Source: Phycisphaerae bacterium (lineage in GTDB: Bacteria > Planctomycetota > Phycisphaerae > Sedimentisphaerales > Anaerobacaceae). Taken from it: 35,656 nt of DNA. The notes below the pieces were generated by a model. That model worked only from the letters and a program-made list of their open reading frames with translations, made no database searches and was not told the DNA's origin. This document shows positions 1-35,656 of the stretch, one piece after another; position 1 is the stretch's first letter, and each line of letters begins with the position of its first letter. The stretch is from the NCBI GenBank assembly GCA_012744475.1, contig JAAYBV010000011.1:1-35656 (forward strand), written 5' to 3'. The position numbers and the translations under genes are program-made.

Positions 1-345
1 CGTGTGGCGGCCCTGGATGCGATGCCCGGCTGCAAGAATCTGTACTATGGCTTCTGCGTTCTGTGCGGCGTGGTGGTGTTCGTGCTTCCGGCGGCCTCGG
101 CGGTGGTGGCGTTTGTCGAGAGCACGATCCTGCTGTTCCTGACGGTGCCGGCGGTGTTCCGGCCGCTGGCCGCGAACCTCGAGCGGTTTGCCGATCTGGA
201 CGCCGACTGGGAGATGGCCGGGACGTTTCCCCTGGAGGGGATGCTGAACCTGCTGATGGCGGCCGCGATTGCGGTCCTCGCCTTCCACATGAGCCTCGGG
301 GCCCTCGGCAAATCGAGCGGTCCGGCCGGACGCGACGCGACCTGA
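1..345 (+). CDS. C-terminal part of an integral membrane protein (cut by window edge)
   Basis: The reading frame is open back to base 1 and ends at TGA 343-345, so this is the 3' end of a longer gene. The first in-frame GTG (base 4) has no room for a ribosome site and is probably internal. The roughly 114 visible residues hold two or three hydrophobic stretches: one around residues 15-50, rich in Val/Leu/Phe with a Pro-Ala-Ala-Ser break, and one around 78-100. Between them lies an acidic loop (FADLDADWEM). The last 15 residues are polar. No catalytic motif is visible and I do not recognise the family. It is followed by about 215 bp without a gene before menA, so co-transcription with menA is not obvious. 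Confidence 0.6.
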   Translation, partial: RVAALDAMPGCKNLYYGFCVLCGVVVFVLPAASAVVAFVESTILLFLTVPAVFRPLAANLERFADLDADWEMAGTFPLEGMLNLLMAAAIAVLAFHMSLGALGKSSGPAGRDAT

Positions 346-361
346 GAACCCTTTGCGAAGA

Positions 362-520
362 ACCATCGGCAAGCTCTCGCCTGCCGCTGCCACCCGGCGC
401 TTGGCAGCGTGAGGGCGACGTCCCGATGGCCATCGGGATCGCACCTACTACCTCCGATGGCGAGGTGCACCTGCCACGCAGCAATCGACGGTTGCCTCAG
501 CCGCATCGGGGCGGTATCGT
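362..520. repeat. Degenerate relic of the dispersed mobile-element family, in the intergenic gap 346-559
   Basis: The gap between the first gene and menA has no gene. Bases 362-398 match the reverse complement of 3471-3507 in the intact element at 3448-3631, with about 32 of 37 bases identical by eye. Bases 421-438 are the perfect 18-bp palindrome tcccgatggccatcggga, which recurs exactly at 3551-3568 in the same element. Near 470-480 there is a right-arm-like 'ctgccacgcagc'. The order of pieces differs from the intact copy and no terminal repeats or target duplication are visible. I read it as a decayed or rearranged copy. Confidence 0.45.
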
Positions 521-559
521 GGTGCGATTCTCAAACGCTGAAGTTCTTTGGAGATGGGC

Positions 560-1489
560 ATGGTCGAAGCAGTGCCAGGGCACAGGGGCACGTGGCTCGT
601 CTGGGTGCGGGCGGTGCGCGTGTTCACGTTCACGGCATCGGTCGTTCCAGTCCTCGTCGGGGCGGCGATGGCGGCGCGCGTGGACGGACCGGTCGCGTGG
701 TGGCTGCTTCCGTTCGTGGTGGTCGCGTCGGTCCTGATGCACGCCGGGACGAATCTCATCAACGATTGTTTCGATTATCTCAAGGGCATCGACACCGACG
801 ATTACTCCTACGGCGGCAGCGGCGTCATCGTCCAGAAGCTGCTCATGCCGCGACAGGCCTTCATCGGGGCGCTGGTGACGTTTGGCGCCTCGTGCGGCAT
901 CGGGCTGCTGTTCATCGCCGTACGCGGCTGGCCCATCTTCGCCCTGGGCGTCGTCGGCCTGCTCGGTGGGTTCTTCTACACCGCCCGGCCGGTCGGCTAC
1001 AAGTACTTCGCGCTGGGCGATGCGCTGGTGTTCACGCTGATGGGCCCGCTGATGGTCATCGGATCGCACTTCGTCCTGACCGGCTCGTACAACCACGCGG
1101 TCCTGATCGCGAGTCTTCCGGTCGGCTGCCTTGTCGCGGCGATCCTGCACGCCAACAACATGCGTGACATCCAGCACGACCGCGAGGCGCAGGTGCGCAC
1201 CGTCGCGAATCTGCTGGGCCACAATCGCGCGCGCTTCGAGTACTACGGGCTGGTGGGCGGAGCATACGTCGCAGCGCTCGGGATGATCGCCGGCGGGCTG
1301 ATCGGTCCGTGGGGCCTGCTGGTGCTCCTGACGGCGCCGCTGGCGGCCCGGAACATCCGCCGGGTGGCGCGCAGTCAGCCGCAGCAGCCCGAAAGCATCG
1401 CCACGCTCGACGTGCAGACCGCGCAATTGCACCTGGCGTTCGGGCTGCTGTTCGCCCTGGCGATTCTGCTCGGAGAGCTGCTGCGATGA
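560..1489 (+). CDS. menA: MenA-type UbiA prenyltransferase (1,4-dihydroxy-2-naphthoate polyprenyltransferase)
   Basis: Integral membrane UbiA-superfamily enzyme of 309 aa that would attach a polyprenyl chain to 1,4-dihydroxy-2-naphthoate in menaquinone synthesis. The first Asp-rich prenyl-diphosphate/Mg site is NLINDCFDYLKGID (N65, N68, D69, D72). The second is NNMRDIQHDRE (N200, D203, D207). Between them FFYTARPVGYKYFALGD and the following MGPLMVIGSH segment resemble E. coli MenA closely. Eight or nine hydrophobic helices fit the family. I chose ATG 560 because GGAG at 550-553 lies 6 nt upstream; a TTG at 548 and ATG 554 in the same frame have poorer sites. The stop overlaps the next start (ATGA), so the two genes are translationally coupled. 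A different aromatic acceptor is possible, but the MenA-like second half makes naphthoate the best guess. Confidence 0.85.
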   Translation: MVEAVPGHRGTWLVWVRAVRVFTFTASVVPVLVGAAMAARVDGPVAWWLLPFVVVASVLMHAGTNLINDCFDYLKGIDTDDYSYGGSGVIVQKLLMPRQAFIGALVTFGASCGIGLLFIAVRGWPIFALGVVGLLGGFFYTARPVGYKYFALGDALVFTLMGPLMVIGSHFVLTGSYNHAVLIASLPVGCLVAAILHANNMRDIQHDREAQVRTVANLLGHNRARFEYYGLVGGAYVAALGMIAGGLIGPWGLLVLLTAPLAARNIRRVARSQPQQPESIATLDVQTAQLHLAFGLLFALAILLGELLR

Positions 1490-2103
1490 GGGCGGTCTGG
1501 ACACTCAGCGCGCTGGCAGCCGGTCTGTGGTTTGTGATGTTCTCGCCGTGGACGCGGGAGGCGATCCTGTTCTGGCCTGCGATGTCGCTCTCTTGCGGCC
1601 TGCTGGCGCTGGCGGGCCTGTGGCTCAATCGCCATTGGCCGCGCGAAGTCTTTGCATTTCGCTGGTGGCATGTCCCCGTGGGCGTGTTCTCTGCGCTGGT
1701 GCTCTATCTGATGTTCTTTGTGGGCCACAGGATTGCGGGGGCGATCCTGCCGTTTGCGTCGGAGCAGATCGCTCTGGTCTACCGCACGCGGAGTCAGGCG
1801 GACCTGTGGCTGATCGGTGTGCTGCTGTTCGCCTGGGTCGGCCCAGCCGAGGAGATCTTCTGGCGCGGCTGCGTCCAACGCCGCTGCGGGCAGCGCTTCG
1901 GCGCGTTCACGGGGCTGGCCCTCACGGCCGCGATCTATACCCTCGTACACATCTGGTCTTTCAACCTCATGCTGCTGGCGGCGGCGGGCTTGTGCGGCGT
2001 ATTCTGGGGCGCGATGTTCTGGCGCTTCCGCTCCATCTGGCCGGCGCTGATCAGTCACGCCGTCTGGGACGTGGTGATCTTCGTCCTGCTGCCGATCCGC
2101 TGA
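1486..2103 (+). CDS. CPBP-family intramembrane metalloprotease (CAAX/Abi type)
   Basis: A 205-aa polytopic membrane protein of the CPBP (CAAX protease and bacteriocin-processing) family. The glutamate-pair motif is EEIFWRG (E122, E123, R127), followed by YTLVHIW with H155 and HAVWD with H191 and D195. This is the usual set of metal-binding and catalytic positions. Hydrophobic helices occur near residues 5-22, 28-47, 63-88, 106-120, 140-156, 160-178 and 190-203. The start ATG overlaps the menA stop, so it is expressed with menA. Family members cleave membrane-proximal substrates or act in bacteriocin self-immunity. The substrate here is unknown, and the menA link may only reflect shared transcription. 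Confidence 0.85.
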   Translation: MRAVWTLSALAAGLWFVMFSPWTREAILFWPAMSLSCGLLALAGLWLNRHWPREVFAFRWWHVPVGVFSALVLYLMFFVGHRIAGAILPFASEQIALVYRTRSQADLWLIGVLLFAWVGPAEEIFWRGCVQRRCGQRFGAFTGLALTAAIYTLVHIWSFNLMLLAAAGLCGVFWGAMFWRFRSIWPALISHAVWDVVIFVLLPIR

Positions 2104-2238
2104 TCGAAGCCGAGCGAACCTCCCTGCCTCTTGCCCCGATCTGTGCAAATCCTCTCCAGATCCTGCCTCAAGTGACGACCCGGATTGGCCGATAAACGGG
2201 CGGTGCTGTTTTTGAGGCGATTTTGGAGAGCTACAACG

Positions 2239-3207
2239 ATGCATAGAGAGGAAACGCCAAGGGTAGTTCCATCGCAACGTCCGATATTCCGGTTGCCCGT
2301 CAACACCGACTTCCTCTTCCTCGACAAGAAGGGCGACTACAGTGCGAGGACCGAGAAAAAGCGAACGAAACTGCTACAGAAACTCGGCTTCCTCGCAGGC
2401 TTCCTCGAGGAGGGCGAAACCGTCGTGTTCGTCACGACGGGCTGTTCGCCGTTCTCGACGGTCGAGCAGCTTACGATCGGGCACCTGTGGATCATGGCGA
2501 TCAAGCGTGCGTTGTTCGTCTTCACGAACCGACGCATTCTCCACATTCCCACCACGGGGCAGTATGAGTATCGCGGGTCGATCGCTCAGATTCTGTACCA
2601 GGATTGCCGTCGTCTGTACGTCAAAGGCTCGGCGTTGCGGGCGGAATACCTGACCGGCAGGACGGAGAGCTTCTTGGGGATTCCCGGCCCGGACCGGGCG
2701 ACGATCCAGCGCCTCGACATCGTCGCACCGGAGCCGGCCGAGCCGAGCGATTGCCCCGAGCGGAACCACCTGTGCCCGAGCTGTGCGCAGGTGCTGGCGC
2801 CGCAGACGGCCGCCTGTCCCGCGTGCGGGCAGGCGTTCAAGACCGCGGCGGCAGCGGTGAAGTATTCGCTGCTGCTGCCCGGCGGCGGATATTTCTACGC
2901 GCGGCGCTGGGTTCTCGGAGTTGTCGACGCGATTGCGGAAACCTACCTGCTGCTGATCGCGCTGGTCGCCCTTGTCGGCGCCGCCCTTGGCAATCCGCAG
3001 GCCGCCCCCGTATTGGCCCTGTTCGGCCTGCTGCTGGTGATCGAGAAAGTGATCACCATTTATCACGCCAAAAAGTTCATCGCCGAATTCATTCCGCGCG
3101 ATCCCCATGCGGTCCAGCCGCCGCGTCGTGCGCCGTCCGATCCGTATGCGGCGTCATCGGCGGCGGAGCGAACACAGACGCTCGAACAGCTCCTGTCCGT
3201 CCGCTGA
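2239..3207 (+). CDS. PH-like domain / zinc-ribbon / two-TM protein of unknown function
   Basis: A protein of 322 aa. Start ATG 2239 has GGAGAG at 2225-2230; the open frame extends upstream to a TTG at 2185 but without a ribosome site. Residues about 50-165 look like a bacterial pleckstrin-homology-type beta domain (GETVVFVTTGC, then ALFVFTNRRILHIPT, a phrasing typical of bPH domains). Next comes a four-cysteine zinc ribbon (C179, C182, C193, C196; CPSC...CPACG). The stretch KYSLLLPGGGYFYARRW, two hydrophobic helices (about 233-251 and 256-272) and a Pro/Ala-rich tail follow. The layout suggests a membrane protein with a cytoplasmic sensing module that binds zinc. No enzymatic residues are visible. 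It stands alone between the CPBP gene and a long intergenic region. Confidence 0.7.
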   Translation: MHREETPRVVPSQRPIFRLPVNTDFLFLDKKGDYSARTEKKRTKLLQKLGFLAGFLEEGETVVFVTTGCSPFSTVEQLTIGHLWIMAIKRALFVFTNRRILHIPTTGQYEYRGSIAQILYQDCRRLYVKGSALRAEYLTGRTESFLGIPGPDRATIQRLDIVAPEPAEPSDCPERNHLCPSCAQVLAPQTAACPACGQAFKTAAAAVKYSLLLPGGGYFYARRWVLGVVDAIAETYLLLIALVALVGAALGNPQAAPVLALFGLLLVIEKVITIYHAKKFIAEFIPRDPHAVQPPRRAPSDPYAASSAAERTQTLEQLLSVR

Positions 3208-3278
3208 AGGGGTCGTTCATGTCACCTGGAGCATCGCGCTGGGCCGCCGGAAGATGCGGCTATGGATGTGACGGGCCC

Positions 3279-3405
3279 TGAGATTGCCGCGGGTCCTTCC
3301 GCGATAGACCGCTTTCCGCAGTTCCGACCATCGGCAACCGCAAGGGTCGCCGATGCCACACATGCACCCCCCTGGCCCGGGTGCTTCACTTCGTTCAGCA
3401 TGACA
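3279..3405. repeat. Decayed repeat patches in intergenic 3208-3751
   Basis: The 543-bp gap 3208-3751 holds no convincing gene. Upstream of the intact mobile element, 3328-3362 carries a hairpin (catcggc at 3330-3336 pairing with gccgatg at 3350-3356) followed by ccacacatg. That resembles the right arm of the element at 3448-3631 and suggests an older nested copy. Bases 3384-3405 (cttcacttcgttcagcatgaca) resemble a short repeat I recall from intergenic DNA of many environmental genomes; I cannot verify that here. Bases 3641-3751 form the leader of the next gene. Confidence 0.4.
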
Positions 3406-3447
3406 TCAGGCGGAAAGGGCCGGTTGTGCTTTTGCGCAGTTGAGTAG

Positions 3448-3631
3448 GTGTCTGTGAAAATATCCTGGCAGCCGTGTGGCAGCGGCAAGCGCAGGCTTGC
3501 CGATGGTGATACGCGTGCCATCGAAGCCATCGGCATACTCCGCCTTGCTCTCCCGATGGCCATCGGGACCACTGCCACACATGGCGCTCCGTGGTGGAAG
3601 ACGGGCCTTGCCGCGAAATTCGCACAGACAC
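3448..3631. mobile_element. Non-autonomous mobile element, copy A: 9-bp terminal inverted repeats and a 9-bp target duplication
   Basis: The element is 184 bp. It begins GTGTCTGTG (3448-3456) and ends CACAGACAC (3623-3631), a perfect 9-bp inverted repeat that continues imperfectly to about 23 bp (18 of 23 matches). It is flanked on both sides, with no gap, by the 9-bp direct repeat gttgagtag (3439-3447 and 3632-3640), the signature of transposition. Inside are an outer stem (gtgtggcag 3474-3482 / ctgccacac), a left hairpin (ggcaagc gcag gcttgcc), a middle stem (gccgatgg / ccatcggc) and the 18-bp palindrome at 3551-3568. It is too short for a transposase and has no open frame with family features, so it must be moved in trans. 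A 9-bp duplication is known for several IS families (for example IS1, IS4 and IS256 relatives); which one is unknown. Confidence 0.85.
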
Positions 3632-3751
3632 GTTGAGTAGCGTGGCGACGGATTTGGCTTGCGTGGGACGCTGTTGGCGATGAGAATGCACCGCCGATGG
3701 TCCTCGTGTGATTGGCGCGTTTGGTTTCCTGCTGGTTCTTGGAGAGTGACG

Positions 3752-5002
3752 ATGAGACTCAAAAGAGCATGGGTCGTGTGGGCGGTGGTGACGTGGCTGG
3801 CGGCGTCGACCTTATGGGCGGCGGAAATCCCGTCGGCCCGGCCGGAAGAGGTGGGTTTGTCTTCGGCCAGGCTCGCCGAGATGCAGGCGGTCGCCCGGAA
3901 GATGGTGGACGAGCGGGAAGTGGCCGGCATAATCACCTTGGTGGCGCGGAAAGGCAAGGTCTGTCACTTCGAAGCCTATGGCTCGCGAGACCTGGCAGCG
4001 GGCAAGCCGATCCAGCGCGACACGATCTTGCGCTTCTACTCCATGAGCAAGCCGGTCACCAGTGTGGCCGCCATGATCCTGCACGAGCAGGGCAAGGTGC
4101 TGCTCGATGAGCCGGTCGAGCTGTACATTCCCGAGCTGCGCGGATGGAAAGTCCACGCCGAAGACGCGCAGGGCGAGCCGACTACGGTCGAGCCCGGGCG
4201 GAAGGTCACGGTGCGCGATCTGCTGCGGCACACCTCGGGACTGACCTACGGCATCTTCGGGGACACCCCCGTCGATCGGATGTATCGCGAGAAGGAGGTC
4301 CTCAGCGACATCGAGCTCAAGGAGATGGTCAAGCGGCTCGGCGAGATTCCGCTGCTGCACCAGCCGGGGACGACGTGGCATTACAGCGTTTCGACGGATG
4401 TGCTGGGGCACGTGATCGAACGCGCCTCAGGGCAGACGCTCGATGTCTTCTTCGCTCAGAACATCTTCAAGCCGCTCGACATGAGGGACACCGGGTTCTA
4501 CATCCCGAAAGACAAGCACGAGCGTTTCGCCGTGTGCTATGGTCCCGGTTCGAACGGCGGACTGGAGCCGACAAATGAACTGGGGAGCTACGCGTTTCTC
4601 GAACCGCGTGCGTTCCTGTCGGGCGGGGGCGGGCTGGTCTCGACGGCGCGCGATTACCTGCGGTTCTGCCAGATGCTGCTGAACAAGGGCAGGTTGGACG
4701 ACGTGCGGATTCTGCGGCCCGAGACGGTGGAGATGATGACGCGAGACCAGTTGCCGCCGGGGGTGTCGGTCGGCGAGGGCGTCGGTTTCGGCCTGGGATT
4801 CTCCGTGCGGTTGAAGCCCGATCCGAGCGGCGGGACCCGCGTGGGCGAATACGGCTGGTCCGGCGCCGCCAGCACCTTCTTCGCCATCTCGCCCGACGAC
4901 GAATCCATCGTGATGCTCCTGACACAGTACATGCCGTATTCGGAGAAGATTCCCGCCACGCTCAAGCCGCTGGTCTACGCCGCCTTCAACGGCCAGAACT
5001 AG
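3752..5002 (+). CDS. Exported serine hydrolase, beta-lactamase class C / EstB-like
   Basis: A 416-aa protein with an N-terminal signal peptide (VVWAVVTWLAASTLWAAE, cleavage near residue 23). The penicillin-binding/serine-hydrolase fold shows SMSK (S97 nucleophile, K100 general base), HYSVS where class C enzymes have YxN (here Y-S-V-S, as in EstB-type esterases), and YGWSGAAS in place of KTG. The family includes beta-lactamases, D-Ala-D-Ala peptidases and carboxylesterases. The altered second and third boxes favour an esterase or peptidase over a true beta-lactamase. Start ATG 3752 has GGAGAG at 3741-3746; upstream in-frame codons have no such site and lie in repeat-derived sequence. It stands alone, 110 bp downstream of mobile element copy A. 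Confidence 0.88.
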   Translation: MRLKRAWVVWAVVTWLAASTLWAAEIPSARPEEVGLSSARLAEMQAVARKMVDEREVAGIITLVARKGKVCHFEAYGSRDLAAGKPIQRDTILRFYSMSKPVTSVAAMILHEQGKVLLDEPVELYIPELRGWKVHAEDAQGEPTTVEPGRKVTVRDLLRHTSGLTYGIFGDTPVDRMYREKEVLSDIELKEMVKRLGEIPLLHQPGTTWHYSVSTDVLGHVIERASGQTLDVFFAQNIFKPLDMRDTGFYIPKDKHERFAVCYGPGSNGGLEPTNELGSYAFLEPRAFLSGGGGLVSTARDYLRFCQMLLNKGRLDDVRILRPETVEMMTRDQLPPGVSVGEGVGFGLGFSVRLKPDPSGGTRVGEYGWSGAASTFFAISPDDESIVMLLTQYMPYSEKIPATLKPLVYAAFNGQN

Positions 5003-5036
5003 GGTTGGGCTCTTTGCGTTGCGCCGCAGAAATCGT

Positions 5037-5072
5037 TTGACGCCCCGGCGGCGGATGGCTATACTATGTATA
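5037..5072 (+). promoter_or_regulatory. mazEF promoter with an overlapping palindromic operator candidate
   Basis: TTGACG (5037-5042), a 17-nt spacer and TATACT (5060-5065) form a near-consensus sigma-70-type promoter 25 nt upstream of mazE. The palindrome TATAC-TAT-GTATA (5060-5072) covers the -10 box. MazE-type antitoxins repress their own promoters by binding palindromes overlapping this region, so it is a good operator candidate. Confidence 0.7.
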
Positions 5073-5090
5073 TCCGTTGGAGAGTTCGTT

Positions 5091-5339
5091 ATGGTCGCCA
5101 AAGTGCAGAAATGGGGCAACAGTCAGGGGCTGCGGTTGAGCAAGCAACTGCTGGATGACGTGCAGATATCCGTAGGCGATCCGGTGGAAGTTGCCGTCCA
5201 GGACGGCGTGATCGTCGTGGCGCCTCTGAAGCGTCTGCGAGGCAAACACCGTCTGGGCGATCTGGTCAGACGAATCCCAAAGGGCCATGACACGCAGGAA
5301 GTTGACTGGGGCGGTCCGGCAGGCAGAGAGGTCTGGTAA
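5091..5339 (+). CDS. mazE: MazE-like antitoxin (AbrB/SpoVT fold)
   Basis: An 82-aa protein. The N-terminal 50 residues are a typical MazE/AbrB swapped-hairpin DNA-binding domain: KVQKWGNSQGLRLSKQLLDD, then ISVGDPVEVAVQDGVIVVAPL. The C-terminal 30 residues (LGDLVRRIPKGHDTQEVDWGGPAGREVW) are the flexible arm that in known pairs wraps the toxin; the acidic-tryptophan EVDWG segment is characteristic. ATG 5091 has GGAGAG at 5079-5084. The toxin ATG follows the TAA with no intervening base, so the pair is co-translated. The gene pair has its own promoter with a palindrome that fits autorepression. Confidence 0.93.
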   Translation: MVAKVQKWGNSQGLRLSKQLLDDVQISVGDPVEVAVQDGVIVVAPLKRLRGKHRLGDLVRRIPKGHDTQEVDWGGPAGREVW

Positions 5340-5675
5340 ATGGTCGCCTACGTTCCGCGCCGAGGCGACTTCATCGCAGTGACCTTCGATCCTCAATCGG
5401 GGCACGAACAGAGGGGCCGTCGGCCGGCGCTCGTCATCAGCCATTACCTTTTCAACAAGCATACCGGGCTGGCGATCGTCTGCCCCATCACGAGTACAGA
5501 TCGGGGTTTTCCCTTCCACGTGCGAATTGGCGAGTCAGGCAAGGTGACGGGCTTCGTCATGGCCGAGCAGATCAAGTCCATCGACTTCCGGGCGCGCAGC
5601 GCCAAACGCATCGCCAAGGCCCCGGCGGCGGTTCTCGACGAAGTCCTCTCCATCCTCGACGCCTGCCTCTACTGA
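5340..5675 (+). CDS. mazF: MazF-like endoribonuclease toxin
   Basis: A 111-aa protein closely resembling E. coli MazF in layout: GDFIAVTFDPQSGHEQRGRR (the GxEQxGxRP loop with the catalytic Arg), PALVISHYLFN, CPITSTDRGFPFHV (the conserved Thr of the P-x-T-S/T motif), then VMAEQIKSIDFRARSAKRI and a C-terminal helix. MazF toxins cut single-stranded mRNA at short sequences and arrest growth when the labile antitoxin is lost. The gene starts immediately after the mazE stop. All expected active-site positions look intact, so it is probably functional. The cleavage specificity cannot be read from sequence. Confidence 0.94.
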   Translation: MVAYVPRRGDFIAVTFDPQSGHEQRGRRPALVISHYLFNKHTGLAIVCPITSTDRGFPFHVRIGESGKVTGFVMAEQIKSIDFRARSAKRIAKAPAAVLDEVLSILDACLY

Positions 5676-5873
5676 GCGCATTGAACGACGGTGCCGTGGG
5701 ACTGGAAGGGCCGGCAGATCACCATCGTGTCGCAGCGGCCGGAAATGCCTTGCCTCGCCTCACAATCGCCACAACAATGGGAGCGATGGTGAACCTCTGG
5801 GCCGCTGATGGCAGGAGTGGAAGCGGCAGTCCATCGACGGGTGCCGAGGCCATCTGACGAAAAGGAGACGGGC

Positions 5874-7325
5874 ATGGATCGACGGGAGTTTTCGAAGCGG
5901 ATGCTGATGGCCGGCGCGGGGGCGGGGTTGGCGCTGGATCCAGCGCGGGCGGCCGGGGGCAGTGGCGATAGCTATGACGAGCCTGCCCGGCGATTGCCGA
6001 TTCGCCGGTTTGACGTGGTGGTGGCCGGCGCGGGCACCGGCGGCGTGGTCGCGGCGATTGCGGCCGCGCGGCAGGGGGCCGACACCGCTCTGATCGAGGT
6101 CAAAGGCTATCCCGGCGGGACCGTCACCGAGGGCGGCACCGCGCTGCACAGCTTCTACAACCTCTGGAAGGCGTTTGACGTCGAGAAGCGGCAGGTCGTT
6201 CGCGGCATCCCGCAGGAGATCATCGACCGGCTGATGAAGGTGGGCGGTTGCTCGGGCCACGCCGAGATGCTCACCGCCTACAATTACGACTCGGTCTGCA
6301 CCGCGATCGACACCGAGCTGTACAAGCTCGTCGCGTTCGAGATGCTCGCCGAGGCGGGCGTCCACGTCTTCGTCAACACGCTGCTGGTCGGCGCCATCGT
6401 GGACGGCGCCCGCGTTCGCGGTGCGATCGTCGAGAGCCGCGCGGGCCGCGAGGCGTTCTACGCCAGGTCGTTCATCGACTGCACCGCCTACGGCGACCTG
6501 GCGGCCTACGCCGGAGCGAAATACACGGAGCCCAACGACTATCCCGTGTGCAACAGCGTGGGCATCGGGAACGTCGACATCGACAAGTACCATGCGTTTA
6601 TCGAGGCCAACAAGCTCAAGGGCCAACTGGCCAGGGGGATGCGCAGCGGTAAAAGCGACCAGATCGTCCGCGCGGGCGCCGAATGGGTGAATCTGCCGGA
6701 GCTGGCCCAGGCCGCTCGCAACATCGGCATGGCCATGATCACCACGACCGTGCACGACAATTATCTGATGTTCATCAAGTGCAACCTCAAGCTGCCGGTC
6801 AGCCCGACCGACCGCGACGCGGTGGCCCAGGCCGAGCTGGAGATCCGCCGGCGGATGGCCCAGGCGGTCGAGCTGTTCCGCAAACACGTGCCCGGCTGCG
6901 AGAAGGCCTTCATGGCGCGCACGAGCCCGAAGCTGTGCATTCGGCGAGGCCGCTGCGTCGAGTGCGACTACGACATCACACTGCCGGACGTGCTCGAAGG
7001 CCGGCACTTCGACGACGAGATCATGGTCTACGGCTTCCACGACAGCGCCCCGCGCCTTCAGATCAAAGACGGCGGCACATACGGGCTCCCGTACCGGGCC
7101 CTGTGCGTCAAGGGGGTCGAGAACCTGTACGCCTGCGGCATGATGATCACGTCGGATCACGAGGCCCACATGTCCACGCGCAACACCGTCTGCTGCATGG
7201 GCCAGGGCCAGGGCGCCGGCACCGCCGCCGCACTCTGCGCGGCCCGCCACTGCGGCGCCCGCGACCTGCCCTACGGCCTCCTCCGCGACGCTCTTACACA
7301 GGCCGGGGTGTATTTCGAGGTGTGA
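5874..7325 (+). CDS. Tat-exported FAD-dependent oxidoreductase (FAD_oxidored family)
   Basis: A 483-aa protein. The N-terminus MDRREFSKRMLMAGAGAGLAL is a twin-arginine signal, so the folded flavoprotein is exported. Residues 46-75 form the Rossmann FAD-binding motif (FDVVVAGAGTGGVVAAIAAA, GxGxxG with a downstream Glu in ALIEVK). GYPGGTVTEGG follows, as in the PF12831 group. A cysteine-bearing stretch (LCIRRGRCVECDYDI) and the C-terminal YACGMMITSDHEAHMS and QGQGAGTAAALCA segments complete the fold. Start ATG 5874 has AAGGAG 6 nt upstream. The group is often found in polysaccharide-degrading bacteria; substrates are poorly known, and oxidation of sugar-derived alcohols is only a guess. The 198-bp gap after mazF contains nothing else I recognise. 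Confidence 0.85.
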   Translation: MDRREFSKRMLMAGAGAGLALDPARAAGGSGDSYDEPARRLPIRRFDVVVAGAGTGGVVAAIAAARQGADTALIEVKGYPGGTVTEGGTALHSFYNLWKAFDVEKRQVVRGIPQEIIDRLMKVGGCSGHAEMLTAYNYDSVCTAIDTELYKLVAFEMLAEAGVHVFVNTLLVGAIVDGARVRGAIVESRAGREAFYARSFIDCTAYGDLAAYAGAKYTEPNDYPVCNSVGIGNVDIDKYHAFIEANKLKGQLARGMRSGKSDQIVRAGAEWVNLPELAQAARNIGMAMITTTVHDNYLMFIKCNLKLPVSPTDRDAVAQAELEIRRRMAQAVELFRKHVPGCEKAFMARTSPKLCIRRGRCVECDYDITLPDVLEGRHFDDEIMVYGFHDSAPRLQIKDGGTYGLPYRALCVKGVENLYACGMMITSDHEAHMSTRNTVCCMGQGQGAGTAAALCAARHCGARDLPYGLLRDALTQAGVYFEV

Positions 7326-7417
7326 CGCGCGTTCAGAAGACATTGCAGCCGCGCTCGTAAGCTGTGCCGATCGCGTGGCCGGATTTGGGAGTTCATCTTC
7401 ATCGAGGAGCATGACGT

Positions 7418-7642
7418 ATGGCAGGCAAATCGAATCGCGATGTGGAGAAGGTGTATTCGACCAGTGAGTTCGTGGCGAAGCTGCGACGGCTGGCCGATGC
7501 GCTGGAGACCGGCGAGAAGTTCGAGATTCAGATCGCCGGCGAGCGGATCTATGTGCCCGTTCGCGCGGAGTTCAACCTCGAGCACGAGCGCGACGGCGGC
7601 GACGAGGAAATCGAGTTTCAGATCAAGTGGACGAATGCCTGA
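7418..7642 (+). CDS. Amphi-Trp domain small protein
   Basis: A 74-aa acidic protein (KVYSTSEFVAKLRRLADALE, GEKFEIQIAGERIYVP, then EFNLEHERDGGDEEIEFQIKW). The alternating hydrophobic strand ending in a conserved Trp, and the helix-then-strands order, match the amphi-Trp domain family of unknown function found in many bacteria and archaea. ATG 7418 has AGGAG at 7405-7409; another ATG at 7411 is out of frame. It lies 40 bp before the YciH gene on the same strand and may share its transcript. Confidence 0.8.
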   Translation: MAGKSNRDVEKVYSTSEFVAKLRRLADALETGEKFEIQIAGERIYVPVRAEFNLEHERDGGDEEIEFQIKWTNA

Positions 7643-7681
7643 CCTGTCACGTGGTTTACGGCCTCAAGGATGTGAGTGTCT

Positions 7682-8041
7682 ATGGCACAAGGAATCGGCA
7701 TAGTGTATTCGACGGCACAGGGGCGGATGTGTCCGGCGTGCGGCGAACCGGTGGGCCAGTGCGTCTGCCGGCAGCGGCAGGCGGCTGCGGTTCCGCCGGG
7801 CGATGGGGTCGTGCGGGTCAGCCGCGAGACCAAGGGACGCAAGGGCAAGGGCGTGACGCTGATCACCGGAGTTCCCGTCGACGAAGACGCGCTGCACGAT
7901 CTCGCGACACAGCTCAAGCGAAGGTGCGGCGCCGGGGGGACCGTCAAGGACCGCGTCATCGAGATCCAGGGCGACCATCGGGACCTGCTCGCCGAAGAGC
8001 TGACCAGGCAAGGTTTCACAGTCAAGCGGGTGGGCGGATGA
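7682..8041 (+). CDS. yciH: SUI1/eIF1-like translation factor (YciH family)
   Basis: A 119-aa protein. The C-terminal 75 residues are a SUI1/eIF1 domain: VRVSRETKGRKGKGVTLITG (basic hairpin loop), LATQLKRRCGAGGTVKDRVIEIQGDH, then LLAEELTRQGFTVKRVGG. Homologues bind the small ribosomal subunit and tune start-codon or initiator-tRNA fidelity, though the bacterial role is minor or stress-related. The N-terminus has a zinc-ribbon-like CPACGEPVGQCVC (C-x2-C-x7-C-x-C). AAGGA at 7666-7670 could serve ATG 7682 or the in-frame GTG 7676, so the start is uncertain by two codons. The stop overlaps the next ATG (ATGA), which couples it to the MetH-reactivation-like gene. Confidence 0.88.
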   Translation: MAQGIGIVYSTAQGRMCPACGEPVGQCVCRQRQAAAVPPGDGVVRVSRETKGRKGKGVTLITGVPVDEDALHDLATQLKRRCGAGGTVKDRVIEIQGDHRDLLAEELTRQGFTVKRVGG

Positions 8042-8721
8042 AGAAGCTGATCGATATCCCCTTTGAGTTGAACGTGGTTTCCATCGCCAGGACCGTGCAC
8101 GTCGAGCCGGATTCGCCCGATGGACAAACGCTGCGCGAGCTGATCGAGCAGGCTCGGCAGGTCGCGCGGCCCAAGGCGCTCTATAAGGAAGCGTTCCTCG
8201 ACGGCAAAGGCGCCGACACGGTCACGGTCGAGGGCGTGACGTTCACCAGCCGGATGCTGCGGGCGAATCTCGACCGGGTCGAACGGGTCTTTCCCTTCGT
8301 CGCCACGTGCGGGCACGAGATGGACACGGTGACGCTGCCGACGGGCGATCTTCTCGCCGAGTTCTGGTGGGATGCGATCAAGGCGGTCCTGCTCGGCGCC
8401 GCGATCCGGCATTTCAGCGAGCGCCTGAAGCAGCGCTTCGCGCTGGGCAAGACGTCGTCGATGAGCCCCGGCTCGGGCGACGTCGACGTCTGGCCCATCG
8501 AGCAGCAACGCGAGCTGTTCGCGCTGCTCGGCGACGTAAAAGGGCAGATCGGCGTCGAGCTGACCGAATCGTTTCTGATGAAGCCCAACAAGACGGTCTC
8601 GGGCATTTGCTTCGCGACGGAGGTGGACTTCCACAGTTGCCAGGTGTGTCGGCGCAAGGACTGCCCGTCGCGCAGCGCCGCCTTCGATCCGGCCCTCTGG
8701 GACCTGCATCAGCGCGGATAG
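8038..8721 (+). CDS. Stand-alone MetH reactivation-domain-like protein (cobalamin methyltransferase activation)
   Basis: A 227-aa protein resembling the C-terminal activation domain of B12-dependent methionine synthase as a free protein. Landmarks are FPFVATCGHEMD, a SSMSPGSGDVDVWPIEQQRE segment (the xPGYxxxP-type loop that binds S-adenosylmethionine and cobalamin), and GVELTESFLMKPNKTVSGI, which parallels the LTESxAMxPxxSVSG block of MetH. It ends in a C-x2-C-x4-C cluster (CQVCRRKDCPSR) not found in MetH, which could bind metal or Fe-S. Comparable free-standing proteins in anaerobes are thought to work with split corrinoid methyltransferases. No methyltransferase or corrinoid-binding gene is in this window, so its partner must be elsewhere. 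It overlaps yciH by 4 bp. Confidence 0.78.
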   Translation: MKKLIDIPFELNVVSIARTVHVEPDSPDGQTLRELIEQARQVARPKALYKEAFLDGKGADTVTVEGVTFTSRMLRANLDRVERVFPFVATCGHEMDTVTLPTGDLLAEFWWDAIKAVLLGAAIRHFSERLKQRFALGKTSSMSPGSGDVDVWPIEQQRELFALLGDVKGQIGVELTESFLMKPNKTVSGICFATEVDFHSCQVCRRKDCPSRSAAFDPALWDLHQRG

Positions 8722-8763
8722 ATGCGCGATCGACCAGCGAACCTTGTGACAGGAGCTACCACC

Positions 8764-9738
8764 ATGAAGATCAGGGCAGGCGTTTCGATTCTGTTGTTGG
8801 TCGTCAGTGCGGCGGCGGGCGCCGCAGAGGTTGATGTCTCAACGCTCAAGACCTTCGGCACGATGGGCAAGCAGTCGAAGATACTGGCCGACGGCAGCGA
8901 AGCGGAGCTGTTTGCTCACGAAGGGCGTGGGTGCCTGACCCACATGTGGTTCGGCGGCTCATTCAAGGGTATCGAGCGGACGCGGCTTCGCGTCTACGTC
9001 GACGGGGAGCGGCAGGCGTCGATCGACATGGACTTGTTCCTGGGCCACGGGATGGGATTCGGCGACGACCACGCGCCTTGGGGTATCGCCCGCATCGGCA
9101 AGACCGGGCATCCGAGCGGTGTCTACAACACCTATCGCATCCCGTTCGGCCGGAGCATACGTGTCAGCGCCGAGAGGGCGCCCGATGCCGAGGATGCGTC
9201 GATGTTCTGGTGGATCGTGCGCGGCACGGAGAACCTGCCCGTCTGGCTCGGAGGCGTCCGTTTGCCGGACCATGCACGGCTGCGGCTGTACAGGCTGGAG
9301 AACCACCGAGCCAAGCCGCTTGACGAGTTCGCGCTGTGTGACGTCAAAGGCGCCGGATCGCTGTATCAGGTGACGATGGCCGCCCGCGCGCTGCGGCGGT
9401 CAGGCTCCTGGAAGGATCTCAGCTACATGGAGGCCTGCGTGCGCGCCTACGAAACGGGGGCGACGCAGCCGCTGTTTCTCTCCTCCGGGCTGGAAGACTA
9501 CTTTCTGGGAACGTACTACTTCGACAAGGGCCGCTTCCACACGCCCATTGCCGGTCTGACCCATCTGGACAAGCAGGACAACTCCTTTTCCGCGTACCGC
9601 TTCCACGAGGACGATCCGGTCTTCTTTCAGAACGGCCTGCGGCTGACTTGTCGCTGCGGCGAAACCCTGGACGGAGAAACGCTGCACGACCCGCCCGAAA
9701 CTGAGTACACCACGTACGTCTGGCTCTACCAGTGGTAG
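8764..9738 (+). CDS. Exported GH172 / DUF2961 glycosidase
   Basis: A 324-aa protein with a signal peptide (VSILLLVVSAAAGAAE, cleavage near residue 20). The rest is a DUF2961 domain, now glycoside hydrolase family 172, whose characterised members act on D-fructofuranose and D-arabinofuranose linkages. Recognisable blocks are CLTHMWFGG, RLRVYVDGE, PFGRSIRVSAE, and SSGLEDYFLGTYYFDKGRF, whose Glu in the LEDYF motif is a likely catalytic residue. DNSFSAYRFHEDDPVFF matches the conserved Y-R-F-H-x-x-DP-I/V-x-F segment. ATG 8764 has AGGAG at 8751-8755. It lies 42 bp after the MetH-like gene but is functionally unrelated to it. The adjacent exported oxidoreductase and glycosidases fit scavenging of furanose-containing glycans. 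Confidence 0.88.
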   Translation: MKIRAGVSILLLVVSAAAGAAEVDVSTLKTFGTMGKQSKILADGSEAELFAHEGRGCLTHMWFGGSFKGIERTRLRVYVDGERQASIDMDLFLGHGMGFGDDHAPWGIARIGKTGHPSGVYNTYRIPFGRSIRVSAERAPDAEDASMFWWIVRGTENLPVWLGGVRLPDHARLRLYRLENHRAKPLDEFALCDVKGAGSLYQVTMAARALRRSGSWKDLSYMEACVRAYETGATQPLFLSSGLEDYFLGTYYFDKGRFHTPIAGLTHLDKQDNSFSAYRFHEDDPVFFQNGLRLTCRCGETLDGETLHDPPETEYTTYVWLYQW

Positions 9739-9759
9739 CGTCATCCACGCGCTGCCTGG

Positions 9760-11124
9760 CTACGTAGCGGTGCTGTGGACCTGACGGATGGCGTCGATGA
9801 TGTAGTCGTCGATCCGCTGGGTGTACTTGGGGCCGATGCGCACCTGCACGAAGCGGTCGTAGATTCCGAGCGTCTGGCGGCAGCAGTCCGGGCCGTATTG
9901 AATCGCCTTGCCCTCGGGGCTGTTGAACGACGGCCAGTTGGGATGCCGGGCGCGCTTGTTGATAACGGACTCGGCGATCGGCAGCAGCACGGAACCAGAC
10001 ATCGTCGACGTCGGCACGTGGCGCTGCCGCAACTGGTCGATGCAGCGGTCGCGGGCCGCCTTGTCGGGCATCTCGAAGAAGACGCTGTAGCCGATATCGC
10101 CTTCCGGGTCGGGGCGGTGACGCAGACGGATGCCGTCGATTCCTTTGATGCCGTCATAGACCGCTTCTGCGTGGCTCCGCAACGCGGCGACCATGGTGTC
10201 GAGCTTGGGCAGTTGCGCGCCGAGCACCGCTCCGGTCAACTCGTTCATACGGAAGTTCTCGCCGGCAAACGTGGGCACCCGGCTGGCTCCCGTGCGCTGG
10301 GCAAAGAGCCCGTTCAGGCCGCCCATGTCGTGGAAGCGCGCCGCCCGCTCGTAGAGGATCGGGTCGCTCGTCACCACGGCGCCGCCTTCGCCCGAGGTCA
10401 TCGTCTTGTTGATCTGGAAGCTGTAGATGCCGACGTTGCCGATGGAGCCGAGCTTGCGGCCGCGATAGGAGCCGCCGACGCACTGGGCGCAGTCCTCCAG
10501 GACCGCGACGTTGCGTTTGCGGGCAATGTCCATGATCGGCTCCATGTCACATGGCCCGCCCAACAAATGGACCGCGATGACGGCCTTCGTTCGCGGCGTG
10601 ATCTTCCGCTCGAAGTCCTTCGGATCGATGTTCAGCGTGCGGTCGATGTCCGCAAAGACGGGCAAGGCCCCCGCGTGGACCACGCAGGTGTAATCGGACC
10701 ACCACGTGTACGCCGGAACGATCACCTCGTCGCCCGGCCCGATGTCCAGACCGGCCACGGCGCAGTCCAGGGCCGCGGTGCCGCTTGTCACGCCCAGCGC
10801 GAACTGCGTGCCCATGTGCTTGGCGAATCCCTCCTCGAACCGCAGCACCTTCGTCGGCGTCCCGGGCCCCCAGTAGCGAAAGGGCGAGCCGGAATCGACC
10901 ACGTCCATCAGGGCTTGTCTCTCGTGCTCGTCGAAGAACTGCGGCCCGATGTAGCCCGGATCGATCCGGTCGATAGTCGGGGACGCCGAGGTCCCCTGAG
11001 CCCACAGCGGCCTGGTGGGCAGTCCCACCCCCAGAGCCGATGCGGCCAGGCAGCTCGTCGAAAGGAACCGTCGCCGGGTCAGCGCCCCGTCCTGTGTCTC
11101 GTGTTTCTCTTGTCGCGTCGCCAT
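9760..11124 (-). CDS. Tat-exported DegT/DnrJ/EryC1/StrS-family PLP protein
   Basis: A 454-aa protein. ATG at 11124 (complement) has GGAGG 7 nt upstream; an in-frame ATG at 11220 lies upstream of the promoter and is rejected. Residues 17-42 form a twin-arginine signal (TRRRFLSTSCLAASALGVGL ... WAQ). The remainder is a complete DegT fold: GVTSGTAALDCAVAG (phosphate-binding loop), DEVIVPAYTW, VLEDCAQCVGG (D211, cofactor-nitrogen partner) and YSFQINKTMTSGEGG with the Schiff-base K240. Cytoplasmic relatives aminate nucleotide-linked keto sugars, so export by Tat (folded, with PLP loaded) is odd because neither nucleotide sugars nor amino donors are expected outside. All catalytic residues are present. 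It converges with the GH172 gene, 21 bp apart. Confidence 0.86.
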   Translation of the reverse strand: MATRQEKHETQDGALTRRRFLSTSCLAASALGVGLPTRPLWAQGTSASPTIDRIDPGYIGPQFFDEHERQALMDVVDSGSPFRYWGPGTPTKVLRFEEGFAKHMGTQFALGVTSGTAALDCAVAGLDIGPGDEVIVPAYTWWSDYTCVVHAGALPVFADIDRTLNIDPKDFERKITPRTKAVIAVHLLGGPCDMEPIMDIARKRNVAVLEDCAQCVGGSYRGRKLGSIGNVGIYSFQINKTMTSGEGGAVVTSDPILYERAARFHDMGGLNGLFAQRTGASRVPTFAGENFRMNELTGAVLGAQLPKLDTMVAALRSHAEAVYDGIKGIDGIRLRHRPDPEGDIGYSVFFEMPDKAARDRCIDQLRQRHVPTSTMSGSVLLPIAESVINKRARHPNWPSFNSPEGKAIQYGPDCCRQTLGIYDRFVQVRIGPKYTQRIDDYIIDAIRQVHSTAT

Positions 11125-11171
11125 GTTCGTACCTCCCAAACCCAGGACCTTCGCGTCCACCTGCCCCGCGT

Positions 11172-11201
11172 ATTCTACGCGCTTCGCCCTGCCCGAAGCA
11201 A
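11172..11201 (-). promoter_or_regulatory. Promoter for the Tat-exported DegT gene
   Basis: On the minus strand TTGCTT (complement of 11196-11201), an 18-nt spacer and TAGAAT (complement of 11172-11177) lie about 48 nt upstream of the ATG at 11124. The placement supports the shorter start chosen for that gene. Confidence 0.55.
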
Positions 11202-11280
11202 GCGCACAGCGGACAATCATCTCGCGTACCCGCTCGTAGCGTGCCCGCTAAGGCATACATAGGATGAGAGAAGCCCGCCA

Positions 11281-11399
11281 GGGCGAGGCATGCCTCGCCC
11301 CTACCGAAAGAGGCATGTGTGGACACCGCCGAGCGCCGTCCCCACGTACATGGCCGAGGGGCATCGGCGTCAGCCGTAGGGGCGAATCATGATTCGCCC
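11281..11399. repeat. Two dispersed 20-bp perfect palindromes (GGGCGA...TCGCCC type)
   Basis: Bases 11281-11300 are gggcgaggcatgcctcgccc and 11380-11399 are gggcgaatcatgattcgccc, both perfect 20-bp palindromes with a CATG centre. Each is bordered on one side by the remnant of CCCTAC or GTAGGG. A third member is at 21344-21371. They sit in the 476-bp gap 11125-11600, which has no gene apart from the two promoters noted. The shared end sequences mark a dispersed repeat family of the REP or small-palindrome kind. Confidence 0.7.
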
Positions 11400-11510
11400 T
11401 TGCCACGAGCAGCCGCCGGCCTCCAGGAATTCGTCCATCCGCACCCGACCATCCCCGATCGACCCTCAACCACCCCCCGGCCAAGATGGCTGATCCCGTC
11501 TAGGAACGGC

Positions 11511-11539
11511 TTGCTCCCGGCGCATCAGTCGACTACAAT
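11511..11539 (+). promoter_or_regulatory. Promoter for the tandem YcxB-like gene pair
   Basis: TTGCTC (11511-11516), a 17-nt spacer and TACAAT (11534-11539) form a good sigma-70-type promoter. It leaves a leader of about 55 nt before ATG 11601, which has GGGGAGAG just upstream. Two codirectional genes follow. Confidence 0.6.
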
Positions 11540-11600
11540 AGGTTCAGTTGGAACGGGTGCGGCATGCCAAGGTTCGCGGTGGGCGGATCAGGGGAGAGAA

Positions 11601-12719
11601 ATGACGTTCTCATATCGATTTGACAAAGCGGACTACCTGGCGTTCCATCGGTTTCGCATCGCGGGGATGTATATGCGCGGCGGCTCGAGAGTGTGGGCCC
11701 TCCGTGGTTTCGCGCTTCTGACCTTTGCCTTGGCACTAATAGAATGGTACAGTGGCCGCCCTTCAGGGGCTGCAGGTTTAGCCATGGCCGGAGGAGCGAC
11801 GCTGCTACTGCCCAGAACGTACTGGGGTCTCGTAGCGGGACGGTTCCGGAGGATCGTGACCGATCCGCAGAATGCCCATCTGCTGGGGCGCAAAACGCTG
11901 ACGCTGACGCCTGAAGGTCTGCATATCGCCGACGCAGGTGAAGCGGGCTATCTCGCCTGGGGCAACATCGTTCGCGCCGCGCGCACCGAAGACCACATCT
12001 TCCTGTTTTTCTCCACTCTTCAGGCGGTGGTCATTCCGCGGGCATCGCTGGAGGGTGCCTCATTTGAAACGGTGTGGACGACGGCCACTACGTATCTGGA
12101 TCGGCATCACGAAAGAGGGACAAGGCAGGGCTCGGAAAGCACGGCGACTGCCGCCATACAGGGGACGCCGGCGCCGGTGTTTTCGTATCGGCTTGAAGAG
12201 TCCGACTGGACGGCATTCACGGTCCATCATCGGCGTTCGAAGGCGCAGGGCCGGCACCGGTGGCTGGCCCGTTTCGCGGTTCTTCCCATTCCCCTCTTGC
12301 TCGTGATTCTCGGCGTGGTCCGTCCGCCCGTGAACTGGGACTTGGTGGTGCTGTTTCTGGGGCTCAGCGTGCTCTGTTTCTTGTTCTATCCACGGGTTCT
12401 TGACAACGCTGCTCTCAGACAAGCAGAGTACATTGCCGGCAATTCGGCCAATGTGCATTGCCTGGGAGAAAGGCGCATCGCCCTGTCGCCGGAGTGGCTG
12501 CATGTGCAGGGCAGCGGAGTCCAATCGACCTTCACCTGGCCCAGTGTCGTCAAGGCCGAACGAACCGATGACCACATCTTCATTTACATGTCCACTTCTG
12601 AAGCGCTTATCATCCCGCGTGCATCGCTCGATGGGGCCTCGTTCGAAGATGTCTGGACCAGAGCCAACGAGTATCTGGATCACAGCCGAGACAATCCGAA
12701 ACGGCAGGGCAGCGCATGA
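11601..12719 (+). CDS. Membrane protein with two tandem YcxB-like domains
   Basis: A 372-aa protein made of two homologous halves (about 1-170 and 192-367). Each begins SYRxxxxD(Y/W)xAF, then has a helical hairpin in the membrane (about 34-75 and 225-270) and a YcxB-like C-terminal region. Compare TLTPEGLHI with ALSPEWLHV, TEDHIFLFFST with TDDHIFIYMST, and IPRASLEGASFETVWT with IPRASLDGASFEDVWT. The last block is nearly identical at DNA level too, so the duplication is recent or under gene conversion. YcxB-family proteins are uncharacterised; the fold suggests a membrane anchor with a beta-rich cytoplasmic domain. ATG 11601 has GGGGAG upstream. It overlaps the next gene by 4 bp. Confidence 0.75.
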   Translation: MTFSYRFDKADYLAFHRFRIAGMYMRGGSRVWALRGFALLTFALALIEWYSGRPSGAAGLAMAGGATLLLPRTYWGLVAGRFRRIVTDPQNAHLLGRKTLTLTPEGLHIADAGEAGYLAWGNIVRAARTEDHIFLFFSTLQAVVIPRASLEGASFETVWTTATTYLDRHHERGTRQGSESTATAAIQGTPAPVFSYRLEESDWTAFTVHHRRSKAQGRHRWLARFAVLPIPLLLVILGVVRPPVNWDLVVLFLGLSVLCFLFYPRVLDNAALRQAEYIAGNSANVHCLGERRIALSPEWLHVQGSGVQSTFTWPSVVKAERTDDHIFIYMSTSEALIIPRASLDGASFEDVWTRANEYLDHSRDNPKRQGSA

Positions 12720-13471
12720 CGGCAGACGATCCGAGTGTGGAGATGACGCAGAACCGTTACCGGGGATGGCTGATCGCTGCCGGCCTCGTTCTGTTCCTTC
12801 TTCTGTATCTTGCCGTGCCGATGATGATTTGGAGGGCTACGGGGACGCCCTCCGGCCGGGTGGCAGGTCGCCTGATCACGGGGCCATTCGCACTGCTGTT
12901 GTGGCTGTGGGTGTGCTGCCTGTGGTGGCGCTGGTTGGAGCGACGGGCCGGGCGAATGAACTTGGGCAGGGGGGTGCTTGGTGTCCTGACGCTCCTTCCT
13001 GTCATCTTGATCGGCGGGCGGGCCATCTACTGCGCCCGGCCTTCCGTCCGGGCGGCGGGCATCCTCGCCGACGCCGAACTGGCGGCGCTTCCGCCGTCGG
13101 CCCGCGAGATCGAGGTCTACACGTGGTCGACGCCGTTCTCGGGAGAATGGCGGCTCAGATTTCGCGCCGATCCGGCGGACATCGAGCGCTTCCTGGAAGC
13201 ATCTCCCATCCTCCAAAGGGCAAAGTGCCGGGAGTATTCAAGAGAGAGAATGCGACTGATCGACCCTGAGCCCTACAGAGACCGTTCCGATGACGATCCG
13301 AATGGGCCGGACTACTTCAGACCAGATTCCAGCATGCTTGCGTGGTATATCCAGGAGATCAAGACGCCGGGCAAGCGATACGAGACAGAGTTTTCTGGAT
13401 TCAGCGATCCCGGCGAGGTGATCGTCCACACCCAGGAGAACCTGGTCCTTGTGGGTTTGTCGCACGGCTGA
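12716..13471 (+). CDS. Unrecognised membrane protein coupled to the tandem YcxB-like gene
   Basis: A 251-aa protein. ATG 12716 overlaps the upstream stop (ATGA), so it is translated with its neighbour. Three hydrophobic helices (about 17-39, 54-75 and 85-103) are followed by a soluble domain of about 145 residues. It contains ELAALPPSAREIEVYTWSTP, RFRADPADIERFLEASPIL and a short C-terminal beta segment (VIVHTQENLVLVGLSHG). The RFRADPADIERFLEASP phrasing recalls small domains that fold around a helix after a strand, but I do not recognise the family. No cysteine pair, His/Asp cluster or nucleotide loop is visible. The tight coupling suggests it works with the YcxB-like protein in the membrane. 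Confidence 0.7.
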   Translation: MTADDPSVEMTQNRYRGWLIAAGLVLFLLLYLAVPMMIWRATGTPSGRVAGRLITGPFALLLWLWVCCLWWRWLERRAGRMNLGRGVLGVLTLLPVILIGGRAIYCARPSVRAAGILADAELAALPPSAREIEVYTWSTPFSGEWRLRFRADPADIERFLEASPILQRAKCREYSRERMRLIDPEPYRDRSDDDPNGPDYFRPDSSMLAWYIQEIKTPGKRYETEFSGFSDPGEVIVHTQENLVLVGLSHG

Positions 13472-13545
13472 TTGGGAGAGAACGAAACCGCGTGACAGCC
13501 TCAAAGCTCGTCCCGACACGCGTCGCGATAGAGGCTTCCGTCCAG

Positions 13546-13740
13546 GGGTGTGTGAAAACACCCGGACAGGTGTGTGGCAGCCTCAAGGCGCGGCCTTGGG
13601 GATGGCGGGTATGATTTGGCTTTGAATGTCCGGAGACGCCGACACTTTCTGCCATCCCCAAACGCCAAGGCGTTTGAGGCTGCCACACAGACACTTCAAC
13701 GGCTCAAGAATGCCATTGCCCCCAAGATCTGCACACACAC
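13546..13740. mobile_element. Non-autonomous mobile element, copy B: cloverleaf-like, no visible target duplication
   Basis: About 195 bp in the 369-bp gap 13472-13840. The ends gggtgtgtg (13546) and cacacacac (13732-13740) match the copy A termini at 7 and 8 of 9 positions. The outer stem is perfect over 15 bp: gtgtggcagcctcaa (13572-13586) with ttgaggctgccacac (13674-13688). Inside are a left hairpin (caaggc gcg gccttg, 13584-13598), a middle stem ttggggatggc (13596-13606) / gccatccccaa (13651-13661), and a right hairpin (aaacgcc aa ggcgttt, 13660-13675). The loop closed by the middle stem is nearly identical to that of copy C. No matching flanking duplication is visible, so the copy may be older or may have recombined. 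The remaining bases of the gap form the leader of the next gene. Confidence 0.75.
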
Positions 13741-13840
13741 GCACGGGCCTCTGTCTCGGAATGGGCTTGCGTTTGCTACTCCCGGGGACCACAATGGGGA
13801 TTGTCTGGTCTGTTTATCTACTACCGGCCGGGGTGAGTCT

Positions 13841-15529
13841 ATGAGAGCGTCATGCTTTGTATCGCTGTTTCTCCTGCTCCTGACGCAACCGCTGGCGGCG
13901 TATGACCGGGTGACGGGCCGGACGTTCGCCAGCCGCTCGCGTGTGATTGCGCAGCGCGGGATGGCCGCGACGAGCCAGCCTCTGGCGACGCAGGTCGCGC
14001 TCGATGTCCTCCAGCAGGGCGGCAGCGCCGTCGATGCCGCTATCGCCGCTAACGCCACGCTGGGTCTGATGGAGCCGACGGGCTGCGGCATCGGGGGCGA
14101 TCTGTTCGCCATCGTCTGGGACGCGAGGACGCAGAAGCTCTATGGACTCAACGCCAGCGGACGCTCGCCGCACTCGCTGAGCCTGGCCCACTTCAAAGAG
14201 CAGGGCCTGGAGTATGTCCCGCCGCGAGGCCCGTTGCCCGTCACCGTTCCCGGCTGTGTGGACGGCTGGTTCGAGCTGCACGGGCGATTTGGCAAGCTGT
14301 CGATGAAGGCGATCCTGGCGCCGGCGATTGCCTACGCCCGCGACGGGTTCCCCGTCTCGGACCTGATCGCGTATCACTGGCAGGTGAGCGTGCCGGTCCT
14401 GGAAAGCTACGAGGGGTTCAGAGAGACGTTCGCGCCCGCGCCGAAGGCGGGGGAGGTATTCCGGAACCCGAACCTTGCCAACACGCTCGAACGAATCGCC
14501 GAGCAGGGCCGGGACGCGTTCTACGAAGGCGACATCGCGCGGACCATCGACGCCTTCATGAAGCGGGTGGGAGGCTTCCTGTCCTACTGGGACATGGCCG
14601 AGCACACCTCGGAGTGGGTCGAGCCCGTCTCGACGGACTATCGCGGCTACACGGTCTGGGAACTGCCTCCCAACGGCCAGGGGATCGCGGCCCTGCAAAT
14701 GCTGAACATCCTCGAAGGCTACGACATTAAAGGCATGGGCTTTGGCAGCCGCGACTACATGCACTGCTTCATCGAGGCCAAAAAGCTCGTCTTCGAAGAC
14801 CGGGCGAAGTTCTATGCCGACCCGGCGTTCAACGACATTCCGGTCAGGCAACTGATCTCCAAGGAATACGCCGCCCAGAGGCGAAGGTTGATCGATCCGA
14901 ACCGCGCCGCCAGACGCTACGATGCGGGCGAGCCTGCTTTGGACAAGGGCGACACGATCTACCTGACCGTCGCCGACAGCGAAGGCAGCATGGTCTCGCT
15001 GATCCAGAGCAACTATCTCGGCATGGGCTCGGGGCTCGCTCCTGACGGCCTGGGCTTCATCTTCCAGGACCGCGGCTCGCTGTTCTCGCTGCGGGAAGGG
15101 CACTTCAACACGTACGCGCCGCACAAGCGGCCGTTTCACACGATCATCCCGGCGTTCATCACCAGGGACGGCAAGCCGTTCCTGAGCTTCGGCGTCATGG
15201 GCGGGGCGGCCCAGCCCCAGATGCACGTGCAGATCGTCGTCAACCTCGTCGATTTCGGGATGGACGTGCAGGAGGCGGGCGATGCGCCGCGGATCCTCCA
15301 CCTCGGCTCGTCCCAGCCCACCGGCCAGACGATGAGCGACGGCGGGACGGTGTACCTGGAGACCGGGTTCGACTACGAGGCCGTCCGCGAGCTGGTGCGG
15401 GCGGGACATCGCATCCAGTACAACCTTGGCGACTTTGGCGGCTACCAGGCGATTCAATGGGATGGACGAAATAAGGTATACTATGGGGCGTCCGAGTCCC
15501 GCAAGGATGGACAGGCTGCCGGCTACTGA
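13841..15529 (+). CDS. ggt: Gamma-glutamyltranspeptidase family protein, exported
   Basis: A 562-aa N-terminal-nucleophile hydrolase that would cleave gamma-glutamyl bonds (glutathione and related peptides) in the periplasm. A signal peptide (MRASCFVSLFLLLLTQPLAA) leads. GMAATSQPLATQVALDVLQQ and GGSAVDAAIAANATLGLMEP are classic GGT blocks, followed by GIGGDLFAIVWD and the substrate loop PVTVPGCVDGW. The autocleavage/nucleophile Thr is T372 in GDTIYLTVAD. The small-subunit glycine loop (FGVMGGAAQPQMH) is present. The open frame runs upstream to 13574 through mobile element copy B, but only ATG 13841 yields a signal peptide, so I take it as the start. The ribosome site is modest (GGTGAG). Confidence 0.9.
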   Translation: MRASCFVSLFLLLLTQPLAAYDRVTGRTFASRSRVIAQRGMAATSQPLATQVALDVLQQGGSAVDAAIAANATLGLMEPTGCGIGGDLFAIVWDARTQKLYGLNASGRSPHSLSLAHFKEQGLEYVPPRGPLPVTVPGCVDGWFELHGRFGKLSMKAILAPAIAYARDGFPVSDLIAYHWQVSVPVLESYEGFRETFAPAPKAGEVFRNPNLANTLERIAEQGRDAFYEGDIARTIDAFMKRVGGFLSYWDMAEHTSEWVEPVSTDYRGYTVWELPPNGQGIAALQMLNILEGYDIKGMGFGSRDYMHCFIEAKKLVFEDRAKFYADPAFNDIPVRQLISKEYAAQRRRLIDPNRAARRYDAGEPALDKGDTIYLTVADSEGSMVSLIQSNYLGMGSGLAPDGLGFIFQDRGSLFSLREGHFNTYAPHKRPFHTIIPAFITRDGKPFLSFGVMGGAAQPQMHVQIVVNLVDFGMDVQEAGDAPRILHLGSSQPTGQTMSDGGTVYLETGFDYEAVRELVRAGHRIQYNLGDFGGYQAIQWDGRNKVYYGASESRKDGQAAGY

Positions 15530-15597
15530 GAAAAGGACTGGAAAATGGGCCCGGAATGGAGATAATGGCAAGAGGTACGGTTGGTGGAGATCGCAGA

Positions 15598-17241
15598 ATG
15601 ATCCGGGTTCGAAGAGTGACAGTGGTTTGCCTGTTGTCCCTGCTGGCGATGTCGATGGCGTCGGCGTCTTCGCAGGCGAAGGGGTTCCTGCGCACACGCG
15701 GCCAGGACATGGTGGACGAGGAGGGCAGCAAGGTTCTGCTCAAGGGCGTCGGGCTGGGCAACTGGCTGCTGCCCGAGGGGTACATGTGGAAGTTCGGCGA
15801 GGGCGGGGACCGGCCGCGAAAGATCGAGAAGCTCGTCAGCGATCTGATCGGCCCGGAGAAGGCGGAGGCGTTCTGGCTGGCCTTCCGCAGGCACTACATC
15901 ACCGAGGCGGACATCGCGCGGATCGCGGAGCTCGGGTTCAACTCGGTGCGTCCGGCCTTGAACGCCAGACGGTTCCTCACCGAAGGGGACAGTCCCGCGT
16001 ATGTCGCAGAAGGATTCGAACTGCTCGACAATCTGGTCGGCTGGTGCAGGAAGCACGACATCTACGTCATCATCGACATGCACGGCGCGCCGGGCGGCCA
16101 GACGGGCGCCAACATCGACGACAGCCCCAACGACGAGCCGGGGTTGTTCATGGAAGCCCGGAACCAGGACCTGCTGGTGGATCTGTGGGTCAAGATCGCC
16201 GAACGCTACAAGGATGAGCCGGCGGTGGCGGCTTACGACCTGCTCAACGAGCCTCTGCCGGCGCGGACCGGCGCGGCCGAGAAGTACAAGGACCGGCTCG
16301 AACCGCTCTACCAGCGGATCACCGAGGCGATCCGCCGGGTGGACAAGCGTCACATGATCACGCTCGAGGGCGCCGACTGGGCCAACGACTGGTCGATGTT
16401 CTCCAAGCCGTTCGATGACAACCTCTTCTACCAGTTCCATTACTACTGCTGGGATCGCCCGACCACCCTCAGGAGTATCGAGCAGTTCCTGGCCCGACGC
16501 GCCGAACTCAACGCACCCGTTTGGGTGGGCGAGACCGGCGAGAAGGACAACACGATCTACTGGGGCACGACGCAGTACTTTGAGACCAACAACATCGGGT
16601 GGTCCTTCTGGCCGTGGAAGAAGATGGACACGACCAATACGCCGTACTCGATCAACCGGCCTGCGGGATGGGACCAGATCGTGGCGTACTCGCGGGGCGA
16701 CGACAAGCCTTCCACGCAGGTCGCTCAGAAGGCGTTCGACGAGTTGATCGAGAACATCAAGCTCGAAAACTGTGTCTACTTCCCCGACGTGGTCAACGCG
16801 ATCCTGCGCCGCGTCCCGGGACGGGTCGAGGCGGAGAACTACGGTCACCAGGGTCCGGGCCGGTCGTACTTCGTCAAGGACGCCGCTCAGAAGGCAAAAT
16901 ACTACCGCACGTCGGAGCCGGTGCCGATCGTACCGCTCGATCCGGGCGACACGCGGCTGCGGGCCGGACAGTGCATCCGGCTGGGCGAAGGAGAATGGAC
17001 GGCCTACGAGGTCGATACGCGCGGGTACGGCCAAGTTCGCGCCACCATCCGGGCGAAGGCCGAGGTCGTGCCGGCGGCCTTCGAGATCTCGTGCGACGGC
17101 ATGGGGCTCGAAATCCCGATCGCGCAGACCGGCTGGGACGAGATCGATCTGGATGCGGTCGAGTTGGCCGAAGGGACCCACCGGGTCGTCCTTGCGGTTC
17201 GCCGGGGGACGATCTGTTTCGATTGGATTGGCGCGGAGTGA
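15598..17241 (+). CDS. Exported GH5-family glycosidase with C-terminal carbohydrate-binding-like domain
   Basis: A 547-aa protein with a signal peptide (VTVVCLLSLLAMSMASASSQA). The TIM-barrel hydrolase shows LKGVGLGNWLLPEGYMW, a GFNSVRP helix-strand, IIDMHGAPGG, the acid/base in YDLLNEP (E218), HYYCWD and the nucleophile in VWVGETGE (E312). This is the GH5 order, nearest the exo-glucanase/cellulase side of the family. After about residue 415 comes a separate beta-domain beginning RVEAENYGHQG and ending in GTHRVVLAVRRGTICFDWIG, as in CBM6-like modules. ATG 15598 has GGAG at 15586-15589; ATGs at 15556 and 15565 are in frame but would bury the signal peptide. It is followed within 56 bp by the HTH-EIIA regulator. 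Confidence 0.9.
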   Translation: MIRVRRVTVVCLLSLLAMSMASASSQAKGFLRTRGQDMVDEEGSKVLLKGVGLGNWLLPEGYMWKFGEGGDRPRKIEKLVSDLIGPEKAEAFWLAFRRHYITEADIARIAELGFNSVRPALNARRFLTEGDSPAYVAEGFELLDNLVGWCRKHDIYVIIDMHGAPGGQTGANIDDSPNDEPGLFMEARNQDLLVDLWVKIAERYKDEPAVAAYDLLNEPLPARTGAAEKYKDRLEPLYQRITEAIRRVDKRHMITLEGADWANDWSMFSKPFDDNLFYQFHYYCWDRPTTLRSIEQFLARRAELNAPVWVGETGEKDNTIYWGTTQYFETNNIGWSFWPWKKMDTTNTPYSINRPAGWDQIVAYSRGDDKPSTQVAQKAFDELIENIKLENCVYFPDVVNAILRRVPGRVEAENYGHQGPGRSYFVKDAAQKAKYYRTSEPVPIVPLDPGDTRLRAGQCIRLGEGEWTAYEVDTRGYGQVRATIRAKAEVVPAAFEISCDGMGLEIPIAQTGWDEIDLDAVELAEGTHRVVLAVRRGTICFDWIGAE

Positions 17242-17297
17242 CATTCGATGCGACGATGGCCGAATACGCGAACTGTTACGGGGACAGGGGCTGACGC

Positions 17298-18017
17298 ATG
17301 CCGTACCGCAGCCTGACGGTGAAAGAGCTGGCGCGGATGCTGGGCGCCGACGCCCGCCGGCTCGAACGCATGGCCCAGCGGGGGGAGATTCCCTGCCAGA
17401 AGGTGGGCGGCGAGCTGCGCTTCAACCGGGCCGAGATCACCGAATGGCTCCAGCAGAAGATGGGCTCGATGACGGGCGACCATCTGGCGGAGGTCGATGC
17501 GGGCATGACGGCTCAGCGGCAGAAGCCGCAGGGCGAGGCGATTGTCCGCCCGCTGCTGCGGCCCGAGGCGGTCAGCACGCAACTGAACTCACGCGGCAAG
17601 AGCAGCCTGCTCCGCGAGCTGGTGGCCATGGCCCAGCGGACCGGCCTGGTGTACGACGAGCAGGCCCTGCTGGACGCGGTCATGGCCCGCGAGGAGATGC
17701 ACAGCACCGCGATCGAGCGGGGCATCGCCATCCCGCACCCGCGGCGGCCCTTGCCCTATGAGATCGCCGATTCGCTGCTGGTGGTGGGAAAGACCGGACG
17801 GGGGATCGTCTTCGGGGCCCCCGACGGCAGGCTGACCGATCTGTTCTTCCTGACCGCGTCCCAGGACGACACCCACCACCTGCACATCCTGGCGAGGCTG
17901 TGTCGGATGCTCCGGGACGAGGACTGGGTCGCTCGCCTGCACGCGTGCGAAACGAACGGTGAGATGATCGACCTGCTGACCGAGCGGGAAGAGCAGGTGA
18001 TTGTGGAATCGGCGTGA
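17298..18017 (+). CDS. Excisionase-type HTH fused to a PTS EIIA (fructose/mannitol-type) domain
   Basis: A 239-aa protein. Residues 5-55 are a MerR/excisionase-type winged helix (LTVKELARMLGADARRLERM, EIPCQKVGGELRFNRAEITE). Residues about 100-235 are an EIIA type-2 domain with the phosphorylatable His in IERGIAIPHPRRP (H147) and the partner region DDTHHLHILARLCRMLRD. DNA binding plus a phosphoryl-acceptor domain suggests a transcription factor whose activity is set by PTS phosphorylation. No EI, HPr, EIIB or EIIC gene is in the window. It lies just after the GH5 gene, so it may link sugar status to glycan genes. A paralogue with the same architecture heads the Ehr operon at 33915-34622. No strong ribosome site is visible before ATG 17298. 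Confidence 0.82.
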   Translation: MPYRSLTVKELARMLGADARRLERMAQRGEIPCQKVGGELRFNRAEITEWLQQKMGSMTGDHLAEVDAGMTAQRQKPQGEAIVRPLLRPEAVSTQLNSRGKSSLLRELVAMAQRTGLVYDEQALLDAVMAREEMHSTAIERGIAIPHPRRPLPYEIADSLLVVGKTGRGIVFGAPDGRLTDLFFLTASQDDTHHLHILARLCRMLRDEDWVARLHACETNGEMIDLLTEREEQVIVESA

Positions 18018-18072
18018 CTGCGTCCGAGAACATGCAGCGAACCGGGCCGTGGGGCGGGATGTCGCGAGCCGG

Positions 18073-18291
18073 ACGCGTGTGAGAACATCCGGGCAACCGT
18101 GTGGCAGCCTCAAAACTCGTCCTGAGCGAAGTCGAAGGGAGCGTAGCCTTGGGGATGGCGGGCATGATCGGGCCTTGTATGTCCAGAGACGCTGACACTT
18201 TCGACCATCCCCAAGTCCTGCGGACTTGAGGCTGCCACCCAGACGCTCCAATGGGTCAGGAACGCCGGTGCCTTATAGCCTGCACAGACAC
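18073..18291. mobile_element. Non-autonomous mobile element, copy C: 8-bp target duplication and a nested repeat in one arm
   Basis: About 219 bp. The right end CACAGACAC (18283-18291) is identical to copy A; the left end is degenerate. The 8-bp direct repeat cgagccgg lies directly outside both ends (18065-18072 and 18292-18299). The outer stem is gtgtggcagcctcaa (18099-18113) with 18226-18240 (one mismatch). The middle stem is ttggggatgg (18139-18148) with ccatccccaa (18205-18214), and the right hairpin is aagtcc tgc ggactt (18213-18227). The left hairpin of copy B is replaced here by a longer insert containing cctgagcgaagtcgaaggga (18121-18140), a short repeat I recall from many environmental genomes. 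It fills most of the 392-bp gap 18018-18410. Confidence 0.78.
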
Positions 18292-18311
18292 CGAGCCGGC
18301 GGACAGCGGGA

Positions 18312-18340
18312 TTGCAAACGACCGCGGGGGCGGATAGAAT
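18312..18340 (+). promoter_or_regulatory. Promoter for the lipoprotein gene
   Basis: TTGCAA (18312-18317), a 17-nt spacer and TAGAAT (18335-18340) are a good sigma-70-type promoter, leaving a leader of about 64 nt before ATG 18411. It begins 20 bp after the right end of mobile element copy C. A second TTGACA at 18375-18380 has no convincing partner. Confidence 0.6.
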
Positions 18341-18410
18341 GGTCGTCACAACGTGTGAATCGATCAGGATCTGTTTGACAGGATTGCGTTTGCCGGGTAG
18401 AGGTTTAGGG

Positions 18411-18800
18411 ATGAGCTTGAGAATCCATCACGCACGTCACTGTCTTGCCTACGCATTGAGTGCTCTGATTCTCCTCGGCACGGTCGCTGGCTGCATGCCC
18501 GACCTGACCAGGGGACGGGACTTCGGCGAACCTCCGATCTGCGAGGTCCACGCCCGCGTGATGGTCAAGCAGAAGGTCCCGGTCATTGCCAGCTACGACG
18601 ACCTCTACGGACCCGAGTGGGCGGCGGCCCAGCGGGAGCTGTTCCCCCATTCCGACAGTCCCCGCACCTGGGAGGGGGACATCGCGGTCCACGGTGAGTT
18701 CGCCCTCGATTACGTCTGCCCCGGCTGCAACGAGGCGCGGGACCAGTGGCTCATCCAAAACCGTCCCGGCATCGCCCGCGCCAAGGGCCTGATCAAGTAG
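18411..18800 (+). CDS. Small putative lipoprotein, unknown function
   Basis: A 129-aa protein. The N-terminus RHCLAYALSALILLGTVAGC fits a lipoprotein signal with the lipobox VAGC (Cys near residue 28). The mature part is short and polar: ICEVHARVMVKQKVPVIASY, YGPEWAAAQRELFPHSDSPR, then DYVCPGCNEARDQWLIQ, with a C-x2-C pair near the end. Together with the CEVH near the start of the mature part this could be a metal site (Cys, His, Cys, Cys), which is inference. Start ATG 18411 has GAGG at 18400-18403. I do not recognise a family. Confidence 0.7.
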   Translation: MSLRIHHARHCLAYALSALILLGTVAGCMPDLTRGRDFGEPPICEVHARVMVKQKVPVIASYDDLYGPEWAAAQRELFPHSDSPRTWEGDIAVHGEFALDYVCPGCNEARDQWLIQNRPGIARAKGLIK

Positions 18801-18927
18801 ACGAGGCTCCAGTTCAAACGAGAGGAGCGATCGGGCTGGATCGGTTTGGAGAGGCCGTCGGGTCCGTGGCTGGATCGTATTGCGAGACAGGGATTCTCTT
18901 TTGGCGTTTGTTCGTGGAGGTGGAGTT

Positions 18928-19689
18928 GTGGACTGTGGGCGTCTCATCGACGAGTTGATCAGTGGATGCGATCTTGGCACGGAAGAAGGCAAAACGACTG
19001 CCTATGCCAGGTGCGCGGACTACGCGGACAAGAACATCGATCATCGCCGCGCGTTCAATGACTTCATGCAGCTTGTCGCCAAGAGGCTGAATGTGTTGCC
19101 GGTCCGTCTGGACAGTTTTCTTGATACCGTGGGAGATCCGCCGGAGGGTGCCAGGATTCACGTGAAGGTGGTCAAGGAGAACCTGGTCAACGTGACAGGG
19201 AACGCCGACGGCCTGCGGTACCTGGCGAGCTTGATGCTGGAGTTGGCCCGCGACGCCGTCGAGCACGACCACGCCCACCTCTACGCGGACGAACCTCCCA
19301 TGTGCGGCGATGTGTATCTGACGGTCTACCATGAACCCGATCCCTGGTTTGAAAGCCCGGACAAGGAAGGCTCCGCTGAAGAGGAACAGACCTTGTCTGT
19401 TGCCGAAAGAGATATTGATCCCTCGGAGATTGCCGCTTTGTGTGTGCTGGCGAAGACCCCGCCGGCGATGCGCTTGACACCCAATCGGCCTTATCGAGTT
19501 CTTTCCGTCGATGCGTACCAGGGGCACGGGATATGGGAGAGACGCATCCGCGAGAGCGACGAGCGGTTCTTCGTTTTCACCCTGGTCAACGATGAGGGCA
19601 GCGAGGAAGCCTACGGGTTCGATCTGGACGACCCGAATGTCCTGCTATTCTCGCAGCAGGATGTCGCCGGTCTCCAAGGCCCTGATTGA
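18928..19689 (+). CDS. Unrecognised cytoplasmic protein
   Basis: A 253-aa protein from GTG 18928, which has GGAGG at 18916-18920; the open frame continues up to a TTG at 18880 without a ribosome site. It has no signal peptide or membrane segment and is strongly acidic. Residues 1-60 are helical (LIDELISGCDLGTEEGKTTA). A middle segment reads VNVTGNADGLRYLASLMLEL followed by HDHAHLYADEP, a strand-helix-His pattern that reminds me of some immunity-protein-like domains, but weakly. A last segment (RLTPNRPYRVLSVDAYQG, RFFVFTLVNDEG) looks like a small beta-barrel. No neighbouring toxin gene supports an immunity role. Confidence 0.6.
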   Translation: MDCGRLIDELISGCDLGTEEGKTTAYARCADYADKNIDHRRAFNDFMQLVAKRLNVLPVRLDSFLDTVGDPPEGARIHVKVVKENLVNVTGNADGLRYLASLMLELARDAVEHDHAHLYADEPPMCGDVYLTVYHEPDPWFESPDKEGSAEEEQTLSVAERDIDPSEIAALCVLAKTPPAMRLTPNRPYRVLSVDAYQGHGIWERRIRESDERFFVFTLVNDEGSEEAYGFDLDDPNVLLFSQQDVAGLQGPD

Positions 19690-19736
19690 TTGCCTCCCTG
19701 CGCCGGGTGCCGGCACTGGATCGGGGTACGTGTTGT

Positions 19737-19910
19737 CGGGGGGACCGAAATCCGAAGCACGAGACACGAAATCCGGAACTGATTCGAATTCCCAAGCCCG
19801 AATGACACAAACAGACTGGTGGTGTTCTGCCGTCTTCATTGGGTCATTTGGATTTGGTGCTTGTTTCGGATTTCGGCATTCGTGTTTCGTGCTTGCCCTG
19901 AGTCGCTCCG
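19737..19910. repeat. Long imperfect inverted repeat in the gap 19690-19946
   Basis: Bases 19743-19810 and about 19835-19905 are imperfect reverse complements. The left arm reads ccgaaatccgaagcacgaga; the right arm, reversed, reads caagcacgaaacacgaatgc, and both continue towards ccaaat/gcccgaatgac. The region is poorer in GC than its surroundings and has no gene. It matches a style of intergenic repeat (alternating CGAAATCCG, CAAATGAC) that I recall from many environmental genomes. It lies between convergent genes and could fold into a long hairpin in either transcript. Confidence 0.45.
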
Positions 19911-19946
19911 GCGCGCCGGGGTGGATCAAGACGGGGGGGCTGCGAT

Positions 19947-21203
19947 TCAGTCGGGCAGGACGATGTCGGTCGGTGGCCGGCCGGCAGCGGGGCGGGTGAA
20001 GCGCTCGCCATAAGGGGTGGAGCCAGGGACGAAGCCCCCGTGGGAGAGGAAGAACCAGCCGTCTTCGACGCCCATGAACCGGTCGAGCCGGTCGGCCTTT
20101 CCCGTCGGGTCGTGACTGAACGTCGCCGTCGTCAGTTCGATCCATTGGCCCTCGGCGGTGCGAATCCACTGATTGCCGTAGAGGGCCTTGCGCAGCAGGT
20201 GACCGTTGGCGCCGCCAAAATTCTCGCTGAAGCTGTAGAGTCCGCGCAGATAGCCGCCTTCCTTCGGCGCTCGCCAACTGGAGATCAGCATCCACTTCTT
20301 GCTGTCGGGGTGGAAGTAGTAGCCGGAGTAGATTGTGTGCGTTTCGTCGGTGGGCCTGGCGGTGACGAGGAACCGCTGCTTTTCGCCGGTCTTCCACGGA
20401 TACTTCAGGTGGCTGTGTCCGCCGGTGCCTTCGTTGCCGAAGTCGCCCGCGTAGACTCCTTCGCCTTTGGCCACGAGCCTGACGCGGTTCTCGTCGGCGA
20501 CCTTGTCGCGGTCGACCGCCTCGCTGCCGCTGTCCCAGACGCTGAAGATGATTCGCCGCTCGGTCGGGCTGTTGATCTGCATGCCGAAGTAGCCGCGATG
20601 CCAGCCGCACGCCATGTAGTAGGTCCAGACCGGGTCCTCCAGGCCGATCATCTCGCAGTAGAAGGCCTCGACTTTAGTGTCCTTTTCCACGGGATAGAAC
20701 AGGTGCACCGATGCGGCGTTGCGCCGGCTCTTGCCGTTGAACCGCGCCTCGCGCGCCGCCGGTCCGTCGAGAACGAGAGTTTCGATATCGCCGGCCGGCT
20801 GACCCGGCGCGTTCAGCGATTCGAGCGTGAAGCGCTGGTAGCCGGTCTGGGCGATGTCGAACGAGCCGAACGCTGCGGTGACGACGCCTGCTCCGGCTGC
20901 TGTCACTGTCGCCTCGCGTGACTGGCCCGCGACGGCCAGACGCAAGTGCGACGCGGCGCCCTCGGCCAGGCGCAGCATCACGGCGCAGTCGAGCTTCCCC
21001 GGCGTCTTGATGTCGCCGAACCACAGCACCTTGATCGACGGATCGTTCCATCGCGTGATGCCCGCCGATTCCGAGACGCGCGCCCCGCGTACGTCGGGAT
21101 CGAGATAGGCGGTGAACGCCGGCACGCGCAGCTCGGCGGCGGCCAGCGACGCCAGCGCCATCGTTGTCAACACGACAGCCGGAAGATGACGTTGCTCTGT
21201 CAT
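19947..21203 (-). CDS. Exported DUF5077 + DUF3472 protein
   Basis: A 418-aa protein. ATG at 21203 (complement) has GAGGAGA just upstream; an ATG at 21410 in the same frame would read through repeat DNA and is rejected. A signal peptide (TTMALASLAAAE, cleavage near residue 23) is followed by a beta-sandwich (about 24-150; WFGDIKTPGKLDCAVMLRLA, FTLESLN), as in DUF5077. A DUF3472 domain follows (about 170-345; YYMACGWHRGYFGMQINSPT, RRIIFSVWDSGS, YSGYYFHPDSKKWMLISSWR). These domains occur in surface or periplasmic proteins of glycan-degrading bacteria and are probably carbohydrate-binding or lyase-related; no catalytic residue can be named. The gene is isolated. Confidence 0.82.
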   Translation of the reverse strand: MTEQRHLPAVVLTTMALASLAAAELRVPAFTAYLDPDVRGARVSESAGITRWNDPSIKVLWFGDIKTPGKLDCAVMLRLAEGAASHLRLAVAGQSREATVTAAGAGVVTAAFGSFDIAQTGYQRFTLESLNAPGQPAGDIETLVLDGPAAREARFNGKSRRNAASVHLFYPVEKDTKVEAFYCEMIGLEDPVWTYYMACGWHRGYFGMQINSPTERRIIFSVWDSGSEAVDRDKVADENRVRLVAKGEGVYAGDFGNEGTGGHSHLKYPWKTGEKQRFLVTARPTDETHTIYSGYYFHPDSKKWMLISSWRAPKEGGYLRGLYSFSENFGGANGHLLRKALYGNQWIRTAEGQWIELTTATFSHDPTGKADRLDRFMGVEDGWFFLSHGGFVPGSTPYGERFTRPAAGRPPTDIVLPD

Positions 21204-21295
21204 GGTTCTCCTCGAAACGGCGCGCCCGACGGTGCGGAGGGCGCCGACCGACGCCATTCTATCATCGTCCCGGCCGCCGTTCCAGCCGCCAAGGG

Positions 21296-21371
21296 CATGC
21301 GAAAACGTCCTGACACACACCTGCTGATGTGTTTGGCACAGCAGTAGGGGCGAATAATCATTCGCCCCTAC
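21296..21371. repeat. Third GGGCGA-type palindrome joined to a fragment like the mobile-element left end
   Basis: Bases 21344-21355 (gtaggggcgaat) and 21360-21371 (attcgcccctac) form a perfect 12-bp stem with a 4-nt loop, the most complete copy of the palindrome seen at 11281 and 11380. Immediately before it, gcgaaaacgtcctgaca (about 21300-21316) followed by gtgtttggcacagc resembles the left end of mobile element copies B and C. No right end or target duplication is visible. The 346-bp gap 21204-21550 otherwise holds only a possible weak -10 box (complement of 21256-21261, TAGAAT) for the DUF3472 gene. Confidence 0.6.
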
Positions 21372-21550
21372 AAACGCCGGCCGGTTGCACGAATTCGCCG
21401 GTCTTGCCACTTGCCGTCCAGACTCTCAGCCCAAGACCGGCAATCGCATTGTCAGTGAGAGTGTCTGTGTCTTGACGCGCTCGGTGTCGTGGAGTATCAG
21501 GGGAGCGGACTGGGCGATTGGCCCATCGACGTCTGAAAGGACGACGGGCT

Positions 21551-21997
21551 GTGGTGCGTGTGCTGGCCGTTGCGATCGTGGTGCTGCCGCTGCTGCTCCG
21601 CGGGGCACCGTGCCCCGAGGTGAACCTGCCGGCGATGGAGGACTGCCCGTTCGCGTTCGGTCCGAGTCTCATCGTTGGGCAGTATCTCGGCTGGATTCGC
21701 GTCGAGGCCGGGCGGCAACTTGTCCACACGCGGACCTGGTGCGATCCGGACGATGATCCGGCCAGGGCCGAACTGCTCGCCGGGCCGGACGGGATGCGGC
21801 TGTTCAACAAGCCCAGAATCAGCTCCTACACGCTCGTCTGGACACCGAAGCGGGCGGGGGTTTTTGCGGCGGTGGTGCGCGTCACGGACGAGCCCCGGTC
21901 GGGCGAGCCGGCCGGCAGCACCGGGACGATCCTGATCCAGGTCGCGGCGCCCGCCAGACGCGTCGCGCCGGGTCTGTGCGGCGGCCCTCCTCGATAG
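21551..21997 (+). CDS. Small exported protein with an Ig-like fold
   Basis: A 148-aa protein from GTG 21551 (GTG 21554 is equally possible), with AAAGGA at 21536-21541. The N-terminal VLAVAIVVLPLLLRGAPC is a signal peptide, possibly a lipoprotein one (Cys after RGAP), though the lipobox is poor. The mature part reads as a single immunoglobulin-like or cadherin-like domain: PFAFGPSLIVGQYLGWIRVE, SSYTLVWTPKRAGVFAAVVR, VTDEPRSGEPAGSTGTILIQ. The WTP-x-x-AG-x-F/Y...V-x-VTD phrase is typical of putative-Ig/PKD-like repeats in secreted proteins. It converges with the aldolase gene, 5 bp between stops. Confidence 0.65.
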   Translation: MVRVLAVAIVVLPLLLRGAPCPEVNLPAMEDCPFAFGPSLIVGQYLGWIRVEAGRQLVHTRTWCDPDDDPARAELLAGPDGMRLFNKPRISSYTLVWTPKRAGVFAAVVRVTDEPRSGEPAGSTGTILIQVAAPARRVAPGLCGGPPR

Positions 21998-22015
21998 CCG
22001 TCTCACTTCGACGGC
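21997..22015. terminator. Short hairpin shared by two convergent gene ends
   Basis: gccgtc (21997-22002) pairs with gacggc (22010-22015) around a 7-nt loop, overlapping the stop codons of the Ig-like gene and the class II aldolase gene. It could end transcription from both sides, but there is no T run on either strand, so the call is weak. Confidence 0.3.
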
Positions 22016-23316
22016 GCCGGTTCGAGGTGGAAGGCCTCGATCAGCTCGTCGATGATCTCCGGGTTCATCGCAACGTGGCCGCCGATGGGCTGGGCGTCGA
22101 GCACCGCTTCGGCGGAACATTCGAGGACCTCCAGCTTGTCGAAGGCCGCTAGGACGCTGTCGCCGACGACCATGACGCCGCTGTTGGCCAGCACCGCCGC
22201 CGGGCTTTGTAGCGTCAGCGTCCGCGCCAGCAGAGCGAAGTCGTTGTACACGGTCTCGAACGGCAGCAGGCTCACCTCGCGCACGAAGATGTAGCTTTCG
22301 GGGATCGTGCGGGTGTCAACGGTGCGCCGGCAGACGCTGAAGGCCATCGCGTTGAGCGGGCAGGCGTTGGCGATGGCCATCACATCCGGATGGGCGTCGT
22401 AGATGGCCTTGTGCGCCAGGACCGCGCGGCTGGGGTGCTTGCCGAATTCCTTTTTGCCCTTGCGGATCATGACGATTTCCTCGGGCAGCACGGCGTGCCG
22501 GTCGAGCGGGTAGGGCGTGATCAGGAACTTCTCGCGGTCGATCCGCGCCGAGAACGTGCCGGTGGTCATCGTCAGCAGCCGCTGGCGGTAGCCCCGTTCG
22601 ACAAAGCGCGAGATCTGGTTACGCAGCTCCTTCTCGCGGATGCCCATCATGCTCGGATCGTAGTCGAAGGCCTCCAGCGGCACATCGCTCTTGCTCTGGA
22701 GTTGCAGTTGCTGGTCGGTCAGATACGTCGGCTCGCCGAGCGTGTGGGCCTTGATCAGGATCTTGCAGCACATTTCGAGCGTCTCGAACTTGCCGAAGGC
22801 CTCCTGAAGGGTCTGTCCGGCGCAACAGACGCCGTGGTTTTCGAGGATGACGCTGTCGAAGCCCTCGGCGTACTTCTGCGCGATCTTGCGCCCGAGGTCC
22901 TCGCTGCCCGGCACGCCATACGGCGCGAACGCCACCGTCCCGTTCGACCGCCACGCCTGGTGGAACAGCCTGGTGTCCGGCACCTTGTGCGCGATGCTGA
23001 AGGCCACCAGCGCCATCGGGTGCGCGTGGACGATGGCCTTGAGGTCCGGACGGATCGCGTAGATCGCCTTGTGGAACGGATACTCCGAGCTGGGCCGGTG
23101 CAGCCCCTCGATCCGGCCGTCGGCCCGGACGCACACGATGTCGTTGGCCGTCAGCGTGCCCTTGTCCACGCCCGTCGGCGTGATCCAGATGTCGCCGTTC
23201 TCGTCGAGGATCGACAGGTTCCCGCCCGAGGTCGTCGTCATCTTGTACCGGTAGATCCGCTGCATCGTGAGCACCAGTTCGTCGCGCGGATGAAGGTATT
23301 CGTATTTCACAGTCAT
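22003..23316 (-). CDS. Tandem class II aldolase/adducin protein with a degenerate second domain
   Basis: A 437-aa protein from ATG 23316 (complement); a GTG two codons in (23310) has slightly better spacing from AGGGG. The in-frame ATG at 23346 sits at the predicted transcription start and is excluded. The first domain (about 1-215) is a complete fuculose-1-phosphate-aldolase-type fold: SGGNLSI, SSEYPFHKAIY (catalytic E78), VHAHP (H97, H99) and ENHG (H161), the metal set. The second domain (about 225-437) keeps the fold but has S-R-A-V-L-A-HKAIY, NACP and ANSG, so Glu becomes Ala298 and the three His become Asn317, Cys319 and Ser379. The second half is thus probably structural or regulatory. 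Relatives cleave sugar-1-phosphates or decarboxylate; the substrate is unknown. Confidence 0.87.
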   Translation of the reverse strand: MTVKYEYLHPRDELVLTMQRIYRYKMTTTSGGNLSILDENGDIWITPTGVDKGTLTANDIVCVRADGRIEGLHRPSSEYPFHKAIYAIRPDLKAIVHAHPMALVAFSIAHKVPDTRLFHQAWRSNGTVAFAPYGVPGSEDLGRKIAQKYAEGFDSVILENHGVCCAGQTLQEAFGKFETLEMCCKILIKAHTLGEPTYLTDQQLQLQSKSDVPLEAFDYDPSMMGIREKELRNQISRFVERGYRQRLLTMTTGTFSARIDREKFLITPYPLDRHAVLPEEIVMIRKGKKEFGKHPSRAVLAHKAIYDAHPDVMAIANACPLNAMAFSVCRRTVDTRTIPESYIFVREVSLLPFETVYNDFALLARTLTLQSPAAVLANSGVMVVGDSVLAAFDKLEVLECSAEAVLDAQPIGGHVAMNPEIIDELIEAFHLEPAPSK

Positions 23317-23348
23317 CCCCTGTAATGAGTTGTCGAATCCACCCATCC

Positions 23349-23377
23349 TCTATACCACCGAACGCCCGCCTTGGCAA
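23349..23377 (-). promoter_or_regulatory. Promoter for the tandem aldolase gene
   Basis: On the minus strand TTGCCA (complement of 23372-23377), a 17-nt spacer and TATAGA (complement of 23349-23354). Transcription would begin near 23342-23346, leaving a leader of about 25-30 nt to ATG 23316. This decides the gene start against the upstream ATG at 23346. Confidence 0.65.
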
Positions 23378-23609
23378 CGACGACGTCTGACGCGGTTGCC
23401 CGTCTTCTGGTGTGCGCCGGAAGAAGCCGTTTGCAGGGTGCCCGCAAGAGCTTGCCCCTTCAACGGTGTTCCAGGCGGGCGGTGAGCCTGCAGGGGCATA
23501 CCTGGCCCGGCAAAGGTAACGCCTCACGGCGTCACCACGAACGAAATCCTGACCCGAGGCCCAGATAGGTAATTGCGTCGGACAGGCTGTCATCACGTCC
23601 CGTGGCCGG

Positions 23610-23638
23610 TTGCAGTTGCTGTAGCCGTCCGGTACGAT
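23610..23638 (+). promoter_or_regulatory. Promoter for the GH43-like gene
   Basis: TTGCAG (23610-23615), a 17-nt spacer and TACGAT (23633-23638), about 50 nt upstream of the start codons. The rest of the 341-bp gap 23347-23687, apart from the divergent aldolase promoter, shows no gene or repeat I can support. Confidence 0.6.
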
Positions 23639-23687
23639 GCTCGGAGGATGGTTCTTGGCGTCAAGACGACCTCTGGTGAAAGGCAGG

Positions 23688-24629
23688 ATGATGATGCGAC
23701 AGATGGTTGTGGCGGTGGTGGCGGCTGTGGTGTTGGCTCCGATGGCGGCGGGCCAGCCGTACTTGTTCAGCTACTTCAAGGGCAACGGCGAGGACGGCCT
23801 GCATCTGGCCTGGAGCGCTGACGGCCTGACCTGGACCGCGCTGAAGGGGGATCGGTCGTTCCTGGCGCCGCAGGTGGGCACCCGGCTGATGCGCGATCCG
23901 TGCATCTGCCAGGGCCCGGATGGGACGTTTCACATGGTCTGGACCAGCGGCTGGTGGGACAAAGGCATCGGTCTGGCCCACTCGAAGGACCTGATCCACT
24001 GGTCGGAGCAGACCTGGCTGGAAGTCATGGCGCACGAGGACGGCGCGCTGAACTGCTGGGCACCGGAAATCTACTACGATGCGGCCACGCAGAAATACCT
24101 GATCTTCTGGTCGACGACGGTCCCGGGCCGTTTCCCGGCGACGGAGGAATCGGGCGACGGCGGGCCGAACAGCCGCAAGCTCAATCACCGCGTCTACTAC
24201 GTGACCACTTCGGATTTCGTCAGCTACAGCGACGCGAAGCTCCTCTTCGACGGTGGATTCAACGTCATCGATGCCACGCTCGTCAGAGAGGCCGACAGGT
24301 ACGTCCTGTTCGTCAAGGACGAGACGAAAGAGCCCGTGGCGAAGAAGAATATCCGCATCGCGACCGCCTCAAGAGCGGAAGGGCCCTATGGTCCGGCCTC
24401 CGAGCCGTTCTCGCCCGATTGGGTCGAAGGACCCACCGCCCTGAAGATCGGTCCGTACTGGTATGTCTACTACGATGCCTACACGCGCCATCGCATGGAA
24501 GGCGCCCGGTCCAGGGACCTGGTGCATTGGAGTTCGATCACCGAGGAGCTTTCGTTCCCGGCGGGAGTGCGGCATGGAACGGCGTTCGGCGTATCGAATG
24601 AGATTCTGGCGGCCCTGAAAGAAAATTAG
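23688..24629 (+). CDS. Exported GH43-like five-bladed beta-propeller glycosidase
   Basis: A 313-aa protein with three consecutive ATG codons (23688, 23691, 23694); AAAGG at 23679-23683 spaces best to the second. A signal peptide (MVVAVVAAVVLAPMAAGQ) leads. The propeller shows the GH43-type triad: base Asp in LMRDPCICQGPDGTFHMVWT (D70), modulator Asp in FNVIDATLV (D195) and acid Glu in WVEGPTALK (E247), with WAPEIYYD in between as in WAPDI of family members. Repeated strands such as FHMVWT, YLIFWST and WYVYYDAY support the propeller. Members act on arabinose- or xylose-containing glycans, and some on galactans. It belongs functionally with the other exported glycosidases of the window. Confidence 0.85.
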   Translation: MMMRQMVVAVVAAVVLAPMAAGQPYLFSYFKGNGEDGLHLAWSADGLTWTALKGDRSFLAPQVGTRLMRDPCICQGPDGTFHMVWTSGWWDKGIGLAHSKDLIHWSEQTWLEVMAHEDGALNCWAPEIYYDAATQKYLIFWSTTVPGRFPATEESGDGGPNSRKLNHRVYYVTTSDFVSYSDAKLLFDGGFNVIDATLVREADRYVLFVKDETKEPVAKKNIRIATASRAEGPYGPASEPFSPDWVEGPTALKIGPYWYVYYDAYTRHRMEGARSRDLVHWSSITEELSFPAGVRHGTAFGVSNEILAALKEN

Positions 24630-24782
24630 CGGCCAATACATTGATGCAACAGGCCAATGCGCAAGGTCTTAAGCGAGAGGCCGCCATCGGCTGGGCGATG
24701 CGAGGAAAATCCTGCTGGCGTTTTGCCTGCGGCGTTCCTATAGTCGCAGCGACTCGGTTGGTAAGATCAGTCCTCGAAATGA

Positions 24783-24824
24783 GCGCCGCGGCGTTCGCGC
24801 AGAGTCGTAGCGAACGGGCGGCGC
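24783..24824. repeat. Strong hairpin upstream of the zinc-ribbon gene
   Basis: gcgccgcggcgttcgc (24783-24798) pairs with gcgaacgggcggcgc (24810-24824) around an 11-nt loop, with one bulge. It ends 21 nt before ATG 24846. It has no T run, so it is not a typical terminator; it could shape the mRNA leader or mark a small repeat. The rest of the 216-bp gap 24630-24845 shows nothing. Confidence 0.35.
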
Positions 24825-24845
24825 ATTGGCAGCGAGAACAGGACG

Positions 24846-25043
24846 ATGGATACCACATACCCAGAGAGCGTCGGATGGCGACCCAAGCAGGCTGTCGGCG
24901 CGCGCCCGTGTCCGAGGTGTGGGGCGACCATGATGGAAGTGGATCGCGTGGGAGAAGGGGGCTATCTCTACATCTGGTACGAGTGCTGCGAGAGCGGTTG
25001 CGACGAGCAATGGCTGGCCCGGACGGCGGTCCGCGACGTGTAA
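24846..25043 (+). CDS. Small zinc-ribbon-like protein
   Basis: A 65-aa protein with CPRCGATMMEVDRVGEGG, a tyrosine/tryptophan strand (YLYIWYEC) and C-x4-C (CESGC), i.e. a two-knuckle zinc-ribbon pattern. The ribosome site is weak (AGGA at 24840-24843, close to the ATG), so the start is uncertain. Such small ribbons occur as RNA- or protein-binding accessory proteins; the role is unknown. It lies alone, with 275 bp of unannotated DNA after it (25044-25318) in which I see no gene or repeat. Confidence 0.55.
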   Translation: MDTTYPESVGWRPKQAVGARPCPRCGATMMEVDRVGEGGYLYIWYECCESGCDEQWLARTAVRDV

Positions 25044-25318
25044 GGCCGACGCAGCGATTGACGATATCGGCGTGGTTGGTTTGGCGTGCGAAAGCCGGCG
25101 GTCCGCCACAGGCGGATGCGGCCGTCTCGAACGCACGGAAACGGGCTCGGTCCGGCGTCTGCTTCGGCAGAATCGCGTCGAACCGAAGCTGCGGCATGGA
25201 GGTGAACAGGGATCGTCGTCGGAGGTGGAGTTGCGGCGGTCCTGTGCGTTCTCGAGGAGTGGTGATGCACACGCCGGCCTTCCTGCGATGATGGAGCGTC
25301 GTAGGGAGGCCCCCGCCG

Positions 25319-25738
25319 TCATTTGCCGATGATCTGGCAGATGACGGTTCGCTTGCGTGCGTGCGTGTCGAAATCCACCAGGATGATCTGCTGCCAGGTC
25401 CCCAGCATCAGATGCCCCTCGACGAACGGCACGCTCAGGGATGGGCCCAGCAGCGAGGCGCGGACGTGGGAGTGTCCGTTGTCGTCGTGCCAGGTCTGCT
25501 CGTGTACATAGTGGCCGTCGGCCGGGGCGATCCGCTCGAACGCCGCTTCGAGGTCATGCTCGGCCAGACCCGGCTCGAACTCCGTGGTCGTCAGGCCGGC
25601 GGTCGAGCCGATGTGGAAGATCGTCACGGTCCCGTCCCGCACCCCCGAGCGGGCCACCGCCCGCGCGACCTCTGCGGTGATATCGACCACGTGATTGTTG
25701 CCGCGTGTTGGAACGTGAAGCTCTTCGGTCTTGACCAT
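25319..25738 (-). CDS. yjbQ: YjbQ/UPF0047 family protein
   Basis: A 139-aa protein. ATG at 25738 (complement) has AAGGGG about 9 nt upstream; the much longer open frame above it shows no family sequence. Signature segments are FHIGSTAGLTTTEFEPGLAE, YVHEQTWHDDNGHSHVRASL, LSVPFVEGHLMLGTWQQIIL and a C-terminal VDFDTHARKRTVICQIIG. The conserved His/Asp/Glu residues (HDDNGHSH, E and H of EGHL) form the putative active site. The family has been linked to a thiamine-phosphate-synthase-like side activity, but its true role is unsettled. It is 86 bp from the end of the multi-drug-export-like gene and on the same strand. Confidence 0.92.
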   Translation of the reverse strand: MVKTEELHVPTRGNNHVVDITAEVARAVARSGVRDGTVTIFHIGSTAGLTTTEFEPGLAEHDLEAAFERIAPADGHYVHEQTWHDDNGHSHVRASLLGPSLSVPFVEGHLMLGTWQQIILVDFDTHARKRTVICQIIGK

Positions 25739-25824
25739 ACTGCCGACCCCTTGACAAGTATCCCTCGATGGGAGCCCAGTGTACTGCCAAACTCGGATCG
25801 GTGCAAGGCCGATGTGATGTCGGC

Positions 25825-26547
25825 TCAGTGCCTTCGTCGGTTCTCGCCGAGCGTGCGTCGCAGCAGATGACCGACGGCGATCACGACGATCAGCAGGACC
25901 ACCAGGACCATGGCCGCGTAGGGATCGTACGCGGAGACCCGCGCGTGCAGCTCTCGCAGGAAGAGGGCCCAACACAGGATCGCGACATACGTGCCGGCCA
26001 GCACGACGGAGATGTTCAGCCAGACCGGCAGGTTCAGCAGGAAACCGATCGCCGATCCGACGACAGGTCCGGTCATCCAGAAGGGAAACCACACGAATGC
26101 GAAAAGGCCGACGATGCCGTACCGCTGGATCTTCGCCTTGTGCGTCTCAGCCGCCTGGTGGATACGGTCGAAGATCGCCTTGAGCGACTTGATCACCAGC
26201 AGGTGTCGCCAACTGAACACGAACAACGGATAGAAGACGAGCACGTGCAGGGTCTCGACCACCATTGTGACGGCGATTACGTAGATGTGCCCGAGGGAGA
26301 CGGAATAGCCGTAGGCGAGTCCTGCCGCCCGCCCGAACACCAGGGTTGTGGCGGTCATGCCGATGAGCATTTGGAACTGGCCCGGCGAGCGCACGACCAT
26401 CACGCCCAGCCAGACGGTATAGGCAAAGGCCAGGATCACCGCCGCCAGCAGAAGCCTTCCTTCCGGCCCGACCATCAGCGACGCACGCGAAACGCTCGGT
26501 GAGCCGGCCTTCTGGTCTTGAGGCGGTTGTCCGGAAACTGGGTCCAT
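25825..26547 (-). CDS. Small multi-drug-export-like integral membrane protein
   Basis: A 240-aa protein from ATG 26547 (complement); in-frame ATGs at 26562 and 26583 are possible and no clear ribosome site decides. A polar N-terminus is followed by about six hydrophobic helices. The segment IQRYGIVGLFAFVWFPFWMT, continuing GPVVGSAIGFLLNLP, matches the repeated YG-x-x-GLF-x-F-x-x-P-x-x-G-x-x-x-GS pattern of the 'small multi-drug export' family (COG2426), although the helix order and Trp/Phe content are somewhat unusual. Substrate and direction are unknown. It lies downstream of the Ehr operon by 66 bp, a gap containing a short hairpin (ggcct cgc aggcc, 26585-26597). It may be a distal member of the operon. 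Confidence 0.7.
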   Translation of the reverse strand: MDPVSGQPPQDQKAGSPSVSRASLMVGPEGRLLLAAVILAFAYTVWLGVMVVRSPGQFQMLIGMTATTLVFGRAAGLAYGYSVSLGHIYVIAVTMVVETLHVLVFYPLFVFSWRHLLVIKSLKAIFDRIHQAAETHKAKIQRYGIVGLFAFVWFPFWMTGPVVGSAIGFLLNLPVWLNISVVLAGTYVAILCWALFLRELHARVSAYDPYAAMVLVVLLIVVIAVGHLLRRTLGENRRRH

Positions 26548-26613
26548 CGTCGTATATCCCATCCACACCATGCTACACATCAATGGCCTCGCAGGCCAGA
26601 TGTCGCCCGGTGC

Positions 26614-27372
26614 TCAGCCGAGGCGATCCAGGAGCCGCAGCAGACCGTCGAGGATCGTGATCGGGTGAGGAGGGCAGCCGGGGATGTACAGGTCCACCGG
26701 CAGGATGCCCTCGACGCCGTTGCAGACCTCCGGATGATCCCGGTAGCAGCCGCCCGAGATGGCGCACGCCCCTGTCGCGATGACGAGCTTGGGGTCGGGC
26801 ACGGCGGCGTAGGTCTTCTCCAGGGCCAGCTTCATGTTCGCCGGAACCGGCCCGGTGACGAACAGGCCGTCCGCGTGTCTGGGCGAGGCCACGAACTGGA
26901 TGCCGAATCGGCCGAGATCGAAGACGACCGTGGTCAAGACGTTGGTGTCGGCTTCGCAGGCGTTGCAGCCTCCGGCACAGACCTGCCGCAGCTTCAAGGA
27001 CCGTCCAAACAGGCGACGCGCCTTCTGGTCCAGCGCCTCGGCCAGTTTCACCGCCCGGTCATGGACGACCAGATCGTCGCGCGAGCGGCCGGCCAGGCGA
27101 TAGTCGCGCGTGAACTCGATGGCCTCGGTAGGACACGCTTCGGCGCACGCCCCGCAGAAAAGGCATCGGCCCAGATCGATCGTGAGCGCGCCGTCGGCCT
27201 TGCGCATGGCCTCGGTGGGACAGGCGTCGGCGCACCGCGTGCAATCGGCGAGGCACTTCGAAAGCTCGACCTGCGGCCGGCCGCGAAATCGCTCGGGGAG
27301 AACGGGCTCGCCTTTCGGAAAGGCCACCGTCCGGTGTCCCTGCTGGAGTCGTGCCCACAATGGCTTTATCAT
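26614..27372 (-). CDS. Ehr complex small subunit: two-cluster ferredoxin fused to a NuoB/HyfI domain
   Basis: A 252-aa protein of the peripheral arm of a complex-I/hydrogenase-4-type complex. Residues 40-51 and 70-80 bind two [4Fe-4S] clusters (C40, C44, C47, C51, where the first gap is three residues rather than two; and C70, C73, C76, C80), as in HyfH/NuoI. From about 125 it becomes HyfI/NuoB-like: CAGGCNACEADTNVL, GPVPANMKLALEKTY, TGACAISGGCY and YIPGCPPHP, giving the proximal-cluster ligands C136, C139, C203 and C233. In most relatives these are two genes, so the fusion gives a continuous electron wire. The ATG is 9 nt after the large-subunit stop. Electrons probably flow from a soluble donor such as ferredoxin, though the donor is not encoded here. 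Confidence 0.9.
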   Translation of the reverse strand: MIKPLWARLQQGHRTVAFPKGEPVLPERFRGRPQVELSKCLADCTRCADACPTEAMRKADGALTIDLGRCLFCGACAEACPTEAIEFTRDYRLAGRSRDDLVVHDRAVKLAEALDQKARRLFGRSLKLRQVCAGGCNACEADTNVLTTVVFDLGRFGIQFVASPRHADGLFVTGPVPANMKLALEKTYAAVPDPKLVIATGACAISGGCYRDHPEVCNGVEGILPVDLYIPGCPPHPITILDGLLRLLDRLG

Positions 27373-27381
27373 GGTCGTGCC

Positions 27382-28890
27382 TTAGAGATCGTGACCGCAA
27401 TAGGACAGGTTGAAGCTCTTGTTGCAGAGCGGGAAATCGGAGATCTGCTGATCCCTCAGCGCCATCGCCAGTCCCATCCAATTGTGGAACGATGGATCGA
27501 CGATCTTATGATGCATCAGCCCGCCGTCGGGACCGGTCAGGGCGACGTGGCAGATCTCTCCGCGCCAGCCTTCGACGAGACTGACGCTGAACCGGTTGGG
27601 GCTTAGTGGCTTGGCCTGTGTCGTGATCGGCCCGTCGGGCATGGACGCGAGCTGATCGCGGATGAAGGCGACCGACCTCTGGATCTCGAGCCAGCGCACG
27701 TAGGCCCTGCCGAAGACGTCTCCGGTATTCCACGTGGACACCGGGACCTGGGCGAAGCGGTACATGCCGGTGGGGAAATTGAACCGGCAATCCATTTCCA
27801 CGCCGGAGGCCCGCGCCGGAACGCCCACGAGGCCCAGTTCCCGACACGTCTGGATCGGAACCCTGCCGGTGTCTTCGAAGCGGCTGAGCACCGACGGCGT
27901 GCTCCACAGCAGGTTGGCGGCAACGGTCACGTCCTTCAGCCCCTGGGCGATTCGTTCCGCCAGCGACTCACAATGCCGGTCCGTCACGTCGAAGCCGACG
28001 CCGCCGGGCACGATGAGGCCGCGCCCGAAGCGGTTGCCGCAGATCAACGCCGTCATGTTGAGGAAGTCGCCACGAATGCGTCCGCAGAACGAAGAGGTCG
28101 GCAGGTATCCCACATCGCCGGCCAGCGCGCCGAGATCACCGGTATGATTGGCCAGCCGCTCCAACTCCAGTGCAATGGCGCGCAACACCTGGGCGCGGGG
28201 GGTCACATTCCGCCCGGAGAACGATTCGATGAGCTGGCAGTACGCGGTCGTGTGACCGACGGTCGTGTCACCGGCGAGGGTCTGCACGTAGTGCACCGTC
28301 CGCTTGTTGGGACCGCCCACTGAGGCGCGCTCGACGCCGCGATGCTGGTAGCCGAGCGAAATCTCCAGGTTCAGGACCTGCTCGCCGTGGCACTGGAAAC
28401 GGAAATGTCCCGGCTCGATGATGCCGGCGTGTACTGGACCGACCGCCACCTCGTGCACCTGCTCGCCGGCCACCTTGAAGAAGTCCATCACCGACGGGGT
28501 GATCGGCTCGTCCTGTCGCCGGCCGCCGCGATACGGCGGATGAAATCGAACTGGCTTGAGCCACGGATGGCCCTCGGGCACGATAGACCACTGCTCGGCG
28601 ATCTCTCGCTCGAACCAGTGAGCCTGCGTACAGTCGACCGCGACGGATGGATACCGCTCGCCCACGTCGGCCGACAGCACGCCGAGGGTTCCCGCGCTGT
28701 CGTCGGCCAACACCGCGAACAGGCGAAGTCGGCTGTTGCCCAGAGGGGCCGCGAAGAGAGCGGCGATTCTCATGCCCGAAGCCGCCGCGTCGATCACGGA
28801 ACTGCGAAACGTGCCGACGTCGAGGACCGGGACCTGCTTGGTGTCGATCGCCTGACCGTTGTAGAACGAAATCGCGTTCGAGACCGGCAT
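27382..28890 (-). CDS. Ehr complex large subunit (HyfG/NuoCD-like) lacking NiFe ligands
   Basis: A 502-aa protein from ATG 28890 (complement) with AGGAGG upstream, sharing one base with the HyfF stop. Residues about 20-125 are the NuoC/30-kDa part (AHWFEREIAEQW, then HPWLKPVRFHPP). Residues 150-502 are the NuoD/HycE part (GPVHAGIIEPGHFRFQCHGE, GYQHRGVERA). Where [NiFe] enzymes have RxCGxC before the His, this protein reads LAGDTTVGHTTAY (about 205-217), and where they end in DPCxxC it ends DFPLCNKSFNLSYCGHDL. Both CxxC pairs are gone, so it cannot hold a NiFe centre by the usual ligands. This is the hallmark of energy-converting-hydrogenase-related (Ehr) complexes. Two cysteines near the end (C489, C498) are spaced C-x8-C. 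Confidence 0.92.
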   Translation of the reverse strand: MPVSNAISFYNGQAIDTKQVPVLDVGTFRSSVIDAAASGMRIAALFAAPLGNSRLRLFAVLADDSAGTLGVLSADVGERYPSVAVDCTQAHWFEREIAEQWSIVPEGHPWLKPVRFHPPYRGGRRQDEPITPSVMDFFKVAGEQVHEVAVGPVHAGIIEPGHFRFQCHGEQVLNLEISLGYQHRGVERASVGGPNKRTVHYVQTLAGDTTVGHTTAYCQLIESFSGRNVTPRAQVLRAIALELERLANHTGDLGALAGDVGYLPTSSFCGRIRGDFLNMTALICGNRFGRGLIVPGGVGFDVTDRHCESLAERIAQGLKDVTVAANLLWSTPSVLSRFEDTGRVPIQTCRELGLVGVPARASGVEMDCRFNFPTGMYRFAQVPVSTWNTGDVFGRAYVRWLEIQRSVAFIRDQLASMPDGPITTQAKPLSPNRFSVSLVEGWRGEICHVALTGPDGGLMHHKIVDPSFHNWMGLAMALRDQQISDFPLCNKSFNLSYCGHDL

Positions 28891-30365
28891 CAGTATCCTC
28901 CTATCGTCGCGGCAGCCCCGCGAAGCAGGCTGTCTACCGCCGGGGGCAGATACAGGCCGAGCATCAGCGTCAGGGCCCCTAATCCCAGCGGAGGAAGGAT
29001 CGCCAGAATCGACTCGCTCTTGCCGGGCGGACGCAGATCGCTCGCAGACCGACCCTGCGCCATGTTCAGGAACGCGGCGGTCATGCCGATGAAGATCAGC
29101 GCCAGCATCGCCAGGAACGCGACGGCAATCCCGATCCGCCCCTGTTCGATCATCGCTTTGACGATCGTGAACTCGCTGAGGAACGCGCCGAAGGGAGGCA
29201 TTCCAGTGATGGCGATCAGGCCGGCAATCCAGAGCACGCCGCTCCAAGGCAGCACGCCGAGAATCCCGCGAACCTCCGTCGTCGCCTTGGTCTTGTACGC
29301 CGCCAGGATGTTGCCGGCGACCAGAAACAACATCGCTTTGGTCAGCGAATGATTGGCGGCGTGCAGCATGGCGCCGAACGTCGCGCCCGCCCCGACGCCT
29401 ACTCCCAGAGCCAGAATCCCGACGTGCTCGACGCTCGAATACGCCAGCATGCGCTTGTAGTCGGTTTGACCGAGGATGAAAATGGTGGCCCAGCCGATGG
29501 AGATCAAGCCGAACAGGATCAACAAGTCCTGGCAGAACGCCGCTTGTCCCGCAGCCGCACAGACCTGGTAGCTGCGCAGGATCGCGAGGAACGCGCAGTT
29601 CAGGAGTGCCCCCGACAGCAGGGCCGAGATCACCGACGGGGACTCGCTGTGGGCGTCCGGCAGCCACGTGTGCAGGGGAGCCAGGCCCATCTTCGTGCCG
29701 TAGCCGACCAGGAAGAACAGGAAGGCGGCTCTGAGCCAGGGGACGTTCAGGTTTGCGCCGTTCTCGATCAGCGCGTCGACGACGATGGCGATGCCTTCGC
29801 CTCCCGGTTTCGACGCGGCGATGACCATCAGGAAGTTGCCGAGCAAGGCCAGCGCGATGCCCACGGAGCAGATCAGCAGGTACTTCCACGTCGCTTCGAG
29901 CGAACGATGGTGCCGGTGAAAGTAGATCAGCGGCGCGCTGGCCAGCGTGGTTGCTTCCATGGCGACCCAGAGCAGGCCGAAGTGCCGGCTGACCGTGACG
30001 AGCGTCATCGTGGCCAGGAAGGCTTCGAGACAGGCGCAGAAGACGGCGTCCGGCGCGTTGGTGAACAGCATTCCTTCCTCGTAGTCCTGCTGCTTGCCGG
30101 CGCCCTGAATGGCCAGGTAAGCGAAGGCGTACACCGAGCAGGCCAGAAACAGGATGCTGGTGATCGTCAGGAACAGCAGACCGGCCGCATCGAGCATCAG
30201 CCAGCCGCTCAGCAGGGGCTGGGGCGTCGTGTTCCAGGCTGCCAGAGTCACCGCGGTGTGTCCGACGCCCGTTAGAACGAGGAGGACGCGACGCACCAGG
30301 GTGTGTCGCACCAGCAGCGACAGCAACGCGGCGACGGCGGGAATCAGCAGCAGAGCGCAGATCAC
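28890..30365 (-). CDS. hyfF: HyfF-like antiporter-type membrane subunit
   Basis: A 491-aa polytopic protein of the NuoL/M/N (Mrp antiporter) family with about 14 helices. GTG start at 30365 (complement) with GAGGAG about 9 nt upstream. The proton-path residues are visible: Glu in WVAMEATTLAS, Lys in YGTKMGLAPLHTWLPDAHSE, a further Lys in the QTDYKRMLAYSSVEHVGI block, and His/Lys in NHSLTKAMLFL. In complex I and group 4 enzymes such subunits move H+ or Na+. It follows HyfE by 4 bp and shares its last base with the large-subunit start, so expression is tightly coupled. Confidence 0.93.
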   Translation of the reverse strand: MICALLLIPAVAALLSLLVRHTLVRRVLLVLTGVGHTAVTLAAWNTTPQPLLSGWLMLDAAGLLFLTITSILFLACSVYAFAYLAIQGAGKQQDYEEGMLFTNAPDAVFCACLEAFLATMTLVTVSRHFGLLWVAMEATTLASAPLIYFHRHHRSLEATWKYLLICSVGIALALLGNFLMVIAASKPGGEGIAIVVDALIENGANLNVPWLRAAFLFFLVGYGTKMGLAPLHTWLPDAHSESPSVISALLSGALLNCAFLAILRSYQVCAAAGQAAFCQDLLILFGLISIGWATIFILGQTDYKRMLAYSSVEHVGILALGVGVGAGATFGAMLHAANHSLTKAMLFLVAGNILAAYKTKATTEVRGILGVLPWSGVLWIAGLIAITGMPPFGAFLSEFTIVKAMIEQGRIGIAVAFLAMLALIFIGMTAAFLNMAQGRSASDLRPPGKSESILAILPPLGLGALTLMLGLYLPPAVDSLLRGAAATIGGY

Positions 30366-30369
30366 GGAA

Positions 30370-31014
30370 TCAACTCCTCAACCCGGACAGCTTGTCCGTA
30401 TCGATGTGGTCGAATTCGCGATTGATGTGGAAGATCGCGATGCCCATGACGAAGATGGCCACGAAGATGTCCAGCAGGATTCCCAGCTCGACCAGCAGCG
30501 GCTGTTTGTCCACCAGGGCTACTCCAAACGCATAGATCCCGTTCTCCAGCACCAGATAGCCCAGCACCTGCGTCAGCGCCTTGCGTCGGCTGACGATCAG
30601 AAACAGCCCGGACATGATCGTGAAGAACGCGACCGGCACGATCAGGGAAGACATCACCGGCTCGGGCAGGGGCAGCCGGGAGCCCAGCCAGATGCAGACC
30701 ACCAGGATGAGCGTCCCTACGGCGAGGGATTTGCCGTATCCGATGAACGGCTCGATCTCGCGCTGCGCGTTCACCTCGCGAAGGGTCCGCATCAACATCC
30801 ACGGAAACACGCCGCCCTTGAGCAGTATGATCGCGATTGCGAAGGCGGTCCCGTGCAGTTCCATGTGCCCGCCCTTCGTCAGCAGGGGCAGAAGGCCCAG
30901 TGCGATTCCCTGCAAAGCGACCGTCCGGATGCAGGCCCCCAGCCGGCTCAGGCCCAGCAGCATCAGGTTCGTCAACACCAGGAACACCAGCACGATATCT
31001 GCGGCATTGTTCAT
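30370..31014 (-). CDS. hyfE: HyfE-like membrane subunit (NuoK-related)
   Basis: A 214-aa protein with six or seven helices, longer than NuoK and similar in size to HyfE. Segments VFLVLTNLMLLGLSRLGACI, GYLVLENGIYAFGVALVDKQ and LGILLDIFVAIFVMGIAIFH match the family, with the Glu of VLENGIYAFG and the Asp of LLDIFVA in the positions of the NuoK proton-channel acids. ATG 31014 (complement) lies 4 nt after the HyfC stop. The polar tail (INREFDHIDTDKLSGLRS) is typical. It forms part of the membrane arm linking the antiporter subunits. Confidence 0.9.
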   Translation of the reverse strand: MNNAADIVLVFLVLTNLMLLGLSRLGACIRTVALQGIALGLLPLLTKGGHMELHGTAFAIAIILLKGGVFPWMLMRTLREVNAQREIEPFIGYGKSLAVGTLILVVCIWLGSRLPLPEPVMSSLIVPVAFFTIMSGLFLIVSRRKALTQVLGYLVLENGIYAFGVALVDKQPLLVELGILLDIFVAIFVMGIAIFHINREFDHIDTDKLSGLRS

Positions 31015-31018
31015 CGGA

Positions 31019-31933
31019 TTATCTCAGGACCAGGACTACCGCCAGAATCGACAGCGTTGTGGCGCCGACGAGAAGTTGGGGCACGTGCAACAGTCTGACG
31101 CGAGCCATCGACGATTCGATTATGCCGACCAGCACCGCCAACAGCGCCATAGATAGAAGGACCGCCAGGGTGTCGACCCAGAGAACGCCGGTGTGAGCCG
31201 GAACGACCAGGCCGACCAGCACCTGGCCCAGCAGCCACATCTTCAGCGCCGCCGAATAGAGAATGATGCCGAAATCGGGTCCGCTGTGGTCGAGCACCAT
31301 GACCTCGTGGATCATGGTCAATTCAAGATGGGTATTCGGATCGTCCACCGGGATTCGGCAGTTCTCCGACAGAAAGACGATCAACAGCGCAAGGCCTACC
31401 AGCACCACGATCGGGCCGGCGCACAGCCACAGATGTGGGACCGTTGCGACGACCATGTCCGAAAGGGACATGCAGCCGGTGTACTTGGCGACCGCGGCCA
31501 AGGCGATCAGCAGGGCCGGCTCGGACAACGCCGAGAATGTCACCTCTCGGCTGGCGCCCATGCCCTCGAAGCTCGACCCGGTGTCCAGCGCACTGAGAAC
31601 GAGCAGGAACCTCGACAGACCCAGCAGATAGATCAGAACGAGGAAATCTCCGGGAAACGCGATCGGCGCCCGCGCGCCACCGAATGGAACCAGCGTGGCG
31701 GCCGCCACGACCGCCGCAAATCCGATCCACGGACCGGCAGCGAAGAGCCAGGACGTCGAGCGGCTGTAGACCGCGCCTTTACGCAGGAGTTTCCAGATGT
31801 CGTAGTACGCCTGCAACAGCGGCTGGCCTCTTCTGCCGGCGAAGAGGGCCTTCGTCCGGTTGATGATCCCCAGCAACAGAGGCGCCGCCACGAAGGCCAG
31901 GACAAGATGAACCAGCTTCAGCGTCGTCATCAT
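31019..31933 (-). CDS. hyfC: HyfC/NuoH-like membrane subunit
   Basis: A 304-aa protein with about eight helices, the subunit that connects the peripheral and membrane arms. The diagnostic loop is SENCRIPVDDPNTHLELTMI, followed by HEVMVLDHSGPDFG, equivalent to the acidic quinone-chamber or gate loop of NuoH/HycD. KALFAGRRGQPLLQAYYDIWKLLRK near the N-terminus (in two blocks) is also conserved. ATG 31933 starts 1 nt after the HyfB stop; ATG 31930 is possible. The acidic residues of the loop are intact, which suggests that ion coupling is retained although the large subunit has lost its nickel site. Confidence 0.93.
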   Translation of the reverse strand: MMTTLKLVHLVLAFVAAPLLLGIINRTKALFAGRRGQPLLQAYYDIWKLLRKGAVYSRSTSWLFAAGPWIGFAAVVAAATLVPFGGARAPIAFPGDFLVLIYLLGLSRFLLVLSALDTGSSFEGMGASREVTFSALSEPALLIALAAVAKYTGCMSLSDMVVATVPHLWLCAGPIVVLVGLALLIVFLSENCRIPVDDPNTHLELTMIHEVMVLDHSGPDFGIILYSAALKMWLLGQVLVGLVVPAHTGVLWVDTLAVLLSMALLAVLVGIIESSMARVRLLHVPQLLVGATTLSILAVVLVLR

Positions 31934-31934
31934 G

Positions 31935-33914
31935 TTACATCAGCTTCCAAATCAGGAGGATCCACAGGGTCAACGCGATGTACAGGACATACACCTGAAG
32001 CCGGCCGTGCTGGAGCCAACGGAACCACCCGAGCGACCAGCGGATCGCTTCGAACGCGGGCTGATACAGGTACTTTTCGCAGACGTCGGCGGTCTCGGTT
32101 TCGAGGGCCGAGTCCGGCGGGAACACGCCCTTGGGCGGGTGAACCTCTTTGTGGGTGTGCAGGAGGAAGCCGAACAGGTCGGTCAGAGGCTGCGCAAAGG
32201 ACGTCGCCGTGTACTGCATGCGGCAGTCGGGCGCCGCGTAGCCGCAGTCCCAGGTGACCGCCTGGCGGACGGAGCGGCCGCTCAGCAGCCGCCTGCGCGC
32301 CAGGAGGCACAGAACGGCGATTGTCGCCAGCAGCAGCGCAACGACCACGAAGTGCGTCAGTGTCGACGAGGCGGTCGCGAGTTCCGTCTCGACCGCGTCA
32401 GCGGGCAGGGAGGTGATTTCGCCCACGACGGTCTGCGCCGACCGGACAACCAGTGGCGACAACGCGCCGCCGAGCACGCACGAAGCCGCCAGGACTGCCA
32501 TGGCCGCCTTCATGGCCCAGCCGACCTCGTGCGCCTGCTGGCCGTGGATGCTGCGCGGATGCCCGAGAAAGACCGTGCCGAACGCCTTGGTGAAGCAGGC
32601 CAGCGCCAGTCCGCCGATCAGCGCCAGGCTGCCGATGACAATCACCGCGGGAATCGCGGCGTCGAGGCCCCCGACGATCCCGTTCTTGAACGCACCCAGG
32701 TAGATCAGGAACTCGCTGACGAACCCGTTCAGGGGCGGTATGCCGCAGATGGCGATCGAGCCGACCAGAAAGGCCGCGGCCGTCCAGGGCATGCGTTTGA
32801 CAAGTCCGCCCAGCAGGTCGAGGTGGCCCGTCCCGCTGCCGTGCAGGACCGCGCCGGCGCCCAGGAACAACAATCCCTTGAAGATGGCGTGATTGATCAC
32901 ATGAAACAGCCCGCCCGCAAAGCCGAGGACCGCCAGCGTCGGCGAATGGATGTGCACGCCCAGCAGGCCCAGGCCTAGGCCCATCGTGATGATGCCGATG
33001 TTCTCGACGCTGTGATAGGCCAGCAGCCGCTTGAGGTCATGCTGCGCCAGCGCGAACAGCACGCCCAGGATGCCGGACACCACGCCGATTGCGATCAGTA
33101 CCCAGCACCACCAGGCCTCGGGTGGCCCTATCAGGGTCACCGTCCTGACCAGGCCGTAGATGCCGGTTTTGATCATCACGCCGCTCATCACCGCCGAAAC
33201 GTGGCTGGGAGCCGCCGGGTGCGCGTGAGGAAGCCACACGTGCAACGGCATGAATCCCGCCTTCGTGCCGAAGCCGACCACCGCCAGCAGGAACAAGGCG
33301 CCCGCCAGCGACGAAGGAACCGCCGGGATCGTGTCGAAGTCCAGCGAGCCCGCATGAGCGCCCAGCAGGACGAAGAACACGATAAGGAAGGCCGTTCCGA
33401 TGTGCATGGCGACGAGATAGATGTTGCCGGCCTGGCGGACCATCTGCCGCTCATATTCGAACGTGACCAGAAAGAACGACGCCAGAGACATCACTTCCCA
33501 AGCCACGAGGAACAACAGCCCGTTCCTCGCTGCGACCACCAGCGCCATTCCCACCACAAGCAGGTTGTAGAAGAACCAGGGAACACCGAGGTTCTTCTCT
33601 TGCCGGTAGGGCCAGAGATACTCGGCGCCGTAGATCGCCGCCAAGGCCGACAGACCGAGGATCGGCAGGAGAAACACCGCTGACAGAGGGTCGATCTGGA
33701 CAAGGAACGAACCCAGAGGCACGCTCCAATTTGCCCGCAGAGACTCGGTCCGCCCGCCGGCAAGCACCGCGAGAGCCGGGAGAATGGCGAGGAGACTTCC
33801 GACGACCGCGCCGCCGGCCCCAAGAAAAGACGACAAAGCCGGTCTTCGACCGCTCAGAAGTGACGCCAGTCCACCGATGAAGAGCACCGCCAGCCCACAG
33901 AGGAAAAGCGACAT
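31935..33914 (-). CDS. hyfB: HyfB-like antiporter-type membrane subunit
   Basis: A 659-aa protein, the longest subunit, with a NuoL/M/N-type core (about 14 helices) and a C-terminal extension with a further helix near the end (VLYIALTLWILLIWKLM). Key residues are Glu in VAWEVMSLASFFLV, Lys in FGTKAGFMPLHVWLPHAHPA, Lys in MIKTGIYGLVR, QHDLKRLLAYHSVENIGI and NHAIFKGLLFLGAG. The soluble TWDCGYAAPDCRMQYTATSF segment near residue 560 is characteristic of HyfB/HycC. ATG 33914 follows the HTH-EIIA stop directly. Two antiporter-type subunits (this and HyfF) imply at least two ion-pumping units in the complex. Confidence 0.93.
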   Translation of the reverse strand: MSLFLCGLAVLFIGGLASLLSGRRPALSSFLGAGGAVVGSLLAILPALAVLAGGRTESLRANWSVPLGSFLVQIDPLSAVFLLPILGLSALAAIYGAEYLWPYRQEKNLGVPWFFYNLLVVGMALVVAARNGLLFLVAWEVMSLASFFLVTFEYERQMVRQAGNIYLVAMHIGTAFLIVFFVLLGAHAGSLDFDTIPAVPSSLAGALFLLAVVGFGTKAGFMPLHVWLPHAHPAAPSHVSAVMSGVMIKTGIYGLVRTVTLIGPPEAWWCWVLIAIGVVSGILGVLFALAQHDLKRLLAYHSVENIGIITMGLGLGLLGVHIHSPTLAVLGFAGGLFHVINHAIFKGLLFLGAGAVLHGSGTGHLDLLGGLVKRMPWTAAAFLVGSIAICGIPPLNGFVSEFLIYLGAFKNGIVGGLDAAIPAVIVIGSLALIGGLALACFTKAFGTVFLGHPRSIHGQQAHEVGWAMKAAMAVLAASCVLGGALSPLVVRSAQTVVGEITSLPADAVETELATASSTLTHFVVVALLLATIAVLCLLARRRLLSGRSVRQAVTWDCGYAAPDCRMQYTATSFAQPLTDLFGFLLHTHKEVHPPKGVFPPDSALETETADVCEKYLYQPAFEAIRWSLGWFRWLQHGRLQVYVLYIALTLWILLIWKLM

Positions 33915-34622
33915 CTACCTGTCTTCTCCAGTTTTGACTTCCGATGAGTCTTGTTTCAGACCCGATTCGATCCTCGCGATTCCGGAAAGAATCTCCTCCC
34001 GGCTGCCTTGGTTCTGGAGAATCCCCCTGAGGCTCTTGTCGCGCAGGATGTAGGCCAGTCGCGAGAGCAGATGGAGATGGGCCTTGACGGTGGGGCTGAC
34101 CAGGGTGAACAGGCAGCTTACCGGCTTGCCGTCCAGGGCGCTGAAATCGATGGGCTTCTCCAGGAAGCTCAGGCAGACGATCGGCTCGGTCACGTGCAGC
34201 ACAATGGGATTGCGCACGTGCGGAATGGCGATGCCGTCCCCGATGGTCGAGGCCATGGCCTCTCGCGCCAGGAGCACCTGGAGGAGGAACTCGCGGTCCA
34301 CCTCCGGCGGCAGGCGCATCAGACTCACCACGTTGCGCAGCGCCGACTCCTTGTTCTGGCCCTCAACGCGATAGTATATGCCGCCCAGACTCAGCGCCTC
34401 CGAGAGGGCATGCGAGGAGACCTCGGTCTCGCTCGGCTCGCGAAAGACGTCCACAGACACGTTGATCTGGTGAGCGGTCGCCCATTCGAGCAGTTCCGCC
34501 CGACTGAAGCGGTACTGGCTGTTCACCCGATACGCCGGAAGAGAACCGTTCTTCAGCCACCTGTAAATGGTCTTCTCCGTCACCTTAAGCAGGCCGGCCA
34601 CATCTCTTACCGTGAGTTGCAT
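33915..34622 (-). CDS. Excisionase-type HTH fused to a PTS EIIA domain, first gene of the Ehr operon
   Basis: A 235-aa protein. Residues 1-50 are an excisionase/MerR-like HTH (LTVRDVAGLLKVTEKTIYRW, then SLPAYRVNSQYRFSRAELLEW). Residues about 75-220 form an EIIA type-2 domain with the active-site His in GDGIAIPHVRNP (H135) and the VSPTVKAHLHLLSRLAYILR block. It has the same architecture as the protein at 17298-18017 but is divergent in sequence. Its stop abuts the HyfB ATG, so it is the promoter-proximal gene of the operon. It likely controls the operon and is itself set by phosphorylation from EI/HPr elsewhere in the genome. TTGGAC-type repeats lie just upstream of its start. Confidence 0.86.
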   Translation of the reverse strand: MQLTVRDVAGLLKVTEKTIYRWLKNGSLPAYRVNSQYRFSRAELLEWATAHQINVSVDVFREPSETEVSSHALSEALSLGGIYYRVEGQNKESALRNVVSLMRLPPEVDREFLLQVLLAREAMASTIGDGIAIPHVRNPIVLHVTEPIVCLSFLEKPIDFSALDGKPVSCLFTLVSPTVKAHLHLLSRLAYILRDKSLRGILQNQGSREEILSGIARIESGLKQDSSEVKTGEDR

Positions 34623-34639
34623 CTGTCACACCGAACGTA

Positions 34640-34699
34640 CAATTGGACTTGCAATTGGACAAACGTGGACAATCTATCGTCATGGTTAGGGATTGTCCA
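34640..34699. promoter_or_regulatory. Cluster of TGGAC half-sites upstream of the Ehr operon
   Basis: caattggac occurs at 34640-34648 and again at 34652-34660 (12-bp period). tggacaatc (34666-34674) faces gattgtcca (34691-34699), a perfect 9-bp inverted repeat with a 16-bp spacer. All lie within 80 bp upstream of the HTH-EIIA start, overlapping a possible minus-strand promoter (TTGTCC, 17 nt, TACGTT). The arrangement suits an operator bound by a dimeric or multimeric regulator, possibly the HTH-EIIA protein itself. Confidence 0.5.
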
Positions 34700-34792
34700 A
34701 TGGATTTTTGCGCAAAATGACCGTGCTTGCAGAGATCGGGCGTGAAGCAGTACATACAAAGGAAGAACCCCGGCATCAGACCGGAAGAAGAA

Positions 34793-34863
34793 TGGAGACG
34801 AAGGGAATCGAACCCTCATTCCTGCGATGCGACCGCAGTGTGCTCCCGTTACACCACGTCCCC
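34793..34863 (-). tRNA. tRNA-Ala (anticodon CGC)
   Basis: Read on the minus strand: acceptor GGGGACG pairs with CGTCTCC, including the G3-U70 pair that marks alanine tRNA. The D-arm is GTGT/GCAC with loop AACGGGA. The anticodon stem CTGCG/CGCAG closes the loop GTCGCAT, giving anticodon CGC (reads GCG). The T-arm is GAGGG/CCCTT with loop TTCGATT. The total is 71 nt with discriminator A; the CCA end is not encoded. A near-consensus promoter lies upstream. Confidence 0.92.
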
Positions 34864-34879
34864 GTGTTCGGTCGGTTCT

Positions 34880-34907
34880 ATTTTAGAAAGAATCGGCAAG
34901 ATGTCAA
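34880..34907 (-). promoter_or_regulatory. Promoter for tRNA-Ala
   Basis: On the minus strand TTGACA (complement of 34902-34907), a 16-nt spacer and TAAAAT (complement of 34880-34885), with 16 nt to the mature tRNA 5' end. The -35 box is perfect. Confidence 0.7.
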
Positions 34908-34913
34908 CATTTT

Positions 34914-34942
34914 CTTAAGTGTCTTTTGAAAAATCACTTAAG
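34914..34942. repeat. AT-rich inverted repeat between the nitroreductase end and the tRNA-Ala promoter
   Basis: cttaagtg (34914-34921) pairs with cacttaag (34935-34942) around 13 nt. It is downstream of the nitroreductase stop and upstream of the tRNA-Ala -35 box. It may be a weak terminator (the loop has T and A runs) or a binding site for a tRNA-promoter regulator. Confidence 0.4.
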
Positions 34943-34947
34943 CACTG

Positions 34948-35460
34948 TCAGAAGCGCCACTTCTCCAAACTGACGATCGATTCGATGGGCTCCCGGCGGT
35001 GCTCCTTGGGCGAATCGGCCGGATGGCCCAGCGCCAGGAGCTCGATGATCTCCACCTCCTCGGGGACCCCGACGACCGCGCGAACCTTGTCGGCGTAGAA
35101 CGACCCGATCCAGCACGTCGCCAGCCCTAACTCCGTGGCCTGCAAGCACATGTGTTCGAGGGCGATGGATACATCGATCGGGCCGATCGCCTGGCCGCAG
35201 CGCATCACGTGGTCGCTGGTCGTGCAGGCGACGATGATCGCGCCGGCGTTCTCGATGAACGTCTGGCCATTGGCTGCCACGGCGAGCTTCTTTTTCGTGG
35301 CCTTGTCGGTGACCACCACAAAACGCCAGTCCTGCAGGTTCTTGGCCGACGGCGCCTGCCTGGCCGCCTCGAGGATCATGTCCAATCGTTCCTTCTCAAG
35401 TGGCCGATCTGCGTAGCTGCGACACGAATAACGACGGCGAATCGCCTCGGAAACATCCAT
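34948..35460 (-). CDS. Nitroreductase-family FMN oxidoreductase
   Basis: A 170-aa protein from ATG 35460 (complement), with AGGAAAGG about 8 nt upstream. It is the compact form of the FMN-dependent nitroreductase fold: MDVSEAIRRRYSCRSYADRP (FMN-phosphate Arg/Ser), AARQAPSAKNLQDWRFVVV, then ALEHMCLQATELGLATCWIG and ELLALGHPADSPKEHRRE. Members use NAD(P)H to reduce nitro compounds, quinones or flavins, or act in cofactor synthesis. In anaerobes this short class is common and of unknown substrate. Its promoter overlaps that of the divergent tRNA-Val. Confidence 0.9.
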   Translation of the reverse strand: MDVSEAIRRRYSCRSYADRPLEKERLDMILEAARQAPSAKNLQDWRFVVVTDKATKKKLAVAANGQTFIENAGAIIVACTTSDHVMRCGQAIGPIDVSIALEHMCLQATELGLATCWIGSFYADKVRAVVGVPEEVEIIELLALGHPADSPKEHRREPIESIVSLEKWRF

Positions 35461-35520
35461 TCTTGAGCCTTTCCTGGTTCTGCGGCCCGCGCACGGGCGC
35501 TGAGCTAATGGAAACGCGTG

Positions 35521-35569
35521 AATATAAAGGTGCCGGTCGCTTGACGCAAGGGGCAAAACGCGATATCCT
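35521..35569. promoter_or_regulatory. Divergent overlapping promoters for nitroreductase (minus) and tRNA-Val (plus)
   Basis: Plus strand: TTGACG (35541-35546), a 17-nt spacer and TATCCT (35564-35569), 13 nt before tRNA-Val. Minus strand: TTGCGT (complement of 35544-35549), a 17-nt spacer and TATATT (complement of 35521-35526), about 60 nt before the nitroreductase ATG. The two -35 boxes share three bases, so RNA polymerase can occupy only one at a time. Confidence 0.6.
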
Positions 35570-35582
35570 GCCGCCCCAGGAC

Positions 35583-35656
35583 GGGCGGTTAGCTCAGTCG
35601 GCTAGAGCACCTGCTTTACACGCAGGGGGTCACAGGTTCGAGTCCTGTACCGCCCA
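35583..35656 (+). tRNA. tRNA-Val (anticodon UAC)
   Basis: The acceptor GGGCGGT pairs with ACCGCCC; the D-arm is GCTC/GAGC; the anticodon stem CCTGC/GCAGG closes the loop TTTACAC, giving anticodon UAC (reads GUA and others). The T-arm is CACAG/CTGTA-like with loop TTCGAGT. It is 74 nt ending in discriminator A at the last base of the window, so any encoded CCA lies outside. Confidence 0.95.

Follow-up and report, generated by a model that had tools for sequence, protein, structure and literature searches.

The 184-bp sequence at 3448-3631 of the window (the whole stretch of 35,656 nucleotides analysed here) is very probably a MITE that is moved in trans by an ISKra4-type transposase, that is placed facing a promoter and that carries a REPIN as cargo. 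In the mechanism which we propose, the transposase of an ISKra4-type IS (prokaryotic Mutator superfamily, p-MULT 4) would act on the MITE in trans. It would do so by recognising the similar terminal ~17-22 bp of MITE and IS, and it would make an 8-9 bp target duplication. The right end of the MITE would thereby be set facing a sigma-70-type promoter, ~26 bp upstream of the -35 box, with a gap of about 17-19 bp between the duplication and the -35. The interior REPIN, in which two REPs like those around the RAYT gene of the genome form an inverted pair, would be carried along as cargo. A second element, inserting where the distance to the promoter had placed the first, would give rise to tandem composites. 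The promoter phase and the interior REP pair both go beyond what had originally been claimed for this DNA.

A miniature element and a full-length relative

The element (type A, non-autonomous, plus strand) belongs to a genome of 5.75 Mb in 118 contigs, termed G000; its congeners are termed G001 to G005. The original prediction had described inverted ends of 9 bp and a 9-bp target duplication, all of them perfect, and both are there: GTGTCTGTG at 3448-3456 is answered by CACAGACAC at 3623-3631, and GTTGAGTAG stands directly outside both ends, at 3439-3447 and 3632-3640 on the plus strand. The inverted ends run on imperfectly to 23 nt (78%). The arrangement had also been called unlikely by chance. 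This is true of the combination together with the genome-wide copies, but not of GTGTCTGTG alone, which is not rare in the window (6 exact sites, and 14 sites at up to one mismatch against 7.9 expected). The case thus rests on the combination and on the copies elsewhere in the genome.

Such copies, for which a search with the same ends had been proposed, were found. The 184-mer has at least 42 matches in G000, itself included, which is a lower bound since 40 of 169 candidates were scored; the best other copy is 97% identical. Across 41 genomes, with up to 20 candidates scored per genome, it was recovered from G000 and, as partial matches only, from all five congeners, and from none of the 35 genomes of other genera. 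A left-end pattern matches 68 sites in G000 at up to two mismatches, compared to 2 for the reversed pattern. The right-end pattern matches 92 sites at up to one mismatch (54 of them exactly), compared to none for its reversal, and many of its 38 one-mismatch sites are left ends in reverse reading. Among the viral_contigs, the left-end pattern has no exact match, so no virus-borne copies were found there. Two further members lie in the window, both on the plus strand. The one at 13546-13740 has a REP pair inside and no intact duplication, and a -35-like TTGCGT starts 27 bases from its right end; the one at 18073-18291 is flanked by the 8-bp duplication CGAGCCGG (18065-18072 and 18292-18299), and a -35-like TTGCAA starts 21 bases from its right end (both hexamers placed by eye).

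Once junctions between tandem elements are removed, 56 distinct left and 56 distinct right flanks yield 31 exact duplication pairs, 25 of 8 bp and 6 of 9 bp (the latter counted by eye, with two junction rows left out). A shifted-window control, restricted to 8-mers, gave a mean of 0.08 and a maximum of 1 match over 114 comparisons. For 25 of the 56 left flanks the strict lists hold no exact partner. Eleven pairs enclose one element in one contig, and the other 20 join separate places, 19 of them between contigs. Pairs of this second kind are found because the assembly breaks inside repeats; indeed, many contigs end ~125 bp inside an element.

The search for a full-length IS, which had likewise been suggested, led to 1,516-bp ISs in G000, G003 and G005. 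Their ends read GTGT[CG]TGTGAARARATSCTGGC..ATCTGCAC[AG]GACAC, and each is flanked by an 8-bp duplication, so that the ISs and the MITEs alike show the 8-9 bp target duplication of the ISKra4 family. The G000 copy lies at G000:C50:113013-114528 (L133 1483-2998, minus strand) between copies of CACCTTGC, and the copies of the congeners are found at L119 3390-4905 and L132 1483-2998, both on the minus strand. In G003 the left end is followed by two overlapping frames and, 1,516 bp on, by CTAAAATCTGCACAGACAC, the whole being flanked by two copies of TGCGGCGG; the duplication in G005 is CGATCGGC. The left terminal region of the window element (3448-3469, plus strand) resembles the left end of the G000 IS, with GTGTCTGTGAARAWATSCTGGC as the shared consensus by eye, and its right terminal region GAAATTCGCACAGACAC (3615-3631, plus strand) resembles the IS right end AAAATCTGCACAGACAC.

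The transposases of G003 and G005 are 77% and 96% identical to that of G000. Of three models, NF033572 (ISKra4) matches the transposase best (E 3e-46 to 3e-47), followed by ISLre2 and ISH6. The score of 158 bits, or 162 with both frames joined, lies below NCBI's curated cut-off of 205 bits, and we therefore call the transposase ISKra4-like; against UPF0236 (PF06782) it scores above the cut-off. The three IS copies agree throughout in GADGF, VTDGA, a D-Y-x-H stretch and GPTE, which may represent the acidic catalytic residues and the C/D(2)H signature, an assignment that draws on general knowledge and on PMC3942029. The two frames overlap at CTTTTTCCCCCTCCGG in all three species and start 148 nt apart, so a +1 (or -2) shift is needed. 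The conservation of this overlap suggests that the transposase is made by regulated frameshifting, possibly as a programmed +1 shift or by slippage. A second ISKra4-like transposase, 40% identical, is encoded at G000:C46:97545-98669 (L137; open frame of 451 aa), and the end pattern of the MITE family was not found around it.

The 184-bp element therefore combines terminal inverted repeats, a target duplication and many copies with the lack of a transposase gene, and an autonomous relative with similar ends resides in the same genome (G000:C50:113013-114528). The copies, the duplications and the IS with similar ends lend strong support to the original proposal that a transposase-less sequence of 184 bp has transposed, and to its status as a non-autonomous transposon moved with target duplication. 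As judged from its sequence, the MITE is of the ISKra4 (UPF0236, prokaryotic Mutator) type, and we infer that the candidate enzyme which moves it is the ISKra4-like transposase of G000.

Copies of nearly full length match the window copy at 81-97% identity, and many 172-bp copies differ from it by one 12-bp gap. Given this identity and the many perfect duplications, much of the spread of the family looks recent. The insertion at the L112 locus of G001 appears to be shared by G000, with the duplication readable at 8/8 positions in G001 and at 7/8 in G000. This insertion probably predates the split between G000 and G001, and the family is thus probably older than that split. The empty orthologous site with one target copy that the original prediction had called for was not found in base-exact form, the congeners being only ~70-78% identical around the window locus. 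G002 has the orthologous gene without the element, but its intergenic DNA is too diverged for the target to be read. Nor was a base-exact empty site found at the L112 locus, where the gene content is different in G004 and G005 and the divergence too great in G002 and G003. The same locus shows a separate feature: at L112:2210-2285 a largely self-complementary insert of ~76 bp is present in G001 and G004, with ~20 bp in its place in G000 and G005, and it reads as another small mobile or deletable repeat. Moreover, upstream of the window element a stretch of 24-31 bp (window 3375-3405) recurs at several congener sites and is another dispersed repeat.

Phase and orientation relative to predicted promoters

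Downstream of the window element lies a gene for a serine hydrolase of the PF00144 (Beta-lactamase) family (3752-5002, plus strand), a name that implies no drug resistance. Its putative promoter (3659-3687, plus strand) consists of a -35 box TTGCGT (3659-3664), which begins at position 28 of the right flank, a 17-bp spacer and a -10 box GAGAAT (3682-3687). The match is weak (score 6.7), and here as elsewhere the boxes are predictions, scored with generic weights set by hand. The G002 orthologue of this gene, which has no element, is preceded by a similarly placed hexamer pair, as seen by eye.

We then scored the flanks of the whole family. On the right, 56 of 59 flanks were used, three being left out as junctions to a second element; the 56 include that of the full-length IS and that of L098, an element read from its other end. 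On the left, 57 of 58 flanks were used, two of them being B-A junctions (the duplication count above is without both junctions and used 56). Stacked without gaps, the right flanks are T-rich at positions 20-23, read TTG across 27-29 and show a TATAAT-like box that covers 50-55. Counted by its first base, TTG falls on 27 in 23 flanks and on 28 in nine, compared to a mean of 1.1 elsewhere, and the -10 match starts at 50 in 19 flanks and at 51 in 13, compared to 0.6 elsewhere. Both boxes are in phase in 28 of the 56 right flanks, at other offsets in at most 3, and in 2 of the 57 left flanks. The best predicted -35 starts 25-29 bases from the element in 41/56 right flanks but in only 5/57 left flanks (Fisher p 7e-13). 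In the remaining 15 right flanks the best promoter lies outside 25-29, in four of them at 20-21. Insertions with the -35 ~20-21 bp from the right end, rather than 27-28, and similar box spacing form a minor group (L148, L154, L161, L004 and the window member at 18073-18291).

Orientation is biased as well. According to gene calls by a codon-usage script trained on 55 long reading frames from the window and 13 loci, the first predicted gene points away from the right end in 50/57 cases (5 opposite, 2 none), whereas on the left side it points away in 22/57 and toward the element in 35/57 (right versus left p 4e-9; the flanks used, 57 per side, include junction flanks). Moreover, ten elements from other species with up to two duplication mismatches show the predicted -35 at 26-27 in eight cases. 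Among these eight are two full-length ISs, that of G003 with a score of 10.9 and that of G005 with a weak one of 5.8. The two elements out of phase are L120, which is next to an IS, and L263; the L112 element of G001 failed the end pattern. The full-length IS of G000 lies within a predicted coding region and has a weak promoter match (6.6), so that the phase in G000 rests on the MITEs. Thus the hallmark of promoter targeting, a constant distance between the insertion and a sigma-A promoter downstream of it, is found here for predicted promoters, and we infer that the transposase reads the promoter or the RNA polymerase bound to it.

The phase might instead reflect selection, with insertion being wide and survival being confined to sites just outside the promoters of a compact genome, but we consider this unlikely. 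Insertions inside genes would be lost, and ISs commonly pile up between genes. Selection would account for such an intergenic position; it does not account for a spike at one or two bases (the best predicted -35 starts at 27 in 25 and at 28 in 10 of the 56 flanks), and it leaves the strong orientation bias (50/57) unexplained. Three other species and two full-length ISs show the same phase, and the literature (PMC3942029) ties it to particular transposase lineages.

Placement by the transposase would add to a short list, since few bacterial transposons are known to pick their target by promoter. A single genome with ~40 natural insertions in register (41/56 flanks), for which three congeneric species and two full-length ISs serve as independent checks, makes the proposed contact between transposase and RNA polymerase directly testable. 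The right ends are natural promoter markers in a lineage known here from metagenome bins only, and the stacked flanks yield a predicted -35/-10 consensus (TTG, 17 bp, TATAAT-like) from sequence alone.

Promoter targeting as such is known. Guerillot et al. (2014, PMC3942029) report it for TnGBS/ISLre2 and for part of the ISKra4 group, with 8-9 bp repeats and an orientation set by unequal ends, and term promoter-based target specificity unique. The promoter-targeting lineage of ISKra4 has a transposase motif between domains N1 and N2 (PMC3942029, fig. 8), and in the ISMich2 group the transposase is encoded in two frames with a -1 shift. ISLre2 and ISKra4 are moreover found preferentially 50-250 bp from genes (PMC9208149), which fits the positions of the elements described here. 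These elements resemble the p-MULT 4 members of the ISKra4 group, reported from Planctomycetes among other phyla, in their UPF0236/ISKra4-like transposase, their 8-9 bp duplications, their terminal C and their fixed distance upstream of sigma-A-type promoters (PMC3942029). Unlike the ISKra4 group, however, the mobile population here consists mostly of non-autonomous elements of 170-230 bp. The transposase differs too, in being split over two overlapping frames, as reported for the ISMich2 group, and in its score below the cut-off. Orientation also differs, being nearly fixed here, whereas in the 13 promoter-targeting ISs of PMC3942029 the repeats are near-perfect and promoters are predicted at either side.

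An oriented insertion with the right end next to the promoter is shared with TnGBS and ISLre2 (p-MULT 3; PMC3942029), which are large conjugative elements or ISs, mostly of Firmicutes. There the duplication lies 15-16 bp upstream of the -35 (PMC4701971), and here ~17-19, a difference of 1-3 bp that depends on counting. The idea that our distance exceeds the published value by one helical turn was dropped, since PMC4701971 measures from the duplicated sequence and not from the repeat end. RUP, NEMIS and ERIC MITEs (PMC3733652) are likewise short, TIR-bounded, without coding capacity and often beside genes. Promoter-phased insertion and REPIN cargo set the present elements apart from them.

Among the open-licence papers listed as matches, none describes such an element, as judged by titles and the beginnings of abstracts. 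Thus the original claim that the family is undescribed holds for the miniature element within the literature searched. The ISKra4 parent family and its promoter targeting are already in print (PMC3942029). What is new, within the same literature, is therefore an ISKra4-type MITE that is inserted in phase with promoters and in one orientation, that carries a REPIN and that forms mobile tandem composites.

The REP interior

The interior of the family follows the layout GTGGCAGC-stem-GATGG ... CCATC-stem-GCTGCCAC. In the window copy the left REP, GTGGCAGC-stem-GATGG, occupies 3476-3506 on the plus strand (the loose pattern matches from 3465), and the right REP, inverted and diverged in this copy, occupies 3527-3578 on the minus strand and completes a REPIN-like pair; the bounds of both are by eye. 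Two REPs are recognised in most A copies, and only one in the window copy. In the copies inspected, both arms usually have the same stem type, which is GGCAAG-like in A and resembles CTCAAG in B and related types. None of 200 shuffles folds as well as the strand of the window copy, with a z of -4.4 as DNA and as RNA.

REP heads number 300 in G000, compared to 1 with a reversed-pattern control. The matches listed give the places of 100 of the 300; of the first 30, 12 belong to elements in which an ISKra4-type end was recognised, and the other 18 are outside such elements. G000 has a single RAYT-like Y1/HUH transposase gene (L213 1387-1986, on G000:C22; PF01797, 32 bits with a cut-off of 23), which lies between REPs of the type GTGGCAGCGGCAAGC..GCTTGCCGATGG, two of them upstream and one, inverted, downstream. 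In G002 there are two RAYT genes, each flanked by inverted REPs of the G000 skeleton, which also surrounds the RAYT gene in L244. A RAYT relative in G004 (L246) has one weak REP match, and REP searches around the relatives at L247, L248, L250 and L251 gave no match.

The elements thus hold what makes up a REPIN, two inverted REPs that match RAYT-flanking REPs (the right one being diverged in the window copy). The mobile unit, however, is bounded not by REPs but by ISKra4-type ends with duplications, so that the REPIN is the cargo and not the whole element. To our knowledge, a free REPIN has neither DDE-type ends nor a target duplication. The inverted REP pair, its GTGG head and the Y1/HUH RAYT gene between inverted REPs are all as in REPIN/RAYT systems (Bertels and Rainey 2011, PMC3116915; De Nocera 2013, PMC3733652), with the difference that here the pair is enclosed in ISKra4-type ends. 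Such cargo links two small bacterial repeat classes that are usually treated separately.

Short elements of ~60-76 bp have similar ends and no REPs (L097, with a degenerate right end, L108 and L109), and L108 has a perfect duplication. By eye, their sequence fits the loss of everything between two CTG triplets. They likely arose by loss of the REPIN; capture of a REPIN by short elements is a conceivable alternative origin. The elements of G002 hold another palindromic pair, TGTCA...TGACA. Within 400 kb this palindrome forms two units, both at most 260 bp from a loosely matched ISKra4-type end, so that its independence as a REP is unsupported. Under the tentative merger account given below, this different pair would mean that hairpin cargo may have been captured more than once.

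Could the RAYT (Y1/HUH) transposase move the element via its REP pair, the outer ends being incidental? The one RAYT gene of G000 does lie between REPs of the element's kind, and many REPs lack ISKra4-type ends (18 of the 30 heads examined, of 300). Yet the 8-9 bp duplications and the fixed outer ends fit a DDE transposase, the same ends are shared by the REP-less short elements, including L108 with its perfect duplication, and the elements of G002 carry a different palindromic pair. A RAYT as the main mover is thus largely refuted and in our estimate highly improbable, but it may explain how the REPIN got inside. Least credible of all is a derivation from an IS256-family transposon of G000: IS256 is related to Mutator and makes 8-9 bp duplications, and G000 has two partial IS256-family transposase matches (L009 on C43 and L010 on C100, apparently cut by contig ends), but the outer sequences next to these genes are unlike the MITE ends (GGATATCTTTCGCACATTG / AATGTGCGAAACATCC) by eye, and IS256 insertion is reported as likely random and not promoter-phased (PMC3942029). 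IS256 was rejected as the parent, as its ends, again compared by eye, differ from the MITE-type GTGTSTGTGAAAA ends.

Tandem composites

The preferred reading, an ISKra4-type MITE moved in trans with a REPIN as cargo, extends to composites of two elements. A type B element (229 bp where complete) precedes ten of the type A copies inspected, from which it is separated by the spacer GCCGAGCGA in nine cases and GCAGAGCGA in one. B left ends pair with A right ends across contigs, for example through the duplications CTTGGTGCC (C91/C87), CCTTGTTT (C50/C14) and GTAGCCAT (C22/C61). Since the duplications at the outer ends of B and A pair in this way, the B-A pair travels as one unit of ~410 bp. In C67, C80, C97 and C112 of G000, the duplication on the right is matched on other contigs instead of on the contig's own left side, and these contigs are likely misjoined inside B-A repeats. 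Duplications missing around B-A composites might have been held against transposition, and this objection is answered by the apparent misjoins and by the pairing of outer ends across contigs. A simple account of the composites would be that a second element inserted at the promoter-measured position of the first and left one target copy between the two.

A broader account, which we put forward tentatively and regard as possible but on balance doubtful, is that two systems have merged. A REPIN copied by RAYT would have taken on ISKra4-type ends, which would bring its hairpins to a set position ahead of dozens of promoters, and repeated insertion at that position would build composites that move as a unit. 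Often this position separates the 3' end of one gene from the promoter that follows, and the hairpins brought there may terminate or insulate adjacent transcription units. Finally, a short element of G001 lies 14 bp from the end of an IS, in the same orientation.
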